A DNA stretch of 64,000 nt, taken from assembly GCF_022014495.1 (NCBI RefSeq), contig NZ_JAKLSQ010000013.1:1-64000 (forward strand). The letters are read 5' to 3'. The position numbers were made by a program, and so were the translations under genes. Origin of the DNA: Sandaracinobacteroides sayramensis. GTDB taxonomy: Bacteria > Pseudomonadota > Alphaproteobacteria > Sphingomonadales > Sphingomonadaceae. Position 1 is the first letter of the stretch. Each line of letters begins with the position of its first letter. The notes under the pieces were generated by a model. The model saw only the letters and a program-made list of their open reading frames with translations. It made no database searches and was not told the origin of the DNA. Positions 1-64,000 of the stretch are shown in pieces.

Positions 1-2328
1 AAGGAAAACAAAAATGAATCCTGGACACCTTCGCATTATCGCGTCCTCGCGATTAGCTGTCTTATGCGCAGCTGCGCATAACGTCCGGAAAGCGCCGGCA
101 TAGGCGTCGTAGATGCCGATCTGGCCGGGCGTCAGCCTGTGTTCGAGCATCTCATATTCGACGCCGTCGAACGACAGCGAGCGGGCCGCATAGAGGCCGA
201 GCGCCTTTAGGTCGCGTGCGAGAACCTCCATCGCCGCGACCCCGCCATCCTCGATCGCGGCGATGAACTCCGAGCGCGTCGAGAAGGGGAAGTCTTCACC
301 GCCCCACAGGCCGAGGCGCTGGGCGTAGCCGAGGTTCTGCACGGTGGTCGCGCCGGTCGCCGAGACATAGACGATGCGGGCATTCGGCAAGGCGTGCTGG
401 AGTCTGAGCCCGGCACGACCCTGTTGCGAAGGCACCTGATCGCCGCGCTCGCCTTTGCCACCGGCCGCATTGGTCATGGCGTGCGCCTCGTCGAACACGA
501 TCACGCCGTCAAAGTCCGCCCCCAGCCAGTCGACGATCTGCTGGACGCGGCTGACCTTCTCGCCGCGTTCCTGCGACCGCAGCGTGGCGTAGGTCGTGAA
601 CAACACGCCCGCATCGAGCCTGATCGGCGTGCCCTGGCGGAACCGGGACAGCGGCGTCACCAGCAGCCGTTCTTGCCCGAGCGCTTCCCAGTCGCGCATC
701 GCGTCCTGATGCAGGGTCTCCGACCGGCTCACCCAGACCGCGCGGCGGCGGCCTTTGAGCCAGTTGTCGAGGATGATGCCCGCAACCTGGCGGCCCTTGC
801 CGGCGCCGGTCCCGTCGCCCAACATCCAGCCACGCCGGAAGCGCACCGCGCTCTCGGCATCGTCTGGCGCGGCGGTGACGACATCCCAGGTCGGATCGAC
901 GCTCCACGATCCCGCCAGATGGTCGCCATGCGCTTCGCCCGCGAGAATGATGGATTCGAGCTGGGCATCAGACAATATGCCGTCAGCGATCAGCCGGGAC
1001 GGCAGCAGCGGACAATAAGACGGCCTGGGCGGCGCGACCGAGGCCATCGCCGCCGACTGGACCAGCGGCGTGGGGTGCGGCTTCGCGCCAGGGATATGGA
1101 TCGACTGGAGCCCATAGGGCTCATAGATCGCCTCGGTCAGCCGGCCGGCTTCGGCGGGAGTCCAGTCGATGGTCTCATAGGCCAGTTCGACGGCATCGGA
1201 CGCGCTGACCGGAACCGGCGCGGGGACGGTCACGATACGCGAGCCTGTGAGCTTTGCCGTCATCGCCGGCAGGGCGATCGGCGTGGCGGGCGGCGGTGCA
1301 TTGGGCGTGGGAGCGCGCGGCGGCATGAGGTCGAGCACCCAGCGTAGCAGCGTGGCGGTATCGGGCGCGACGCCCGGCGAGACCGGGAAGACCGTGAGGT
1401 CGTCGGCGGGGACGCGGTCGATCACGGTCAGCCGCGTGTCGATGGTGGTGCCGTGCTTCGCATAGACCCCGCCGTCGATCGCCGCCGAGAAGACCACGCG
1501 GCCGCGCTCCTGAAGTCGGAAAAAAGCTTCGGTCCAGGTGGGATTGTCGGGCGCGCAGCTTGCGCCGGTGATCGCGACCAGACGGCCGCCCGGCGCCAGA
1601 CGCGCCAGCGCCGAGCCGATATGGCGCAGCGCTGCGTCCTTCATGGTGCGATCGACATGCGCAACCGCCGAGAATGGCGGGTTCATCAGCACTACGGTGG
1701 GAATCAGGCTCGCGTCCAGATGATCATGGATATGCGCGGCGTTATGGCGGGTGACGGCGCAGTCGCCGAACAGCCCCGCCAGCACCTCGGCGCGGATCTC
1801 TGCCAGTTCATTGAGGATCAGACGCGCGCCCCGGCTCTCGGCATGGACGGCGAGTAGCCCGGTGCCGGCCGATGGTTCCAGCACGACGTCGCCGGGCCGG
1901 ATGGCGGCGGCGAGCGCCGCGACGACGCCGAGTCCGGCAGGCGTTGAGAATTGCTGCAATGTCTGGGAGGATTGGGATCGACGCGTGTGGGTCGGCAACA
2001 AGGCGCCGATCTTCTCGATCATCGCCAGCGCGGCTGCCGGAGAAGCGGATTTACGGAAAATCGCAGATCCGTATTTACGCAGGAACAGCACTTGCGCCGC
2101 CTCACAGGCGTCATAGACGGTCTTCCAGTCCCAGGTGCCGTCAGCATCGGAACCACCGAACGTCGCCTCCATGGCGAAGCGCAACGCACGCGCGTCGATG
2201 GCGCGGCCGCGTTCGAGGTCAGGCAGGATGAGATTGGCGGCGGCAAGGATCGCCTGGCCAGTCGCGGCGAAACCGGGCGCGGCAGGAAATAACGCCGCCG
2301 AACGGGTAGCGGATGCAGATGGAGTCAT
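1..2328 (-). CDS. Strawberry-notch-type helicase with N-terminal methyltransferase-like domain (partial, probably interrupted)
   Basis: The reading frame opens at ATG 2328 and stays open to the window edge (776 codons). Residues ~150-156 (EPSAGTG) and ~213 (NPPF) look like SAM-dependent N6-adenine methyltransferase motifs I and IV. Residues 504-511 (GDGTGAGK) form a Walker A and ~613-616 (DEAH) a Walker B, typical of strawberry-notch NTPases. A fused methyltransferase/helicase resembles the DarB antirestriction protein of phage P1, so protection of incoming DNA is a plausible role (inference). Family members are usually about twice this long. After residue ~747 (around position 88), just before the palindrome at 62-81, the sequence no longer looks like the family, which suggests an insertion has cut off the C-terminal helicase domain. 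It is the last gene of the minus-strand block and has a structured leader of its own. Confidence 0.8.
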   Translation of the reverse strand, partial: MTPSASATRSAALFPAAPGFAATGQAILAAANLILPDLERGRAIDARALRFAMEATFGGSDADGTWDWKTVYDACEAAQVLFLRKYGSAIFRKSASPAAALAMIEKIGALLPTHTRRSQSSQTLQQFSTPAGLGVVAALAAAIRPGDVVLEPSAGTGLLAVHAESRGARLILNELAEIRAEVLAGLFGDCAVTRHNAAHIHDHLDASLIPTVVLMNPPFSAVAHVDRTMKDAALRHIGSALARLAPGGRLVAITGASCAPDNPTWTEAFFRLQERGRVVFSAAIDGGVYAKHGTTIDTRLTVIDRVPADDLTVFPVSPGVAPDTATLLRWVLDLMPPRAPTPNAPPPATPIALPAMTAKLTGSRIVTVPAPVPVSASDAVELAYETIDWTPAEAGRLTEAIYEPYGLQSIHIPGAKPHPTPLVQSAAMASVAPPRPSYCPLLPSRLIADGILSDAQLESIILAGEAHGDHLAGSWSVDPTWDVVTAAPDDAESAVRFRRGWMLGDGTGAGKGRQVAGIILDNWLKGRRRAVWVSRSETLHQDAMRDWEALGQERLLVTPLSRFRQGTPIRLDAGVLFTTYATLRSQERGEKVSRVQQIVDWLGADFDGVIVFDEAHAMTNAAGGKGERGDQVPSQQGRAGLRLQHALPNARIVYVSATGATTVQNLGYAQRLGLWGGEDFPFSTRSEFIAAIEDGGVAAMEVLARDLKALGLYAARSLSFDGVEYEMLEHRLTPGQIGIYDAYAGAFRTLCAAAHKTANREDAIMRRCPGFIFVFL
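62..81. repeat. Perfect 20-bp palindrome, possible recombinase site
   Basis: The arms TTATGCGCAG and CTGCGCATAA are exact reverse complements. The half-site TGCGCATAA resembles the XerC-type arm of dif sites. The palindrome sits where the helicase reading frame (minus strand) stops looking like its family, so it may mark the end of an inserted element whose body lies to the left. A recombinase was not visible. Confidence 0.5.
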
Positions 2329-2450
2329 GAGAAATGTCCGAGGAGAGCGGGACTGGAGCAAGCCAGCGGATGCTCTCTCTCGATCCGGCAGGCTCGCCCC
2401 TTCCGGCCTGCCTCTTGCTCTGGTCGAGGCTCCAGCACCGCTAGCTATTG
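2329..2450 (-). promoter_or_regulatory. Structured leader of the helicase gene
   Basis: Read on the minus strand, this leader contains a hairpin with arms GCAGGC and GCCTGC, a purine-rich GAGAGAGAG box, and a second pair of complementary stretches before the ATG. The layout (arm, GA-box, arm, start codon) resembles the leaders before parB (6201-6305) and ardC (7286-7385), but the sequence match is weaker and no good Shine-Dalgarno follows the last arm. It could be a promoter, an RNA regulator or a single-strand promoter; the sequence alone does not decide. Confidence 0.4.
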
Positions 2451-2559
2451 GCGTCGCCAGCGCGACGCTGTGCACACTCGATCAGTGGCACGAGCGGCCC
2501 TTGGCGTATCCACGCTGATGCCCTGAACGGGGCCGCGATGATGATGAAGCCGCCTGACA

Positions 2560-2596
2560 CAAAAATCCGGGCGATCCCACGCTGGAGATCGCCCGG
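2560..2596 (-). terminator. Rho-independent terminator of the DUF7007-like operon
   Basis: On the minus strand a perfect 10-bp stem (CCGGGCGATC with its complement, 2567-2596) is followed by ATTTTTGTG. It lies 15 bp past the stop codon of the DUF7007-like gene, as expected for an intrinsic terminator. Confidence 0.8.
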
Positions 2597-2610
2597 TTGA
2601 TGTCTGACGT

Positions 2611-3441
2611 TTAGGCGGCGCTGGCGGTGGAACCATCCCAGGCCCGGTGCCGCTGTTCGTCGATCACGAATCCGTGCGGGCCCGCACGATACTCATCCTC
2701 AGGAACCAGAAACCGGCGACGGGTGGTTGCCGCACGGCCGCCCCCGAGTGTGGCGACACAATCCACGAACCCCGGCCGCTCCTTCGAGGTGATCGCCGAG
2801 ATCACCACCCAGTCATGGGCGTGGGCCTCGTGGAAAAGCCGGCGATCATTGGCGAAGGATTCCCCTGATTCGAGGGTGCGGCCATGCACCGCCTCCCAGC
2901 ACTCGGGATAATAGTCGCGCAGCGTGCGATCGGCGTGGCGACGCTCGCAATCGGTGAACAGGTCGGGAAAGCCGATGGCGACCTTGGCCCATTCGCAGTC
3001 TTCTTCATACCATCCGCCTGAAACGCGCAGCACGGTAGGCATCGCCGCATTGCGTGTCCGGTCGAGCTTGATCCCGCCATGGCTGGCGGTCGAATGGAAG
3101 GCCACGCCGTCGGCATAGATCTCGCTCGACTGCGCCATGCCCCAGGGTGTGGAGATTCGCTGACGATCCTCACGGCGGCCAAGCGTTCGAAGCTGGCGGC
3201 GATGTTCGGCGTTCTCCTCGACATGGGCGCGAAAGGTCGCTTCATCGGCGACGCTGGCTGACGCGCCGAAGACATTGCTTGTCGTCCATTGGTCGATCGG
3301 CCGGGTCAGACGCCAGCCGGTCGCCACCCTGAACCCGTTTTTCGCCGGGATAGCGATGAAGCCGATATCCTCGACCCGTGCAGCGAGATGGCCATCGGCG
3401 GAACGGCCAAAGACGGCGGCGATAGCATCACCCGCGTTCAT
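2611..3441 (-). CDS. Conserved hypothetical protein, DUF7007-like
   Basis: This is a 276-aa soluble protein with no signal peptide or membrane segment. It resembles the DUF7007 proteins found beside ardC and parB-like genes on sphingomonad plasmids; that match is from memory of the family and no function is known. The chosen ATG (3441-3439) overlaps the TGA of the upstream gene as ATGA, so the two are translationally coupled. A longer frame upstream exists but lies inside the preceding gene and reads as arginine-rich nonsense. A strong terminator follows the gene. Membership in the antirestriction block suggests a role in establishing or maintaining the element (inference). Confidence 0.75.
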   Translation of the reverse strand: MNAGDAIAAVFGRSADGHLAARVEDIGFIAIPAKNGFRVATGWRLTRPIDQWTTSNVFGASASVADEATFRAHVEENAEHRRQLRTLGRREDRQRISTPWGMAQSSEIYADGVAFHSTASHGGIKLDRTRNAAMPTVLRVSGGWYEEDCEWAKVAIGFPDLFTDCERRHADRTLRDYYPECWEAVHGRTLESGESFANDRRLFHEAHAHDWVVISAITSKERPGFVDCVATLGGGRAATTRRRFLVPEDEYRAGPHGFVIDEQRHRAWDGSTASAA

Positions 3442-3938
3442 GCCGCCCTCCCGATGTCTGGAAGGATGGCGTTCGCCTCGTCGCCGACGACCTCGAACCG
3501 GGCGTTCGAATAGCGATGGCTGGCGAACCAGCTTTGCGCGGTCGCCATGTCGGGCGCGAGGTGACGCAGTTCGTCCACGCCCTCCCACTGGGTGAGCACG
3601 CGTACCATCCCGTCTGTCGGTTGTTCTACGATCTCGAAATGCAGCGCGCTGGTGACATGCCAGGTCATCGTCACCACCATCACGATGACGCCGCCGCTGC
3701 CAAAATCGCCATGATGGAGTGTGAAGCCTTCCGGGATGGAATAGGTCGGCCGCACGATCGCCGGGGTCTTCTTGATCAGACGCCCGACGCCATTGTTGCG
3801 CTCCCAGGCGGCGAGTTTCTTGTTGAACCGGGCCGGCGGTCTCGGCTGGCCGTCGGAATAGCGCAGGAGCGCGCCGAGCGGCGCGGTGCGGATAAGATCG
3901 CTCAGCGCATTGGCGCCGAATATGCGTGGTGAAGTCAT
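3438..3938 (-). CDS. Conserved hypothetical protein of the plasmid-type block
   Basis: A 166-aa soluble protein, not recognised beyond its company. The start at 3938 (MTSPRIFGANAL) is preferred; an in-frame ATG seven codons further upstream (3959) falls in the terminator hairpin of parB. The middle part has beta-strand-like stretches (VIVMVVTMTWHV) and the C-terminal third is rich in charged helices. It is the first gene of a two-gene operon with the DUF7007-like gene, with which it shares an ATGA overlap. It is separated from parB by an intrinsic terminator, so it needs its own promoter within about 100 bp; none is obvious. Confidence 0.7.
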   Translation of the reverse strand: MTSPRIFGANALSDLIRTAPLGALLRYSDGQPRPPARFNKKLAAWERNNGVGRLIKKTPAIVRPTYSIPEGFTLHHGDFGSGGVIVMVVTMTWHVTSALHFEIVEQPTDGMVRVLTQWEGVDELRHLAPDMATAQSWFASHRYSNARFEVVGDEANAILPDIGRAA

Positions 3939-3956
3939 GGAATATCTCCAGATATG

Positions 3957-3984
3957 CAAAAGCCCGGCGCAATGGGCCGGGCTT
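3957..3984 (-). terminator. Intrinsic terminator between parB-like gene and the two-gene operon
   Basis: On the minus strand AAGCCCGGC pairs with GCCGGGCTT around a short loop and is followed by TTGC. It sits directly upstream of the 3938 start, inside the 108-bp gap to parB. Termination of a transcript entering from parB requires that transcript to read through the parB stop at 4047. Confidence 0.55.
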
Positions 3985-4046
3985 CTGGTGATGGGTGTTG
4001 GAAAAGGGTGGCGGAGCGACCGGAGCCGCCCCGCCAGAGTGGGCGG

Positions 4047-6200
4047 CTATTCGGCTGCGATCGCATAGCCTTCGGACAGATCGTCCTCGTCAGCCGGTTG
4101 GTCGTCGTCCCCGCCGAGGAACGCGGGCAGTGCCTCGGCATCGGCATCGGCGGCCTCGTCCTGATCGACCGCCGCCGGATCGAACGCATCTTCGATCGCC
4201 GGCGTGCGGAGCGGTTCGGGCAACCAGTCCGCATCGGCCAGCAGGCGCTCGGCTTCGCGGGCCATGTCGCCCTTCTTGAGATGATCGATCAGGCCGGCCG
4301 TATGGTCGTCCCTGGCTTCGGCCACCGCGATCAGGATGCGCGGCTTGGCGACCCGGCCGAGATAATTCTCAACCGTCGGCTTCCAGCCCGCCGCCACCAT
4401 GTCGAGACCGACCGCACGCGCCAGCACATGGCTGTGCGCGAGCCGCCGCTCGACGCCATGTGCCGAGACGCGGCCGTCATAGCGGCTGGTCGCCTCCCAC
4501 AGCGCATTGACCCCGAACGCGGCGCAATGCGCGAACAGCGCCGCCTGATCGACGCCGTCGAGCAGCATCAGCGCGTCCCACAGGTCCTTGTCGGAATCGG
4601 GCAGCCGCTTCTCCCAGGCCTCATGGCGTGCGGCAATCGAGCGGGCCGATGAACTGTCCTTCATGCCCGGCGCCTGGTTCGCGAAGCTGGTGCGCGTGAC
4701 CGAGATGCCGACACAGGATTCGGTGCGGCCATGATAGAAGCTGGACAGCACCATGGCATGCAACACGGCGGCGAACGCCGTCGAAGGACTGGCGGCGAAC
4801 GCATCCTGCAAGGCAAGCGTGCGATGCGCGGTGAGTTCGGAGACCAGACGATCGGGCAGTGGCTTGATGATCTGCTCGTCATCATCATCCGGTTCGTCCA
4901 CAGCGACCCCGCCGACCGTGACGACGGTGGATCGGGCAGCCGGCTGCTGCGGGCCGATCGGGTCGACGGACTGATCGCCCTCAGCCTCATCGTCGCCCGG
5001 TTCGGCGACCTGCGGTTCATCCTCGGCGCGGACCCAGCCCCGTTCAACAAAGAGCGACCCGTCGGTGTCGAGGCTGACGAAAGCGCCGGCGATACCTATT
5101 TCCCGCGGATCATAGGTCCTCGGCCGTTCGATCAGGCCCGCCAGTTCCTCATCGATCGCTTCGATCCGCGCCGCCACGTCCTCCGGCAGTTCCTCGACAT
5201 CCTCATAGTTCGCCTCGATGGCGTTGCCCTCGGCGGTCAAGGCCTCGGCGCGCGCCGATTCCGCATCGGTGAGCGCCGCCGGATCGCTGTCGATCTCGCG
5301 CAGGCTGTTGAGATGGCCATAGGGCAGATCCACGGCCGCCGTGACCCACTTCCAGCCTTCGCCGCCGATCCGTTCGGCATCGGCCTGAAGCTTCGCAGCG
5401 ACCAGCGTGTCGAGAAGCGCGGCGTCCTGAAGCCAGCCGCCATCGTCGGCCTCGAACAGGTCGCGCAGCACGCACCCGCCGGCCTCGGCATAGGCGTCGA
5501 TGCCGACGAACAGCACCCGCTTGTCCGACGCGCGCACCGTGTTCTCGGTGAGGCGCGAGCGGATGAACGAGGATTCCTTGTTCCAGCTATGTGCGAGCAG
5601 CTCCCACACCTGTTCCTGACGGGCATGATCCTCGCTCACCGAGAAGGCCATCAACTGATCGAGGGTCATGCCGTCCTCGGCATAGATCTCGTGCAGCGCG
5701 GGCGACACCGACGCCAGCTTCAGGCGCTGGCGCACCACGGCGGGCGTGGTCATGAAGGTGGCGGCGATCGCCTCGATATCGTCGCCCTGGTCGACAAGGC
5801 GCTTCATGGAGCGGAACTGATCGAGCGGGTGCAACTGCTCGCGGTGCGTGTTCTCGGCAAGCGAGTCTTCCTCGGCCGAGATGGGATCGTTCGCATCCTT
5901 GACGATGCACGGCACCGGGGCGTTCTTCGCCAGCCGCTTGCGCTTCACCAGCAGTTCCAGCGCGCGAAAGCGCCGGCCGCCGGCAGGCAGATGGAACCGG
6001 CCGGTCTCCTGTCCCTCGTCATTGAGCGTCGGGCGGACGTTCAGGCTTTGCAGAAGACCACGCCGGGCGATGTCGTCGGCAAGCGCCTCGATCGAGACGC
6101 CGGCCTTCACGCGCCGGACATTGGACTGGGACAGGTCGATCAGATCGAGCGGGATGTCCCGCGCGCTGCTGAGGACGATCTTGGGGGCAGCTTTTGCCAT
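4047..6200 (-). CDS. Large ParB/Srx-domain protein (chromosome/plasmid partition family)
   Basis: The 717-aa protein has an N-terminal ParB/sulfiredoxin fold: NVRR at 27-30, GGRRFRAL at 74-81 (ParB box II) and ENTHR at 116-120 (box III), followed by a helix-turn-helix-like stretch at about 140-165. The remaining ~550 residues are an acidic, family-specific extension found in the large ParB-like proteins of plasmids and ICEs. Such proteins are CTP/DNA-binding factors or nucleases, and the exact role is unknown. No ParA is next to it, so classical partitioning is not shown. The start at ATG 6200 follows a GGAG Shine-Dalgarno and is preceded by the shared structured leader. A longer frame to 6866 runs across that leader and through ardC in another frame and was discarded. 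Confidence 0.85.
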   Translation of the reverse strand: MAKAAPKIVLSSARDIPLDLIDLSQSNVRRVKAGVSIEALADDIARRGLLQSLNVRPTLNDEGQETGRFHLPAGGRRFRALELLVKRKRLAKNAPVPCIVKDANDPISAEEDSLAENTHREQLHPLDQFRSMKRLVDQGDDIEAIAATFMTTPAVVRQRLKLASVSPALHEIYAEDGMTLDQLMAFSVSEDHARQEQVWELLAHSWNKESSFIRSRLTENTVRASDKRVLFVGIDAYAEAGGCVLRDLFEADDGGWLQDAALLDTLVAAKLQADAERIGGEGWKWVTAAVDLPYGHLNSLREIDSDPAALTDAESARAEALTAEGNAIEANYEDVEELPEDVAARIEAIDEELAGLIERPRTYDPREIGIAGAFVSLDTDGSLFVERGWVRAEDEPQVAEPGDDEAEGDQSVDPIGPQQPAARSTVVTVGGVAVDEPDDDDEQIIKPLPDRLVSELTAHRTLALQDAFAASPSTAFAAVLHAMVLSSFYHGRTESCVGISVTRTSFANQAPGMKDSSSARSIAARHEAWEKRLPDSDKDLWDALMLLDGVDQAALFAHCAAFGVNALWEATSRYDGRVSAHGVERRLAHSHVLARAVGLDMVAAGWKPTVENYLGRVAKPRILIAVAEARDDHTAGLIDHLKKGDMAREAERLLADADWLPEPLRTPAIEDAFDPAAVDQDEAADADAEALPAFLGGDDDQPADEDDLSEGYAIAAE

Positions 6201-6305
6201 GTCGGTTACTCCATGACGGGTCGCCGGGAGACTCTCTCTCGGCTGCAAGCCCGTCACAAAGCCGAAGGCCATCCCCTCACTCTCCCTCCGGCCTGGCCCC
6301 CGACG
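6201..6305 (-). promoter_or_regulatory. Shared structured leader (copy B) before parB-like gene
   Basis: On the minus strand the arms GACGGG (6255-6250) and CCCGTC (6220-6215) are 29 nt apart, with GAGAGAGAG between them. The 3' arm is followed two bases later by the GGAG Shine-Dalgarno of the parB-like gene. A GAGTGAGGGGATGGCC stretch lies just upstream of the first arm. The same arrangement precedes ardC (7286-7385) and the ardC stump (21311-21405). Confidence 0.6.
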
Positions 6306-6328
6306 CCAGCGCTGGAAGGATGAGCACC

Positions 6329-7285
6329 TCACGCCGCCTTCCGCTGGATTTCCGCATCCGCGACCGCAGACTGATCGGCGGCGTCCTCGTCCCGGAAGTC
6401 GAGGAGGAAGTTGGCGGCCTTCGAGGCGGCTCTGGCGGCGCGGACGATGGCCCGATTGTCCTCGCGGATGATATCGAGCCAGGAGCCCAGGTAATCGGCG
6501 TGCCGGACGGTGGGCACGATACCGAGCGCGGCGCAGACGAAAGCACCCGCCATTTCCGCGATCAGCTCCTCGCGTCCATATTCCTTGGATCCGAACGCGC
6601 CGGTCTGATCGCGGTCGAGCCGGCTTCGGCCCCCGACCCAGTGCGATAGCTCGTGAAATGCCGTCCGATGCCAGTTTATGGGGTCGAAATATGCGTCCGG
6701 TCGCGGCACCTGCACATAATCCTGACCCGGAGCATAGAAGGCGCGGTCGCCGCCAATACGGAAGTCGGCGCCGGTCGCGGCGATCAGCGTCTCGGCTTCG
6801 GGCAGAATAAGCCCTTCGGGCAAGGGCGGCGGCGGAGCGGCGATCCGTTCGGGCAATCCCTCGCACTGGTCCGTCGAAAAGACGGTGTAGCGCTTGAGGA
6901 AGGGGATCGAGCCGGGTTCGCGGCCATTTTCGCTGGCGCGGCGCCGTTCGCTGTCCGGCGTGAAACGATGGGCATAGACGACAGTCGTGCCGTGCTCGCC
7001 CTTGCGGACATTGCCGCCCAGCGCGAGTGCCTGGCGGAAGGTCAGAAATGTGTTGGTTGAGAAGCCATTGGCGACCACGGTGTCCCAGAGGATCAGGATG
7101 TTGATCCCGGAATAACGATCACCGGTCTTGCCGTTGCGCGGCATGTCGAGGGACGCCTTCGACGTGGCCCAGGGCTGAACCCACGGCACCCGTCCGGCCT
7201 CTAGTTCGGCGATGATCTTGTCGGTGATGGACTGATAGAGGTCTGTCCGTTCGCCGTTGGTGCGAGATGTGGTGGTGCGCGCCAT
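6329..7285 (-). CDS. ardC: ArdC-family antirestriction protein
   Basis: The 318-aa protein has the N-terminal ssDNA-binding region of ArdC (residues 13-110, with YQSITDKIIAELEAG and GNVRKGEHG) and a C-terminal zincin-like domain with HELSH at 211-215 and a following REELIAEMAGAF helix (239-250) that should supply the third zinc ligand. ArdC proteins bind single-stranded DNA and protect incoming plasmid DNA from restriction, typically early after conjugation. The start follows a GGAG placed 8 bases upstream, right after the 3' arm of the shared leader. The gene lies just upstream of parB with a 128-bp gap that holds the next leader copy. Confidence 0.9.
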   Translation of the reverse strand: MARTTTSRTNGERTDLYQSITDKIIAELEAGRVPWVQPWATSKASLDMPRNGKTGDRYSGINILILWDTVVANGFSTNTFLTFRQALALGGNVRKGEHGTTVVYAHRFTPDSERRRASENGREPGSIPFLKRYTVFSTDQCEGLPERIAAPPPPLPEGLILPEAETLIAATGADFRIGGDRAFYAPGQDYVQVPRPDAYFDPINWHRTAFHELSHWVGGRSRLDRDQTGAFGSKEYGREELIAEMAGAFVCAALGIVPTVRHADYLGSWLDIIREDNRAIVRAARAASKAANFLLDFRDEDAADQSAVADAEIQRKAA

Positions 7286-7385
7286 TGCGTTTCTCCGCGA
7301 CGGGCCGGCATCGGGCCACTCCCTCTGCCTTTCAACCCGTCACGGATAATCCGGTCATCCTCTCACTCTCGGGGCGTTGCGGGGC
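7286..7385 (-). promoter_or_regulatory. Shared structured leader (copy A) before ardC
   Basis: The arms GACGGG (minus, 7341-7336) and CCCGTC (7304-7299) are 31 nt apart and enclose a GAGGGAG box. The 3' arm is followed two bases later by GGAG, the ardC Shine-Dalgarno. The upstream flank GAGAGTGAGAGGATGACCGG is nearly the same as in copies B and C. The sequence closest to this is the leader at 21311-21405, which also shares GCAACGCC further upstream. Confidence 0.65.
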
Positions 7386-7550
7386 GCCCCCGCTGATGGG
7401 GTATGCCCAGTTTGCGGCGGAGCGATCGCGTGCTGGCACGGCTGTCCAGACACCCGTCGCCCGCGCCCTCTGTATGGCGACGAAACAGGGGGCGTCCCGC
7501 CGCCACCGCCAGCCCGGCAATGATGCGACCCGAAAGCGCCGGGGCTGATT

Positions 7551-7826
7551 TTAGTCGGCCGATGGCATGGAATGACCATCATGCATGGACTTCATGCAAT
7601 CAGCGGCATTCATCTTCATCATGTCGCACGAACAGTTCGCCATCTGTGCCTGATCAGGCACCCACACGCGCTTCTGCGCAGGGCCGGTAGCCCGCGGGCC
7701 GTATTGAGGCGCCGACTGCCACTCCCAATGCCCTTGAGGCGTGGTCGGGGCGTTGTCGGTCACCCATACGGGCGTGATGAAACTGAGGGCCGCCAGCAAT
7801 GCGGCCGAAAGCAACTTCATAGTCAT
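7551..7826 (-). CDS. Small secreted Cys/Met/His-rich protein
   Basis: A 91-aa protein with a signal peptide (MTMKLLSAALLAALSFI). The mature part has a Trp-rich middle and ends in a Cys/Met/His-rich tail (NCSCDMMKMN, then MHDGHSM), which could bind copper. It is not a family I recognise by name. It is the last gene of a minus-strand row of small periplasmic proteins downstream of the CnrYXH-type module, so a role in periplasmic metal handling is likely but inferred. In-frame alternative starts are GTG 7829 and ATG 7820. Confidence 0.65.
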   Translation of the reverse strand: MTMKLLSAALLAALSFITPVWVTDNAPTTPQGHWEWQSAPQYGPRATGPAQKRVWVPDQAQMANCSCDMMKMNAADCMKSMHDGHSMPSAD

Positions 7827-7908
7827 CACGAATATCCTTTGACTGAATGGAAACGGATCGGGTTCGGGGCGCGGTGCTGCCGCGTGCCGAACAAACGCGA
7901 TCGGTCAA

Positions 7909-8269
7909 TCAGCCAAGGTTCATGGGAGGATCGGGATCGGGGGCGAAGTTCTTGCCAGTGAGTACGATCGTCGCCGACCAGAAAATCGGCCTGCCGTGGA
8001 TGTGAGGTGCCGCGAGGTTTCCAGGAAGATCGACCGCCATCAACGGCACGACGCACCCCATGGCGGCGATGCAATCAAGGGTGAGACCCTTGCATGGCTT
8101 TTCCTTTGGCGCCGGCTGTTGCATGGCAATCATGGCCATGCAATCCGCGTCCATCGCCATTGTCCTGGCCGGCGCGGTCGCGGGAACGCTGCGCGCATAG
8201 GCCCACTCAGCTCCGAAGAAGGCCGATCAGGGCTCCGATGAGGAGCAGCGAGGCAAGGAAACGCTTCAC
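7909..8269 (-). pseudogene. Small copper-cluster secreted protein split by a frameshift
   Basis: A GTG at 8269 opens a signal-peptide-like frame (MKRFLASLLLIGALIGL) that meets a stop at 8209-8207. The neighbouring frame continues without a stop from about 8223 through AFFGAEWAYARSVPATAPAR into a Met/Cys-rich protein ending at 7909. Removing one C near 8221-8224 would join both halves into one secreted protein of ~119 residues. In the downstream half the first usable start is ATG 8160, which would lack any signal peptide. The break may be a true mutation or a sequencing error. The motif MAMDADCMAMIAMQQ suggests metal binding. Confidence 0.6.
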
Positions 8270-8314
8270 GATGGAATTTATCTATAACAACCCTGTCCTG
8301 ACGGCAATCGCCGC

Positions 8315-8755
8315 CTATCCTTGATGCCGCGCATATATACGGGTGCCGTTGGAGCCAAAGGCCGTGACCACATAGGGATCGCCGCGCCGCCCCGGCACTT
8401 CCATTCCTGGCGATCCAATCGGCATTCCAGCGACAGCCAGTCCCGATACGCCTCTCGGGCGCTGGGCAAGCACCCGCTTCATGTCTGCGATGGGAACATG
8501 CCCCTCGAAGACCATGCCGTCGATGAGAGCGGTGTGACAGGAGGAAAGCGAGACAGGAACGCCACGCGCACGCTGAAGGGCGGATCGCTTCTGATCATCG
8601 ACCATCCTGACAGGCCTGTCGAATTGCGTCCGGGCCTGGGCAGCCCATTGCTCGCAGCAGCCGCAACCTGGGTCGCGATGCACCACAATCGGTCCTGCCG
8701 CGCTCGCCGCCGTTGCGGATAGCATCAATGCCGCCGCAGCTAGATGAAATTTCAT
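8315..8755 (-). CDS. DUF411-family periplasmic metal-binding protein
   Basis: The 146-aa protein has a signal peptide (residues 1-20) followed by HRDPGCGCCEQW (C31, C33, C34) and later SSCHTALIDGMVFEGHVP, the hallmark cysteines and histidines of DUF411 (COG3019) proteins, which accompany copper and other metal resistance genes. Reaction and metal are not established for the family. ATG 8755 is chosen because the signal peptide starts there; an in-frame start nine codons upstream would add a charged stretch. It lies between the DUF305 gene and the frameshifted small gene in the same direction. Confidence 0.85.
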   Translation of the reverse strand: MKFHLAAAALMLSATAASAAGPIVVHRDPGCGCCEQWAAQARTQFDRPVRMVDDQKRSALQRARGVPVSLSSCHTALIDGMVFEGHVPIADMKRVLAQRPRGVSGLAVAGMPIGSPGMEVPGRRGDPYVVTAFGSNGTRIYARHQG

Positions 8756-8825
8756 GCTCCGAGTCCTCTCATATTCCACGACCTTTACGCACCCGCGGCG
8801 CGGACCCCTCGAAATTTGTCGATTG

Positions 8826-9275
8826 TCAGTCGAGGCGATCGAGAATCGCCTTCATCTCGTCGATTTCCTGGCGTTGCGATGCGATGATTTGGCCGCATAG
8901 ACGTTGGACTTCGCCATCGCGCAGATCCGCTTCACGGCACATCAGGATCGCGCCTGAATGATGGGGGATCATTGAACGCAGAAAGGCACGATCGCCGATC
9001 GTCGTCTGGATTCGGATCAAAGCAAACGAACCAAAAAAGGCGATCAACGACAACGTAATGATTGCGAGATTGGTCGCCCTCGAAGCGAACATGTGCTTCA
9101 TCGCCAAGATCATTAGCACCACCATCGGCGCAATCATCATTAGCGTCATATAGAACATGTTGAGGTTGTTGTAGAAGCTGTCGAGCCCGTCGATCATGAC
9201 GAACATAACGAGATACATGATGACACCGCTGACTAGGGTTTGCAGCATGAGACTGGCGTAGGCGTTTTTCATCAT
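8826..9275 (-). CDS. DUF305 membrane-anchored protein
   Basis: The 149-aa protein has three or four hydrophobic segments (about residues 8-100) and a C-terminal DUF305-like domain with SMIPHHSGAILMC, typical of ferritin-like DUF305 proteins near copper resistance genes. The HH pair and the following Met/Cys are likely metal ligands; the biochemical role is not known. The double ATG at 9275/9272 is the likely start; a longer in-frame start at 9323 lacks support. It leads the row of small metal-binding genes running to 7551, about 190 bp downstream of the sigma factor gene. Confidence 0.8.
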   Translation of the reverse strand: MMKNAYASLMLQTLVSGVIMYLVMFVMIDGLDSFYNNLNMFYMTLMMIAPMVVLMILAMKHMFASRATNLAIITLSLIAFFGSFALIRIQTTIGDRAFLRSMIPHHSGAILMCREADLRDGEVQRLCGQIIASQRQEIDEMKAILDRLD

Positions 9276-9446
9276 CGCGCTTCTGTCCTTGGCTATTCGG
9301 TTTGTCCCTGTCGAACCTGTCATTCCTTATGCGTCGTCGTACCCATCCTTCATGTCTTGCATCATCGCATGGTTCTCCGGCGCACCCGCCACCAGAGACG
9401 TCCCAGCGATCGAGGTTCGAAAAGTCCTGCCCGCATTTCCAGGGAG

Positions 9447-9452
9447 TACGCA
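9447..9452 (-). promoter_or_regulatory. TGCGTA motif upstream of the DUF305 gene
   Basis: TGCGTA on the minus strand lies ~170 bp upstream of the DUF305 start and at the 3' end of the sigma gene. The same hexamer occurs three times in the cnrY/copC divergent region. It could be the -35 element of the ECF sigma factor encoded next door; no -10 could be fixed. Confidence 0.25.
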
Positions 9453-9461
9453 GTGCCCGCC

Positions 9462-10025
9462 TCAACCCCTCAACATTTCTGCAAGCTTGGCACGGGCGCG
9501 ATAGAGCCTGGTTTCCACGGCCTTCCCGCTAATCCCAAGCGCTCCTGCCGTTTCGGCCTGACTTAACTCCTCGATCGTGCGGAGTACGAGCACTTCTCGG
9601 AGATTGGACGGCAGTGTGCCGATAGCCGCCATCGTGCGTTCCAGTTCGTGTCGATCGGTCAGTTCGACATCGGCGCCTGCGGCGCCGTCCGCGATGTGCC
9701 ACGCTTCTTCAATAGGGCGGGCAAAGGTAAAGAAACGGCGGACGGCGCGGCGTCGTGCCCAATCCCGCGCCTTGTTGATTGCAATGCGCGAGATCCATAG
9801 CCGAAACGGGCGTTCGCCATCATAGCTGTGTAAAGCCGAAAATGCGGCGATGAAACTCTGCTGGGTAAGGTCGACGGCGGCGTCCGCGTCACCGACATGA
9901 CTGCGCAGCAAGCGGAACACGCTGCCTCGGTGACGCTGCATCAATTCACTATAGGCGAGTTGTCGTCCGCCCAACGCGAGCGCTGCCAGCTCGCCATCCG
10001 AGCAGGCGGCGAGATCGAGACTCAC
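9462..10025 (-). CDS. cnrH: ECF sigma factor, CnrH-like
   Basis: The 187-aa protein has sigma-70 region 2 (about 20-90, with AAVDLTQQSFIAAFSALHSY and FRLWISRIAINKARDWARR) and region 4 (about 130-183, LREVLVLRTIEELSQAETA with a helix-turn-helix and RLYRARAKLAEML), the compact layout of extracytoplasmic-function sigma factors. It is the third gene after an anti-sigma-like and a periplasmic sensor gene, the exact order of cnrYXH from Cupriavidus. The GTG start (10025) overlaps the upstream TGA as GTGA. It should be released when the sensor binds metal and then transcribe its own operon and nearby metal genes (inference from the family). Confidence 0.85.
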   Translation of the reverse strand: MSLDLAACSDGELAALALGGRQLAYSELMQRHRGSVFRLLRSHVGDADAAVDLTQQSFIAAFSALHSYDGERPFRLWISRIAINKARDWARRRAVRRFFTFARPIEEAWHIADGAAGADVELTDRHELERTMAAIGTLPSNLREVLVLRTIEELSQAETAGALGISGKAVETRLYRARAKLAEMLRG

Positions 10026-10462
10026 CGTTCCTTAGCCGTCAGCGCCTTGACTACTGTGGCGTCAAACTTGGCGGCCTGTTCAGGTGTGAGAACGGCCCGC
10101 ATGGCGAAGATATGTTCAAGCGTTTCTTTCTGAAGCTCGCCCATCGCCTGATGTGAACGATGAATCGCAGCGCCAACAGCAGGACCATAACCATGTTCGG
10201 CCTGAATGGCATCGGCAAGCCTGGCATTATCAGCGCGCAACTCCAGCTCCAGTGCCTGCCTACGTATAGCGAAACGGCGCTCGATCTCGTCCATTTGCGT
10301 TTGCTGTGCGCGGTCGAGTTTAAGCTCATGGTGAAGCAAGGCGTGAAGTTCATTTTCGACTGGTGCCGGCCCTGCGATGAAGGCGCGGCCAATAAATGCG
10401 CCCGCTATCGCCGCGAGAAAGGCAATTACCGCGATGAGCAATAGACGACGACGGTCCGTCAT
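10022..10462 (-). CDS. cnrX: CnrX-type periplasmic metal sensor
   Basis: The 146-aa protein has one N-terminal membrane anchor (7-28) and a helical periplasmic domain. The Co/Ni ligands described for Cupriavidus CnrX (H42, H46, E63, H119, M123) all have counterparts here with a constant offset of two: H40, H44, E61, H117, M121. This strongly supports a functional metal-sensing CnrX rather than a generic CpxP/Spy chaperone. It is coupled by 4-bp overlaps to cnrY upstream (ATGA) and cnrH downstream (GTGA). It should keep CnrY-CnrH complexed at the membrane until metal binds. Which metal it senses in this copper-rich setting cannot be told from sequence. Confidence 0.85.
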   Translation of the reverse strand: MTDRRRLLLIAVIAFLAAIAGAFIGRAFIAGPAPVENELHALLHHELKLDRAQQTQMDEIERRFAIRRQALELELRADNARLADAIQAEHGYGPAVGAAIHRSHQAMGELQKETLEHIFAMRAVLTPEQAAKFDATVVKALTAKER

Positions 10463-10734
10463 TCGCTTGCGCCGAGAAGCGTCGAAGGAGCCAATGCCGG
10501 CGGTGCGCCGAGGGGGGCAATCGATGTGGTGCGAGTTTCATGTGTTGGTATCACTGAGCCAAACAATCCGATCGAGAGCGCAAGGACGGCCGCTATGCCG
10601 AAAGCCGTGCTCGGCAACGGAGTGCCATACCGTCGTTGGAAGATAACCGCTTCCATCACGGCGCCATCGATTTGTTCCAACCTGGGATTTACCGGAAGTT
10701 CTCTTAAGCGCCTGAGCGCCGCATCTATGTCCAT
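10459..10734 (-). CDS. cnrY: CnrY-like membrane anti-sigma factor
   Basis: A 91-aa protein with a short cytoplasmic helix region (MDIDAALRRLRELPV onward), one membrane span at about 43-62, and a Pro/Ala-rich periplasmic tail. Small size, topology and position fit CnrY, which holds the sigma factor CnrH with its N-terminal helices. The sequence itself is too short and divergent for more than a family-level call. ATG 10734 is chosen; a longer start at 10773 is possible. Its stop overlaps the sensor gene as ATGA. It is divergent from copC across a 148-bp intergenic region. Confidence 0.7.
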   Translation of the reverse strand: MDIDAALRRLRELPVNPRLEQIDGAVMEAVIFQRRYGTPLPSTAFGIAAVLALSIGLFGSVIPTHETRTTSIAPLGAPPALAPSTLLGASE

Positions 10735-10882
10735 CGTCTCACTACTCCCGCCCCAATCCGCCACATTACGCATGGCAGTTTACGCACAGTAGCGGAAAAC
10801 CCCTCATCGCCAATCGGCGCTTGATAATGAGGGGTAAGCGGCCAGGCTGCGTAAAAAACATCGAGCCCGACGGAGATGTTCG
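10735..10882. promoter_or_regulatory. Divergent promoter region between cnrY and copC
   Basis: The 148-bp gap holds an inverted repeat CCCCTCAT/ATGAGGGG (10800-10807 and 10827-10834) with an inner hairpin CGCC-AATC-GGCG. Three TGCGTAA heptamers also occur: two on the minus strand facing cnrY (10766-10772 and 10780-10786) and one on the plus strand facing copC (10848-10854). They may be -35 elements of the CnrH-type sigma factor, which would make both operons part of one regulon. No start point can be given from sequence alone. Confidence 0.45.
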
Positions 10883-11269
10883 ATGAAGACAAAGACCACA
10901 TTCGCAGCCCTGCTGGCAATTCTGTCAATCGGCCTGTCAACGCCTGCGCTGGCCCATCCCAAGCTCGTTAGCTCTACGCCGGCGGCCAGTGCGACGGTTG
11001 GCGCCACAAACCGCCTGACGCTTACATTCAGCGAGCGACTGATGCCGCGCCTGTCCGGTGTCGATCTTATGATGACCGGTATGCCGGGCATGGCAAACCA
11101 TGCCCCGATGAAGATTGGTGGAGCGACAACTGCGGTTGGAGAGGATGGCAAGACGCTCATCGTGACCCTGGCGCGTCCGCTGACCGCTGGTAGCTACAAG
11201 GTCGACTGGCATGCCGTCGCAGCCGACACTCATCGGATTACCGGCAGCTTGACCTTTACGGTGCGCTGA
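10883..11269 (+). CDS. copC: CopC periplasmic copper-binding protein
   Basis: The 128-aa protein has a signal peptide cleaved before H25 (TPALA-HPKL), so the mature protein starts with the His that binds Cu(II) in CopC. D115 and H117 (ADTHRITG) complete the Cu(II) site. A Met-rich loop (MMTGMPGMANHAPM, 63-76) is the typical Cu(I) site. It should pass copper to CopD, whose gene starts 3 bp after the stop. The DAVDWHAV-like segment (VDWHAVAADTH) is characteristic of the family. Promoter elements upstream are shared with the divergent cnrYXH operon. Confidence 0.95.
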   Translation: MKTKTTFAALLAILSIGLSTPALAHPKLVSSTPAASATVGATNRLTLTFSERLMPRLSGVDLMMTGMPGMANHAPMKIGGATTAVGEDGKTLIVTLARPLTAGSYKVDWHAVAADTHRITGSLTFTVR

Positions 11270-11272
11270 AAA

Positions 11273-12193
11273 ATGGACGGTTCGCTCGTCGCGATCCGCT
11301 GGTCTCTCTATGCGGATCTTGGACTGTTGTTCGGGTTGCTCCTCTTCGCGCTCTGTGCCCTGAAGGGGTCTGAGCGCGAGGAGTTGCTCCCGCTCCGCTG
11401 GTTGACAACAGCGTTGGCCGGGTTGGGTATCGTGCTGAGCGGCTTGAGCTTCGTTCTTGCCGTTGCCGCGATGCTTGGCGTCGATCTGAAGGACGTCGAT
11501 CATGCCTCGGTCATGATGGTATTGACCGAGACGCCCGTCGGTTGGGCACTGCTCGCGCGTATATTGGCGCTGGCCATATTATGCGCTGCCGTTCATGCTC
11601 CCTGGGCGTTCCGGGGGGCCGGGATAACAATTCTTGCCCTTATTGCCGCTATCCCCGTCGCTAGCCTTGCCTGGTCAGGTCATGGAGCCGCGTCGGAAGG
11701 TCTCACCGGGATGGTCCACCTTGTCGGTGACATCCTTCATTTGCTTGCCGCATCGGCGTGGATTGGTGCCCTGGCCGCCTTTATCCTGATCCTGTCACGC
11801 CACTCCCCAATGTTTGAGCCGTTCGATACGGCACATCGTGCGCTTGCCGGTTTCGCCACTGCTGGCACGGTCATCGTCGGCTTGATCCTCGTGACGGGCC
11901 TTGTGAACAGTTACGCGCTGATCGGGCCGCAAAATATGTCGGGGCTATTCCAGAGTGCCTATGGCCGGCTGCTCCTCATCAAGCTCGTCCTTTTCGGACT
12001 GATGCTTGCGCTGGCAGCTAGTAATCGCTTCAGTCTGACCCCAGCACTGGCGACAGGAATCAAAGACGGCACCATGCAAGGAGCCGTGTCGCGGCTGCGT
12101 CGAAGCCTCTGGCTTGAAGTTGGCATCGGAATCCTCATCCTCGCTTTGGTCGCATGGCTGGGAACGCTGCTGCCACCAGCATCCGCAGGGTGA
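11273..12193 (+). CDS. copD: CopD copper transport membrane protein
   Basis: A 306-aa inner-membrane protein with about eight hydrophobic segments along its length and conserved His residues near the middle (SWSGHGAASEG, HLVGDILHLLAASAWIG). CopD proteins move copper across the inner membrane, usually inward, together with CopC. The start is 3 bp after the copC stop, so the two form an operon. The C-terminal third (FSLTPALATGI to end) is slightly more polar, as usual for the family. Import of copper in a resistance island is puzzling but common; delivery to the multicopper oxidase is one suggestion. Confidence 0.9.
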   Translation: MDGSLVAIRWSLYADLGLLFGLLLFALCALKGSEREELLPLRWLTTALAGLGIVLSGLSFVLAVAAMLGVDLKDVDHASVMMVLTETPVGWALLARILALAILCAAVHAPWAFRGAGITILALIAAIPVASLAWSGHGAASEGLTGMVHLVGDILHLLAASAWIGALAAFILILSRHSPMFEPFDTAHRALAGFATAGTVIVGLILVTGLVNSYALIGPQNMSGLFQSAYGRLLLIKLVLFGLMLALAASNRFSLTPALATGIKDGTMQGAVSRLRRSLWLEVGIGILILALVAWLGTLLPPASAG

Positions 12194-12221
12194 AGAGAAG
12201 CACCTCCAACAAGCGCGACGA

Positions 12222-12242
12222 CCGGCGTTCGGTAGACGCCGG
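12222..12242 (+). terminator. Hairpin after copCD (weak terminator)
   Basis: CCGGCGT and ACGCCGG form a perfect 7-bp stem with a 7-base loop 28 bp after the copD stop. No T-tract follows directly, so an intrinsic terminator is only possible. The region to 12418 holds nothing else recognisable. Confidence 0.3.
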
Positions 12243-12418
12243 GCGCTCAAAAAGATCAGCTAATGACATCGGTTAATTGGGCACGCTGTACTGGCTCTGA
12301 TTTCGCCGATCCTGTTTCATACACGAACGGCCGCCAGCGATTGCAGGTTGAGAGATGTCGCCCCGATTCCGGCAGCGGGGTCCAACACGCTCACCTACAT
12401 TGTCTGTAGCCCAAAGCT

Positions 12419-12832
12419 TCACATGTTACTGACTGCACCGTCCGCGTCTCCCGATATACGCTCGATAATTGGACAGTCGGGCCGATCGTCGCCATGGCAA
12501 CGCTCCGCCAGTTCCAGCAGCGTTTGGCGGAGCGCCTGAAGCGCCTCGGCCTTGCGGCCCAATTCTTCGGCGCGGGCAATGGCGAGGGCCTTGACCTCGG
12601 CGCTGGCGCGCTGGCTGTTGCTCCACAGCCCGAGGAGGTCGCGGATATCCTCGATTGGAAAGCCGAGATCGCGGGCATTGGCGATGAAGCGCAGGCAATG
12701 GACATCAGCATCGCCATAATCGCGATAGCCGCTGTCGCGGCGCGGCGGCGGCGGGATCAGGCCGATCTTCTCATAATGGCGAATCATCCGCTGCGAGACG
12801 CCGCTTGCCTTCGAGGCCGCACCGATTTTCAC
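12419..12832 (-). CDS. cueR: CueR-type MerR-family copper regulator
   Basis: The 137-aa protein has the MerR winged helix ([19 protein letters not shown]), a dimerisation helix and the metal loop with C112 and C120 (CHGDDRPDC). Serine occupies position 77, the residue that separates monovalent-ion sensors such as CueR (Ser) from divalent-ion sensors (Cys). Cu(I)/Ag(I) sensing is therefore expected. The GTG start at 12832 overlaps the stop of the P-type ATPase gene (GTGA), so sensor and pump are one operon. Likely targets are the two MerR-type promoters at 15223-15292. Confidence 0.92.
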
Positions 12833-15195
12833 AGTCGAACCCGGTTGAGGCGCAGCGCGTTTGCAACGACGCTCACCGACGACAAGGCCATCGCGGCCGC
12901 CGCGATCATCGGCGAGAGCAGGATGCCGAAGAACGGATAAAGTAATCCGGCCGCGATCGGCACGCCCGCGGCGTTGTAAACGAAGGCGAAGAAGAGGTTC
13001 TGGCGGATGTTGGACATCGTCGCCTCGCTGAGCTGACGGGCTCTGACGATGCCGTTGAGATCACCCTTGAGCAGGGTCACGCCCGCGCTTTCCATGGCGA
13101 CATCGGTGCCATGCCCCATCGCGATGCCCACATCGGCGGCCGCCAATGCCGGGGCATCATTTACCCCGTCGCCAGCCATGGCGACGACACGTCCTTCCTG
13201 CTTCAGCCGTGCGACGACGGCGGCCTTCTGATCGGGAAGTACATCGGCCTCGACGTGATCGATGCCGAGTTGGCGCGCGACCGCTTCGGCGGTCGTGCGG
13301 TTGTCGCCTGTCAGCATCACCACCTCGATGCCGTCGGCGCGCAGGGCGGCCAGCGCCTCGGGCGTCGTCGGCTTGATCGGATCGGCGATGGCGAAAATCC
13401 CGACGGCCCGATCGTCCAGCCCCATGAAGATGGCGGTCGCGCCATCACCGCGAAGCGCATCGGCCTCGGCGGCAAGCGGCGCGGTGTGGATTCCCGATTC
13501 CGCCAGGAAACGTGCATTGCCGAGCGTGACGCGCTTGCCCTCGATCACGCCCAGCGCGCCCTTGCCGGTGGGCGAATCAAAGTCGATGACGGACGGAATT
13601 TCGATGCTCCGGTCCGTCGCCGCGTCAACGATCGCCAACGCAAGCGGATGCTCCGACGCGCGCTCCACACCGGCGGCGATCCGCAGAATTTCCGCTTCGT
13701 CATATCCGTCTGCGGCGATGATCCGGGTGACGGCGGGCTTGCCTTCGGTCAGGGTGCCGGTCTTGTCGACAACCAGCGTGTCGACCTTCTCCATATGCTC
13801 CAGCGCTTCGGCATTCTTGATGAGGACGCCAAGCCCCGCGCCGCGCCCGACGCCGACCATGATCGACATCGGTGTCGCCAGTCCCAGCGCGCAGGGGCAG
13901 GCGATGATCAGCACCGAGACCGCCGCGATCAGCCCATGGGCAAAGCGCGGCTCCGGCCCCCAGACGCCCCATATCACGAAGGCGAGGATAGCGACCCCGA
14001 TGACCACCGGCACGAACCAGCCGGAGACTTGATCGGCCATGCGCTGGATCGGCGCGCGCGACCGCTGCGCCTCGGCGACCATCTGGACGATGCGCGAAAG
14101 CATGGTGTCGCGCCCGACCTTGTCGGCGCGGATGACCAGCGCGCCGCTCTGGTTCATCGTGCCGCCGATCACCGTGTCGCCATCCGACTTGGTGACGGGC
14201 ATGGATTCGCCGGTCACCATCGATTCATCGAGCGCCGAGCGCCCATCCTCGACCACGCCATCGACCGGCACCTTTTCACCCGGCCGCACCCGCAGCCGAT
14301 CGCCCACCGCCACATCCTCCAGCGGGATTTCCGCTTCGCTGCCATCTTCGGCGATGCGCCGCGCGGTTTTTGGCGCAAGATTGAGCAACGCCTTGATCGC
14401 GCCGGAGGTGCGCTCACGCGCGCGCAGTTCCAGCACCTGACCCAGCAGCACCAGCACGGTGATAACGGCGGCTGCCTCGAAATAGACCGCGACGGTCCCG
14501 TCGGCGGCGCGGAAGGCATCCGGGAAGATACCCGGCGCCAGCGTCGCGACGACGCTGTAAGCCCATGCGACGCCGGTTCCCATCGCGATGAGCGTGAACA
14601 TGTTTAGATTGCGGGTCTTCAGCGAAGCCCAGCCACGCTCGAAAAAGGGCCAGCCCGCCCACAGCACGACCGGCGTCGCCAGCGCGAACTGAATCCAGAT
14701 CGACAGTTTCATGGGCACGAGATGATGCAGCGCCGGGAACAGATGCCCGCCCATTTCAAGGATGAAGACCGGGATCGCCAGCACGAGGCCAATCCAGAAA
14801 CGGCGGGACATGTCGGTCAGTTCGGCGCTCGGCCCGGTGTCGGCGCTGACCATTTCCGGCTCAAGCCCCATGCCGCAGATCGGGCAGGCACCGGGATGAT
14901 CCTGCCGGATTTCGGGATGCATCGGGCAGGTCCACATCGCGCCCGGAGGAGCATCGACGGCGCGGTCGGCCGCCGACTTGTTCAGATATTTTTCCGGGTC
15001 GGCGATGAACTTCTCGCGGCAGCCGGCGCTGCAAAAATGGTAGTCATGGCCGGCATGGCTTGCGTGATGCGTGGTGGTTTCGGGATCGACCGTCATGCCG
15101 CAAACCGAGTCGATGACCAGTCCAGCGGAATGCTTGTCGTGGCCACCACAACAACTGTGGCCCCCGGAATGAACGCTCTGATTCGACTCGGCCAT
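12829..15195 (-). CDS. copA: Copper-exporting P1B-type ATPase with YHS and HMBD domains
   Basis: The 788-aa pump begins with a YHS domain (about 27-71, VCGMTV to [10 protein letters not shown]) and a heavy-metal-binding domain (88-111, CPMHPEI and CPICGMGL) in place of the usual HMA domains. TGE is at 328-330, CPC at 433-435 in the copper/silver-transporting helix, and the phosphorylated DKTGT begins at 477. It should pump Cu(I) from cytoplasm to periplasm. ATG 15195 is chosen because GAAGGAGA lies at the right distance upstream; an in-frame ATG at 15213 would overlap that site. It is followed by cueR in the same operon and preceded by a MerR-type promoter. Confidence 0.93.
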
Positions 15196-15222
15196 TACAC
15201 CGTCTCCTTCCATCGCACGGCA

Positions 15223-15253
15223 ACATGCGAGCTTGACACTATGTCAGAGTCAA
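15223..15253 (-). promoter_or_regulatory. MerR/CueR-type promoter of copA
   Basis: On the minus strand TTGACT (15253-15248) and GCATGT (15228-15223) are 19 bp apart, the long spacer typical of MerR-family promoters, with the dyad GACATAGTGTC inside the spacer. The whole stretch 15233-15253 is an almost perfect palindrome. It drives copA-cueR. Confidence 0.65.
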
Positions 15254-15261
15254 TATGCACC

Positions 15262-15292
15262 TTGACCTTGCCATAATGTCAGGGCGCATTGA
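15262..15292 (+). promoter_or_regulatory. MerR/CueR-type promoter of the divergent copper operon
   Basis: TTGACC (15262-15267) and CATTGA (15287-15292) are separated by 19 bp, and TGACCTTGCCATAATGTCA (15263-15281) is a dyad with one mismatch per arm, close to known CueR/HmrR operators. It points to the plus-strand operon beginning at 15352 and lies back to back with the copA promoter. Confidence 0.65.
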
Positions 15293-15351
15293 GAGTTCGA
15301 AAAGGATTCGAATCGTTGTCACCCGCGGCCCAACCATCCAGCAGGATTGTG

Positions 15352-15690
15352 GTGAAGTTGCTTTCGTCACTCCTGATCGCGCTTGCCATGCTCGTCTCGT
15401 CTGTATCCATGGCGTGCGGCATCGCAGCAGCTATGCCGCACGAGGGTGCGATGGAAGTGGCCTCGGCGGCGGGGCATTGTGCCGGCAGCGAGTCTCCCTC
15501 CGATCGTAAATCCTCCGAATCCGGCAAGCACTGCGCCGTTGCCTGCGCGGCGTTTCCGGCAATGCCCCCCTTTATCGACCAGCCAGATCAGCCAACAAAG
15601 ACGCTGCATCCTATTGTGGGACCGCAACATCTCGCCGTGATCGCGCTTGAGGGAGAAACGCCGCCGCCGCGTATGACTCCGAGGAATTGA
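15352..15690 (+). CDS. Small secreted Cys/His-containing protein of the copper operon
   Basis: A 112-aa protein with a signal peptide (KLLSSLLIALAMLVSSVSMA) and scattered His/Cys pairs (ACGIAAAMPHEG, AGHCAGSES, GKHCAVAC). Small proteins of this type commonly open copAB operons in sphingomonads, but I do not know a described function. GTG 15352 after AGGATT is chosen; the frame is open further upstream to an ATG at 15289, which would overlap the promoter. It is the first gene after the CueR-type promoter at 15262. Confidence 0.6.
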   Translation: MKLLSSLLIALAMLVSSVSMACGIAAAMPHEGAMEVASAAGHCAGSESPSDRKSSESGKHCAVACAAFPAMPPFIDQPDQPTKTLHPIVGPQHLAVIALEGETPPPRMTPRN

Positions 15691-15720
15691 GGTTCATCCG
15701 CTTTCTTTCGGAGATTAGTC

Positions 15721-15999
15721 ATGAAGTTGATAATTGCCGCGATCACGATGATGATCGCCACGCCTGCCTTCGCCCAGAGCGGCGCACCGGCCGATGTGCA
15801 TGCCCAACACACCAGTCAGGGCGGAACGACCGGCCAAGGCAGGCATGAAGGCCACGATATGTCCAGCGGCTGCTGCGACAAGGGTCCCGATGGCAAAATG
15901 GCCTGCTGCGAGAAAATGAAGGCCGAAGGCAAGACGATGTCCCCTTCGGAGGCGCCTGCCGCCGATCTGCATGCCGGACATGGCATGGGTCAGCACTGA
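15721..15999 (+). CDS. Small secreted Cys/His/Met-rich protein
   Basis: A 92-aa protein with a signal peptide (residues 1-19) and a mature part full of possible copper ligands: HAQH, HEGHDMSSGCCDKG, MACCEKMKAEGK and HAGHGMGQH. Two Cys pairs (CC and CC) are spaced by ten residues. A periplasmic copper buffer or chaperone is likely from composition alone. It lies 30 bp after the previous gene and 84 bp before the multicopper oxidase, in the same direction. Confidence 0.7.
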   Translation: MKLIIAAITMMIATPAFAQSGAPADVHAQHTSQGGTTGQGRHEGHDMSSGCCDKGPDGKMACCEKMKAEGKTMSPSEAPAADLHAGHGMGQH

Positions 16000-16083
16000 T
16001 CGGACGCGAACCGGGAGGCGCCTTCTCGCCTCCCGGTCCATCCAGCACATAGAGGGCTCCCCGGTGGAGCCGAGGACAACATC

Positions 16084-17892
16084 ATGACACAGACGATCGA
16101 TCGACGATCCCTACTGCGTGCCGGCGCGGTCGGTGCCGCTGGACTGGGCTTTTCAGGCCTGTTTCCAGCCTGGGCGCAGACTGGCTCGTTGGGGCTGACG
16201 CCGCAGATGCCCACGCTTTCGGGTCAGGATATCCACCTCAAAATCGCGAACACACCTTTCACCGTTGGCGGGCGCACGGGTCATGCCGTCACAATGAACG
16301 GCGTGCTCCCAGCGCCGTTGATCCGTTTGCGCGAAGGGCAGAATGTTCGGCTCCATGTCGAAAATACGCTGGATGAGGACAGTTCGATCCACTGGCATGG
16401 ACTGATCGTGCCATTCCAGATGGACGGGGTTCCCGGCGTCAGTTTTCCCGGCATCAAGCCGCGCACCACCTTCGTCTATGAGTTCCCGATCGTTCAGAGC
16501 GGAACCTACTGGTATCACAGCCACTCGGGCCTTCAGGAGCAGCAGGGCCATTACGGGCCGATTGTGATCGATCCGGCCGAACCCGATCCAGTCGCCTATG
16601 ATCGCGAGCATGTGATCGTGCTCAGCGACTGGACCTTCCTGCATCCCCATCAGCTCGTCACCAAGCTCAAGGCGGAGGGCGGCTATTTCAATCGCCAGAG
16701 GCAGACGCTATTCGGTATGCTGCGCGGTGGTCCCGAAGAGAGCATGTCCGCGTCCGACCGCGCCATGTGGGGCAAGATGCGGATGGACCCCACCGACATC
16801 GCCGATGTGACGACCGCCACCTACACTTACCTTGTGAATGGCCATGGACCGCAGGAAAACTGGACGGGCCTCTTCCGACCCGGCGAACGGGTGCGGCTGC
16901 GCTTTATCAACGCCGCGACCATGACGATCTTCAATATCCGCATTCCCGGCCTGCCCATGACCGTGGTCAGCGCTGATGGGTTGAATGTCCGCCCGGTGGC
17001 CGTGGACGAATTCCAGATCGGCAATGCCGAGACCTATGACGTCATTATCCAGCCAACCGAGGACAAGGCGTTCACGCTCGTCGCGGAATCGATCGACCGG
17101 TCCGGCATGGCGCGCGCTACGCTCACGCCGCGCTTGGGAATGACCGCGCCCGTTCCACCGCTTCGCCCACGGCCGACGCTCACCATGAAGGATATGGGCA
17201 TGGGCGGCATGGATCATGGTTCAATGGCTGGAATGGACCATGGCGCCATGGCCGGGATGGATCATGGTGCCATGGCCGCCGGGGCCAGCGCGGCGACAGC
17301 AGATCATGGCAGTTCCCACGCGATGGGCAGCATGAACATGCGCGACAAGTCTTTGGTGCCCGACAGCGTCAAGGTCGGTGTTGGCGTGGATGCCATCGCC
17401 ATGTCACCGGTCGATCGCACCGGCGATCCGGGCGTCGGGCTGGAGAATGTCGGCCACAAGGTGCTGACCTACCGTGACCTCATGTCGCTCACCCCCAACC
17501 CTGACACACGCCCGCCGCAACGCACGATCGAGGTTCATCTCACCGGCAACATGGAGCGTTTCATGTGGTCGTTCGATGGCGAAAAATTCAGCGAGGGTGT
17601 CGAACCGATCCGCTTCGAGCGTAATGAGCGCGCCCGTGTCGTCCTCATCAACGATACGATGATGACCCACCCGATTCATTTGCACGGCCATTTCTTCGAG
17701 GTGGTGAACGGCCACACCGGCAGCTATCCGCGCAAGCACACGGTCAATGTGCTGCCCGGCGGCAAGGTCAGCTTCGACCTGACGGCGGATGCGCCCGGCG
17801 ACTGGGCCTTTCACTGCCATTTGCTGCTGCACATGCACGCGGGGATGTTTCGCGTCGTCACCGTCCGTCCGCTTGAGGGAGAAGCAGCATGA
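16084..17892 (+). CDS. pcoA: Multicopper oxidase of the copper resistance system (PcoA/CopA type)
   Basis: The 602-aa protein has a Tat signal (DRRSLLRAG followed by a hydrophobic stretch) and all four copper-binding motifs of multicopper oxidases: SIHWHG (H103, H105), YWYHSHSG (H145, H147), HPIHLHGH at about 529-536 and HCHLLLHMHAGM at about 577-588, which holds the T1 Cys, His and Met. A Met/His-rich insert (MDHGSMAGMDHGAM repeats) at about 375-400 is typical of PcoA/CopA and binds Cu(I). It oxidises Cu(I) to less toxic Cu(II) in the periplasm. Its stop overlaps the copB start by 4 bp. Confidence 0.95.
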   Translation: MTQTIDRRSLLRAGAVGAAGLGFSGLFPAWAQTGSLGLTPQMPTLSGQDIHLKIANTPFTVGGRTGHAVTMNGVLPAPLIRLREGQNVRLHVENTLDEDSSIHWHGLIVPFQMDGVPGVSFPGIKPRTTFVYEFPIVQSGTYWYHSHSGLQEQQGHYGPIVIDPAEPDPVAYDREHVIVLSDWTFLHPHQLVTKLKAEGGYFNRQRQTLFGMLRGGPEESMSASDRAMWGKMRMDPTDIADVTTATYTYLVNGHGPQENWTGLFRPGERVRLRFINAATMTIFNIRIPGLPMTVVSADGLNVRPVAVDEFQIGNAETYDVIIQPTEDKAFTLVAESIDRSGMARATLTPRLGMTAPVPPLRPRPTLTMKDMGMGGMDHGSMAGMDHGAMAGMDHGAMAAGASAATADHGSSHAMGSMNMRDKSLVPDSVKVGVGVDAIAMSPVDRTGDPGVGLENVGHKVLTYRDLMSLTPNPDTRPPQRTIEVHLTGNMERFMWSFDGEKFSEGVEPIRFERNERARVVLINDTMMTHPIHLHGHFFEVVNGHTGSYPRKHTVNVLPGGKVSFDLTADAPGDWAFHCHLLLHMHAGMFRVVTVRPLEGEAA

Positions 17893-18905
17893 AGTCTCTC
17901 CTGGGCATATTCCTCGTCGGGATAGCAACGCCTGTCCTGGCACAGCAGGATCATGGCGCCGCCGTGCAGCAGGAACCGGCCGAACCGCACGCTCAGCATC
18001 AGGTCGATGAGCCCGGTGGCGATCCGCATGCCGGGCACGACATGTCGCCGAAACCTTCCGAGCCGACAGATCCGCATGCCGGCCACCAGATGCCTTCGAC
18101 CCCGGCAAAGGACGCGCACCAGGCTCATGCCGGGCATGAACCCGGCATTCCCGATCCGCCGGTGGCGCCGCCGTCCGCGGCGGCATTAGGTGGCCCCACT
18201 CATGCCGCTGATGCCGTTTTCGGCGTTGCGACCATGGCCCCCGCGCGCGAAACCGTTCGCAAGGAGCATGGCGATATCAAAAGCGGCATGATCCTGATCG
18301 ATCAACTGGAAGCAGTCATTGGCAAGGGCAAGGACGGTTATGCGTGGAACGCGCAGGGCTGGTATGGCGGCGATATCGACCGACTCTGGGTCAAGACCGA
18401 GGGCGAGAGCCGCTTCGGCGAAAGTCTTGAAAGCGCCGAGGTGCAAGCGCTCTGGAGCCGTGCGCTCGACCCGTGGTGGAATCTTCAGGCCGGTATCCGT
18501 CAGGATTTTGGCGCGGGGCCTGATCGGACTTACGCTGTTGTCGGCGTGCAGGGCCTTGCTCCCTATTGGTTCGAAGTCGACGGGGCCCTGTTTCTCTCGG
18601 ACAAGGGCGATGTCACCGCGCGGTTGGAAGCAGAATATGATCAGCGCTTGACCCAGAAGCTGATACTTCAGCCGGCGGCTGAGTTGAACTTCTCGGCACA
18701 GGATGTTCCCGAACTGGGCGTAGGCGCTGGTCTCACCACCGCCGAACTGGGATTACGGCTGCGCTATGAATTCGTGCCCGAGTTCGCGCCGTATGTCGGC
18801 GTGAAGTACGAACGCGCCTTTGGCGATACGGCGGATTTCCGGCGTGCCCGGGACGAGAAGGCGGGGGGATGGCAGCTCCTGATCGGAATCCGCTCCTGGT
18901 TCTGA
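17889..18905 (+). CDS. pcoB: Outer-membrane copper resistance protein CopB
   Basis: The 338-aa protein has a signal peptide, then a His/Met-rich segment with repeated HAGH and DPHAGH units (about residues 37-90), and a C-terminal beta-barrel-like CopB domain (VFGVATMAPARETVRKEHG to the terminal RSWF). The ending with Phe fits an outer-membrane barrel. It works with the multicopper oxidase, with which it is translationally coupled (ATGA). It is the last gene of the plus-strand copper operon. Confidence 0.93.
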   Translation: MKSLLGIFLVGIATPVLAQQDHGAAVQQEPAEPHAQHQVDEPGGDPHAGHDMSPKPSEPTDPHAGHQMPSTPAKDAHQAHAGHEPGIPDPPVAPPSAAALGGPTHAADAVFGVATMAPARETVRKEHGDIKSGMILIDQLEAVIGKGKDGYAWNAQGWYGGDIDRLWVKTEGESRFGESLESAEVQALWSRALDPWWNLQAGIRQDFGAGPDRTYAVVGVQGLAPYWFEVDGALFLSDKGDVTARLEAEYDQRLTQKLILQPAAELNFSAQDVPELGVGAGLTTAELGLRLRYEFVPEFAPYVGVKYERAFGDTADFRRARDEKAGGWQLLIGIRSWF

Positions 18906-18918
18906 AGAGGGTATCGTT

Positions 18919-18954
18919 TCAGGACCGGCCTGCCTCATTGAGACAGGCCGGTCC
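18919..18954 (+). terminator. Hairpin after copB
   Basis: GGACCGGCCTG and CAGGCCGGTCC form an 11-bp perfect stem starting about 15 bp past the copB stop. No clear T-tract follows, so it is a terminator or mRNA-stabilising hairpin by position only. Confidence 0.5.
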
Positions 18955-18982
18955 CGTGCCTTCAACCACAAGGCTTTGTAGT

Positions 18983-19225
18983 TTAGTATGGAAGTATCTG
19001 AGTGGGTGGGGACGTCAGAAGCGCGCGTGCAATTTCTGGATGGCGTGCTCGGTCGTCTAAAAAGCGCTCGACAATCTCGGCGCGTTCCAACGCTGGTTCG
19101 GATTCCAACCTAATATCAATGCACAACGTTCCCGTCTGGGCCGGGGCGCGACAAGCATTTCGCGTCACCTCCGGTCGACCCCTGACCCGCTTCGGAAGCT
19201 CATTGGCCCCTAATTCCACGTTCAA
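18983..19225 (-). CDS. Possible small ORF downstream of merR
   Basis: An 80-codon frame with a TTG start, 11 bp after the merR stop in the same direction. Its residue composition (helical, charged: ESEPALERAEIVERFLDDRARHPE) is more protein-like than random, but no family is recognised and the start codon is poor. It may be a leftover of another gene. Confidence 0.3.
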   Translation of the reverse strand: MNVELGANELPKRVRGRPEVTRNACRAPAQTGTLCIDIRLESEPALERAEIVERFLDDRARHPEIARALLTSPPTQILPY

Positions 19226-19236
19226 GGGTCGCGCGA

Positions 19237-19689
19237 CTACCGACTACCAAATGTATTCGCGATATTCCTTCCACGGCCGAGCTTCGATAAGCCCTCCCCG
19301 ACAGGGTTTGCTAACGTCTCGATCACACGGCACTCTGAAACCACGCCCCGGCTACACTCATCTACCATGCGAGAGAGTTCGTCCCGCAGCTTGAGTAAGC
19401 GGTCGATGCGTTCCTCGACCGCTTCAAGTTGCTCTCGCGCAATCTTGCTTGCATTTTCACAAGATGCTTCCGGCTGCTCCTGCAAGGCCAGAAGCGTCCG
19501 CACCGCTGAAAGATCGAAACCAAGATCGCGGGCATGGCGGATAAAGCCAAGCCGTTGCGCGTCGATCTGGCCATAGCTGCGTCTGCCGTTCGATTGGCGG
19601 ACAGGTTGAGGCAAAACTCCGATGCGCTCGTAATAGCGGATTGTTTCGATGTTCACGCCTGAACGAACGGATAATTCGCCAATCTGCAT
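19237..19689 (-). CDS. MerR-family regulator of a divalent metal, divergent to the CDF transporter
   Basis: The 150-aa protein has the MerR DNA-binding domain (ELSVRSGVNIETIRYYERIGVLP) and three cysteines at 77, 112 and 120. Cys at 77 together with the two loop cysteines is the pattern of divalent-ion or mercury/lead-type sensors, unlike the Ser77 of CueR in this same island. It is divergent from the HMA-CDF transporter gene, and a textbook MerR operator lies between them, so it should activate that gene. Zn, Cd, Co or Pb are possible effectors; sequence does not choose among them. Confidence 0.85.
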   Translation of the reverse strand: MQIGELSVRSGVNIETIRYYERIGVLPQPVRQSNGRRSYGQIDAQRLGFIRHARDLGFDLSAVRTLLALQEQPEASCENASKIAREQLEAVEERIDRLLKLRDELSRMVDECSRGVVSECRVIETLANPVGEGLSKLGRGRNIANTFGSR

Positions 19690-19698
19690 TTTTTTCTC

Positions 19699-19729
19699 TT
19701 GCTCCTGTAGTCGCTACAGATTGTAGCAC
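19699..19729 (+). promoter_or_regulatory. MerR-type promoter/operator of the HMA-CDF gene
   Basis: TTGCTC (19699-19704) and TAGCAC (19724-19729) flank a 19-bp spacer that contains the perfect dyad CTGTAG-TCG-CTACAG (19705-19719). Spacer length and dyad position are those of MerR-activated promoters. Confidence 0.75.
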
Positions 19730-19755
19730 CCTCAGAACAGAGAATCGAGGAAGCC

Positions 19756-20607
19756 ATGAGGACCAACGCCGACCTAATCCGCTATGCCGTCACTGGCATG
19801 GATTGTTCGTCCTGCGCCGCGAAGATCGAGGGCACGGCGCGTAAGGTCGAAGGCGTCCGGGATGTTAGCGTGTCGATCGCTACCCAGGTCATGACCCTCG
19901 ATATCAATGATCCGGCAAAGAATCTGCGTCAGCTGGAGGCATCGGTGCAGAGCCTTGGTTATCAACTCGATCGTCTCGGCACTGCTCAGGGGGAGGATGA
20001 TAGCCAAATTCCCGATCTGTCGCATGTCAATCCCGCTTACAAGCGCGCCTTGTGGATCGTCGTGCTGCTCAACGCAGGCTATGGCGTGGTGCAGATTGCA
20101 GGGAGTTTCCTGGCTGGATCTCAAGCCTTGCAGGCAGATGCTCTCGACTTCATTGGCGATGGTCTCATTTCTTTCCTGGGGCTAATTGCAATCGGATGGG
20201 GTCTAGTGGCGCGTGCCCGGGCAGCGCTGCTACAAGGCATTTTCCTGGCTCTGCTTGGCTTCGGCGTCATCGGCTCCACTGTTTATCGCGTGTTTGTCGA
20301 ATATGAGCCGCAAACTTTGCTGATGGCTGGATTTGCGCTGGCGGCTTGCGTCGTAAACATTCTCGCAGCCGTAGTGCTGATCCCGCACAGGAAGGGCGAT
20401 GCCAACGTGCGAGCCGTGTGGTTGTTCTCGCGCAACGATGCGATCGGAAATCTCGCGGTGGTCGCTGCGGCCGGCCTTGTCTGGTGGCTAGACACGGCCT
20501 GGCCCGATCTGCTCGTGGCGTTCATAGTCGCAGCACTGTTCCTGCAATCTGCCTGGTCGATCATACACGATGCGCGGCGAGAACTCGCACAGGTCGGCCG
20601 CGCATGA
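19756..20607 (+). CDS. HMA-domain fused to short CDF-type cation efflux protein
   Basis: The 283-aa protein starts with an HMA metal-binding domain (GMDCSSC at 14-20, up to about residue 70) followed by a six-helix CDF-like membrane part (about 92-275). CDF proteins usually have a C-terminal cytoplasmic domain; here it is missing and the HMA domain is at the N-terminus instead. The usual HxxxD metal pair of helix 2 is replaced by a D-x3-D pattern (ALDFIGD), and helix 5 has NDAIGN. It should export a divalent metal under control of the divergent MerR regulator. A close relative without the HMA domain is encoded at 24502-25104. Confidence 0.85.
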   Translation: MRTNADLIRYAVTGMDCSSCAAKIEGTARKVEGVRDVSVSIATQVMTLDINDPAKNLRQLEASVQSLGYQLDRLGTAQGEDDSQIPDLSHVNPAYKRALWIVVLLNAGYGVVQIAGSFLAGSQALQADALDFIGDGLISFLGLIAIGWGLVARARAALLQGIFLALLGFGVIGSTVYRVFVEYEPQTLLMAGFALAACVVNILAAVVLIPHRKGDANVRAVWLFSRNDAIGNLAVVAAAGLVWWLDTAWPDLLVAFIVAALFLQSAWSIIHDARRELAQVGRA

Positions 20608-20626
20608 GAATGATCGGGAACAGCAA

Positions 20627-20659
20627 CAGCCCAAACCGTTGGAAGAAAGCTTTGGGCTG
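20627..20659 (+). terminator. Hairpin after the HMA-CDF gene
   Basis: CAGCCCAAA and TTTGGGCTG form a perfect 9-bp stem 20 bp after the stop codon. The following AGAACAAAAATGG is A-rich rather than T-rich, so termination may be weak. Confidence 0.45.
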
Positions 20660-20750
20660 CAGAACAAAAATGGCCAATCGGGGCAACACGTCACGGTTGC
20701 GGTCCAGGCTTTCAGATGACAGAAAGGGTATCAACGGCTATGGGAGATCC

Positions 20751-21080
20751 ATGCTGCGCCGGAGCCTACTCCTTTTTTGCCTTCTGATGACGTCACTGGT
20801 TGTGTCGACGACGGTGCATGCCAGCGAGCTTTCAATCGCCGGAACGCTCGACTGTTCGGGCGAACTTCATACCGAAGGCGACGCGGACCAGTCACCTGGC
20901 GACTCCGATAGGGGGGTGCCGCACCATCATGGCAGTTGCCATGGCCATTGCCTTGTTGCCCCTGTTTCCGGCCCATCCCAGACCGTTATGGATGAGGCGT
21001 CGTCCGGGTTCCGTTTTCCGGCTTCCGATGCCTTTGCGCGATGGTCAATCGACCCCGCGTTACGACCTCCCAACGCCTGA
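20751..21080 (+). CDS. Small secreted His-rich protein of a truncated czc operon
   Basis: A 109-aa protein with a signal peptide (MLRRSLLLFCLLMTSLVV) and a PHHHGSCHGHC metal-binding motif. It ends in LRPPNA. The gene at 30848-31222 encodes a protein with the same layout (HGVCSHGHCHHG, ending LKRPPKA) directly upstream of czcC. So this is the first gene of a second czc-type operon whose czcC is cut short at 21157-21294. The ATG at 20751 is chosen by the signal peptide; longer in-frame starts exist but overlap the CDF gene. Confidence 0.65.
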   Translation: MLRRSLLLFCLLMTSLVVSTTVHASELSIAGTLDCSGELHTEGDADQSPGDSDRGVPHHHGSCHGHCLVAPVSGPSQTVMDEASSGFRFPASDAFARWSIDPALRPPNA

Positions 21081-21156
21081 TTGATCTGTAAGCGGGTCGT
21101 CTGAGCCTCGCAATGCGAGGCGGCGAGCCTGATTCGTTTCAATCTGAAAAATCAAC

Positions 21157-21294
21157 ATGCACAGAATGTTTGCAGCTTTGCTGGCTGCCGCGTCTTGCGT
21201 CTCCGTGGCGCAGGCACAGGATATTGTCTCGGCAGTTCCCTCAGCGGGACCATCGCTTAGAATGTCGGCCGGTCGCTCGCTGCGCGCCGCCTAG
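21157..21294 (+). pseudogene. Truncated czcC-like gene (signal peptide only)
   Basis: ATG 21157 opens a frame for a signal peptide (MHRMFAALLAAASCVSVAQAQ) like those of CzcC outer-membrane efflux proteins, then runs about 15 more residues before reading into antisense of an ardC-like start and ending at 21294. Full CzcC is over 400 residues. The gene was cut at about 21256-21262, where an ardC-type fragment begins on the other strand. Confidence 0.6.
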
Positions 21295-21310
21295 GGAATG
21301 AACGTGCCAT
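21257..21310 (-). pseudogene. ardC stump (first 17 codons)
   Basis: ATG 21310 follows GGAG and a copy of the shared ardC/parB leader, and begins MARSFPRRRAASDRP, which resembles ArdC N-termini. The frame stops after 17 residues at TAA (21259-21257) because the gene is joined to the truncated czcC-like sequence. It is a scar of recombination between two accessory modules. Confidence 0.6.
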
Positions 21311-21405
21311 CGCATATCTCCGCGACGGATTGATCTGGAGCCTCTCTCCAGACGCTCAACCCGTCGCGAAATCCCGGCCTTCCTCTCACTCTCACGGAGG
21401 CGTTG
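21311..21405 (-). promoter_or_regulatory. Shared structured leader (copy C), now without its gene
   Basis: The arms GACGGG (minus, 21365-21360) and TCCGTC (21329-21324) are 30 nt apart and enclose an inner perfect hairpin CTGGAG/CTCCAG with a GGAGAGAGG box. The 3' arm is followed two bases later by GGAG. Upstream GTGAGAGGAAGGCCGGGAT and GCAACGCCTCCG match the ardC leader at 7286-7385. Confidence 0.65.
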
Positions 21406-21455
21406 CGGGCGGGCTGTGCGAGAACTCCCGCCTTGGTGAGCTGCCCCGGGGCCCT

Positions 21456-21662
21456 TCAGAGTCTCACGACCTCGCCAGCTTCCTTTGTGAAGCTCACCGG
21501 CGTGCGATCGAGAAGGTCGAGCACGGTTTCGGATAGCTGCGCCGGCGCGCCCCTCGAAGCCAACATCTTTGCCGCGATCGGTGAGGTAATCATCTGGATC
21601 ACCGCGAAGAAGGCGGCAGGCACGGCGATTTCCGATGGCAGGCCGGACGCCGCCACGTTCAC
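21456..21662 (-). CDS. Small protein coupled to the CzcP-like ATPase
   Basis: A 68-aa frame whose GTG start (21662) overlaps the TGA of the P-type ATPase gene (GTGA), the same coupling used by other gene pairs in this island. It has a hydrophobic N-terminal half (IAVPAAFFAVIQMITSPIAAKML) and a charged C-terminal half. No family is recognised. It may be a genuine small accessory protein or the C-terminal remains of a gene cut by the adjacent recombination. Confidence 0.4.
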   Translation of the reverse strand: MNVAASGLPSEIAVPAAFFAVIQMITSPIAAKMLASRGAPAQLSETVLDLLDRTPVSFTKEAGEVVRL

Positions 21663-24169
21663 GGGTGCGCGCGGTCACGGTAGCCGAGAAGGCGCAGGGC
21701 GTTGAACACCACCAGGAGGGTGGAGCCTTCATGCAGCGCCACGGCCGGGCCGATCCCGAGACCAAGGACGGTCGCCGGCACGAGGAAGGCCACGATCCCG
21801 AGGCTGACCACCAGGTTTTGCAGGATGATGCGCCGCGTCTGCCGGCTAAGCCCGACGGTGAATGGCAGCTGCGACAGGTCGTCGCCCATGAGGGCCACAT
21901 CGGCGGTCTCCAGAGCGACATCGGAGCCGGCGGCGCCCATCGCCACGCCCACAGTCGCGGTGGCCATGGCCGGTGCGTCGTTCACGCCGTCGCCGACCAT
22001 AGCCACCTTCGCTTCGGCGCGCAGCTTCTTGATCGCGTCGACCTTGTCCTCGGGCATAAGGTCGCCCCAGGCTTCGGTAAGGCCGACCTGGCCGGCAATG
22101 GCCTCGGCCGCCTTCTGGTGATCGCCGGATATCATGATCATGCGCTTGACGCCGAGCGCACGCAGCACCTCAAGGGCGGGTCTTGCAGCCGCGCGGGGTG
22201 TGTCGAGCAACCCGATCACGCCCAGGTCGCGGTTTCCTTTTCGCACCACCATCAGCGTCCGGCCTTGATCCCGCAGCCGGGTCACCGCCGCCGCCGCTTC
22301 GCCGGTTAGCGGAGCCAGGCCATCCGCGCCGAACATCTCGGGCTTGCCGATCCAGACGGGCTCGCCGCCCAGCTGCGCTGTTACACCCTTGCCGGTGAGG
22401 CTTTGAAGAGCCGAAGCTTGAGGAATCGACGCGCCCTTGAGCCGCTCGGCGCCGTCTCGGGAGATCGCCGCCGCCAGCGGGTGGTCGCTCAGCCGCTCCA
22501 CCGCGACGGCGACCGACAACAGCTCGGCCTCTTCCACGCCATCTAACACGGCGACATCGGTGATGCGCGGCTGGCCCTCTGTCAGGGTGCCGGTCTTGTC
22601 GAAGGCAATGGCGTCCAGCGAGCCCAGATTCTCCAGCGGCGCCCCGCCTTTGATCAGAACGCCCGCGCGGGCGGCGCGGGCCACGCCGGACAGGACGGCG
22701 CTTGGCGTGGCGATGGCGAGCGCGCAGGGGCTGGCGGCGACCAGCACCGCCATGGCGCGGTAGAAGCTGTCGCGGAACGGTTCGTCGACGACGACCCAGG
22801 CGAACAGCAGGACGAAGGCCAGCGCCAGGACCAGCGGCACGAAGATGCGCTCGAACCTGTCGGTAAACCGTTGGGTCGGGGATTTCTGGGTCTCGGCCTC
22901 GCTGACCATGCGCACGACCTTGGCCAAGGTGGTGTCGCTGGACTTGCGGGTGGTCTCGATTTCGATCGCGCCGGACCCGTTGATCGTGCCGGCGAAAACA
23001 ACCGACGCCGCCCCAATCGAGGCCGGACGGGCGCGCGCCTCCCCGGGGTCGCTGACGGCCTGCTTGTCGATCGGCATGCTCTCGCCGGTGACCGGCGCCT
23101 GGTTGATGCTGGTCGACCCGGCGACCACGAAGCCGTCGGCGGGCAGGCGCTCGTTGGGCCGGACGATCACGATATCGCCGACCACCAGGTCCTCGACCGG
23201 GAGTTCGACCACCTGGCCGTCGCGGCGGACATGGGCTGTGCGCGGGGCGAGTTCGGCCAACGCCTCGATGGCGCGCTTGGCGCGTCCCATGGCGTAGTGC
23301 TCCAGCGCGTGGCCGAGGCTGAACAGAAACAGCAGCAGCGCGCCTTCCGCCCAGGCGCCCAACGCCGCCGCACCGGCGGCGGCGACCAGCATCAGGGTGT
23401 CGATCTCGAACCGCTTGCGCCGCAGATTCTCGATGGCCTCGCCGACGGTGAAGAAGCCGCCGAACCCGTAGGCCGTGAGATATAGGGCGAGCGGGAGCCA
23501 GGCGGGCAGGTCGGGCGCCAGCCATTCGAGGAGGAAACCAAAGGCCAGGGCCGCACCGCTGGTCAGCGCGAAGATGAGCTCGGTGTTGGGCCCGAGGAAG
23601 CCGCCATGGGCGTGACCGTGCCCGTCATCAGGACCGTGGCCATGGTCGTGATCCTCTCCGGGCGCATGCGCATGCTTGCGTGCATCCTTGCGCTCGGGCG
23701 TCGCGGCCGTCGTTCGCGCGAGCGGCGTGTCGGAGAAGCCCAGCTTGTGGACCGCGAGCAGGCGGTCAATCTCGGCGCGGTCCAGACGGTCGCGCTCAAA
23801 CTCCAGGCGCACGGCGCCAGACGGGTCGACCACGGCCTCCAGCACGCCGGGATGCTCGGCCAGGACCGCCTCGATCGTCCGGGCGTGCCGGGCATGACGC
23901 ACGCCGTCGAGCCAGCCCACCAGGTGGCCGTAGCGTCCGGTGATCTCGGCGCCGGCCGCCCGCGCCCGGCGGCGGACCTCGGCGAGGGTGAGCCGGTCGG
24001 GATCATAGTGGATGCACAGGCGCGAGGCGGCGGCGTCCTCGACCACATGGACCTCGGAGACGCCCGGTTCGTCGCGGAGCAGGGAGATGAGCCGCCCGAC
24101 ACAAGCGTCCGAGGCGTCGGGCGCGCCGGGCAAGAGGATCGGAAGGTCGAGTTTCATCGTGTCGGACAT
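21659..24169 (-). CDS. czcP: P1B-4-type metal-exporting ATPase (CzcP-like)
   Basis: The 836-aa pump has two degenerate N-terminal HMA-like domains without CxxC (residues 1-150), a His-rich linker (165-189, HGHGHAH-type), TGE at 361-363, the SPC metal motif at 480-482 and DKTGT at 524-528. SPC in place of CPC, together with HEGSTLLVVFNALRLL near the C-terminus, is the signature of P1B-4 pumps such as CzcP or CoaT, which export Zn, Cd or Co. ATG 24169 is chosen; the frame further upstream is an arginine/proline-rich non-coding stretch with GGC-type repeats. It belongs to the minus-strand czc operon downstream of the short CDF gene. Confidence 0.88.
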   Translation of the reverse strand: MSDTMKLDLPILLPGAPDASDACVGRLISLLRDEPGVSEVHVVEDAAASRLCIHYDPDRLTLAEVRRRARAAGAEITGRYGHLVGWLDGVRHARHARTIEAVLAEHPGVLEAVVDPSGAVRLEFERDRLDRAEIDRLLAVHKLGFSDTPLARTTAATPERKDARKHAHAPGEDHDHGHGPDDGHGHAHGGFLGPNTELIFALTSGAALAFGFLLEWLAPDLPAWLPLALYLTAYGFGGFFTVGEAIENLRRKRFEIDTLMLVAAAGAAALGAWAEGALLLFLFSLGHALEHYAMGRAKRAIEALAELAPRTAHVRRDGQVVELPVEDLVVGDIVIVRPNERLPADGFVVAGSTSINQAPVTGESMPIDKQAVSDPGEARARPASIGAASVVFAGTINGSGAIEIETTRKSSDTTLAKVVRMVSEAETQKSPTQRFTDRFERIFVPLVLALAFVLLFAWVVVDEPFRDSFYRAMAVLVAASPCALAIATPSAVLSGVARAARAGVLIKGGAPLENLGSLDAIAFDKTGTLTEGQPRITDVAVLDGVEEAELLSVAVAVERLSDHPLAAAISRDGAERLKGASIPQASALQSLTGKGVTAQLGGEPVWIGKPEMFGADGLAPLTGEAAAAVTRLRDQGRTLMVVRKGNRDLGVIGLLDTPRAAARPALEVLRALGVKRMIMISGDHQKAAEAIAGQVGLTEAWGDLMPEDKVDAIKKLRAEAKVAMVGDGVNDAPAMATATVGVAMGAAGSDVALETADVALMGDDLSQLPFTVGLSRQTRRIILQNLVVSLGIVAFLVPATVLGLGIGPAVALHEGSTLLVVFNALRLLGYRDRAHP

Positions 24170-24230
24170 GTCGGGGCTCCGGGGCGGAGGATGTGTTCGC
24201 GGCGGCGGGCGGCGGCGGGCGGCGGCCGGG

Positions 24231-24383
24231 TCAGGGTGGCGGCCTATCAGACGCCGTCGGCGGCGCATGCGCGCTGCCGTGATGGCCCCACTCGATCCAC
24301 AGGGCGCGCGCGGCCATGCCGAGCAGCAGGGCGAGGACGAAGATGACGGCTGCGATGACGGTCGCCGGCTGGGAACGCTTCAT
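24231..24383 (-). CDS. Small single-span membrane protein upstream of czcP
   Basis: A 50-aa protein with one membrane helix (VIAAVIFVLALLLGMAARALW) and a short tail with WGHHGSAH, a possible metal site. ATG 24383 is preceded by a GGAGATCC stretch. It sits between the short CDF gene and czcP, in the same direction. Proteins of this size are often missed; the match of start, signal and position makes it credible, but no family is known to me. Confidence 0.5.
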   Translation of the reverse strand: MKRSQPATVIAAVIFVLALLLGMAARALWIEWGHHGSAHAPPTASDRPPP

Positions 24384-24501
24384 GGCCGGATCTCCTGTCG
24401 GCAGGAAAAGGCTTCGGACATCGCGCGACCTCCTGCTGACACCATAGCCATCGCGGCGCGATCCCGCGCCCGCTGCGGAGACCGCTGCCGACCCCGCCGA
24501 T

Positions 24502-25104
24502 TCATGTCGCGTCTCGCTCGGCCGGTTCCGGGTGGGCGGCATCGCGAAGGATATCGACGCCGCCCTTGACGGCGATGGCGGCGACGAGGACGCCGACCAC
24601 GAGGTCGGGCCAAGCCTGGTCCAGCCACATGACGAGGCCGCCAGCAACGAGGATCCCGCCGTTGGATGCGAAGTCGTTGAAGCTGAATGTCTCGGCCGCC
24701 CTCATGTTCACATCCTCGCTGTGCTGACGCTGGATCAGCAGAAGGCAGATCAGGTTCACGACCGCCGCAATGACCGCGAGCGCCATCATGGTAAGGCCGA
24801 TCGGCTCCGCGCCGAACCACCAGCGCCGTCCGGCGTCGATCAACACGACCACGGCGAAGATCAGTAGCAGTACCCCGGAGAGCCGCGCCGCCCGTTGTTT
24901 CCAGATCATCGCACGGCCGATGGCGAGGAAGCTGACCAGATAGACGAGCGCGTCAGACGCATTGTCCAGCGCATTGGCGATGAGGGCGCTGGAATCGGCG
25001 GCGAGGCCGCCGATTCCGAGCATCACGAACAGACCCGCGTTGAGGAAAAGGACGACTAGCAGCGTGCGTTTCTCAATCTGTAACGATCCGTGACAGCAAC
25101 TCAT
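24502..25104 (-). CDS. Short CDF-type cation efflux protein
   Basis: The 200-aa membrane protein has six helices and no cytoplasmic C-terminal domain. It is similar in layout to the membrane part of the HMA-CDF fusion at 19756 (LDNASDALVYL in helix 2 and FNDFASNGG in helix 5). An N-terminal MSCCHGS could bind metal. It is translationally coupled to czcA (ATGA), so it should act on the same metal ions as CzcCBA. Canonical CDF HxxxD motifs are absent, so transport activity is not certain. Confidence 0.8.
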   Translation of the reverse strand: MSCCHGSLQIEKRTLLVVLFLNAGLFVMLGIGGLAADSSALIANALDNASDALVYLVSFLAIGRAMIWKQRAARLSGVLLLIFAVVVLIDAGRRWWFGAEPIGLTMMALAVIAAVVNLICLLLIQRQHSEDVNMRAAETFSFNDFASNGGILVAGGLVMWLDQAWPDLVVGVLVAAIAVKGGVDILRDAAHPEPAERDAT

Positions 25105-28100
25105 GCTTCTATCTCTGCTTTTCTTGGCTGCATGATCCGAGCAGCGAAGGTCGGCAATACCATGAGCGTCAATGCCGTAGCAGTTATTAGTCCGCCGATC
25201 ACGACGGTTGCGAGCGGCTTCTGCACTTCCGCGCCGGCTCCATAGGCAAGCGCCATGGGGATGAAGCCGACGATCGCGACCAGCGCCGTGGTCAGCACCG
25301 CGCGCATGCGGCTGGACGCGCCCTGGATCGCAGCTTCATGCGGTGGCAGCCCGCCATCGATCCGTTCGCGAATCGCCTGCATCAGCACGAGCCCGTTCAG
25401 GGTCGCGACGCCGGAGACGGCGATGAACCCCACCGCCGCCGAGACCGAGAAGGGCATGCCCCTCAGCAACAGCGCAAGTGCACCACCGACCAGCGCAAGC
25501 GGCACGCAGGCGAACACCAGTCCGGCCTCCCTGAACGAGCCGAGTGCCATGAACAGCAATCCTCCGATCATCACGAATACCAGCGGCACCACCAGGCCCA
25601 GGCGTTGCTCGGCTCGCTCAAGATTCTCGAACTGGCCGCCCCAGTCGAGCCGCACGCCGGTCGGCAGCGCGATCTCTGCCACCTGTTTCTGCGCATCGGC
25701 GACAAAGCCGCCCAGGTCACGACCACGGACATTGGCCTGCACCACGACGCGGCGGCTGCCGTCGTTGCGGCTGATCTGGTTGGCGCCTTCCGACACCTGG
25801 ATGCGGGCCACCGACGATAGCGGTACGGTGATCCCCGAAGGCGAGACGACCGGCAGGGCCGCGAGCGCCGCCGGATCGTCGCGCAGGGCGTCGGGCAGAC
25901 GGACCATGACATCGAAGCGGCGGTCGCCCTCGAAGATCTGGCCGGCCTCTGTCCCGCCGATTGCGGTGGAGACCGCCTCGGAGACATCGGCCGCCGCAAG
26001 GCCGTAGTTGGCGGCGGCGAAGCGATCGACACTGACGGTGAGCGTTGGCAGACCCGTAGTCTGCTCCACGCGCACATCGGCGGCGCCCTCGGTCTGGCGC
26101 AGGGCGTTCGCCACCTGATCGGCGACCTCGTTCAGCGCGGCAAAGTCTTCGCCATAGACCATGACCGCAAGGTCGGTGCGCACGCCCGAGATCAGTTCGT
26201 TGAAGCGCAGCTCGATCGGCTGGCTGAACTCGAAGGCATTGCCGATCTGGCGCGCGGCCAGACCCTCGATCCGTTCGATCAGAGCCTCCTTGGTCAGGCC
26301 GGGGTCGGGCCAGTCGCCCTTGTCCTTGAGGATGATGACCGCGTCGGAGATGTTCGGCGGCATGGGATCGACCGCCGCCTCCGCCGTGCCGGTGCGCGAG
26401 AACATCGTCTCGATCTCCGGCTGTGCGGTGATCGCGCGTTCGAGCGCCATCTGCATGGCCAGAGACTGCTCAAGAGAGGTGGAGGGAACGCGCAGCGACT
26501 GCATGGCGATATCGCCTTCGTCGAGGGTGGGCGTGAACTCGCGCCCGAGGGTGGAGAAGGCGAGGACGCCGACCACTAGGGCGGCGACGGCCGAGACCGC
26601 CACCGTTCGCGGGCGGGCCACCCCGCGCCGGATAATGGGTTCGATTCGGCGACGCACCCAGCGCAGCAGCCGGGTTTCATGCTCCTCTGCCCGTCCCTCC
26701 GCATCGACATGGATCGTCTTGGGTTCGCGCACCAAGAGGGCCGCCATGGCGGGCACGAAGGTAAAGGAGAAGATGAAGGCGCCGGCCAGCGCCAGCATGA
26801 CCGTCGCCGCCATCGGGATGAAAGTCTTGCCCTCTACCCCTTCGAGCAGCAGCAGCGGGGTGAACACCAGCAGGATGATGAGCTGGCCAAAGGCGGCGGG
26901 GCGCACCATCTTCCGGGCCGCGGCCGCCGCGACCTGAAGCCGTTCGATCCGGGTCAGCGCCCGGTTCAGTTCGATGCGCTTCTGGGACAGCATCAAGAGC
27001 GTGCTCTCGACGACGATCACCGCGCCGTCGACCAGCAGGCCGAAGTCGAGCGCGCCGAGGCTCATCAGATTGCCGCTGATGCCGAACCGGTTCATGCCGA
27101 TGACCGCGAACAGGAAGCTGATCGGGATCATCAGCGCGGTGATCGCCGCCGCGCGGAAGTTACCGAGCAGTAGGAACAGCACCGCGATCACCAGCAGCGC
27201 GCCCTCGGTCAAGTTTTTGGCTACAGTCCCGATGGTGGCGTTGACGAGCGCGCTGCGGTCGAGGACCGTCACCGCCTCGATGCCCGGCGGCAGGGTGGGC
27301 CGGATTTCCTCCAGCCGTTCGCCAGCTGCCTGGGCGACGGTGCGGCTGTTGCCGCCCGCGATCATCAGCGCTGTGCCGAGCACCGCCTCATGCCCGTCGC
27401 GAGTGGCGCCGCCAAGGCGCGGCGCCTGGCCGATCTCGACAGTCGCCACGTCGGCGACGCGCACCACCAGGCCGCCGCGATTGACGACGGGCGCCTGAGC
27501 CAGATCCTCGACGGTGGAGGCCAGCGCGTCGGTGCGCACGGTCAAGGCTTCGCCCGCGCGGCGGATATAGCCAGCGCCCGTCTGATTATTGGCCCGGTCG
27601 AGCGCCTGAACCAGATCGCCGAGGCTCAGCCCATAGGCCGCGAGGCGCGCCGGATCGGGGCGGACCGCATATTCCTTCACATAGCCGCCGACCGTATCGA
27701 CGCCGGCCAGACCGGCAGCGGTGCGCATCTGCGGCGCGATGATCCAGTCCTGGACGGTGCGCAGATAGGTCGCCCGGGCCTCGGGCGTGGTCAGCAACTC
27801 GCCTTCTGGCGTCAAATAGGCGCCGCCAGCCTGCCATCCTGGCTGGCCGGGACGCGCGAGGTTCTGGCTGTCGAACGGCACATAGTCGACCGTCCACATC
27901 AGCACTTCACCCAGCCCCGTGGTGATCGGAGACATGGCGGGCTCCACGTCATCCGGCATGGTCTCACGCGCGGCGGCCAGTCGCTCGGCCACCTGCTGGC
28001 GGGCGAAGTAGATGTCGGTTCGGTCGGTGAAGATCACCGTCACCTGGCTGAAGCCGTTGCGGCTCAGCGACCGGGTCGAGGTCAGGCCGGGAATGCCGGC

Positions 28101-28319
28101 CATGGCGGTCTCGATCGGATAGGTGACCTGGCGCTCGATCTGTTCGGGCGCCAGCGCCGGAGCGACGGTGGTGATCTGGACCTGCCGGTTGGTGATGTCC
28201 GGCACGGCGTCGATCGGAAGCCGGGTCAGATTGTAGAGGCCGATAGCGGCGATCAGGATCGTGATGGCGACGACAGCCCAGCGGAAGCGGACGGAAGCCT
28301 CGATGATGAATTTGAACAT
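25101..28319 (-). CDS. czcA: CzcA heavy-metal RND efflux pump
   Basis: The 1072-aa inner-membrane proton antiporter has the RND layout: helix 1 near residue 12-30, a first large periplasmic loop, a block of helices at about 340-540, a second loop and a C-terminal helix block. The helix-4 motif DFGLLVDGAVIVVE is that of HME1-type pumps for Co, Zn and Cd. It exports metal from the periplasm or cytoplasm through CzcC. It lies after czcB with a 14-bp gap and is coupled to the short CDF gene. Confidence 0.93.
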   Translation of the reverse strand: MFKFIIEASVRFRWAVVAITILIAAIGLYNLTRLPIDAVPDITNRQVQITTVAPALAPEQIERQVTYPIETAMAGIPGLTSTRSLSRNGFSQVTVIFTDRTDIYFARQQVAERLAAARETMPDDVEPAMSPITTGLGEVLMWTVDYVPFDSQNLARPGQPGWQAGGAYLTPEGELLTTPEARATYLRTVQDWIIAPQMRTAAGLAGVDTVGGYVKEYAVRPDPARLAAYGLSLGDLVQALDRANNQTGAGYIRRAGEALTVRTDALASTVEDLAQAPVVNRGGLVVRVADVATVEIGQAPRLGGATRDGHEAVLGTALMIAGGNSRTVAQAAGERLEEIRPTLPPGIEAVTVLDRSALVNATIGTVAKNLTEGALLVIAVLFLLLGNFRAAAITALMIPISFLFAVIGMNRFGISGNLMSLGALDFGLLVDGAVIVVESTLLMLSQKRIELNRALTRIERLQVAAAAARKMVRPAAFGQLIILLVFTPLLLLEGVEGKTFIPMAATVMLALAGAFIFSFTFVPAMAALLVREPKTIHVDAEGRAEEHETRLLRWVRRRIEPIIRRGVARPRTVAVSAVAALVVGVLAFSTLGREFTPTLDEGDIAMQSLRVPSTSLEQSLAMQMALERAITAQPEIETMFSRTGTAEAAVDPMPPNISDAVIILKDKGDWPDPGLTKEALIERIEGLAARQIGNAFEFSQPIELRFNELISGVRTDLAVMVYGEDFAALNEVADQVANALRQTEGAADVRVEQTTGLPTLTVSVDRFAAANYGLAAADVSEAVSTAIGGTEAGQIFEGDRRFDVMVRLPDALRDDPAALAALPVVSPSGITVPLSSVARIQVSEGANQISRNDGSRRVVVQANVRGRDLGGFVADAQKQVAEIALPTGVRLDWGGQFENLERAEQRLGLVVPLVFVMIGGLLFMALGSFREAGLVFACVPLALVGGALALLLRGMPFSVSAAVGFIAVSGVATLNGLVLMQAIRERIDGGLPPHEAAIQGASSRMRAVLTTALVAIVGFIPMALAYGAGAEVQKPLATVVIGGLITATALTLMVLPTFAARIMQPRKAEIEA

Positions 28320-28333
28320 GATTCCAGCCTCCC

Positions 28334-29539
28334 TCAGTGCGCGTGTTCGGCTTCGCCCTTGGCCAGTTCGGCCTTGAGCAGGAAGGCGCCGGTTCCGGCG
28401 ATGCGTTCGCTTCCCGTGAGGCCCCGGACGATCTCCGTGCGCCCGCCCGCCTGCCGGCCGGCAAGGACCGGCGTCGCATGGAAGCCGCCCGGAACCTGGA
28501 CGAAGACGACCGTGGCCCCCTCGACCGTCTGGACCGCGTCGCTGGGCACGGTGAGCGCCCCTTGCGCATCGCCGGTGACGATAGCGCCGGTGACCGCGGA
28601 GCCGGCTGGCGGCAGGACGGCGCCCGACGGACGCGCCCGAATGAGCGTGGCGCCGCTTTGCGCGGCCGCGCCGGCGGCCACGCCGGTCACCACCGCGTCG
28701 AACTCTCCGGCCGGGCCGGTGACGCGTAGCGGCGAGCCGGCGCGAACCTGGGCCGCGAGCGCGGGCGGGGCGTTGAACACCAGCTCGACACGAGCAGGGT
28801 TGGTAACTTCCGCGACGACGCCGCCCTGGGGCACAAAGCCTCCCGGGCCGACCTGCACCGAGGTCACCACGCCCGAGATCGGGCTGGTGACGCTGAGGCG
28901 CCCGGATGCGTTGGGCGAACCGGCGGCGGCGGAGCGCGCCCGCGCCGCTCGCATGTTGGCCTCGGCGGTCAGCGCCTGCGCCCGGGACGCCTCGACCTCC
29001 TGACGGGCGACGATGCCCTGGTCGGCGAGGTTGCGGTTGCGCTGATAAGCGAGGCGCGCGGCTTCGGCGCCGGCGGCCGCCGCATCGGCGTCCGCCCGGA
29101 AGGTGGCGGCGTCACCGCTGACCAGGGTGGCGAGGGCCTGGCCGGCCCGCACCGATTGGCGCTGCGCGACGAGGCCCCGCTCGACGCCCCCCCCCACGGC
29201 GGCCGCGACCGCGGCGCGGGAATCGACCATCGGTTCGACCCGGCCGGATAGCTGTGTCTCCGCGCCGCCGCCGCGCCCCAGGGCGACAACGGTGATGCCG
29301 GCGGCCTGGATCTGCTCGGCGTCGAGGGCGACGAAGCCCTCGCGGACTTCCTCTTCCTCGTGTCCGGCTTCGCCTTCAGAGCGCGCGTGGCCATCCCCTT
29401 CACTGTGGGGGGCTTCAACCTGGGCGGTCTCAGGTCCGTCTGGGGTCAGGACGAAATAGCCCCCGATGGCGACGGCGAGCGCGAGAGCGGCGGCGCCGCC
29501 GATCAGCACGGGTTTGTCGGTCATGCGCTTGCGCATCAT
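28334..29539 (-). CDS. czcB: CzcB membrane-fusion (periplasmic adaptor) protein
   Basis: The 401-aa protein has an N-terminal membrane anchor (LIGGAAALALAVAIGGYFV), an acidic, His-containing linker (about 38-65), a barrel-sandwich/lipoyl part split by a helical hairpin (about 115-210) and beta-barrel domains. It links CzcA with CzcC. The ATG at 29539 overlaps the czcC stop (ATGA). A His pair (EAEHAH) at the C-terminus may bind metal. Confidence 0.9.
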   Translation of the reverse strand: MMRKRMTDKPVLIGGAAALALAVAIGGYFVLTPDGPETAQVEAPHSEGDGHARSEGEAGHEEEEVREGFVALDAEQIQAAGITVVALGRGGGAETQLSGRVEPMVDSRAAVAAAVGGGVERGLVAQRQSVRAGQALATLVSGDAATFRADADAAAAGAEAARLAYQRNRNLADQGIVARQEVEASRAQALTAEANMRAARARSAAAGSPNASGRLSVTSPISGVVTSVQVGPGGFVPQGGVVAEVTNPARVELVFNAPPALAAQVRAGSPLRVTGPAGEFDAVVTGVAAGAAAQSGATLIRARPSGAVLPPAGSAVTGAIVTGDAQGALTVPSDAVQTVEGATVVFVQVPGGFHATPVLAGRQAGGRTEIVRGLTGSERIAGTGAFLLKAELAKGEAEHAH

Positions 29540-30789
29540 TGAGGTCCTTCGAAGGGGGCGCGGCCGTCCTGGCGCGCGAGGTCGATCTCGGCCCGGACGC
29601 GCGCGAGGCGGGCGTCCACGGCGGCGGTTCTGGCGCTGACGAGCGCGTTACGGGTGGCGCGAAGTTCGAGCTGCGAAATACGACCGGCCTCGAAGCCGAT
29701 GCGCGAGAGCTGATAGGCCTCCTCGGCCGACGAGACGCCGGCGTCAGCCGCCCTGACCCGGCTGGCGGAGGCGGCCAGACGCGCCTCGGCCGCAGCGCGG
29801 TCCGCCTGGGCATCCAGGCGGGCACCGGCAAGCCGGGCCTCGGCCGCGTTATATTCTGCGCGGGCAGCGTCGATGTTGCCCCGGTTCCGGTCGAACAGCG
29901 GCAGGGGCATGCTCAGCCCGAAGAGGAAGGCGTTGGCGTTTTCCGCCTCGAAGCGGCGCACGCCCACAGTGGCGCTGATGTCGGGGCGCGCCCGAACCCG
30001 CTCGACAGCGATGCGGCGTTCGGCCGCCTCGCGTTCGGCTTCCGCGACACGGAGCGCCGGCGGCCCCTCGCTCGCGCTGGGGGCCGAGACCGGGGGCCGA
30101 TCCAGCAGGCTGGCCGGGACGGAGGTCACGGGCGCGGGAAGCTGGGCGACGGCGGTCAGGCGGGCGAAGGCGGCGTCCCGTTCGGCCTGGGCTTCGTCCG
30201 CCGCGGCCCGTGCCGCTGCCGCTTCGCTTTCGCCCTGGATGCCGCGCAGCAGCGGTTCGCGACCTTCCTCGACGAGAACAAGGGCGGCGCGTGTATCGGC
30301 CAAGGTGAGGGTGAGGGTCTCGTCCGCAAGGTCCGCGCGGCGCTGGGCGGCCTCCGCTTCGGCATAGACGAGCGCGAGCCGGCCGGCGGCGTCCACATTC
30401 GCAAGGTTGCGCCGCAGGGCGGCAGTGTTCGCGTCCGCCCGGGCGGCGTCGATACGCGCTCCGCGCCGGCCAAAGAGTTCAAGGTCCTGGCTGACCGACA
30501 AGGTGGTGTCGGCGGCGCCGAAGCCGGAGAAGGGGCCGGAACCCAGCATGTTCTCCGCCTCGAGGGAGACAGTCGGATTGGGCCGCACCCGCGCCTGACG
30601 GACCCGCGCCTCGGCGGCCTCCTCAAGGGCGCGAGCCTCGGTCGCGACCGGGGTCTGGTCGAGCCGAGCCAGGAGCTGGGCGTAGGTCGGCGAGGGATCA
30701 GCCCAGGCAGGGCTGGAGAACGCCGCCAACACGGCGACGAGAGCGCAGCTGGCCGCAAGACGCGGCCGCTGGCGATGGAAAATAGGCAT
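29536..30789 (-). CDS. czcC: CzcC outer-membrane efflux protein (TolC family)
   Basis: The 417-aa protein has a signal peptide (residues 1-30, ending SSPAWA) and two long alpha-helical repeats rich in Ala, Glu and Arg, as in TolC-family proteins, with NPTVSLEAEN and DISATVGVRRF as the strand segments. It forms the outer-membrane channel of the CzcCBA complex. It is coupled to czcB by an ATGA overlap and lies 58 bp downstream of the small His-rich gene. Confidence 0.9.
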   Translation of the reverse strand: MPIFHRQRPRLAASCALVAVLAAFSSPAWADPSPTYAQLLARLDQTPVATEARALEEAAEARVRQARVRPNPTVSLEAENMLGSGPFSGFGAADTTLSVSQDLELFGRRGARIDAARADANTAALRRNLANVDAAGRLALVYAEAEAAQRRADLADETLTLTLADTRAALVLVEEGREPLLRGIQGESEAAAARAAADEAQAERDAAFARLTAVAQLPAPVTSVPASLLDRPPVSAPSASEGPPALRVAEAEREAAERRIAVERVRARPDISATVGVRRFEAENANAFLFGLSMPLPLFDRNRGNIDAARAEYNAAEARLAGARLDAQADRAAAEARLAASASRVRAADAGVSSAEEAYQLSRIGFEAGRISQLELRATRNALVSARTAAVDARLARVRAEIDLARQDGRAPFEGPQ

Positions 30790-30847
30790 GGGTCATCATC
30801 CAATGGTCTGAAACGCGAAATGCGCCCGCGACGGCGCGGTCTCGCGA

Positions 30848-31222
30848 TCAGGCCTTTGGAGGGCGCTTCAGACCTTCGGAGGCGTAGGAGGGCAGTGCAT
30901 CGTCCACGAACGGCGTTCGATCTTCGCTTAGCGTGATGCTGAAAGTGTCGGTTCCGGAGCTGATCCGACCTACGCTGCCGTGGTGGCAATGACCGTGCGA
31001 ACAGACCCCATGATTGCCGCCACGTTCCTCGGAATCACCGCTGCTGGCATTGTCAACTTCGACCTGGTCGGTCACCATATGCGCGGCTGCTATCGGACCT
31101 TCCGATGCGCAGGCTGCCGCATCGACGGCAGGCGCGACAAAGACCGCGAACAGCAGTGCAATCACGGCGTAGAGCGACAGCCAGGACGATTTTCTTACGG
31201 CCATGGCTTTCCATAGTCCCAT
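30848..31222 (-). CDS. Small secreted His-rich protein before czcCBA
   Basis: The 124-aa protein has a signal peptide (SLYAVIALLFAVFVAPAVDA) and a metal-binding motif HGVCSHGHCHHG. It resembles the protein at 20751-21080 in layout and in the C-terminal LKRPPKA. ATG 31222 has AAAGGA four bases upstream; an ATG at 31204 would give a more usual signal peptide. It opens the minus-strand czc operon, and its role, perhaps periplasmic metal buffering or regulation, is inferred. Confidence 0.65.
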   Translation of the reverse strand: MGLWKAMAVRKSSWLSLYAVIALLFAVFVAPAVDAAACASEGPIAAAHMVTDQVEVDNASSGDSEERGGNHGVCSHGHCHHGSVGRISSGTDTFSITLSEDRTPFVDDALPSYASEGLKRPPKA

Positions 31223-31234
31223 CCGATCCTTTGC

Positions 31235-31246
31235 GCAACGCGTTGC
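31235..31246. promoter_or_regulatory. 12-bp palindrome just upstream of the czc operon
   Basis: GCAACGCGTTGC is a perfect palindrome 13 bp upstream of the first start codon of the czc operon. It could be an operator overlapping the transcript start. No regulator gene of the czc type was found nearby. Confidence 0.3.
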
Positions 31247-31865
31247 TAGGTCGCAGAAGACATCTAAATGGGATCAAGAAGACAAAGATCATGCCCCACG
31301 GGGCGCCTTATACTACTGGTGCCCGTAGCGACGGTAAGCTGCCGACGTATCTGGCGCGGTAATGTCGCAATACATGGCGACCGGCTTGGGTCGGACTCTT
31401 CTGTGTGCAGATCGCTGTGAGCCACACACGCGGGCCAGGCGGCGAACTTTCACCCGCTGGAAAGTTTTCATATCCTGCGCACAGGCCATGATTGAGCCTG
31501 CCGTCTCCGGGCTAACCAAAGGCACTGGGCAGGGCCGACGCGTAGCGTTGTCAAGCACCGGCGCCGGAGGCAGTTGACGCGCAGATGCTCGATGGTTCGC
31601 GTGAGCAGTGCGATCTGCCCAGATGAAAGCGGACGATGTTATGCGCTATGTCAGAGATAGCGTCGTCGTTAATCACCCCATGATTTGCGATTTGCCGGAT
31701 TCGGAGCAATGAGCAGCCCAAACTCGGCGAAATGGGGCACACGAAAGGCATCGATCACCCATGTGCGCGGCCTATCCATGGGTAGCCGGGTCCGTATGCG
31801 GAAAACTCATGGACAAGCTGGTCAGGCGCCAAAGCGTGGGACACCGGCCTCTGGCGCCCGGATTG
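31247..31865. other. 619-bp stretch without a recognisable gene
   Basis: No convincing frame is present on either strand. The composition is lower in GC than the czc operon on its left. Short frames (for example 31710-31875 on plus) do not resemble a known family. It must hold the czc promoter at its left end; the rest may be debris from the island assembly. Confidence 0.5.
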
Positions 31866-33245
31866 TCATTTACTAGGTGCCCGCAAGCGGATCACATCCA
31901 CCTTGCCGGCGTCCCCGCGATTTGCGACCCAGACATCACCTGTCTGCGGATCGATTGCGGTGTTGACGGGCTGCCCCGAAGTCGGGATGCGCAGCAGTAA
32001 CGCAAGGCTGTTCGCATCATGCACGGCCACTTCCCGATCACCAAGGTTGGCCGAGAACACCAGGCCTCGCTGACCATCTATAGTCAGTGCGTTGGTCTGG
32101 CCCGCCTCGACGGACGCCAGTACCTCGCCGTAACTTGCACTCGCGGGATTGGCATCGATCGCGGAAATTCGGCCGCTCGGGCTGCCAAAGGAAGCGACAT
32201 AGACCCGCTTCGTCACAGGATCATATTCCGGTCGGGCGTTGCTGCCGACATCCTGATCCAGGGTACGCATCAGATCCGCATTAAGTGTCAGGCTGGTGGC
32301 ATCTGAGGTATTCACCGCATCTGCATCGAAAACATGTAGCTTCGGGGTTCTCAACGAGCCGACGTAGACGAGATTATGATCCTCGTCGATGGTGACCCCG
32401 ATCACGCCGCCTTCAGCGGGGAGCGGCACGCGGGCTTCAACGGTCTTTGAGGGTAGATCCACGACAGCGATGTAGCCGGGAAGGCTGCTGCCTCCCATGT
32501 TGGTTACATAGGCTTTGTGCGTCCGTGAATTGACCACCACTCGGCGCATGCCCGCGAACGCCGGGCTACCATCGGGCAGCTGCCATACCCGATCGGCGTC
32601 AGTAGGTGCACCCTGCGACGCCCGGTAGATCACGAGGTGGCCACCATGGCCGTACGCCGGATCGCGACCGCGAACGGCTGTCGTGACGATGGTTGCATCA
32701 GGTTTGCCATCGGATGCGAATGTCTGGCTGTCAATGGCGACGCCATAGGGCGAGAAGGTCGTGCGCATTGACGTCTGCTGGGACACGGCTGGATCCGTCA
32801 CAGAGGCCCAGTCCAGTGGCACCCGCTCGGTGCCCGAACCGTCGCTGCGGGTGAGGTCCAGATATGAATGCACTCCCACCAGCGATCTATCGGAAGAATT
32901 AAAGACGACCAGCTTCCCGCTGGCAGTGCGAACCACCCAGACACGACCCTCCGGATCGCGTTCTTCCGCGCGCCACGCGGCGTCCACCACGTAGACTAGG
33001 CCCGCATGCGGATCCAGCGCGAGCTGGAATCCATCGTTCACAGCCGAAGCGATTGATTCGACATGCCAACGCCAGCCATGGGACGTTTCGTTCCAGGCGG
33101 GAGAGTTATCCGCCTGCGGTTGCGCCCTCGTCGGCCCCGACACGCAAAGCCCGAAGGCGAGCGCTGCCGCCAGTGATAGGCCGAACGCCCTACGACCGAG
33201 ACCTTGCTTCGGATACGCCGCGAGATTGTGCTTGCTAATTATCAT
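31866..33245 (-). CDS. Secreted beta-propeller (YVTN/YncE-like) protein
   Basis: The 459-aa protein has a signal peptide with a twin-arginine-like GRRAFGLS followed by a hydrophobic stretch and TRAQ, so Tat export is possible. The mature part is made of repeats such as TKRVYVASF, HNLVYVGSL and GDVWVANRG, typical of seven-bladed YVTN propellers. Such proteins bind ligands or, rarely, act as enzymes; the role here is not known. ATG 33245 follows a strong AAGGAG. It has no partner gene and ends close to the empty region before the czc operon. Confidence 0.75.
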   Translation of the reverse strand: MIISKHNLAAYPKQGLGRRAFGLSLAAALAFGLCVSGPTRAQPQADNSPAWNETSHGWRWHVESIASAVNDGFQLALDPHAGLVYVVDAAWRAEERDPEGRVWVVRTASGKLVVFNSSDRSLVGVHSYLDLTRSDGSGTERVPLDWASVTDPAVSQQTSMRTTFSPYGVAIDSQTFASDGKPDATIVTTAVRGRDPAYGHGGHLVIYRASQGAPTDADRVWQLPDGSPAFAGMRRVVVNSRTHKAYVTNMGGSSLPGYIAVVDLPSKTVEARVPLPAEGGVIGVTIDEDHNLVYVGSLRTPKLHVFDADAVNTSDATSLTLNADLMRTLDQDVGSNARPEYDPVTKRVYVASFGSPSGRISAIDANPASASYGEVLASVEAGQTNALTIDGQRGLVFSANLGDREVAVHDANSLALLLRIPTSGQPVNTAIDPQTGDVWVANRGDAGKVDVIRLRAPSK

Positions 33246-34064
33246 TCCTGTTCTCCTTTCCCAAGGCCGCAGGTCGCAACTGACGCCCGACTGCGGGGGC
33301 CACTGTCATGCCCTGTTCCCGAGCTTTGCTTGAAGTTCTAAAGTATCCTGGGGTACATCACCCGTGCGATTGCCAATCGCCCACCACCTTATCATACTTT
33401 AAATGCGAATCGTTCACATTAGCAAATGTGCCGCAGGACTTATCATGAGTTTTGTCGTGTTGCGCAATGCCCGCCTTGCTGTGAGGGCGGAGACGGGTTC
33501 AGTCATAGCCATGCAACGATGTTACCCGGCAGCGCAGAATGTGAGAATTGCGTTGTCCTGCGGCGGACTTTGCGCTGCCTTGACCAAGGCTACCGGAGGA
33601 CGGCGCAGAGCTGGCGTCCTGATACTGGCATCGTCCTTCCGATGTGGCTGATACCGTTGTCGCGCGTGTCGGCGCCGGTTGTGAAGAGCCTGCGCGCGTG
33701 GCTGGTGCGTCGCGGACGTCAAAGCCGCGAAGGAGGCTGGCCGCCGTTAACATCAGTAGCCCGGCATCACAGGGCCCTTGATGGCGAGCGGCTGTACTAG
33801 CCAATCGTGGTCCCGCGCCCCGCCCGACGTCGCTGCTACTCCGACCTCAAGGCAGACAGACCTATTGTGTCCCAGCCACGCGCCTCTGTTTTGAACCCTG
33901 GATTTTTGCTCACAGCACTGTGGTGAGAACCCGACGCCAGGAAAACCGTTGGAATTCAGATACATGGCTGAGAAACTAGGATTCGCTTGGTGAGTTTTTC
34001 AGAATGCAGCTACGCTTGGGCCGATCTGGACCCCTGCGTAAGTCACTAATATTTATGGAGATTT
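33246..34064. other. 819-bp stretch without a recognisable gene
   Basis: No frame on either strand looks like a real protein. The left end must hold the promoter of the propeller gene. A Fur-box-like dyad lies at 33402-33420. The remainder up to the tRNA may be remnants near the end of the mobile element. Confidence 0.5.
33402..33420. promoter_or_regulatory. Possible Fur box
   Basis: AATGCGAAT-C-GTTCACATT is a 9-1-9 dyad with seven of nine matching pairs, close to alphaproteobacterial Fur sites. It faces the propeller gene at a distance of ~160 bp on one side and no gene on the other. It may belong to a lost iron-regulated gene. Confidence 0.3.
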
Positions 34065-34141
34065 TGGCGCACCCGGCAGGATTCGAACCTGCGACCTACG
34101 CCTTCGGAGGGCGTCACTCTATCCAGCTGAGCTACGGGTGC
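34065..34141 (-). tRNA. tRNA-Arg (CCG), complete, with encoded CCA
   Basis: The 77-nt gene folds fully: acceptor GCACCCG/CGGGTGC, D stem GCTC/GAGT, anticodon stem ACGCC/GGCGT with loop CTCCGAA (anticodon CCG), T stem GCAGG/CCTGC with TTCGAAT, discriminator G and an encoded CCA. Its anticodon stem differs from that of the truncated copy at 34298-34339, so it is not a simple duplicate and may have come with the mobile element. Confidence 0.97.
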
Positions 34142-34297
34142 TTGAGGCTAAAAGCCCTATGAAATCGATCGGGCCGGGTCAATCTGATCCCGGAATCCGT
34201 GGTGAGATTTTGGTGAGTTTAGTTCGCCCGGCCTTTCTTCACTCTTTCAACCCACGGAAAAATCTATACAAAAATCTTGCTTTGACGAGGGACCGTA

Positions 34298-34339
<42 letters not shown>

Positions 34340-34446
34340 AGCGCGGAAGCGGGCTAGTGCGGGCTTGAAGGCTGAAAGTCAAGATTCGCATCGCCTGCCC
34401 GTCAAAGAACATCGGGCTGCCTCCACCCCATATCCTCGGCTCTAGA

Positions 34447-34947
34447 TCAGCCTATTTCGAAGGGCATGCCGGCCTTCAGCTTCGGCAGCATTTCCAGCAT
34501 CCGCGCGGCATCGATCGCGATGCAGCCCTCCGTCGGGCTGCGGTCCGGCGATGTCAGGTGCCAGAAGATCGCGCTGCCCGCGCCCGGCACGACCGGGGCG
34601 CTGTTGTGGTTCAGCACCACGATCACATCATAGACATGGTCGTCGCGCCACAAGCGCTCGGCGCTGCTGCGCCAGGGATGCGCCACCGGGCGGTTGTAGA
34701 GCGGATCGGCCGGCGCGTCGCACCAGCCATCCCAGGGGCGCATCGAGCGCCAGGGCAAATCCATGGCCGGCGCCCGCACCCTGTCGGGCCGCAACAGAGC
34801 CCCCAGCAGCGCGTAACGCCCAAGCGGACTGGCACCATCCCCTTCGCGCTTGGCGGCCTCCGGCACCGCGCCGCTCTTGCCGATCGCACAGGGAATGCCG
34901 CGCCCCTCGAACCACAGTTCGCGGCGCGTGCTGTCCACCCGGATCAT
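34447..34947 (-). CDS. L,D-transpeptidase (YkuD-type) family protein
   Basis: The 166-aa protein has the YkuD catalytic motif near its C-terminus: the His of HLTSPDRSPTEGC and the Cys of EGCIAID. Such enzymes form 3-3 cross-links in peptidoglycan or attach proteins to it, but this small variant has no signal peptide or anchor, so its substrate is unclear. The start overlaps the ribA stop (ATGA), and a longer frame upstream lies in ribA. It is the last gene of lolA-xth-ribA-ldt. Confidence 0.8.
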   Translation of the reverse strand: MIRVDSTRRELWFEGRGIPCAIGKSGAVPEAAKREGDGASPLGRYALLGALLRPDRVRAPAMDLPWRSMRPWDGWCDAPADPLYNRPVAHPWRSSAERLWRDDHVYDVIVVLNHNSAPVVPGAGSAIFWHLTSPDRSPTEGCIAIDAARMLEMLPKLKAGMPFEIG

Positions 34948-36017
34948 GAAAGCCTGTGGCCCTGCCGATCGCGCTTGGTGGCCAGATAATGCGCATTGTG
35001 GGGGTTTTCCCCGAACTGGTGCGGAACAAGCTCCACCACCTCCACCCCCTGCCCGACCAGCGCCTCGGCCTTCGCGGGATTGTTCGAAAGCAGCCGCACG
35101 CGCGAAACCCCCAGCGCCTTCAGCATGGCGCCGGCCAGATCGAAATCCCGCTCGTCCTCGCCGAAGCCCAGCCGCAGATTGGCGTCCACCGTGTCGAAGC
35201 CCTGATCCTGCAACTGGTAGGCGCGCAGCTTGTTCAGCAGCCCGATTCCCCTGCCCTCCTGCTGCAGATAGAGAAGGATGCCCCCCTCTTCGGCAATCCG
35301 GCGCACGGCCGCCCGCAATTGCGGGCCGCAATCGCATTTCAGGCTGCCCAGCACATCGCCGGTCAGGCAGGCGCTGTGCAACCGGATCAGCGGTTCGTCA
35401 CCGGCCTTGCCGATCAGCAGCGCCAGATGCTCCGGGCCGCCGTCGCTCGGGCGGAAGGCCACCACTTCGGTATCCTCCGCCCCTTCCAGCGGCAGGCGGG
35501 CACGGCTGACGATGTGCAGACGCGGCGCCCGGCGCCAGGCCAGGATCGCCCCGGCGTCAGCCCGCAGATGATCGGCCTGCCCGCTCGTCTCCACCGCGAA
35601 CAATGCCGGCAGCAGCGCCGCCCGCTTGGCAAGATGCAAAGCCGCGGTCGCAGCCCTGGTGGCATGCCCCGGTTCACGGGTCGGAAACGGGCCTTTGAAA
35701 GGGGTATCGAGATCGTCGACCGGGTCGGCCGTCGCGATGCTGGACAGCAGATCGTGCCAGGGCATGCGGTGGATGACGACCACCTCGGTGCCCGCCGCCG
35801 GGCGTTGGTTCAGGATGTTCAGCGTCGCCGCCCGCTCCGGCGTGAGCAGAAGATCCGCCCGCCCTTCCCGCTCCAGCCGCGCGAGGCTGTCGGCTGTCGC
35901 CAGTTCGGCGGCCAGGATGTCCAGCGCCACCGCCCCGTCCACCACGCGCACGATTTCCCCGCGCCTGAGATCGTCCAGGGCACGCGCGAGGGCGATGTCG
36001 CTGCCGGCGTCGCTCAC
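34944..36017 (-). CDS. ribA: GTP cyclohydrolase II
   Basis: The 357-aa protein has an N-terminal extension of about 150 residues that looks like a decayed DHBP-synthase-type domain, then the RibA domain with the zinc ligands in CLTGDVLGSLKCDCG and the QEGRGIGLLNKLRAY motif. It opens GTP in the first step of riboflavin synthesis. The GTG start (36017) overlaps the xth stop as GTGA; the longer frame upstream overlaps xth and is arginine-rich, so it was rejected. Confidence 0.9.
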   Translation of the reverse strand: MSDAGSDIALARALDDLRRGEIVRVVDGAVALDILAAELATADSLARLEREGRADLLLTPERAATLNILNQRPAAGTEVVVIHRMPWHDLLSSIATADPVDDLDTPFKGPFPTREPGHATRAATAALHLAKRAALLPALFAVETSGQADHLRADAGAILAWRRAPRLHIVSRARLPLEGAEDTEVVAFRPSDGGPEHLALLIGKAGDEPLIRLHSACLTGDVLGSLKCDCGPQLRAAVRRIAEEGGILLYLQQEGRGIGLLNKLRAYQLQDQGFDTVDANLRLGFGEDERDFDLAGAMLKALGVSRVRLLSNNPAKAEALVGQGVEVVELVPHQFGENPHNAHYLATKRDRQGHRLS

Positions 36018-36802
36018 AAGTCGAACTCGGCGATCAGCGGCACATGGTCGGAAGGGCGATCCCAGCCGCGTGCGGGCACCAGCGTCTCCAGCGCGCGCGC
36101 CGTCCCGAAAAGCTCGGGCGACACCCATATATGGTCCAGCCGCCGCCCGCGGTTGGAAGCGAGCCAGTCCTGCGCGCGGTAGCTCCACCAGGTGAACAGC
36201 TTTTCCGGGCGCGGCACGAAATGCCGGCCGAGATCGACCCAGTCATGGCTCTTCTGCAACTGCTCCAGCGTCTCCACCTCGATCGGCGTGTGGCTCACCA
36301 CGTCCAGCAGCGCCTTGTGGTTCCACACATCCTCGGGGTGCGGCGCGATGTTGAAATCGCCCAGCAGGATCGAAGGCTCCTTCAGCGTGCCGGACCAGTC
36401 CGTCATGCGCTGCAGGAAGTTCAGCTTCTGCCCGAACTTCGGGTTGAAGGCGCGGTCCGGGATGTCGCCGCCCGCCGGCACATAGACATTGTGCAGCACC
36501 ACGCCGTTCGGAAGCCGCGCGGCGATGTGCCGGGCCTCGCCGTTCGCCTGCCAGTCGTGGCGATAGGCCGGCTCCAGCGGCAGGCGGGACAGGATGGCCA
36601 CGCCATGGTGCATGCGCTGGCCGGCCAGCAGGCGGTGGCGGAAACCAAGCCCGTCGAAGGCGGCGGCGGGAAAGCTGTTGTCCTCGCACTTGGTTTCCTG
36701 CAGGCACAGAATGTCTACGGAAGTGGTGTCCAGCAGCCGCTCGATCAGATGCGGCCGGGCGCGAACGCTGTTGATGTTCCAGCTTGCGATACGGATGGGC
36801 AT
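36014..36802 (-). CDS. xth: Exodeoxyribonuclease III (AP endonuclease)
   Basis: The 262-aa protein has the expected motifs: SWNINSVRAR (metal/DNA site), LQETK, LGDFNIAP, RLDHIWVS and the terminal SDHVPL. It cuts DNA at abasic sites and removes 3' blocks in base-excision repair. The ATG 36802 gives the standard start MPIRIASWNINS. It is followed by ribA in a coupled arrangement, a grouping that also includes lolA upstream. Confidence 0.95.
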   Translation of the reverse strand: MPIRIASWNINSVRARPHLIERLLDTTSVDILCLQETKCEDNSFPAAAFDGLGFRHRLLAGQRMHHGVAILSRLPLEPAYRHDWQANGEARHIAARLPNGVVLHNVYVPAGGDIPDRAFNPKFGQKLNFLQRMTDWSGTLKEPSILLGDFNIAPHPEDVWNHKALLDVVSHTPIEVETLEQLQKSHDWVDLGRHFVPRPEKLFTWWSYRAQDWLASNRGRRLDHIWVSPELFGTARALETLVPARGWDRPSDHVPLIAEFDL

Positions 36803-36916
36803 GGCGCGGGAGATAGAATGCCCACGCCCGCGCGTCACGTCTCAAATACGTCCCGTAGCAAACAGACAAACCGCAAAATGGAGCATTGGATCGGTTCGAT
36901 CAGAATCAGCCACTGC

Positions 36917-37006
36917 GTCACCCCGGGCTTGACCCGGGGTCCAGCCTTCTTTTGCACACGGCCGGGCCGTCAGGAAAGCTGGACCCCGGGTCAAGCCCGG
37001 GGTGAC
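36917..37006. repeat. REP-like repeat, inverted pair (copy 1)
   Basis: Two near-perfect copies of a 29-bp unit (36917-36945 and, inverted, 36978-37006) flank a 32-bp spacer. Each unit has a CCCCGGGCTTGACCCGGGG palindrome core followed by TCCAGC. The paired arrangement can form a long hairpin in RNA. Confidence 0.85.
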
Positions 37007-37010
37007 GGGA

Positions 37011-37190
37011 ATTGGCAGAATGGCGCACCGCCAATTCAAATCGACCTAGTGGCAAATGTGGCGCGGAATAAAACGCGGGTAAGGCGAAACCGCCAGCCTC
37101 CTACGGGAGAGACAGGGCAAGAGAGACATAGCGTAATAGCCCGGAAACAAGTTGGCCCCCGCTCCGGGGGCATGGAGCGGGGGCCGTTTT
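37011..37190 (+). ncRNA. Possible small RNA ending in a strong terminator
   Basis: A perfect 12-bp stem (GGCCCCCGCTCC at 37154-37165 with its complement at 37174-37185) is followed by GTTTTAT. No plus-strand gene lies upstream, and the coding genes on both sides run on minus. The segment before it contains CCTCCTACGGGAG, a small hairpin with an anti-Shine-Dalgarno-like CCTCC. A small RNA of ~100-180 nt is the likeliest product; its start is not fixed. Confidence 0.35.
37154..37190 (+). terminator. Strong intrinsic terminator without an obvious gene
   Basis: GGCCCCCGCTCC and GGAGCGGGGGCC form a perfect GC-rich stem with an 8-base loop and a TTTT tail on the plus strand. Confidence 0.75.
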
Positions 37191-37405
37191 ATGCGTTCGT
37201 CACGCAGATGGCGCGTCAGACAACCGGGCAACAGGGGGCAAATCCCGATGGTCGACCTCACCAACATCCAGACAGTAGCAAGTTGAACCTTGCGGGCGCC
37301 TGAACAATTTCACATTCTGTCCACGGCCTGATTCTGTCAACGTATTTCCCGGTTTCCCGAGGCCGATAGGCACCGGATTGGTGGTGAATCGCCCGGTTTG
37401 AGCCG

Positions 37406-38047
37406 TCAGTTGGTCTTTCCGGGAATTCTCGAACGCGCTGGACGCGGATCGCGGAAGCGAAAGGCCGAATCCGCGACCGGCGGATTGAACTGCATGTTGC
37501 GCAATTCTACCACCGTCAGATTGTTCTGCGCATCGGTCACGCGCCAGCCGGTCAGGCTGAGGCCGCCCGGCGCCTGTCCATCCGGCTTCAGGAAAAACAG
37601 GATCCTGCCGAAATCCGGCCGCTTCGGGTCCTGCGCCTCCACCGCGATCTGGCCGGGCACGGGCGATTCCCCGGCCGGAAGCACGCGCGCGATTCGCGAA
37701 AGATCGGCCTTCGGGTCCAGCAGCACACCCAGCGGAGTCGAGCGAATCGGCCATTGCGAGACTTGCGAGACCTTGTAATCCACGAAGCTCAGCAATTGCC
37801 CGTCGGCCACCACCAAATGCCGCGCGTCATTGCCGTAATCGAAGCGAATCCGCCCCGGACGCTTCAACTGCATCCGGCCGCTCGCTACCCGCCCGTCGGC
37901 GGCTGTCTGGCGGAAATCGGCGGTGAGGCTGGTGGTCGCGGAAAGCGCGCGCTCCACATCCTTCAGCTCGGTGGCGGCGACCGCGGGCGAGAAAATCAGC
38001 GCAGCCGCGCCAAGGGCCAGCAGCAGCCGGCGGGAAAGGCTTGTCAT
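37406..38047 (-). CDS. lolA: Outer-membrane lipoprotein carrier LolA
   Basis: The 213-aa protein has a signal peptide (residues 1-24) and the LolA fold: LTADFRQTAADGRVASGRMQLKRPGRIRFDY is the typical N-terminal strand pair, and VELRNMQFNPPVADSAFRF the C-terminal part. It carries lipoproteins through the periplasm. Its ATG overlaps the TGA of the gph gene upstream (ATGA). In sphingomonads it is commonly next to xth and ribA, as here. Confidence 0.88.
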   Translation of the reverse strand: MTSLSRRLLLALGAAALIFSPAVAATELKDVERALSATTSLTADFRQTAADGRVASGRMQLKRPGRIRFDYGNDARHLVVADGQLLSFVDYKVSQVSQWPIRSTPLGVLLDPKADLSRIARVLPAGESPVPGQIAVEAQDPKRPDFGRILFFLKPDGQAPGGLSLTGWRVTDAQNNLTVVELRNMQFNPPVADSAFRFRDPRPARSRIPGKTN

Positions 38048-38736
38048 GCCCCGCTCTTTTGCGCGCCGGCGTTGAACCCCGCTTGAATGCGCCCCAGCGC
38101 CGGCAGCAGCTCGGAATAATGGCCGATCAGCTCGTCCGCCCCCAGCGACTCCACCGGCTCGGTCGAATAGCCGAAGCTCACCAGCACCAGCGGCACACCG
38201 GCCGCCAGCGCCGTGTCGGCATCGGTCTTGCTGTCGCCCACGAAGACGGCCCGCTCGCCGCCGGCTTCGGCCAGCGTCTCGCGCAGATGCCGGGGGTCTG
38301 GCTTGCGCCAGGGCCGGGAATCGGCCCCCAGCAAGGCGCGGAAGCGGCCGCCCCAGCCCAGTTCCGCCACCAGCGACTCCGCCAGCGCCACCGGCTTGTT
38401 GGTGCAGATGGCCAGCTTCAGCCCCCGCCCCTCCAGTTCGTCCAGCACCCCTTCCACGGCGTCGAAGGGCCGGCTGTGAACGGCGATGTTCGCGCCATAA
38501 TGCTCCAGGAAAGGTCTGACGCCGGCCTCCACCAGTTCCGGAGTCATCTCGCCGGTCGCCGCCAGCCCGCGCTCCAGCAGCTTGCGCGCGCCATGCCCCA
38601 CCATGGCCCGCACGCCATCCGGGTCGATCACCGGGCGGCCGAGCGTCCGGAGCGCGTGGTTGAGGCTGGCGGTCAGGTCGTCGGCGGTGTCGACCAGCGT
38701 TCCGTCCAGATCGAAGATGATGGTATCGAAGGCCAT
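38044..38736 (-). CDS. gph: Phosphoglycolate phosphatase-like HAD hydrolase
   Basis: The 230-aa protein begins with IIFDLDGTLVDTADD (HAD motif I nucleophile Asp) and has TNKP (motif II Thr/Lys region), and GDSKTDADTALAAG (motif IV). The cap domain and the KPDPRHLRETL segment fit the Gph family, which dephosphorylates 2-phosphoglycolate from DNA repair. It is divergent from glmU with a 96-bp gap. A long antisense frame across glmU was discarded. Confidence 0.85.
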   Translation of the reverse strand: MAFDTIIFDLDGTLVDTADDLTASLNHALRTLGRPVIDPDGVRAMVGHGARKLLERGLAATGEMTPELVEAGVRPFLEHYGANIAVHSRPFDAVEGVLDELEGRGLKLAICTNKPVALAESLVAELGWGGRFRALLGADSRPWRKPDPRHLRETLAEAGGERAVFVGDSKTDADTALAAGVPLVLVSFGYSTEPVESLGADELIGHYSELLPALGRIQAGFNAGAQKSGA

Positions 38737-38832
38737 GGCGCCGCTCCTAGCCGCCTGCGCCGGGCTTGCAAATGGCAAGCCATGCCCCTTCCCGGCTTTC
38801 CTCCGGGCAAGGGCTGTGGCAGGTGCGGCGCC

Positions 38833-40197
38833 ATGGCCGAATCCCTTGCCTCCCCCGTCGCCGCCGTGATCCTCGCCGCCGGCAAGGGCACGCGCATGAA
38901 ATCTGAAACGCACAAGGTGCTGCACCCGATCGGCGGCCGGCCGATGCTGATGCACCTGATGTCCTCGCTCGGCGAACTGCTGCCGCAGCGCACCTTGGTC
39001 GTCGTCGGCGACCGGGCCGAGCAATTGCAGGCCGCGCTCACGGGCACCGGCGCGGAACTGGTGGTGCAGCAGCCGCAGCTCGGCACCGGCCACGCCGTGC
39101 TGCAGGCGGTGGACGCCATGCCCGATTTCGCCGGCACCACGCTGATCCTCTTCGGCGACGTGCCGCTGCTCACCCCGGCCACGATGAAGCGGCTGCTGGA
39201 AGCGGTGGACCGGCCCGGCGGGCCGGACATCGCCGTACTCGCCTTCCGCACCGACACCCCCGGCGCCTACGGCCGGGTGATCGCCGACGCAGACGGCACG
39301 ATGCACCGGATCGTCGAAGCCAAGGATGCGAGCGCCGAGGAACTTCAGGTCCGGCTCTGCAACAGCGGCCTGATGGCGGTCCGCTCCGAGCATCTGGGCG
39401 GGTGGCTGCGCGCGCTCCGCAACGACAACGCCGCCGGCGAATATTATCTGACCGACCTCATCGCGCTGGCCCGTGAATCCGGCAGGCGCGCCGTGGTGCT
39501 GGAAGGCAGCCCCGAGGAAGTGATCGGCGTCAACAGCCGCAACGAGCTGGCCGTGGCGGAAGGGCTGTTCCAGGCCCGCTACCGGCAGAATCTGATGGCC
39601 CTCGGTGTCACGCTGGTGGCGCCGGAAAGCGTCTTCTTCTCGCACGACACGGAAATCGGCGCCGACACGCTGGTGGAGCCCCATGTGGTCTTCGGCCCCG
39701 GTGTGCGCATCGCCGCCGGCGCCACCATCCGCGCCTTCTCGCATCTCGAAGGCGCCGAAGTCGCCTCGGGCTGCGAAGTCGGCCCCTATGCCCGGCTGCG
39801 GCCCGGCACAGTGCTGCACCAGGGCGCGAAGGTCGGCAATTTCGTCGAGACCAAGAAGGCGGTGCTGGGCGCGGGCGCCAAGGCCAACCATCTCAGCTAT
39901 CTGGGCGACGCCGAGATCGGCGCCAAGGCGAACATCGGCGCCGGCACCATCACCTGCAATTACGACGGCTTCCTGAAATATCGCACGGTGATCGGCGAAG
40001 GCGCCTTCATCGGCTCCAACTCGTCGCTGGTCGCGCCGGTGAACATCGGCGCCGGCGCCATCGTCGGCGCCGGCAGCGCCGTCACGAAAGACGTGGAAAC
40101 GGATTCGCTGACGCTGGTGCGGGCGCCACAGGAGTCGAAACCCGGCTGGGCCGCGCGCTTCCGCGCCCAGATGCAGGCCAGAAAGGACAAGCGTTAG
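38833..40197 (+). CDS. glmU: Bifunctional UDP-GlcNAc pyrophosphorylase/GlcN-1-P acetyltransferase
   Basis: The 454-aa protein has the uridyltransferase motif LAAGKGTRM (14-22), GTGHAV and a C-terminal left-handed beta helix with hexapeptide repeats (for example IGAGTITCNYDGF, IGSNSSLVAPV) that carry the acetyltransferase. It makes UDP-GlcNAc for peptidoglycan and lipid A. Its TAG is followed directly by the glmS ATG, so both genes for this short pathway are one operon. Confidence 0.96.
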   Translation: MAESLASPVAAVILAAGKGTRMKSETHKVLHPIGGRPMLMHLMSSLGELLPQRTLVVVGDRAEQLQAALTGTGAELVVQQPQLGTGHAVLQAVDAMPDFAGTTLILFGDVPLLTPATMKRLLEAVDRPGGPDIAVLAFRTDTPGAYGRVIADADGTMHRIVEAKDASAEELQVRLCNSGLMAVRSEHLGGWLRALRNDNAAGEYYLTDLIALARESGRRAVVLEGSPEEVIGVNSRNELAVAEGLFQARYRQNLMALGVTLVAPESVFFSHDTEIGADTLVEPHVVFGPGVRIAAGATIRAFSHLEGAEVASGCEVGPYARLRPGTVLHQGAKVGNFVETKKAVLGAGAKANHLSYLGDAEIGAKANIGAGTITCNYDGFLKYRTVIGEGAFIGSNSSLVAPVNIGAGAIVGAGSAVTKDVETDSLTLVRAPQESKPGWAARFRAQMQARKDKR

Positions 40198-42021
40198 ATG
40201 TGCGGCATTGTCGGTATCCTGGGGCAGTCAGACGTCGCCCGAGAGCTTCTGGACGGTCTGAAGCGGCTGGAATATCGCGGCTATGATTCCGCCGGCATCT
40301 GCACCGTGGTCGATGGTGGCTTCGAACGCCGCCGCGCCGAAGGCAAGCTGAAGAACCTCGCCGCCAGGCTCGACGCCGAGCCGCTGAAGGGCCGGTCCGG
40401 CATCGCCCACACCCGCTGGGCGACGCACGGCGCCCCCACGGAAGACAATGCCCACCCGCACATCGTCGGCGACGTGGCGGTGGTGCACAACGGCATCATT
40501 GAGAATTTCAAGCCGCTGCGCGACGAGTTGCAGGCCGAAGGCCGCAAGTTCCTGTCGCAGACGGACACGGAAGTGGTCGGCCATCTGGTCGCGCGCGAGC
40601 TGGAATCGGGCAAAAGCCCGGTGGAAGCGGTCGCCGCCGTCCTCCCCCGCCTGCACGGCGCCTTCGCCCTCGCCCTCCTCTTCCGCAACGAGCCCGACCT
40701 GCTGATCGGCGCCCGCCTCGGCGCGCCGCTGACGGTCGGCTATGGCGAGGGCGAGAATTACCTCGGCTCCGACGCGCTGGCGCTCGCCGGCCTCACCCAA
40801 CGCATCGCCTATCTGGAGGAAGGCGACTGGGTCGTCGTCCGCCGCCAGTCGGTCGAGGTGTTCGACCGCGAGAATAACCCCGTCACCCGCCCGGTGGTGT
40901 CGTCGGGCGTGTCGGCGGTGGTGAACGAAAAGGGCAATTACCGCCACTTCATGCAGAAGGAGATCCACGAGCAGCCGCTGGTGGTCGCTCAGACGCTGCA
41001 ATCCTATCTGAAGCCGCTGGCCGGCGAAGTGGCGCTGCCGATCCCCGATTTCGACTTCTCCGGCGTGAAGCGGGTGCAGATCGTCGCCTGCGGCACCAGC
41101 TATTACGCCGGGATGGTCGCCAGCTACTGGCTGGAGAAGTTCGCGCGAATCCCGGTGGAAATCGATTTCGCCTCGGAATTCCGCTACCGCGAGCCGGTGC
41201 TGGAGCCGGGCGGGCTGGCGCTCTTCATCAGCCAGTCGGGCGAAACGGCCGACACGCTGGCGGCGCTGCGCCACGCCCGCAAAGAGGGGCAGAAGATCGC
41301 CGTGGTGGTGAACGTGCCCACCAGTTCCATGGCGCGCGAGGCGGACCTGCTGCTTCCCACCCACGCCGGGCCGGAAATCGGCGTCGCCTCCACCAAGGCC
41401 TTCACCTGCCAGCTTGCCGTGCTGGCGGCGCTCGCCGCCAATCTAGCCCGCGTCCGCGACCGTCTGACGGCCGAGGACGAGCGCGAGATCGTCGGCCAGC
41501 TCGCCGAGGCCCCGGCCGCGATGAACGCCGCGCTGGACCATGACGAGGCTGTGCTGGCCATAGCCCCGTTGGTCGCGAAAGCGCGGGACGTGCTCTACCT
41601 TGGCCGCGGCCCGGACTTCCCGATGGCCCTGGAAGGTGCGCTGAAGCTGAAGGAAATCAGCTATATCCACGCCGAAGGTTATGCGGCGGGTGAAATGAAG
41701 CACGGCCCGATCGCCCTGATCGACGAAGAGGTTCCGGTGATCGTGCTGGCCCCCTCCGGCCCCTATTTCGAAAAGACCGCCTCCAACATGCAGGAGGTGC
41801 GGGCGCGCGGCGGAAAGGTGATTCTGATTTCCGACAAGGCCGGGATCGAACTCGCCGGCGAAGGCTGCCTCGCCACGCTGGAAATGCCTGAAGTGCATCC
41901 GCTGATCGCGCCGCTGGTCTATGCCATCCCCATCCAGCTTCTCGCCTATCATGTGGCGGTGCTGAAGGGCACGGACGTCGACCAGCCGAGGAACCTCGCC
42001 AAGTCGGTCACCGTCGAGTGA
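40198..42021 (+). CDS. glmS: Glutamine-fructose-6-phosphate aminotransferase
   Basis: The 607-aa protein begins MCGIVGILG with the catalytic Cys2 of the glutaminase domain and continues with two SIS sugar-isomerase domains (CGTSYYAG, SQSGETADTLAALRHA, ending DQPRNLAKSVTVE). It makes glucosamine-6-phosphate, the step upstream of GlmU. The start codon immediately follows the glmU stop. Confidence 0.97.
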   Translation: MCGIVGILGQSDVARELLDGLKRLEYRGYDSAGICTVVDGGFERRRAEGKLKNLAARLDAEPLKGRSGIAHTRWATHGAPTEDNAHPHIVGDVAVVHNGIIENFKPLRDELQAEGRKFLSQTDTEVVGHLVARELESGKSPVEAVAAVLPRLHGAFALALLFRNEPDLLIGARLGAPLTVGYGEGENYLGSDALALAGLTQRIAYLEEGDWVVVRRQSVEVFDRENNPVTRPVVSSGVSAVVNEKGNYRHFMQKEIHEQPLVVAQTLQSYLKPLAGEVALPIPDFDFSGVKRVQIVACGTSYYAGMVASYWLEKFARIPVEIDFASEFRYREPVLEPGGLALFISQSGETADTLAALRHARKEGQKIAVVVNVPTSSMAREADLLLPTHAGPEIGVASTKAFTCQLAVLAALAANLARVRDRLTAEDEREIVGQLAEAPAAMNAALDHDEAVLAIAPLVAKARDVLYLGRGPDFPMALEGALKLKEISYIHAEGYAAGEMKHGPIALIDEEVPVIVLAPSGPYFEKTASNMQEVRARGGKVILISDKAGIELAGEGCLATLEMPEVHPLIAPLVYAIPIQLLAYHVAVLKGTDVDQPRNLAKSVTVE

Positions 42022-42350
42022 TCGATTTCGACGATTTCCTGAAGGTCGACATCCGGGCGGGCCGTATCCTCAGCGCCGAGCCCTTCCCGGAGGCGCGCAA
42101 GCCGGCCTACATCCTGCAAGTGGATTTCGGCCCGGAAATCGGCGTCCGCAAATCCAGCGCCCAGATCACCCATCTCTACCAGCCGGCGGACCTTATCGGC
42201 CGGCTGGTGGTGGGGGTGGTCAATTTCCCGCCGAAGCAGATCGGCCCGATCCGCTCGGAATGCCTCGTCACCGGCTTCCACGACGCCGATGGCCATGTCG
42301 TGCTGTGCGCGCCGGTCGGAGATGTGCCACTCGGCGCCCGCCTGCTTTGA
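42018..42350 (+). CDS. csaA: tRNA-binding-domain protein CsaA-like
   Basis: The 110-aa protein is a single OB-fold of the tRNA-binding type (DFLKVDIRAGRI, PAYILQVDFG, GVVNFPPKQIGP, SECLVTGF), matching CsaA, proposed as an export chaperone. GTG 42018 overlaps the glmS TGA (GTGA). Confidence 0.88.
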   Translation: MIDFDDFLKVDIRAGRILSAEPFPEARKPAYILQVDFGPEIGVRKSSAQITHLYQPADLIGRLVVGVVNFPPKQIGPIRSECLVTGFHDADGHVVLCAPVGDVPLGARLL

Positions 42351-42449
42351 CGACTTTCGGCCGGTGCGGGAAAATCCGCGACGAAATGGCTTTTCCCGCT
42401 TCCAATTGCCGCCCCCTTTCCTACCTTCCGAAAGGAAAGTGAGCGTAGC

Positions 42450-42764
42450 ATGACCCAATATCCCTTCTTGATCGCCCCTGCCCTGCTTCTGCTGGCGGGG
42501 CCCGCCGCCGCGCAGGAAAAGCCGCCCGTGAAGGTCGGTTCCGACTTGGTGGTGATCGGCAAGCCCTGCCCCGGCAGCAGCGTCGAATGCGCCGACCAGC
42601 AGTTGAAAGCCGCGGCGGAAAAGGCGCAACAGCAGGCGTCGGGCTCCTTCTCCGCGGTGCCGAACGCCAGTTCCGCCCCCAATGGTATCGGCCTCGTCAC
42701 CCCGGCCGGCGCCAAGCTGCGGCCGGACTGGCCGGGCAATCAGCCGCCGCCAAATCCGCGCTGA
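42450..42764 (+). CDS. Small secreted Pro/Ala-rich protein, hypothetical
   Basis: The 104-aa protein has a signal peptide (ALLLLAGPAAA), two Cys residues (GKPCPGSSVECADQQ) that could form a disulfide, a short helix (KAAAEKAQQQ) and a proline-rich tail. No family is recognised. It lies between csaA and gor in the same direction, 60 bp before gor. Confidence 0.55.
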   Translation: MTQYPFLIAPALLLLAGPAAAQEKPPVKVGSDLVVIGKPCPGSSVECADQQLKAAAEKAQQQASGSFSAVPNASSAPNGIGLVTPAGAKLRPDWPGNQPPPNPR

Positions 42765-42823
42765 ATCCCTGGACCCCGACCGGAAGGCTGGCGACTCCCC
42801 CAGCGCCGGTTTAAGGATCGGCC

Positions 42824-44164
42824 ATGGCTTTCGACTATGAGTATTTCGTCATCGGCGCCGGCTCCGGCGGAGTCCGCTCGTCGCGCATCGCTTCCGCTCA
42901 TGGCGCGAAGGTCGCCATAGCCGAGGAGTATCGCGTCGGCGGCACCTGCGTGGTGCGCGGCTGCGTGCCCAAGAAGCTGCTGGTGATCGGCGCCCACTTC
43001 GCCGAGGATCTGGAAGACGCCGAACGCTATGGCTGGAAGATCGAGGGCAAGAGCTTCAACTGGCCAACGCTGCGCGACAATGTGCTGGCGGACGTCGACC
43101 GCCTCACCGCCGCCTATCAATCGACGCTGGACAGCCACAAGGTCGAAACCATCCTCGGCCGCGCCACGCTCGCCGGCCCCAACCGAGTCCGCGTCGACGA
43201 CCGGGAAGTGACCGCGCGGCATATCCTCGTCGCCACCGGCGCCCGGCCGCAGGTGCCCGACATCCCGGGCGCCGAACTCGGAATCACCTCGAACGAGATC
43301 TTCCACCTGGAAAGCCTTCCGAAGCGCGCGATCATCTGCGGCGCTGGCTATATCGCCAACGAATTCGCCGGAATCCTGAACGAGCTTGGAGTGGAAGTCA
43401 CCCTCGTCGTCCGCTCCGACACGCTGCTGCGCGGCTGGGACCGTTCGCTGGCGGACCGGCTGATGGCGATCTCCACCGAAAAGGGAATCCAGTTCCGCTT
43501 CAACACCCAGCCCGAGAAGCTGGAAAAGCAGGCCGACGGCAGCCTGCTGATGCATTGCAAGGGCGGCAAGGCGCTGGAAACCGACCTGCTGCTCTGGGCG
43601 GTCGGCCGCGTCCCCAACAGCGCCGGGCTGGGCCTCGAGGAACTGGGCGTCGAACTCGCCGACAATGGCGCCATTCCGGTCGACGCCGCCAGCCACACCG
43701 CCCTCCCCTGGCTGCACGCCGTCGGTGACGTGACCGACCGGCTGCAACTCACGCCCATCGCCATCCGCGAAGGCCATGCGCTGGCCGACAAGCTGTTCGG
43801 CAGCAAGGAGTGGACGGTGGACCATGACTGCGTGCCGTCCGCCGTCTTCAGCCATCCGCCGCTCGCCAGCGTCGGCCTCACCGAGGCGCAGGCACGCAAC
43901 CAGCATGGCAATGTGAAGATCTTCACCAGCGATTTCCGGCCGATGAAAAGCGTCCTCGCCGGCCGCAACGAGCGCTGCCTCTACAAGCTGGTGGTCGATG
44001 GCGCGACCGACCGGCTGCTGGGCGCCCATATGATCGGCCCGGATTCGCCCGAAATCCTGCAGGCGCTGGCCATCGCCGTGAAGGCCGGCCTCACCAAGGC
44101 GCAGGTGGACCAGACGGTGGCGCTGCACCCCTCCATGGCGGAAGAACTGGTTCTCATGCGCTGA
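42824..44164 (+). CDS. gor: Glutathione reductase
   Basis: The 446-aa flavoprotein has the FAD-binding GAGSGGVRSSR, the redox-active GGTCVVRGCVPKK (C42, C47), the NADPH-binding GAGYIANEFAG with the Arg residues (VVRSDTLLRGWDR) that select NADPH, and the C-terminal HPSMAEEL whose His takes part in catalysis. It keeps glutathione reduced in the cytoplasm. Confidence 0.93.
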   Translation: MAFDYEYFVIGAGSGGVRSSRIASAHGAKVAIAEEYRVGGTCVVRGCVPKKLLVIGAHFAEDLEDAERYGWKIEGKSFNWPTLRDNVLADVDRLTAAYQSTLDSHKVETILGRATLAGPNRVRVDDREVTARHILVATGARPQVPDIPGAELGITSNEIFHLESLPKRAIICGAGYIANEFAGILNELGVEVTLVVRSDTLLRGWDRSLADRLMAISTEKGIQFRFNTQPEKLEKQADGSLLMHCKGGKALETDLLLWAVGRVPNSAGLGLEELGVELADNGAIPVDAASHTALPWLHAVGDVTDRLQLTPIAIREGHALADKLFGSKEWTVDHDCVPSAVFSHPPLASVGLTEAQARNQHGNVKIFTSDFRPMKSVLAGRNERCLYKLVVDGATDRLLGAHMIGPDSPEILQALAIAVKAGLTKAQVDQTVALHPSMAEELVLMR

Positions 44165-44218
44165 AGCATGGCCGATGCGGCAGTGGATCGGCTCGAATAA
44201 AACCCGCCGCCCCAACCC

Positions 44219-44247
44219 GTCACCCCGGGCTTGACCCGGGGTCCAGC
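44219..44247. repeat. REP-like repeat (copy 2)
   Basis: One full 29-bp unit with the CCCCGGGCTTGACCCGGGG core, followed after about 30 bp by a decayed inverted partner (around 44276-44304). It lies between gor and the DAHP synthase gene. Confidence 0.8.
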
Positions 44248-44413
44248 TTTTTCCAGGGCACGACCCTCAAGGAAGCCCCCTGGCTCGAACCCGGGATAAC
44301 CGGAATCGGCAAAACCGCTCCCAACCAATGCAAAGCACCCCATTGCCGCCGATGGCCTCTGCTTGCAGACATCCCTTGCGCTCACGACATTTGCGAGTCA
44401 TGAGACGCCCCTT

Positions 44414-45784
44414 ATGAGCAGGAAATGGACCCCGGAGAGCTGGCGGACCGCCGAAGCGCGGCAGATACCCCTTTGGCCGGACGCTGAAAAGGCAAAGGCC
44501 GTCGAAGCCGAGATGCGGAGCTTCCCGCCGCTCGTCTTTGCCGGAGAGACGCGCCAACTGACCGAGCGCTTCGCCGATGTCGTCGCCGGCCGGGCTTTCC
44601 TGCTCCAGGGCGGCGACTGCGCCGAAAGCTTCGCCGAATTCCACCCGAACAACATCCGCGACACCTTCCGGGTGCTGCTGCAGATGGCCGTCACCCTCAC
44701 GTTCGCCAGCCATATGCCGGTGGTGAAGGTGGGCCGCATGGCCGGGCAGTTCGCCAAGCCGCGCTCGTCGGACATCGAGGAACTGGGCGGCGTCTCGCTC
44801 CCCTCCTACCGCGGCGACATCGTCAACGACATCGCCTTCGAGGAAACGGCCCGCATCCCCGATCCGGACCGGCAGAAGCGCGCCTATATGCAGGCGGCCT
44901 CCACGCTGAACCTGCTGCGGGCGTTCGCCACCGGTGGCTACGCCAATCTGCACCAGGTCCATAAGTGGAATCTAGACTTCGTCGCACGCTCCCCCTGGGC
45001 CGAGCGCTATTCCGAAGTCGCCAACCGCATCGGCGAAGCGCTTTCCTTCATGGAGGCCTGCGGCATCTCGCCCGACACCGTGCCGCAACTGAAGGGCACG
45101 GAATTCTACACCAGCCACGAAGCGCTGCTTCTGGGCTATGAGGAAGCCATGACCCGGCAGGACAGCCTGACCGGCCAGTGGGTCGACACCTCCGCCCATA
45201 TGCTCTGGATCGGCGACCGCACCCGCTTCGAGGGCTCGGCGCATCTGGAGTTCCTGCGCGGCGTGATGAACCCGCTGGGCCTCAAATGCGGGCCGACCCT
45301 GAAGCCGGACGAACTCATCCGCCTGATCGACACGCTGAACCCGGCGAACGAACCCGGCCGCCTCACCCTCATCAGCCGTTTCGGCGCCGACAAGGTGGAA
45401 GCGCATCTGCCCGCCCTCGTCCGCGCCGTCCAGCGCGAGGGGCGGCATGTCATCTGGTCCTGCGACCCGATGCACGGCAACACGGTAAAGGCCGGCTCCG
45501 GCTACAAGACCCGGCCGTTCGACCGGATCCTCGCCGAAGTGCGGCAGGTGTTCGCGGTGCACCGCGCCGAGGGCAGCTTCATGGGCGGAATCCATGTGGA
45601 GATGACCGGCCAGAACGTCACCGAATGCACCGGCGGCGCCATCGCCGTGACGGACGAGGGGCTGGCCGACCGCTACCACACCCATTGCGACCCGCGCCTG
45701 AACGCCGGGCAGGCGCTGGAACTGGCCTTCCTGCTGGCGGAAGAACTCGCCGCCCACCGCAAAGGCCTGCCGAAAGCCGCCTGA
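44414..45784 (+). CDS. aroG: Class II 3-deoxy-7-phosphoheptulonate synthase
   Basis: The 456-aa protein is of the plant-like class II type, recognised by [52 protein letters not shown] and the C-terminal [13 protein letters not shown]. It starts the shikimate pathway by joining PEP and erythrose-4-phosphate. ATG 44414 gives the usual N-terminus [11 protein letters not shown]; the upstream in-frame ATG was rejected. The symbol is approximate, since class II enzymes carry several names. Confidence 0.93.
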
Positions 45785-45825
45785 GAACCTCCGCTGAAGG
45801 GGGCAAACCACTGTCCCCAACCTTC

Positions 45826-45854
45826 GTCACCCCGGGCTTGACCCGGGGTCCAGC
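45826..45854. repeat. REP-like repeat (copy 3)
   Basis: A single 29-bp unit with the same core, 41 bp after the DAHP synthase stop. No inverted partner is seen. Confidence 0.8.
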
Positions 45855-45936
45855 TTCTGCGCCCCATCCCCAGAACCCAAAGCTTGCCACACCCAGATTA
45901 TACGGATAGCCTCTCCGCAAAATCGGAGGAGAGGCC

Positions 45937-47316
45937 ATGAACGCGCCCGTCAATCCCGGCGATCTCTACCCCGCAGACCTGAAGGTCCGTGGATTCGAGG
46001 ATTTCGCCCATGTCCCCGGCCCGCAGCCGGCGCGCTCACGCACGTGGCGCACCATCCAGTTCCTGCGCGACCCGAAGGGCACGATCGAATGGCTGGCCGA
46101 CACCTATGGCCTCGTCTTCCGGCGGCAGGATTATATGGGCTGGGGCGTCACCCTCCTCGGCCCGGAGGCGAATGAGCTGGTCCTTTTCAACAAGGACAAG
46201 ATCTTCTCCTCGAAGCTCGGCTGGGACCCGGTGCTGGACATGGTGTTCCCCAACGGCCTGATGATGATGGATTTCGATCCGCACCGGAAGGACCGCAAGA
46301 CCCTGTCTGTCGCCTTCAAGCCGGCGCCGATGAAGGCCTATCTCGGCGGGCTGAACGAAGGCATCGCCCGCCGCGTCGGCCAGTGGAGCCAGACCGACAG
46401 CTTCAAATTCTACCCCGCCATCAAGGACCTGACGCTGGACCTCGCGGCCGGCTCCTTCCTCGGCATCGCCTGGGGGCCGGAAGCGCAGAAGATTAACCAG
46501 GCCTTCACCGACATGGTGCGCGCCTCGGTCGCCATCGTCCGCCGGCCGCTTCCCTTCACCCAGATGCGCCGGGGCGTGAAGGGCCGGCAATATCTGTGCG
46601 ACTTCTTCGGCCGCGAAATCCCCAACCGCCGGGGCAAGGAAGGCGATGATTTCTTCACCCAGTTCTGCAACGCCCGCGACGAGGACGGCAAGCTGCTGAC
46701 CGATCAGGAAATCATAGACCATATGAACTTCCTGATGATGGCCGCGCACGACACGCTCACCTCCTCCATCACCTCCATGGTCTACCATCTCGGCCGCAAC
46801 CCGGAATGGCAGGAAAAGCTGCGCGAGGAAGTGGACGGAGTCCGCGCCCGCCACGGCGACTCGCTCTCCTATGAAGCGCTGAGCGAGCTCGAACTGGTGG
46901 AAATGGCCTTCAAGGAATCGCTCCGCCTCGTGCCGCCGGTGCCGATGATCCCGCGCCGCGCGGTCAAGGATTTCGAGTTCCAAGGCTATCATATCCCCGC
47001 CGGCTCCGGCGTCGGAATCAACACGCTCTACACCCACCATATGGAGGAGCATTGGCCCGATCCCGAGCGCTTCGACCCGCTGCGCTTCACCACGCAGATG
47101 TCGGCCAACCGGCACAAATACGCCTGGGTGCCCTTCGGCGGCGGCGCGCATATGTGCCTGGGGCTGCACTTCGCCTATATGCAGGCCAAGGCGTTCTTCT
47201 TCCGCCTGCTGTCCGACCGGAGGATCGAACTGCCGCAAGGCTATGAATGCGCCTTCCACATGGTGCCGATCCCGCGCCCGAAGGACGGGCTGCCGGTCAG
47301 CCTCCCTCCCCGCTGA
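45937..47316 (+). CDS. Cytochrome P450
   Basis: The 459-aa haem monooxygenase shows the I-helix AAHDT (269-273), the K-helix ExxR in KESLR, and the haem-binding loop [10 protein letters not shown] with the cysteine at 407. Substrate cannot be told from sequence; the N-terminal region without a membrane anchor indicates a soluble bacterial P450, which needs separate redox partners that are not encoded nearby. It follows a good GGAGAGG site. Its 3' end overlaps the convergent tgt by 20 bp. Confidence 0.93.
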
Positions 47317-48424
47317 GCCGGCCGAGGCGTTCGCGCGCGAACGCCTCCACCCGCCCGGCGGCAATGGCGTCGCGCAGGCCCTGCATGAGCTGCTGATAAT
47401 GCCAGATATTGTGCTGGGTCAGCAGCATCGGCCCCAGCATCTCCTCGGCCTTGATCAGATGGTGCAGATAGGCGCGGCTGTAATGCGCGCAGGTCGGGCA
47501 AGGGCATTCCGCGTCCACCGGCCCCACATCCTCGGCATGGCGGGCGTTGCGCAGGTTCAGCGTCCCGTCCATCACAAAGGCCTGCGCCGTCCGGCCGGAG
47601 CGGGTGGGCATCACGCAATCGAACATGTCCACCCCGCGCAGCACCGCGCCGATGATGTCGGAGGGCTTCCCCACCCCCATCAGGTAACGCGGCTTGTCCG
47701 CCGGCAGCAGGCCGGGGGCATAGTCCAGCACCCCGAACATCGCCTCCTGCCCCTCGCCCACCGCCAGCCCGCCGATGGCATAGCCCTCGAAGCCCACCTC
47801 GATCAGCCGCTCGGCCGATTCCCGGCGCAGATCCTCGAACACATTGCCCTGCTGGATTCCGAACAGCGCCGGCGCCGGATCGGCGAGAAAGGCCTCGCGC
47901 GAGCGCTTCGCCCAGCGCATCGAAAGCCGCATCGCCCGCGCCGCATCCTCGTGCGTCGCCGGATGGGCGATGCACTCGTCGAACGCCATCACGATGTCGG
48001 AGCCGAGCAGCCGCTGGATCTCCACCGAGCGCTCCGGGCTGACGAAATGCTTCGAGCCGTCGATATGCGACTGGAAGGAAACCCCCTCCTCGGCGATCTT
48101 CACCAGCGCCCCCAGGCTCATCACCTGGAAGCCGCCGCTGTCGGTCAGGATCGGCCCCTCCCAGTTCATGAAGCGGTGCAGCCCGCCCAGCCGCGCCATC
48201 CGCTCCGCCCCGGGGCGGAGCATCAGATGGTAGGTGTTCCCCAGAAGGATATCGGCGCCTGCCGCCCGCACCTGCTCCGGATGCATGCCCTTCACCGTGG
48301 CGGCGGTGCCCACGGGCATGAAAGCCGGCGTGCGGATATCCCCCCGGTCGGTGCGGATCACGCCGGTGCGCGCCCGTCCGTCGGTGGCGTGAAGATGGAA
48401 AGTGAATTGATTCAATTTCAACAC
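47297..48424 (-). CDS. tgt: Queuine tRNA-ribosyltransferase
   Basis: The 375-aa protein has [10 protein letters not shown], the catalytic Asp of [19 protein letters not shown], and the zinc site [17 protein letters not shown]. It exchanges guanine 34 for preQ1 in tRNAs with GUN anticodons. The GTG start at 48424 ([16 protein letters not shown]) is preferred; the longer frame begins in the glycosylase gene. It follows queA with one DNA-repair gene between them. Confidence 0.95.
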
Positions 48425-48425
48425 T

Positions 48426-48914
48426 CTAGAGATAGGAACGCAGGCCGGCCCAGATCGCCCGCTTGCTCTCGAACGGCATCGCGGCATAGGCCGGGCTGCT
48501 CGATGGAAGCGGAATAAGGGCCGGATGCGCCGCGGCCAGTTGCCGGCTGCCTATACGATGGGCGGTGCCGCCGTTGAAGGCAATTGCGCGCAGGTCCGGC
48601 AGCCGCCGCACCAGTTCCGGCAGATCGTTGGCGGTGATGTCGCGCATGTCGGCGTCCAGGCTGCCCACCCTGCGCGCGGACTTCACGACATCCCACAAGC
48701 CGATCCCGCCCTCCCGCAACGCCCCCAGCCTGTCGGGATAGGCCAGCGCCACGAGCGGCCGGTCCAGCACGGCTTCCAGCAGCTTCCAGAACTGGTTGCG
48801 CGGATGGGCATAATATTCTCGCGCGGCCAGAGAGGCGGCACCCGGCAGGCTGCCGAGAATCAGCAGCCGCGCATCCCCGCGCACGGCCGAGGGGAAAGAG
48901 GTGGCGGCAGTCAT
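48426..48914 (-). CDS. Hypoxanthine-DNA glycosylase-like (uracil-DNA glycosylase superfamily)
   Basis: The 162-aa protein has [13 protein letters not shown] near the N-terminus and [13 protein letters not shown], the pattern of the deoxyinosine-DNA glycosylase branch of the UDG superfamily, and IAFNGGTA and LPSSSPAYA as the later motifs. It should remove deaminated bases such as hypoxanthine. ATG 48914 overlaps the queA TGA (ATGA). It sits between queA and tgt in one operon. Confidence 0.8.
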
Positions 48915-49921
48915 GGCAGCAGCAGGGAAGAATCCCCATAGCTGTAGAAGCGATAGTCGGCTGCAACGGCATGGGCATAAGCGCCGCGCATCCGCTCCAG
49001 CCCCATCAGCGCGCTCACCAGCATGAACAGGGTGCTGCGCGGCAGGTGGAAGTTCGTCATCAGCCCGTCCACCGCCCGGAAGCGATAGCCCGGCGTGATG
49101 AAGATATCGGTCGTGCCGGTGAAAGGCTCCAGCCCGCTCGCCTCCAGCAGCCGCAGAGAGGTGGTGCCGATCGGGATGATCCGCCGCCCTTCCCGCTTCG
49201 CCGCCTTCAGCCGCGCCGACACCTCGTCCGGCACCCGCCCCCATTCGTGGTGCATCCGGTGGTCGGCGGTGTCGTCCACCTTCACCGGCAGGAAGGTGCC
49301 GGCGCCCACATGCAGCGTCACGGTTTCGCGCTGCACGCCTGCCGCTTCCAGCGCCGCCAGCAGCTCCGGCGTGAAGTGCAGCCCGGCGGTCGGCGCCGCC
49401 ACCGCGCCATCCTCGCGCGCGAATAGGGTCTGGTAATCGGCCTTGTCGCGCTGGTCGATTCCGCGCTTGCGGGCGATATAGGGCGGCAGCGGCATGGTCC
49501 CGGCGCGCTCCAGCGCCACTTCCAGCGGCTCGGCGCTTTCGAAGCGCCAATGCACCTCGCCGCCCTCACCCTTGCTTTCCACCACCCCCGCCAGCGTCTC
49601 GCCGAACGCAACCCTATCGCCGCGCTTCAGCCGCCTGGAATTGCGCACGAAGGCCAGCCATTCCATCGGCCCCAGCCGCATGTGCAGGGTCACGTCGATC
49701 CGCGCTTCCCCCTTCAGCCCGGAAAGCTGCGCCGGAATCACCCGCGTGTCGTTCCCCACCAGCACATCGCCGGGCCTCAGCAGAGAGGGCAAGTCGCGCA
49801 CCAGATGGTCGGAAAGCCCGTCCGCGGCCACGCGCAGCAGCTTCGCGCTGTCGCGCGGGCTGGCGGGGCGAAGCGCGATGCGGTCCTCCGGCAGGTCGAA
49901 ATCGAAATCGTCCACGCGCAT
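48911..49921 (-). CDS. queA: S-adenosylmethionine:tRNA ribosyltransferase-isomerase
   Basis: The 336-aa protein has the family signature [52 protein letters not shown], and [17 protein letters not shown]. It makes epoxyqueuosine from preQ1-tRNA. It leads the queA-glycosylase-tgt operon. Confidence 0.95.
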
Positions 49922-49942
49922 GGGCGGCCGTTCCGCCCGGCG

Positions 49943-50662
49943 TCAGGGCTTCGGCTCGGCCGGAGGCTGTTGCATCAGCTTCGCGGCTTCCGCCGCCAGC
50001 GGGTCGGCGTCAACCTTGGGGGCCGGGAAAACCGGAGGCGCCTTGTTGTCTGCGCCGATCGACGCCTGCAGGATGCGGCTGGGATTGGCCGGCGGTTCGC
50101 CGCGCTCGATCGCGTCCACCCACTGCATGCCGGAAATCACCCGGCCGAACACGGTATATTGCCGGTCCAGCTTCAGCATCGGCTGGAACATAATGAAGAA
50201 CTGGCTGTTAGCGCTGCTCTCGTCGCTGGTGCGGGCCATGGAAACGGCGCCGCGCACATGCGGCGCCTCGTTGAACTCGGCGTTCAGCGCCGGCATGTCC
50301 GAGCCGCCCTGCCCCGTGCCCTTCGGGTCGCCGGTCTGCGCCATGAAGCCGTCGATCACCCGGTGGAAAAGCAGTCCGTCGTAAAAGCCGTTGCGGGTCA
50401 GCGTCTTGATCCGCTCCACATGATTGGGCGCGATATTCGGCCGCAACAATATGGTCACCCGCCCCCCGGTCGAGAGATCCAGATACCAGACATTCTCCGG
50501 GTCTACGACGGGCAGCACCCCCGTCACCCCGGCCACCGCCGGGCCGGCCGGAGAAGCCTGCTGCGAATCCGTCTCCCGCGGCGCGGATTCATGCGGAAGC
50601 TGGGCGGCGGCCGGCGCAGCGAACGAGATCGCAAAGGCGGCCAGAATCAGGCGGATAGGCAT
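49943..50662 (-). CDS. Secreted cyclophilin-type peptidyl-prolyl isomerase
   Basis: The 239-aa protein has a signal peptide (MPIRLILAAFAISFAAPAAAQ), a short linker and a cyclophilin domain with FYDGLLFHRVIDGFMAQTGD, MARTSDESSANSQFFI and FGRVISGMQWVDAI, followed by a Pro-rich tail. It helps fold periplasmic or outer-membrane proteins. ATG 50662 is chosen for the signal peptide. Confidence 0.9.
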   Translation of the reverse strand: MPIRLILAAFAISFAAPAAAQLPHESAPRETDSQQASPAGPAVAGVTGVLPVVDPENVWYLDLSTGGRVTILLRPNIAPNHVERIKTLTRNGFYDGLLFHRVIDGFMAQTGDPKGTGQGGSDMPALNAEFNEAPHVRGAVSMARTSDESSANSQFFIMFQPMLKLDRQYTVFGRVISGMQWVDAIERGEPPANPSRILQASIGADNKAPPVFPAPKVDADPLAAEAAKLMQQPPAEPKP

Positions 50663-50703
50663 GGACGGCTTCTTCTCCGCCAAGGCTTTCGGGGGGCTGA
50701 ACA

Positions 50704-51192
50704 TCAACCGCCGGAACGCCCGATTCGCTCGCGCACCTCCAGCGCCATCTGCTCAGAGACGAATTTGTCGATAGCGCCGCCATAAGCGGCGATTTCCTTC
50801 ACCAGCCGCGAGGCGATCGGCTGCAAGGCCACATCCGCCATCAGGAACACCGTCTCGATCTCGGAATTCAGCTGCTGGTTCATGCCGGCCATCTGGAATT
50901 CATATTCGAAATCGGCGACCGCCCGCAGCCCGCGCACGATGATGGAGGCGCCCTGCGCTTCCGCGAAATGCATCAGCAGCGCGTCGAAGGAGACCACTTC
51001 CACATTGTCGATATGGGCGATTTCGCGCTTCACCTGCGCCACCCGCTCGTCCAGCGTGAACAGCGGCGATTTGGACGGGTTGGTGGCGACACCGATGATC
51101 AGCCGGTCCACCAATTTGGCGCCGCGGCTGATGATGTCCATATGCCCCAGCGTGATGGGGTCGAAGGTTCCCGGATAGACACCGATGCGCAT
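50704..51192 (-). CDS. coaD: Phosphopantetheine adenylyltransferase
   Basis: The 162-aa protein has GTFDPITLGHMDII (nucleotidyltransferase TxGH motif), RGLRAVADFEYEFQMA and the ISSRLVKE-like IASRLVKEIAAYGG. It makes dephospho-CoA in CoA synthesis. It follows ispA with a 3-bp gap. Confidence 0.96.
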   Translation of the reverse strand: MRIGVYPGTFDPITLGHMDIISRGAKLVDRLIIGVATNPSKSPLFTLDERVAQVKREIAHIDNVEVVSFDALLMHFAEAQGASIIVRGLRAVADFEYEFQMAGMNQQLNSEIETVFLMADVALQPIASRLVKEIAAYGGAIDKFVSEQMALEVRERIGRSGG

Positions 51193-51195
51193 GGT

Positions 51196-52092
51196 TCAGC
51201 GATCCCGTTCGATGGCGAAGCGGGCGATGGCGCGGAGCAGGTCCGCCTCAGGCCCGAAGCCTTGCAGATGGTGGATGGCCTGGTCGATCAGCATTTCCGC
51301 CTGCGCCCGCGCGCGCTCGACGCTCAGCAGCGACACGAAGGTGGACTTGCCGGCGGCCCCGTCCTTGCGGAGCGCCTTGCCGGCGGCTTCCGGGTCGCCC
51401 TCCACGTCCAGCAGGTCGTCGGCGATCTGGAAGGCCAGCCCCAGGTCGCGCGCATAGCCGCGCAGCTTCAGCCGGGTCTGCGGCCCCACCTTGCCCATGA
51501 TGGCGCCGGCTTCCACGGAAAAGCCGATCAGCGCCCCGGTCTTCAACTGCTGCAGTCGGGTGGTCGTCGGCAGGTCGAAGCGGGTCTTTTCCGCCGCCAG
51601 ATCCATCATCTGCCCGCCGGCCATCCCGGCCGGGCCGGACGCCCGCGCCAGTTCCAGCACCAGTTCCGACCGCACGAACGGATCCTCATGCGTCGCTTCG
51701 TCGGCCAGCAATTCGAAGGCGACCGCGAACAGACTGTCGCCGGTCAGAACGGCAATCGCCTCGTCGAACGCCTTGTGCACCGTCGGCTTGCCCCGCCGCA
51801 GGTCGTCGTCGTCCATGCAGGGCAGATCGTCGTGGACGAGGCTGTAGACATGCACCGCCTCGATCGCCAGCGCCACGCGCATCGCCCGCTCGCGGTCGAC
51901 GTTGAACAGGTCGCAAGAGGCCACCACCAGCAGCGGTCGCATCCGCTTGCCGCCGCCCATCACCGCATAGCGCATCGCCTCGTAAAGGCGGCCACGCGCA
52001 TCCTCCGGCACGGCCAGCAGCCGGTCGAAGCGGGCGTCGATCGCCTCGCTGATGGCGTCCAGGGCGGGTTTCAGGGTCTGGCTCGCTTGCAT
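51196..52092 (-). CDS. ispA: Farnesyl diphosphate synthase (polyprenyl synthase)
   Basis: The 298-aa protein has GGGKRMRPLL, the first Asp-rich motif DDLPCMDDDDLRRG and the second DDLLDVEGD. The two residues ahead of the first Asp-rich motif, and its length, fit a short-chain (C15) synthase. It supplies farnesyl diphosphate for quinones, carotenoids and cell-wall lipid carriers. It is paired with xseB upstream, a common arrangement. Confidence 0.93.
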   Translation of the reverse strand: MQASQTLKPALDAISEAIDARFDRLLAVPEDARGRLYEAMRYAVMGGGKRMRPLLVVASCDLFNVDRERAMRVALAIEAVHVYSLVHDDLPCMDDDDLRRGKPTVHKAFDEAIAVLTGDSLFAVAFELLADEATHEDPFVRSELVLELARASGPAGMAGGQMMDLAAEKTRFDLPTTTRLQQLKTGALIGFSVEAGAIMGKVGPQTRLKLRGYARDLGLAFQIADDLLDVEGDPEAAGKALRKDGAAGKSTFVSLLSVERARAQAEMLIDQAIHHLQGFGPEADLLRAIARFAIERDR

Positions 52093-52105
52093 GGTCTGGC
52101 GTGCG

Positions 52106-52348
52106 CTATCCGGCAAAGGGGGTCTCGGAAACGGGGCGGCCTTCGGGGTCGAGCTGAAGCTGGGCGATGCGCGCCTCGGCGGCGGACAGCTTCGCCTCGC
52201 AATGGGCGCGCAGCTTCTGCGCCTCCTCATAGAGGCTGATCGCCGCTTCCAGCGGAGCGTCGCCGGACTCGAGCTGCTTCACGATCGCTTCCAGCCGCTG
52301 CAGCGCGGCCTCGAAGCTCAAGCCGGAAATATCGTCGGTCCCTGCCAT
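52106..52348 (-). CDS. xseB: Exodeoxyribonuclease VII small subunit
   Basis: The 80-aa protein carries FEAALQRLEAIVKQLESGDAPLEAAISLYEEAQKL, the signature helix pair of XseB. It joins XseA to degrade single-stranded DNA. It lies 13 bp upstream of ispA in the same operon. Confidence 0.95.
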   Translation of the reverse strand: MAGTDDISGLSFEAALQRLEAIVKQLESGDAPLEAAISLYEEAQKLRAHCEAKLSAAEARIAQLQLDPEGRPVSETPFAG

Positions 52349-52431
52349 CTCGCCTCCCGCAAAGCCTGCCTTTGAACGGGGGGCGATGGCCGGTCAAGCC
52401 GCCAGCCTTCGGACAGGCGTCCGCAGCCGGT

Positions 52432-52980
52432 TTATTTCACGCGGGTGGCGCGGATATTCACCTTCACCGGAACCTTGAAACCGACCCATGTGCCGGCGGC
52501 ATCGCTGTCCTGGCCGATGCGGAAGCTGCGCCGGTCGAGCACGGTCTGCCCCTGCATCACCGCCGTATCGCCGGTGATGTTCAGCGTGAACGGCAGGCTG
52601 ACGGGCACGGAAACGCCGCGCATCGTCAAGGTGCCCTTGGCCAGATACTGCCCCGGCTTCACCTGGGTGATGCTGGTGGACTGGAACCGCGCCGTCGGCG
52701 TCTTCTTCACATCGAACCAGTCGGCGCCCGGCAGGCTGCCGTTCACCGTGCGGTCGGGCGTGGTGGCGGCCGCGAGGTCGATGGTCGCATCCACCTTCGC
52801 TTCGCCCGGCTTCGCCGGATCGAAACGGATATCGGCGGCGAACTTCGGGAATCTGCCTTCCACCTTCTGCCCGTTCCATTCGGCGGTGAAACCGATGGCG
52901 GACTGGGCGGGCACCACGGCCCACTGGCTGGCAGCGGCAGGGGCCGCCAGCAGGAACGACAAAGCGACGCGCGCGATCAT
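52432..52980 (-). CDS. YceI-family periplasmic protein (first of two)
   Basis: The 182-aa protein has a signal peptide (LLAAPAAA) and the YceI lipocalin-like barrel with VVPAQSAIGFTAEWNG, GSLPGADWFDVKKTPTARF and GTLTMRGVSVPV. YceI proteins bind isoprenoids such as polyprenyl quinones; the role in cells is unclear. It is coupled to the upstream cytochrome b561 gene (ATGA). Confidence 0.88.
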   Translation of the reverse strand: MIARVALSFLLAAPAAASQWAVVPAQSAIGFTAEWNGQKVEGRFPKFAADIRFDPAKPGEAKVDATIDLAAATTPDRTVNGSLPGADWFDVKKTPTARFQSTSITQVKPGQYLAKGTLTMRGVSVPVSLPFTLNITGDTAVMQGQTVLDRRSFRIGQDSDAAGTWVGFKVPVKVNIRATRVK

Positions 52981-53555
52981 GACGGCCTCCGAACCCAGGG
53001 CAGCATGCGCGCCAGCACATCGTCCCTGTCCCAGAAATGGTGCTTCAAGGCGCCGCCGACGTGCAGAAAGAACAGAAACGCCCCGAAGAAAGCCATCAGT
53101 TCATGGGCTTCGCTGGCGGCGCCCGCCGTTTCCTTGCTGCTGGCGATCGGCAGATGCGGCCATTCGAACAGCCCGAACCAGATGGTGGGGAACGCCAGCG
53201 GGCTGGCCGACACCATCACCCAGCCCGAAAGCGGCACCAGGATCATCACCGCATAGAAGCCCCAGTGGGTCAGCTTCGAAAGCAGCCGTTCCACCGGGGT
53301 CATGTGCGCGGGCAGCGGCGGCGCGCCGGCCACCAGCCGCACACCCAGCCGAACCAGGCTGAGCACCAGGATCGTAAGGCCGATGCTCTTGTGCAGCTGC
53401 GCGACGGTGAAGCCCAGTTGCCGGGTGGCGGGGTCGGCGGCGTTGAACAGATCCTCCATCAGCAGCCCGCCGACGAAATTGCCGATGAGCAGCAGCGCGA
53501 TCAGCCAGTGAAGGGTGATCGCCGTGCGGCTGTAGCTGCTGATGGCGCGGCTCAC
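52977..53555 (-). CDS. Cytochrome b561-type membrane protein
   Basis: The 192-aa protein has four membrane helices with haem-ligand His residues (TLHWLIALLL, QLHKSIGLTI, SEAHELMAF, LHVGGALKHHFW). It could carry electrons to or from ubiquinone. It sits between two YceI genes, with a 4-bp overlap at each border. Confidence 0.9.
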   Translation of the reverse strand: MSRAISSYSRTAITLHWLIALLLIGNFVGGLLMEDLFNAADPATRQLGFTVAQLHKSIGLTILVLSLVRLGVRLVAGAPPLPAHMTPVERLLSKLTHWGFYAVMILVPLSGWVMVSASPLAFPTIWFGLFEWPHLPIASSKETAGAASEAHELMAFFGAFLFFLHVGGALKHHFWDRDDVLARMLPWVRRPS

Positions 53556-54163
53556 TTCTTGAAGAACTCGGCTTCGATGATCAGCTTCACATCGTCGCCC
53601 AGCGCTCCGGCGAGATCGGTGGAACCGAAATCCGCCCGGTTGATGCTGCCCACGGCCGAGAAGCCCAGCGTCGGGATCTTGCGCATCGGATGCTCCTTGG
53701 CGCCGTTCAGCGTCACGTCCAGCGTCACCGGCTTCGTCACGCCCAGGAAGGTCAGGTTGCCGGTCAGCTTGCCGGTGGTGGCGCCCGTCGCCGTCAGCCC
53801 GGTCGACTGGAAGGTGATCTTCGGATGCTCGCCCGACTTCAGGAACTTGGTGGCGATCACCTTGTCGAAATCCTCCTTCTCCGGGAAGGGGAAGTCGGTG
53901 CGGACGCTGTTCGGGTCGATCGTCACCGTCACACTCGACTTCGTCGGGTCGGCGGGATTGAGGTTGATGACCGCGTCATAGGTGGCGAAACGGGCGGTAT
54001 AGTTGGAAAGCCCGAGGTGCTTGATCTGCCAGGTCAGGCTGGCGTGCGTCTTGTCCAGCACATATTCGCCGGCCGGCACGGAAAGCGGTGCGGCCTGCGC
54101 CAGAACCGGGGCGGAAAAGCCGATCGCCGCGGCGACCAGAAGGGGCTTCAGGAAAGACGTCAT
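53552..54163 (-). CDS. YceI-family periplasmic protein (second)
   Basis: The 203-aa protein has a signal peptide (MTSFLKPLLVAAAIGFSAPVLAQ region) and the YceI pattern YVLDKTHASLTWQIKHLGLSNYTARF, EKEDFDKVIATKFLKSGEHPKITFQST and GNLTFLGVTKPVTLDVTL. ATG 54163 is preferred for the signal peptide. It is the first gene of the YceI-b561-YceI operon. Confidence 0.92.
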   Translation of the reverse strand: MTSFLKPLLVAAAIGFSAPVLAQAAPLSVPAGEYVLDKTHASLTWQIKHLGLSNYTARFATYDAVINLNPADPTKSSVTVTIDPNSVRTDFPFPEKEDFDKVIATKFLKSGEHPKITFQSTGLTATGATTGKLTGNLTFLGVTKPVTLDVTLNGAKEHPMRKIPTLGFSAVGSINRADFGSTDLAGALGDDVKLIIEAEFFKK

Positions 54164-54284
54164 CTCGATGCTGCTCCCGCAATTTGATTCGGTGGCGAAG
54201 CCTAACCTCCGATCCGCACCAGCGACAAGCTGCAATGGCCGCAAGCAATCCTTTCAAAAAAGAAAGCGATAGCCACAGTGTGTT

Positions 54285-54320
54285 TACAAAAAAGAAAAGC
54301 CCCGGCTTTCGCCGAGGCTT
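54285..54320 (-). terminator. Intrinsic terminator of the SapC-family gene
   Basis: On the minus strand AAGCCTCGGC-GAAA-GCCGGGGCTT forms a stem with one mismatch, followed by TTCTTTTTTGT. It lies 41 bp past the stop codon. Confidence 0.85.
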
Positions 54321-54360
54321 TGCTGGCCGCCCTTTTCCCGTCTGGAAAAGCGCTTCGGCC

Positions 54361-55110
54361 TCAGGCGTTGGCCTCGGGGTTCATCATCCCGAACAGCACG
54401 CGCATGTTCGAAAGCGAGAAGAGATGCGCATAGACGAGGCCCAGCATCCCGTTCTGCACCATCTTGCGGGCCTGGTCGCCGCGGATGTTCTGCAGCTTCT
54501 TCTCGTCGATCATGCGGAAGCCGGCGAAGGTGGCGGGCTGCTCCATTCCGGGGTTCTGGATCTGCGCCTGGCCTTCCATCAGCAGCTCCAGCTTCGCCAG
54601 CTCGTCCATGAAGCTCTTGGTGCGGGCGACCGCCTGCTCGAACTGCTCGCAGAAGGACAGGATCGACTTCGTGGTCTCGGTCGGCTGCTTCTCGGCGTCG
54701 AACAGCTTGTTCGCGCCTTCCGCCGTCACCACGCCGCTCTGGTCGTCGAACACCAGGCTCAGCACGTCGCTGTCGGGCGTCAGGCGGGCCAGCATGAAGG
54801 GGTGGCGGCGCAGATAGGCCGGCACATAGCTGTTTTCAGCCCACACACCCTTTTCGTCGACGAACAGATTCTCGCCTTCCTTCAGGCCGACCAGCGCCAG
54901 CGGCACGCTTTCCGGGCCGTCGGTGAAGACGATCGGATAATGGCGCTGCGCCATCACGAATTCGTCGACGGTGATGGGAATGGCGTGGGTCGGCTTGGCG
55001 AAGCTCAGTTCGGTGCGCTCGTTCAGACCCCAGTCCGCATGCAGGTCGGACGTGAGCGGAATCAGGTTCTGGTAGAACAGCGGAAGTTGCGCAGGCGGTT
55101 GGCTGGCCAT
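54361..55110 (-). CDS. SapC-family protein
   Basis: The 249-aa protein shows PIVFTDGPESVPLALVGLKEGENLFVDEKGVWAENSYVPAYLRRHPF, the pattern of the SapC family, named for S-layer-associated proteins but of uncertain role. It has no signal peptide. It is common in sphingomonads and is followed by a clear terminator. Confidence 0.85.
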   Translation of the reverse strand: MASQPPAQLPLFYQNLIPLTSDLHADWGLNERTELSFAKPTHAIPITVDEFVMAQRHYPIVFTDGPESVPLALVGLKEGENLFVDEKGVWAENSYVPAYLRRHPFMLARLTPDSDVLSLVFDDQSGVVTAEGANKLFDAEKQPTETTKSILSFCEQFEQAVARTKSFMDELAKLELLMEGQAQIQNPGMEQPATFAGFRMIDEKKLQNIRGDQARKMVQNGMLGLVYAHLFSLSNMRVLFGMMNPEANA

Positions 55111-55245
55111 GAAGTCTTTCCCGATACGAAAAGAGCGCCCACGGGGCGGGGGCGCCGTCGGCGGATGGCTCTAGCGCGGCTCTCCCGCCGGCGCAAGCAA
55201 GGGGAATGCAGTGCAGCAACGGGGCGCTCCAAACCACTGCACCCC

Positions 55246-55329
55246 GTCACCCCGGGCTTGACCCGGGGTCCAGCTTTTCCACGGCGCTCGAGGATGAAAG
55301 CTGACCCCCAAGTCAAGCCCGGGGCGACG
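55246..55329. repeat. REP-like repeat, inverted pair (copy 4)
   Basis: One full 29-bp unit (55246-55274) and an inverted partner with a few mismatches (55300-55329) flank a 25-bp spacer between the FAD oxidase and SapC-family genes. Confidence 0.8.
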
Positions 55330-55362
55330 AATAGCGCAACCCTCACTCTATAACAGATACGC

Positions 55363-56763
55363 TCAGACGAACAGCTTGCCGGGGTTCATGATCCCCAGAG
55401 GGTCCAGCGCCGCCTTCAACGCCCGCATCGCCGAAAGCTTGCCGGGATCGCCCAGCCGCGCCAGTTCGGCGGCCTTCAGCGTGCCGATCCCGTGCTCGGC
55501 GGAGATCGACCCCCGGTAGCGCGCGATCAGGTCGTGCAGCAGCCGGCGCGCCGCTTCCGCATTCGCCTCCACCCAGGGCCCGCTCTCCACCCCGGCCGGC
55601 GGCAGCAGGTTCCAGTGCAGATTGCCGTCGCCCAGATGCCCGAACACCAGCGGCCGGCTTCCGGGCATTTCCCGCGCGAACAGTTGAACCGCCTCGGCGT
55701 CGAAGGCCGCGATCCGCTCCACCGGCACGGAAATGTCGTTCTTCACAGACTTTCCCTCCTGCCGCTCGGCGATCGCCACATTCTCGCGCATCGCCCACAG
55801 CGCCTCGGCCTGGGCGCGCGAACCAGCGAGCACCGCATCCAGCACATCTCCGGCTTCCATGGTGCCGGCCAGCAGCGTCTCCAGCGCTTCGCGCGACGCC
55901 TCCACCTCCATCAGCACATGAAAGGCGCTGCGAGTCTCCAGCGGCGCGCGGCTGTCGGGCAGCTGCCGCAAAACCAGCGCCAATGTGTCGGCGGACAGCA
56001 ATTCGAAGCTCTCCACCCGCTCCCCCAGGCCGGAGCGCAAACGCGCCAGCAACTGCAACGCCGCTTCCGCCGAGGGCACCGCCGCCCAGGCAGTGGAAAC
56101 ATCGGCGAACGCCGGCGCCAGCTTCAACGCCACGCGCGTCACCACCCCCAGCGTTCCCTCGGCGCCGATCAGCAACTGCTTCACATCATAACCGCTGTTG
56201 TCCTTCCTCAGCGCCGAAAGCTGGTTCAGAACCGAGCCGTCCGGAAGCACCGCTTCCATCCCCAGTACCAGGCTGCGCATCGGCCCATGGCGCAACACCT
56301 GCACTCCGCCGGCGTTGGTCGAGACCAGCCCGCCGACCGTCGCGCTGCCCTTCGCGCCTAAAGACAGGGGAAAACGGCATCCGGCCCGCTCCGCCGCGCC
56401 CTGCACGTCGGCCAGAATGGCCCCGGCTTCGGCGCAAAGGCTCAGCCCGCGCGCGTCGACATCGGAAATGCGGTTCATCCGCCGCATGGAAAGCACCACG
56501 CTTAGCCGGGCGAGGTCCGCTTCCGGCACGCCGCCGCCCACCAGCCCGGTGTTGCCGCCCTGCGGCACCAGCCCCACCGAATGCGCGCCCGCCCAGCGAA
56601 CGATATGCTGCACATCCTCGGTGCTGCGCGGCAGCAGCAAGGCCAGCGCCTGCCCACGCTTCTGTCCGCGCCAGTCCAGCAGATGCGGGGCAAGTTCATC
56701 GGCTCCCGTGCGGACGATATCCGCCGGAAGCCCGGCCAGAATCGCCTCCGGCGCCGAACTCAT
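55363..56763 (-). CDS. FAD-linked oxidase, D-2-hydroxy-acid dehydrogenase type
   Basis: The 466-aa protein has the FAD-binding PQGGNTGLVGGG (67-78), SLGAKGSATVGGLVSTNAGG, GAEGTLGVVTRV, and the C-terminal HLGDGNLHWN and SAEHGIGTLK, shared by glycolate, D-lactate and D-2-hydroxyglutarate dehydrogenases. Which acid it oxidises is not decided. ATG 56763 overlaps the phaR TGA (ATGA); a longer frame lies in phaR. Confidence 0.87.
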   Translation of the reverse strand: MSSAPEAILAGLPADIVRTGADELAPHLLDWRGQKRGQALALLLPRSTEDVQHIVRWAGAHSVGLVPQGGNTGLVGGGVPEADLARLSVVLSMRRMNRISDVDARGLSLCAEAGAILADVQGAAERAGCRFPLSLGAKGSATVGGLVSTNAGGVQVLRHGPMRSLVLGMEAVLPDGSVLNQLSALRKDNSGYDVKQLLIGAEGTLGVVTRVALKLAPAFADVSTAWAAVPSAEAALQLLARLRSGLGERVESFELLSADTLALVLRQLPDSRAPLETRSAFHVLMEVEASREALETLLAGTMEAGDVLDAVLAGSRAQAEALWAMRENVAIAERQEGKSVKNDISVPVERIAAFDAEAVQLFAREMPGSRPLVFGHLGDGNLHWNLLPPAGVESGPWVEANAEAARRLLHDLIARYRGSISAEHGIGTLKAAELARLGDPGKLSAMRALKAALDPLGIMNPGKLFV

Positions 56764-57320
56764 TCCTTGGCGAGCTTCTCGATCTTCGCCTGCAGCGCCT
56801 GCAATTCCGCCTTCAGCGCCTTCACATCCTCGGCGGGCGCCTCGGTGGCGGCGCCGGTCGCGGCGCCGGGATTGCTCCACATGCCGGTGGCGGCCTTCAT
56901 CATCGCCATATTCTGCCGGGCCAGCGCCTCGAACGGGTTGGAGCCGCCGGCCATCATCCCCATCATCGTGTCGCGCACCTGTTCCTGGTTGCGGCGGAAG
57001 GCTTCCATCGAGGCTTCCAGATAATGCGGCACCATCGCCTGCATCTGGTCGCCGTACATCGAGATCAGCTGCCGCAGGAAGCTGACCGGCAGCAAAGTCG
57101 TGCCCCGATTCTCCTCCTCCACGATGATCTGCGTCAGCACATTGTGGGTGATATCGTCGCCGCTCTTGGCGTCCACCACCTTGAACTCGCGGCCGGCGCG
57201 GGTCATCACCGACAGATGCTCCAGCGTGATATAGCTCGAGCTTTCCGTGTCATAGAGGCGCCGGTTGGCGTATTTCTTGATGATGACGGGCTCGGCGGTG
57301 GCGGCTTGGGGGCTCGGCAT
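56760..57320 (-). CDS. phaR: Polyhydroxyalkanoate synthesis repressor PhaR
   Basis: The 186-aa protein has the conserved N-terminal DNA-binding domain (VIIKKYANRRLYDTESSSYITLEHLSVM, residues 12-39) and an oligomerising helical middle part, with a short coiled coil at the end (KALKAELQALQAKIEKLAKE). It represses phasin genes until PHA granules titrate it. It is divergent to the PhaC-like gene. Confidence 0.92.
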   Translation of the reverse strand: MPSPQAATAEPVIIKKYANRRLYDTESSSYITLEHLSVMTRAGREFKVVDAKSGDDITHNVLTQIIVEEENRGTTLLPVSFLRQLISMYGDQMQAMVPHYLEASMEAFRRNQEQVRDTMMGMMAGGSNPFEALARQNMAMMKAATGMWSNPGAATGAATEAPAEDVKALKAELQALQAKIEKLAKE

Positions 57321-57428
57321 GGCGATCCAGTTCTCGAAAGAGTTGACCAGGAAAGAGTTGACCAGACGATTATGACGCGGGATTTAGCATGTGCAACATG
57401 ACCCGGCAAATATCTGGTGCTGCGCAAC

Positions 57429-58499
57429 ATGGCTGACATGGGAAAAGCGAAGAAAAGCCGGGAGCGCGGCCCGCATCCGCTGCCGCTTTTCCTGACGCTC
57501 CTGTCCCGCCGCCTCGGCGCCGAGCCCGATCGTCTGCAAGCCGCGCTCGAAGGGCTTCAGCGCTACCAGCAGGCGCCGGCGCTTCCCGCGCAGCCTCCGC
57601 TGCAGCCGGCCGCGCGACGCGGCGGCGTGCGCTTGCTGCGCGTCGGCGGACCGGCAGACCGCCCGCCGCTGGTGCTGATTCCCTCGCTCATCAACGCCCC
57701 CATCGTCCTCGATCTGGCGCCGGGGCGCTCGCTGGTGCGGTATCTCGCCGAAAGCGGCCACAATGTCTTCCTGCTGGACTGGGGGCAGATGGGGCCGTCC
57801 GAGCGGCGACTCGGCCTCGCCGGCCTCGTTTCCACCCGCCTCCTCCCGCTTATCGAGAAGTTGGGCCCGAAAATCCACCTGGCCGGCTATTGCCTCGGCG
57901 GCACGCTGGCCCTCGCGGCCGGGCAATTGCTGGGCGCGCGCCTCGAAAAGCTCGCCCTCATTGCCGCCCCCTGGCATTTCGCCGGCTTCTCGCCGGAGGC
58001 CCGCCGCGCCGCGCTGGAGAACTGGCGCACGGCCCGCCCCATCGGCCAGCGCCTCGGCGCCGTTCCGGTAACCCTGCTGAACCCGCTCTTCTGGGCGCTG
58101 GACGAGGAAGCGGTGGTCGCCAAGTTCGAAGCCCTCGCCCGCCGCCCGCCCGGCGACCCCGGCATCGCCTGGTTCGCGGCGGTGGAGGACTGGGCCAGCA
58201 GCGGCGCCCCCATTCCCCTTCCAGCCGCCCGCGACCTCTTCCTCTCGGGCTTCGGCAACGACCGGATCGGCCGGGGCCTCTGGCGCGTGCGCGGCCAGCC
58301 GATCCGGCCCGAAGCGATCTCCGCCCCGATCCTCGACTTCGGCGCCACGAAGGACAGGATCGTCCCCCGCGAGGCCCGTATCCGCGCGCCCGGAGTCGAG
58401 CGCCGCGACGTCGATTCCGGGCATGTCGGCATGATCGTCGGCTCGGGCGCCCGGGATGCGCTCTGGCAACCGCTTTCAAACTGGCTGCACGATCGCTAG
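57429..58499 (+). CDS. PhaC-like alpha/beta hydrolase (short, PHA synthase family)
   Basis: The 356-aa protein has the lipase-type box GYCLGG with a catalytic Cys (C155) in place of Ser, D309 in GATKDRIVP and H332 in DSGHVGMIVG, the triad of PHA synthases. It is about the length of class III PhaC and far shorter than class I (about 600 aa), but no PhaE partner is next to it. A PHA synthase-like or depolymerising role is likely given phaR and thiolase on either side. ATG 57429 is chosen; GTG 57417 is possible. Confidence 0.8.
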   Translation: MADMGKAKKSRERGPHPLPLFLTLLSRRLGAEPDRLQAALEGLQRYQQAPALPAQPPLQPAARRGGVRLLRVGGPADRPPLVLIPSLINAPIVLDLAPGRSLVRYLAESGHNVFLLDWGQMGPSERRLGLAGLVSTRLLPLIEKLGPKIHLAGYCLGGTLALAAGQLLGARLEKLALIAAPWHFAGFSPEARRAALENWRTARPIGQRLGAVPVTLLNPLFWALDEEAVVAKFEALARRPPGDPGIAWFAAVEDWASSGAPIPLPAARDLFLSGFGNDRIGRGLWRVRGQPIRPEAISAPILDFGATKDRIVPREARIRAPGVERRDVDSGHVGMIVGSGARDALWQPLSNWLHDR

Positions 58500-58532
58500 A
58501 TGACAGCCGACATTTCCAGAAAGGTTCCTGAC

Positions 58533-59705
58533 ATGACCGAAGTTGTGATCGCCGCCGCCCGTCGCACAGCCGTCGGCAGTTTCCTCGGAAGCTTCGCCAC
58601 CCTCCCCGCGCACGAACTGGGCCGCGTCGCCATCGAGGCGGCGCTGGCGGACGCGGGCGTCGACGGCGCCGACGTCGGCGAAGTCATCCTGGGCCAGGTG
58701 CTGACCGCCGGGCAGGGCCAGAACCCCGCCCGCCAGGCCTCGATCGCCGCCGGCGTGCCGCAGGAAGTGCCGGCCTGGGGTGTGAACCAGGTCTGCGGCT
58801 CGGGCCTGCGCGCCGTCGCCCTGGCGGCGCAGGCGATCCGCAACGGCGACGCCAGCGTGATGGTCGCCGGCGGGCAGGAGAATATGTCGCTCAGCCAGCA
58901 CGCGCAGGCGCTGCGCGCCGGGCAGAAGATGGGCGCGCTGGAACTGGTCGACACCATGATCAAGGACGGCCTCTGGGACGCCTTCAACGGCTACCACATG
59001 GGCGTCACCGCCGAGAACATCGCCGAGCGCTACCAGATCGGCCGCGAAGCGCAGGACGCCTTCGCCACCGCCTCGCAGAACAAGGCGGAAGCCGCGCGCA
59101 AGGCCGGCCGCTTCGCCGCCGAGATCGCCCCGGTCACGATCAAGACCCGCAAGGGCGAAACAGTGGTCGATCAGGACGAATATATCCGCGAAGGCGCCAC
59201 CCTCGAAGCCATGGCCGGGCTGAAGCCCGCCTTCAAGAAGGACGGCAGCGTCACCGCCGCCAACGCCTCGGGCCTGAACGACGGCGCCGCCGCGCTGGTG
59301 CTGATGTCGGCGGACGAAGCCGCCCGGCGCGGCGCCCCGGTGCTCGCCCGCGTGAAAAGCTGGGCGTCGGCCGGAGTCGACCCGGCGGTGATGGGCCTCG
59401 GCCCGATCCCCGCCTCGCGCCTCGCCCTGGAAAAGGCCGGCTGGACGGTCGCCGACCTCGACCTCGTCGAAGCCAATGAAGCCTTCGCCGCACAGGCGCT
59501 GGCGGTCGGGCAGGAACTGGGCCTCGACCCCGAGAAGCTGAACGTCAACGGCGGCGCCATCGCCATCGGCCACCCGATCGGCGCCTCGGGCGCGCGCGTT
59601 CTCGTCACGCTGCTGCACGAAATGGGCCGCCGCGACGCGAAGAAGGGCCTCGCCACGCTCTGCATCGGCGGCGGCATGGGCATCGCGCTCACCGTCGAGC
59701 GCTGA
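58533..59705 (+). CDS. phaA: Acetyl-CoA C-acetyltransferase (thiolase)
   Basis: The 390-aa protein has the nucleophile Cys in [11 protein letters not shown], the [10 protein letters not shown] His and the final CIGGGMGIA Cys, the complete thiolase triad, and the PhaA-type [10 protein letters not shown]. It condenses two acetyl-CoA, the first step of PHB synthesis. ATG 58533 follows AAAGG at the right distance; an upstream in-frame ATG (58500), adjacent to the hydrolase stop, is less likely. Confidence 0.93.
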
Positions 59706-59710
59706 AAGGC

Positions 59711-60403
59711 ATGAAGCCTGTCGGGCAGGAAATGGCCGCCGGCGAGGCGGTGGCGGGCACGGCCGCCACCGCCGCCGCGCGCACCGGCGGCCCGGCGCGG
59801 CCGGGCGAGGGGGGGGCGGCCCGGCCCCCCCCCGCCGCCGCGCGCACCGGCGGCCCGGCGCGGCCGGGCGAGGGGGAGACGATCCTCTGGCAGGGCCGGC
59901 CGGCGATGCTCACCCGCAAGCTTCTGGAACTGATCGGCTTCCTGCTGCTGCTCGGCCTGCTCAGCTGGTTCGCGCTGGAGCTGATCCGCCCTCATCTCGC
60001 CGGCTCCGCCTTCGCCGGCCAGCCGACGGCGGGCGCGGTGCCGCTGGTGCTGGGCATGGTGCTGGGGATGATGCTGATCATCGCCCTTCCCGTCTGGCTG
60101 CGCTCCAGCGCCCGGGCGCGGGCGCGCTACATGCTCACCAACCGCCGGGCGCTGGTCTGGCTGGGGGACAGGATCGTCGGCGAGGCCCTGCTGTTCGGCG
60201 CCGACATGCGGGCCAGCGGCAACGAGGTCAGCTTCGAGGCCAGCCGAATGGTGCTGAGCTGGCGCCTGAAGGACGAAGGCGCCGACCGCCTGCGCTTCGA
60301 GCAGATCCCGGACGCGCTCGCCGTCGCGGCGCTGGCCGAGGAACATGGCGCCCGCTGGCTGGACAGGCCGGAAACCCCGCCTGGGAACGGCCCGGACGCC
60401 TGA
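59711..60403 (+). CDS. Membrane protein with PH-like domain and in-frame low-complexity duplication
   Basis: The 230-aa protein has two membrane helices (about 70-92 and 104-130) and a C-terminal PH-like beta domain (YMLTNRRALVW). Its N-terminus contains an Ala/Gly/Pro/Arg stretch encoded by a 63-bp tandem duplication with long G and C runs. No function is known. It lies 5 bp after the thiolase stop. Confidence 0.75.
   Translation: MKPVGQEMAAGEAVAGTAATAAARTGGPARPGEGGAARPPPAAARTGGPARPGEGETILWQGRPAMLTRKLLELIGFLLLLGLLSWFALELIRPHLAGSAFAGQPTAGAVPLVLGMVLGMMLIIALPVWLRSSARARARYMLTNRRALVWLGDRIVGEALLFGADMRASGNEVSFEASRMVLSWRLKDEGADRLRFEQIPDALAVAALAEEHGARWLDRPETPPGNGPDA
59771..59876. repeat. In-frame tandem repeat with G and C homopolymers
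   Basis: A 43-bp segment (59771-59813) recurs exactly at 59834-59876, with a 63-bp period (21 codons), so the reading frame is kept. A run of eight G (59809-59816) and one of nine C (59825-59833) lie between the copies. Runs like these are prone to slippage and to sequencing error. Confidence 0.85.
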
Positions 60404-60788
60404 GGCATACGCCAGCCGGCCGGCCATCCGTCAGCTTGAACCTGATACACCAACACCCGTCACCCCGGGCTTGACCCGGGGTCCAGCTTCTCCACGCCCT
60501 CGAACGCTCGAAGAACAAAGCTCCCCGCTCACCCCCGAGCGACGCAGCGTCGAATCCGCTCCAACCCACCCCACCACAAGCTCTTTTCTTTCCGCCCCGA
60601 AGCGCTTATATCGCCCCCACCATGCAAGGCCACGCTTTCAAACGGGACATGCTTCGACGCGGCTGACCGCCGTGCGCCTTCCTTTTGCCGGGGGCAGCGC
60701 GGCGGGCGGGTGGCTGGCGGCCATCCGGTGGGGGCGAAAGTCTCCGTTTCTTCACTCCCCCAACATTCTGTGGAAATATCCCTGCCGC
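60404..60788. other. 385-bp gap before the acetyltransferase gene
   Basis: The gap has a REP-like unit (60459-60487). Further right, a short frame (MQGHAFKRDMLRRG, 60622-60666) follows no good ribosome site. It must also hold the promoter for the gene at 60789. Confidence 0.5.
60459..60487. repeat. REP-like repeat (copy 5)
   Basis: A single 29-bp unit with the CCCCGGGCTTGACCCGGGG core; no inverted partner is seen within the next 60 bp. Confidence 0.8.
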
Positions 60789-61322
60789 ATGGACACGCCC
60801 GTGGACTTTCTATCGCACGATTCCGTCGACCCTCAGGCCGTCACCGGCCTGCTCGACCTTTGCTTCGGCCCCGCCCGAATGAAGCGCACGGCCTCGCTGC
60901 TGCGCGCCGGCGCGCCGCGCATCGAAGCCGCCAGCTTCGTCGCCACCCAGAGCGATGCCCTCGTCGGCAGCGTCGAATGCTGGGAGGTGGAGTGGCGCCA
61001 CCCGCAGGCCACGCGGCGCATCGCGCTGCTCGGCCCGCTGGTTTCCCATCCGGACCGGCGCGGCGAGAAGATCGGCGCCCGCCTCATGGACCTGGCGCTG
61101 GCCGAGCTGGACAAGTCGCGCCTGCCCGTGATGCTGATCGGCGACCAGCCCTATTACGGCCGCTGGGGCTTTTCCGCGCAGCACACCGGCGAGTGGATTC
61201 TCCCCGGCCCGGTGGACCGCGACCGGCTGCTGCTGCGCACCCGCATCGGCCACCGGCTGCGCGGGCCGGCGACGGTCGGGGCGCAAGGCCCGAATACCGG
61301 CCGGGAGAGCGCGGCGGCTTGA
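60789..61322 (+). CDS. GNAT-family N-acetyltransferase
   Basis: The 177-aa protein shows GPLVSHPDRRGEKIGARLMDLAL, the acetyl-CoA-binding turn of GNAT enzymes, and DQPYYGRWGFS, typical of YhbS-like members. Substrate unknown. ATG 60789 follows a long upstream frame that does not look like protein. Confidence 0.82.
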   Translation: MDTPVDFLSHDSVDPQAVTGLLDLCFGPARMKRTASLLRAGAPRIEAASFVATQSDALVGSVECWEVEWRHPQATRRIALLGPLVSHPDRRGEKIGARLMDLALAELDKSRLPVMLIGDQPYYGRWGFSAQHTGEWILPGPVDRDRLLLRTRIGHRLRGPATVGAQGPNTGRESAAA

Positions 61323-61354
61323 CGCTGCCCTGAGGGCGGCCCATTCCGGCTTCC

Positions 61355-61954
61355 ATGGCCGCCCCGGTTGACACCATACGCCCCGAAGCGCTCGACCTGT
61401 CGCAGGCTTCGCTTGCCGACATCGCCCGCGCCGTGGCCGAAAAGCGCCTCCCTCCCGTCGAGCAATGGAACCCCGGCCATTGCGGAGACAGCGAGATGCG
61501 AATCCGCGCCGACGGCACATGGTTCCATCAGGGCACGCCCATCGGCCGCGCGGCGCTGGTGAAGCTTTTCTCTAACATCCTCCGGCGGGAAGCGGATGGC
61601 GGCTATGTGCTGGTCACCCCGGTCGAGAAACTCTCGATAGAGGTGGAAGACGCCCCCTTCCTTGCCGTCGAGGCGACGAGCGAAGGCGAAGGCCGCTCCC
61701 GCACCCTCGCCTTCCGCCTCAACACCGACGAGATCGTCATCGCCGGCCCGGCCAACCCGCTGCGCCTCGAAACCGCGGCCGACGGCACCCCGCGCCCCTA
61801 TCTGCACGTGCGCGGAACCCGCGACCGGCCTCTGGAGGCGCTCGTCAACCGCCCGGTCTTCTACCAGCTCGCCGATCTGGCGCTGGCGGAACAGGAAAGC
61901 GGCGGGCCGCTCGGCCTCTGGAGCGGAGGCGCATATTTTGCCTTCGCTGATTGA
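61355..61954 (+). CDS. DUF1285-family protein
   Basis: The 199-aa protein contains NPGHCGDSEMRIRADGTWFHQGTPIGRAALVKLFSNILRRE and YVLVTPVEKLSIEVEDAPF, the DUF1285 pattern. Function unknown. It overlaps the Nudix gene by 17 bp, and a Nudix-CCA trio follows, a conserved order in alphaproteobacteria. Confidence 0.88.
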   Translation: MAAPVDTIRPEALDLSQASLADIARAVAEKRLPPVEQWNPGHCGDSEMRIRADGTWFHQGTPIGRAALVKLFSNILRREADGGYVLVTPVEKLSIEVEDAPFLAVEATSEGEGRSRTLAFRLNTDEIVIAGPANPLRLETAADGTPRPYLHVRGTRDRPLEALVNRPVFYQLADLALAEQESGGPLGLWSGGAYFAFAD

Positions 61955-62534
61955 ACGAATCCGCACCAGCCTCGACAGGCCCATCGCCCCGAAGCTGCGC
62001 GGCGATCAGGATTTCGGCGAGCATGGCACCCACCCGCCGGCCGGCCTGCTGGTTCCGGCCGCCGTGCTGGTGCCGATCATCCCCGCGCCGCAGCCGAAAC
62101 TGCTGCTGACGACGCGCACGCCCCACCTGCGCAGCCACGCCGGGCAGGTGGCCTTCCCCGGCGGCCGCATAGACGACACGGACGACGGCCCGGTGATGGC
62201 GGCGCTGCGCGAAGCGGAGGAGGAAGTCGGCCTGCCGCCCGCCTCGGTGCAGGTGCTGGGCCTCTCCGACCCTTATCGCACCGGCACCGGCTATGAAGTG
62301 CGCCCGGTCGTCGGCCTGCTCCCGGAAACGCTGGACCTGAAGGCCAATCCGGCGGAAGTGGCCGATGTCTTCCAGGTGCCGCTGGAATATGTGCTGGACC
62401 CGGCCAACCACCACCTCCGCGAGGCGGAATGGCAGGGGAGGATGCGCCGATACTACAGCATAGAGTGGGACGGCCGGCTGATCTGGGGGGCGACGGCCGG
62501 GATGCTGGTCAATCTGGCCGGGCGGCTTGCATGA
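61938..62534 (+). CDS. CoA pyrophosphatase-like Nudix hydrolase
   Basis: The 198-aa protein has LRSHAGQVAFPGGRID and a Nudix box with REAEEEVGL at 91-99, the NudL/UPF0035 type that cleaves CoA into 3',5'-ADP and phosphopantetheine. The first Glu of the classical box is replaced by Asp, common in this branch. The likely start is TTG 61938 within the DUF1285 gene; the N-terminus is otherwise open without ATG. Confidence 0.85.
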   Translation: MPSLIERIRTSLDRPIAPKLRGDQDFGEHGTHPPAGLLVPAAVLVPIIPAPQPKLLLTTRTPHLRSHAGQVAFPGGRIDDTDDGPVMAALREAEEEVGLPPASVQVLGLSDPYRTGTGYEVRPVVGLLPETLDLKANPAEVADVFQVPLEYVLDPANHHLREAEWQGRMRRYYSIEWDGRLIWGATAGMLVNLAGRLA

Positions 62535-62544
62535 CCAGGCCCGC

Positions 62545-63741
62545 ATGACCCGGCTCGACCCCGCGCTCTGGATCGAAAAGCCCGGCTTCCGCCGCCTGCT
62601 GAAGGTGCTGCGGGCGGATGCCGGGGAAACCCGGCTGGTGGGCGGCTCGGTGCGCGACTGGCTGCTCGGCCAGCCGGCGGCCGACATGGACCTCGCCACC
62701 CGCCTGACGCCGGAGGAAGTGATGGCGGCGCTGGAGGCGGCCGACATCCGCGCCGTCCCCACCGGGCTGAAGCATGGCACCGTCACCGCCGTCTGCGGCC
62801 AGACGCCCTATGAAATCACCACGCTGCGTCGGGATGTCGAGAGCTTCGGCCGCCACGCCGAAGTCGCCTTCACGCAGGACTGGCGCGACGACGCCGCCCG
62901 GCGGGACTTCACCATCAACGCCCTCTACGCCGACCCGCTGACCGGCGAAATCCACGACTGGTTCGGCGGCCTCGAAGACCTCGCCGCCCGCCGCGTGCGC
63001 TTCATCGGCGCCCCTCTCGAGCGGATCGCCGAAGACCATCTGCGGATCCTGCGCTTCTTCCGCTTCTCCGCCCGCTTCGCCCCCACGCTAGACCCGGAGG
63101 GGCTGGAAGCCTGCGCCCAGCGCGCCAACGACCTGATGGCCCTCTCGCGCGAGCGGATTCGCGACGAGCTGCTGAAGCTGCTCGCCCTCCCCACCCCCGT
63201 GCCGACGCTGGCGGCCATGCTGGAACAGAATATCCTGCGCCCGGTTCTGCCGGAAATCGAAGCCGCGCGCCTCGCGGACCTCGGCGCCCTCATCGAAGCC
63301 GAAGCGCAAGCCCATGTCGCCGGAGACGGCCTTCGCCGCCTCGCCGCCCTGCTTCCAGCGGACCCGAAGCTGGCCGCCGAAATCGGCGCGCGGCTGAAGC
63401 TCTCCAACGCCGACAAGGCCCGCCTCACCCACGCCGCCCGCCGCGAACCCACGCCCCAAGACCCGCGCGCGCTGGCCTACTCCATCGGCCCGGATTCGAC
63501 CCTGGACCGCCTGCTCCTCACCCACGACCCGCGCGCCCACCACTGGGCCGGCCCGCTTTGCGCCTATGTCCGCCCGCGGCTGCCCGTTTCCGGCAAGGAT
63601 CTGATCGCCATGGGCCTTCCCCCCGGCCCCGCCGTCTCCCGCCGCCTCGCGGAAGTGGAGCGACGCTGGGTGGAATCCGGCTTCCCGGCCGACCGCAACC
63701 GCACGATGGCCATAGCCCGCGAAGTGATGGGAATCCGCTGA
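62545..63741 (+). CDS. cca: CCA tRNA nucleotidyltransferase / poly(A) polymerase family
   Basis: The 398-aa protein has LVGGSVRDWLLG (33-42), the metal Asp pair D47/D49, RRDFTINAL, and LRILRFFRFSARF, typical of class II nucleotidyltransferases. It adds or repairs the 3' CCA of tRNAs. ATG 62545 (MTRLDPALW) is chosen, since an earlier TTG lies in the Nudix gene. Confidence 0.92.
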   Translation: MTRLDPALWIEKPGFRRLLKVLRADAGETRLVGGSVRDWLLGQPAADMDLATRLTPEEVMAALEAADIRAVPTGLKHGTVTAVCGQTPYEITTLRRDVESFGRHAEVAFTQDWRDDAARRDFTINALYADPLTGEIHDWFGGLEDLAARRVRFIGAPLERIAEDHLRILRFFRFSARFAPTLDPEGLEACAQRANDLMALSRERIRDELLKLLALPTPVPTLAAMLEQNILRPVLPEIEAARLADLGALIEAEAQAHVAGDGLRRLAALLPADPKLAAEIGARLKLSNADKARLTHAARREPTPQDPRALAYSIGPDSTLDRLLLTHDPRAHHWAGPLCAYVRPRLPVSGKDLIAMGLPPGPAVSRRLAEVERRWVESGFPADRNRTMAIAREVMGIR

Positions 63742-63786
63742 ACAAAGCCCCTCCCTTTTCCTGTCTCGCCACCCCATATCCCCCGA

Positions 63787-64000
63787 ATGCGGCTTTCCAT
63801 CCTAGACCAGTCCTCCATCGCCGAAGGCGCCACCGGCGGCCAGGCGCTCCTCAATTCCATCGAACTGGCGAAACTGGGCGACAAGCTCGGCTACCACCGC
63901 TTCTGGATGGCGGAACACCACGCCACCCCCGCTCTCGCCTCCGCTTCCCCGGAACTGATGCTGGCGGCGATCGGCCGCGAAACCGAGCATATCCGGCTGG
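63787..64000 (+). CDS. LLM-class flavin-dependent oxidoreductase (partial, runs off the edge)
   Basis: The 71 residues visible (MRLSILDQSSIAEGATGGQA onward, with WMAEHHATP) match the start of luciferase-like flavin monooxygenases of the MsnO8 type. Most of the protein lies beyond the window. Confidence 0.88.
   Translation, partial: MRLSILDQSSIAEGATGGQALLNSIELAKLGDKLGYHRFWMAEHHATPALASASPELMLAAIGRETEHIRL

Follow-up and report, generated by a model that had tools for sequence, protein, structure and literature searches.

In the 64,000-nucleotide stretch of DNA analyzed here (the window), ardC and parB are each preceded by a copy of one element of about 76 nt, and this element is a real, widespread RNA family. 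We consider it probable, at roughly two chances in three, that the element is a cis-acting structured 5' mRNA leader that gives translational control and is opened by some factor; this reading leans on alignments and predicted folds. From 5' to 3', the element consists of an AGAG-NN-AGAG box, a spacer, a stem (P1) enclosing a hairpin (P2), and the start codon. Its conservation was assessed in alignment A6, which contains 131 rows, namely the matches at E 1e-8 or better, with weaker matches and some sources left out. The unpaired box AGAG..AGAG is exact in 102 of the 131 rows. The spacer between the box and P1 measures 11-14 nt (13 nt in 106/131 rows) and can join a small hairpin, P0. An asymmetric strand like TTGAGG lies between the 5' arm of P1 and P2, whose loop reads AGAGG or AGAGT in 108/131 rows, and the 3' arm of P1 contains the Shine-Dalgarno (SD) sequence GGAG itself. 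The pairing of P1 extends outward past GACGGG/CCCGTC and joins U-YYGUGACGGG with CCCGUC(GC or AU)GGA. All three copies in the window lie on the minus strand (7370-7292, 6284-6208, and 21393-21317):

7292..7370, minus strand: copy 1, the ardC leader; 71.1 bits with covariance model R2; box at 7369-7360 (AGAGTGAGAG), P1/P2 hairpin at about 7346-7293, SD GGAG at 7296-7293, ATG at 7285.
6329..7285, minus strand: ardC, 318 aa, with an ArdC N-terminal domain (PF08401) and a zincin-like metallopeptidase domain (PF18818).
6208..6284, minus strand: copy 2, the parB leader; 67.8 bits with R2; P1 arms at 6261-6250 (CTTTGTGACGGG) and 6220-6209 (CCCGTCATGGAG), SD at 6212-6209, ATG at 6200.
4047..6200, minus strand: parB-like gene, 717 aa, with ParB_N (PF02195).
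21317..21393, minus strand: copy 3, the orphan; 74.4 bits with R2; intact hairpin, SD at 21321-21318, ATG at 21310, no long gene downstream.

The first-pass annotation had described three leaders that share an upstream box, GACGGG/CCCGTC arms, a GA-rich box in the loop, and GGAG two bases after the 3' arm, and all of these features are present. The arms are separated by 29, 31, and 30 nt in the ardC, parB, and orphan copies, respectively, and the 3' arm of the orphan copy reads TCCGTC, closed by a G-U pair. Two points of that description needed refinement: the loop that holds the GA-rich box is itself the conserved hairpin P2, and the hairpin, which does adjoin the ribosome site, in fact encloses it, as the stem runs through GGAG. 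The reading frames downstream of the orphan copy are only 17-24 codons long (window 21293-21450), and this copy is perhaps the remnant or scar of a lost gene. An exact pattern with arms and GGAG has five matches in the 3.8-Mb genome and one match for the reversed control; thus, its occurrence is not due to chance. The fold energies of this genome's own copies differ from those of shuffled sequences by z of -2.5 to -5.5. Other repeats are also present in the window. A palindromic repeat with the core CGTCACCCCGGGCTTGACCCGGGGTCCAGC occurs in five dispersed copies (36908, 44210, 45817, 55237, and 60450), and a tRNA-Arg gene is accompanied, 198 nt away, by an 88% copy of 49 nt of its sequence (34093-34141 and 34291-34339), which could mark an integration site.

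A relaxed pattern identified eight strong copies in this genome, five of them outside the window: a DUF932-like gene and a parB gene on contig 1 and ardC, parB, and a 182-aa gene on contig 14 add to the ardC, parB, and orphan copies of the window. Covariance model R1 was built from these same eight copies, so their matches (75.7-89.1 bits) arise by construction, and the weight rests on the gap to the next match in the genome (23 bits) and on other genomes. Matches were found in 49 of 296 genomes of the order at E 0.001 (21 of 80 genera), in 29 of 385 genomes of the class at E 0.01, and, with the second model R2, in 35 of 398 genomes of a phylum sample, where every match fell in the same class or closer; the genome studied here is counted in all three totals, and some genomes recur. 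Among plasmids, blastn matched 128 records with the 184-nt ardC leader region as query, 16 of them at a query coverage of 80% or more, and 67 records with the 106-nt parB leader region, 32 of them at that coverage; partial matches of this kind do not necessarily contain the whole element. No match to the parB leader was found in phage records. The covariance model search proposed in the first-pass annotation thus recovered the element in many genomes and, using R2, in all eight plasmid records with a leader match that were examined (64.7-92.8 bits): Agrobacterium pAtK224b, Ketogulonicigenium pYP1, Sphingopyxis pMC4, Aminobacter pANY103b, Rhizobium pRL7, a Rhizobium sp. X9 plasmid, a Xanthobacter plasmid, and a 6.5-kb Sphingomonas plasmid. 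The last of these (NZ_CP155764.1, 6542 bp) carries the element at L140:3344-3419 (87.7 bits) and four annotated genes; no establishment gene is named among them, and none of the four directly follows the element. Ketogulonicigenium and this genome share 96% identity in the 184-nt ardC leader region.

No Rfam family matches the element. Rfam 15 at the gathering score identified only a tRNA in the whole window; around the leaders, no relevant match appeared up to E 10, and in five related loci no match fell at a leader. Matches to lncRNA, miRNA, snoRNA, IRES, sRNA (Atu_C3), and SAM families were dismissed as chance, with E >1 and scores far below the gathering scores.

The paired arms of the element have changed together. 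Pairs with a change on both sides number 7 of 19 in the eight own copies, 15 of 19 in 59 copies, and 17 of 19 in 126 distinct copies, in which P1 alone accounts for 9 of its 11 pairs; examples in P1 include A-U to G-C and C-G to U-A. The 126 distinct copies contain 170 compensatory cells, compared with a mean of 44.7 after shuffling (none of 500 shuffles reached the true value) and with at most 38 when the partners were slid by 1-3 columns. Alignment A6 was fitted to the covariance model and therefore leans toward the model's structure, so an unconstrained fold was needed as an independent test. RNAalifold, given no structure and a MAFFT alignment of 42 diverse copies (<80% identity; 43 were chosen, and L043 was left out of this alignment), returned only this hairpin, with the GG of the SD in the stem and 15 of 19 pairs changed on both sides. 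The first-pass annotation had named two outcomes that would speak against a functional RNA structure: arms without compensatory changes among homologs and copies that all descend from one recent duplication. On the first count, changes on both sides of the arms are found across many genomes; on the second, the copies precede several gene families in many families of the class.

The position of the stem relative to the start codon is nearly fixed: GGAG lies 7, 8, or 9 nt from the start in 64, 29, and 18 of 122 copies, respectively (111/122 together). The pairs at the two Gs of the SD are formed in 123/126 and 124/125 cells and the pair at its A in 85/117. When the eight own copies are folded to their energy minimum, six have all four bases of GGAG paired, one has three, and one has two. 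We also predicted the accessibility of the SD from 110 nt before to 40 nt after the start, using as controls ORFs with an SD-like motif. The median unpaired probability was 0.084 for 122 leaders versus 0.348 for 145 controls; values of 0.1 or less were obtained for 65 leaders and 28 controls, and values above 0.5 for 2 leaders and 44 controls. The element thus shows two features of an SD-sequestering cis-regulatory RNA, a conserved stem that takes in the SD and compensatory changes in that stem.

Some copies, including ardC and DUF932 leaders, are also preceded by a conserved 5' module of ~80 nt, which comprises a palindrome, GGGGAAAGCCTTCCCC, a second hairpin, and CTGCGGGGAGACCCCGCAACGCCCC; besides the palindrome, two stretches of the module look hairpin-like. 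We found 29 such modules (30 entries, one of which was empty at a locus edge and left out), for example with the element copies L006:17266-17341 and L008:10899-10976. A palindrome of this kind (GGGGAA-AGCC-TTCCCC) and the high primary conservation of the box would suit a double-stranded DNA site, kept as an operator for a DNA-binding protein or as a hot spot for recombination and gene shuffling. Such a site is extremely unlikely to account for the element, as neither compensatory base-pair changes nor near-fixed spacing between the SD and the start would be expected of it.

The proteins encoded behind the 126 distinct copies form clusters of 54 ParB-like, 31 DUF932-like, 23 ArdC, and 3 ArdA proteins and 2 members of the 182-aa family; these names rest on scanned members, and the DUF932 match is below the Pfam cut-off. 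The gene behind the element in pAtK224b is annotated as DUF932. The remaining singles are one AlpA-like protein, one 305-aa protein with no Pfam match, and small unknowns, and 4 of the 126 copies are followed by no ORF or a short one. The copy before the AlpA-like gene (L083:2045-2119, minus strand) indicates that the element does not precede anti-defense genes only. In pYP1 and pMC4, the genes follow one another on one strand in the order leader-ardC, DUF2958, leader-parB, and small genes (one with a leader), with a strawberry-notch helicase, toprim, and DUF736 after the small genes, and parts of this order are common to pAtK224b and pRL7. In pAtK224b, the genes with the element run toward a DUF3363 gene located ~15 kb further on, on the same strand; we take DUF3363 to be a relaxase family. 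We infer that this gene block is the leading region.

The first-pass annotation had offered two readings of the hairpin, a cis-acting RNA switch and a single-strand promoter used when the element enters as single-stranded DNA. The mismatches that the stem tolerates bear on this choice: G-U holds as a pair in RNA, and the same pair is A-C in the opposite strand. Outside the SD pairs, the 131 rows depart from Watson-Crick pairing in P1 at 134 G-U, 5 A-C, and 12 other cells, and the 43 diverse rows do so at 40, 2, and 7, respectively. Pairs involving the SD (59 G-U, 3 A-C, and 35 other cells in 131 rows) prove little alone, because the SD must stay GGAG, but the rest of P1 shows the same bias. 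In P2, there are 130 G-U, 36 A-C, and 23 other cells (131 rows), and a single pair accounts for most of the A-C cells (26 of 32 in alignment A5). In all these counts, related rows are not independent events. Judged by these sequences, the fold seems to be kept in the coding-sense strand, and the excess of G-U in P1 favors RNA over a promoter folded in a template T-strand.

A promoter of the Frpo/ssi kind, in which a hairpin in the incoming T-strand recruits RNA polymerase, would fit the direction of the pAtK224b genes described above, and plasmid leading regions are enriched in anti-restriction genes, according to the available text of PMC11541004, whose main text does not name ArdC. We nevertheless find it very unlikely here. 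Besides the tolerated mismatches, which are mostly G-U on the coding strand and would be A-C in a template T-strand, the SD belongs to the conserved stem, and a search for sigma-70-like -35/-10 hexamers in the element gave a best score of 6.49 out of 12 versus 6.50 in shuffles, with none of 43 copies reaching 9. Thus, the promoter half of the earlier suggestion is disfavored, and the half that proposed a cis-acting RNA gains from the compensatory changes, the SD in the stem, and the near-fixed distance to the start.

A switch also calls for an alternative state, and P0 may provide one. This hairpin overlaps the anti-SD strand. In the 43 diverse copies, its energy is -4.07 with their own strands versus -3.30 with swapped strands (reached in 0 of 200 swaps), the anti-SD is paired in P0 with a value of 0.686 versus 0.604 (0 of 300 swaps), and the predicted probability of P0 exceeds 0.5 in 29 of 43. 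A competing P0 hairpin is therefore likely in many copies, not in all, as far as folding predictions go. A hairpin around the AGAG box itself, in which the second AGAG would pair with an upstream CUCU, was rejected as a general feature (0.458 own versus 0.461 swapped in the 98 copies whose box fits the pattern); it is visible in some parB-type copies. By eye, we saw no link between the type of box (GA or TG between the AGAGs) and the type of anti-SD. A mini-ORF in P1 (GTG-ACG-GGT-TGA) was discarded, since its stop is missing in many copies (by eye), and CsrA, Hfq, and TRAP motifs were discarded because the box does not appear to fit their consensus.

The same box recurs in another type of leader, found in the window in front of a helicase gene:

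1..2328, minus strand: helicase gene, truncated by the end of the contig, with 776 aa visible; AAA_34 (PF13872).
2329..2422, minus strand: helicase leader, type II; AGAGCAAGAGG box and a long hairpin with a GAGAGAGAG loop.

This leader had been described as similar but weaker. The AGAG box and the GAGAGAGAG loop are indeed shared, but the stem is different, and the leader was rejected as a plain copy of the element; it scores 14.7 bits (E 0.03) with R2, and the segment as cut in the first-pass annotation (2329-2450) has z of -0.4 against shuffles. The same box, GAGAGAGAG loop, and long stem occur in type II helicase leaders at nine loci (window 2329-2422, L008 ~17597, L137 ~24720, L138 ~24711, and five more). 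In the consensus fold of the nine, a CUCU just upstream of the SD/start region is the partner of the box's second half, single folds vary, and the SD appears, by eye, to be left outside the stem. Sharing of the box by two different folds hints at a factor common to both.

We propose the following mechanism. P1, extended by P2, would pair the SD GGAG with the anti-SD strand (U-Y-Y-G), and this conserved stem would keep translation low by default. A trans-acting protein or RNA, most likely, would then read the unpaired AGAG motifs in the box and in the P2 loop; alternatively, a kinetic window during transcription could serve as the trigger. The trigger would move the anti-SD strand into the upstream hairpin P0 or melt P1 and thereby free the SD. 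Because the same element stands before each gene, ardC, parB, DUF932, ardA, and others would share one translational regulon of an establishment island, and the production of costly anti-defense proteins would be confined to a brief period, most plausibly right after entry. More specifically, in alphaproteobacterial ICEs and plasmids these mRNAs might be shut in the resident state and opened on entry into a new cell by an AGAG-reading factor. Such control would amount to translational zygotic induction and would embrace both type I (SD in the stem) and type II leaders; we hold this tentative proposal to be possible but less likely than not.

The element could also be a passive part of the mRNA that does not act as a regulated switch but imposes constant low translation, shields the 5' end, or serves as a site of RNase III cleavage. 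For this, a long imperfect stem located at the SD would be enough, and no ligand or factor was found in a survey of neighbor genes at 33 loci, where only parB was near-universal (27/33) and a near-universal neighbor as regulator was consequently set aside. Yet a mere stem would have no need of the unpaired AGAG motifs, whose conservation among diverse copies is strong, and the box recurs in the differently folded helicase leaders; we therefore regard a passive role as unlikely and prefer translational control by an opening leader.

The prevailing view is that anti-restriction genes act immediately on entry and are silenced afterward. The known routes to such transient expression are single-strand promoters and repressor dilution, and at least one route, that of EGeRS1, is still open in the available text of PMC8708921. 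In RP4, zygotic induction is described without identified single-strand promoters in the part of PMC7314908 at hand. In many alphaproteobacteria, a leader common to ArdC, ParB, DUF932, ArdA, and uncharacterized genes would add another answer that can be tested. The leader is also a handle for searches, as the uncharacterized genes behind the element are candidate anti-defense genes.

The terms antirestriction, anti-restriction, ArdC, and ParB are absent from the main texts of three papers on RNA discovery (PMC11109978, PMC8632094, and PMC6429828). In agreement with the first-pass annotation, which knew of no named description, we found none in the literature searched, which covers only part of what is published; within that scope, the element appears to be a translation switch that has not been described before. 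Leaders that sequester the SD, such as riboswitch expression platforms and the lambda N leader, resemble the element in their stem of anti-SD and SD and perhaps in an alternative hairpin. The element differs from such leaders in general in that it has no known aptamer and its regulon consists of mobile establishment genes. It resembles EGeRS1 of the pLS20 family in Bacillus, a repeated structured sequence that lies directly before the ribosome-binding sites of ardC and of four other operons of one conjugative element, that contains no constitutive promoter found so far, and whose mechanism is left open (PMC8708921, available text). On the other hand, EGeRS1 is 420-751 bp long with many inverted repeats, compared with ~76 nt here; in the same text, its consensus fold is given without reported SD pairing or compensatory changes. 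Frpo/ssi is similar in that a folded sequence controls anti-defense genes of the leading region, but it acts as DNA with -35/-10 signals in the fold (PMC11541004, available text), and the element has no such signal. STAXI, as presented in the accessible part of PMC2864571, is likewise a structured motif near genes for antirestriction and single-stranded DNA-binding proteins; it is built of repeated pseudoknots, whereas the element described here is a single hairpin.
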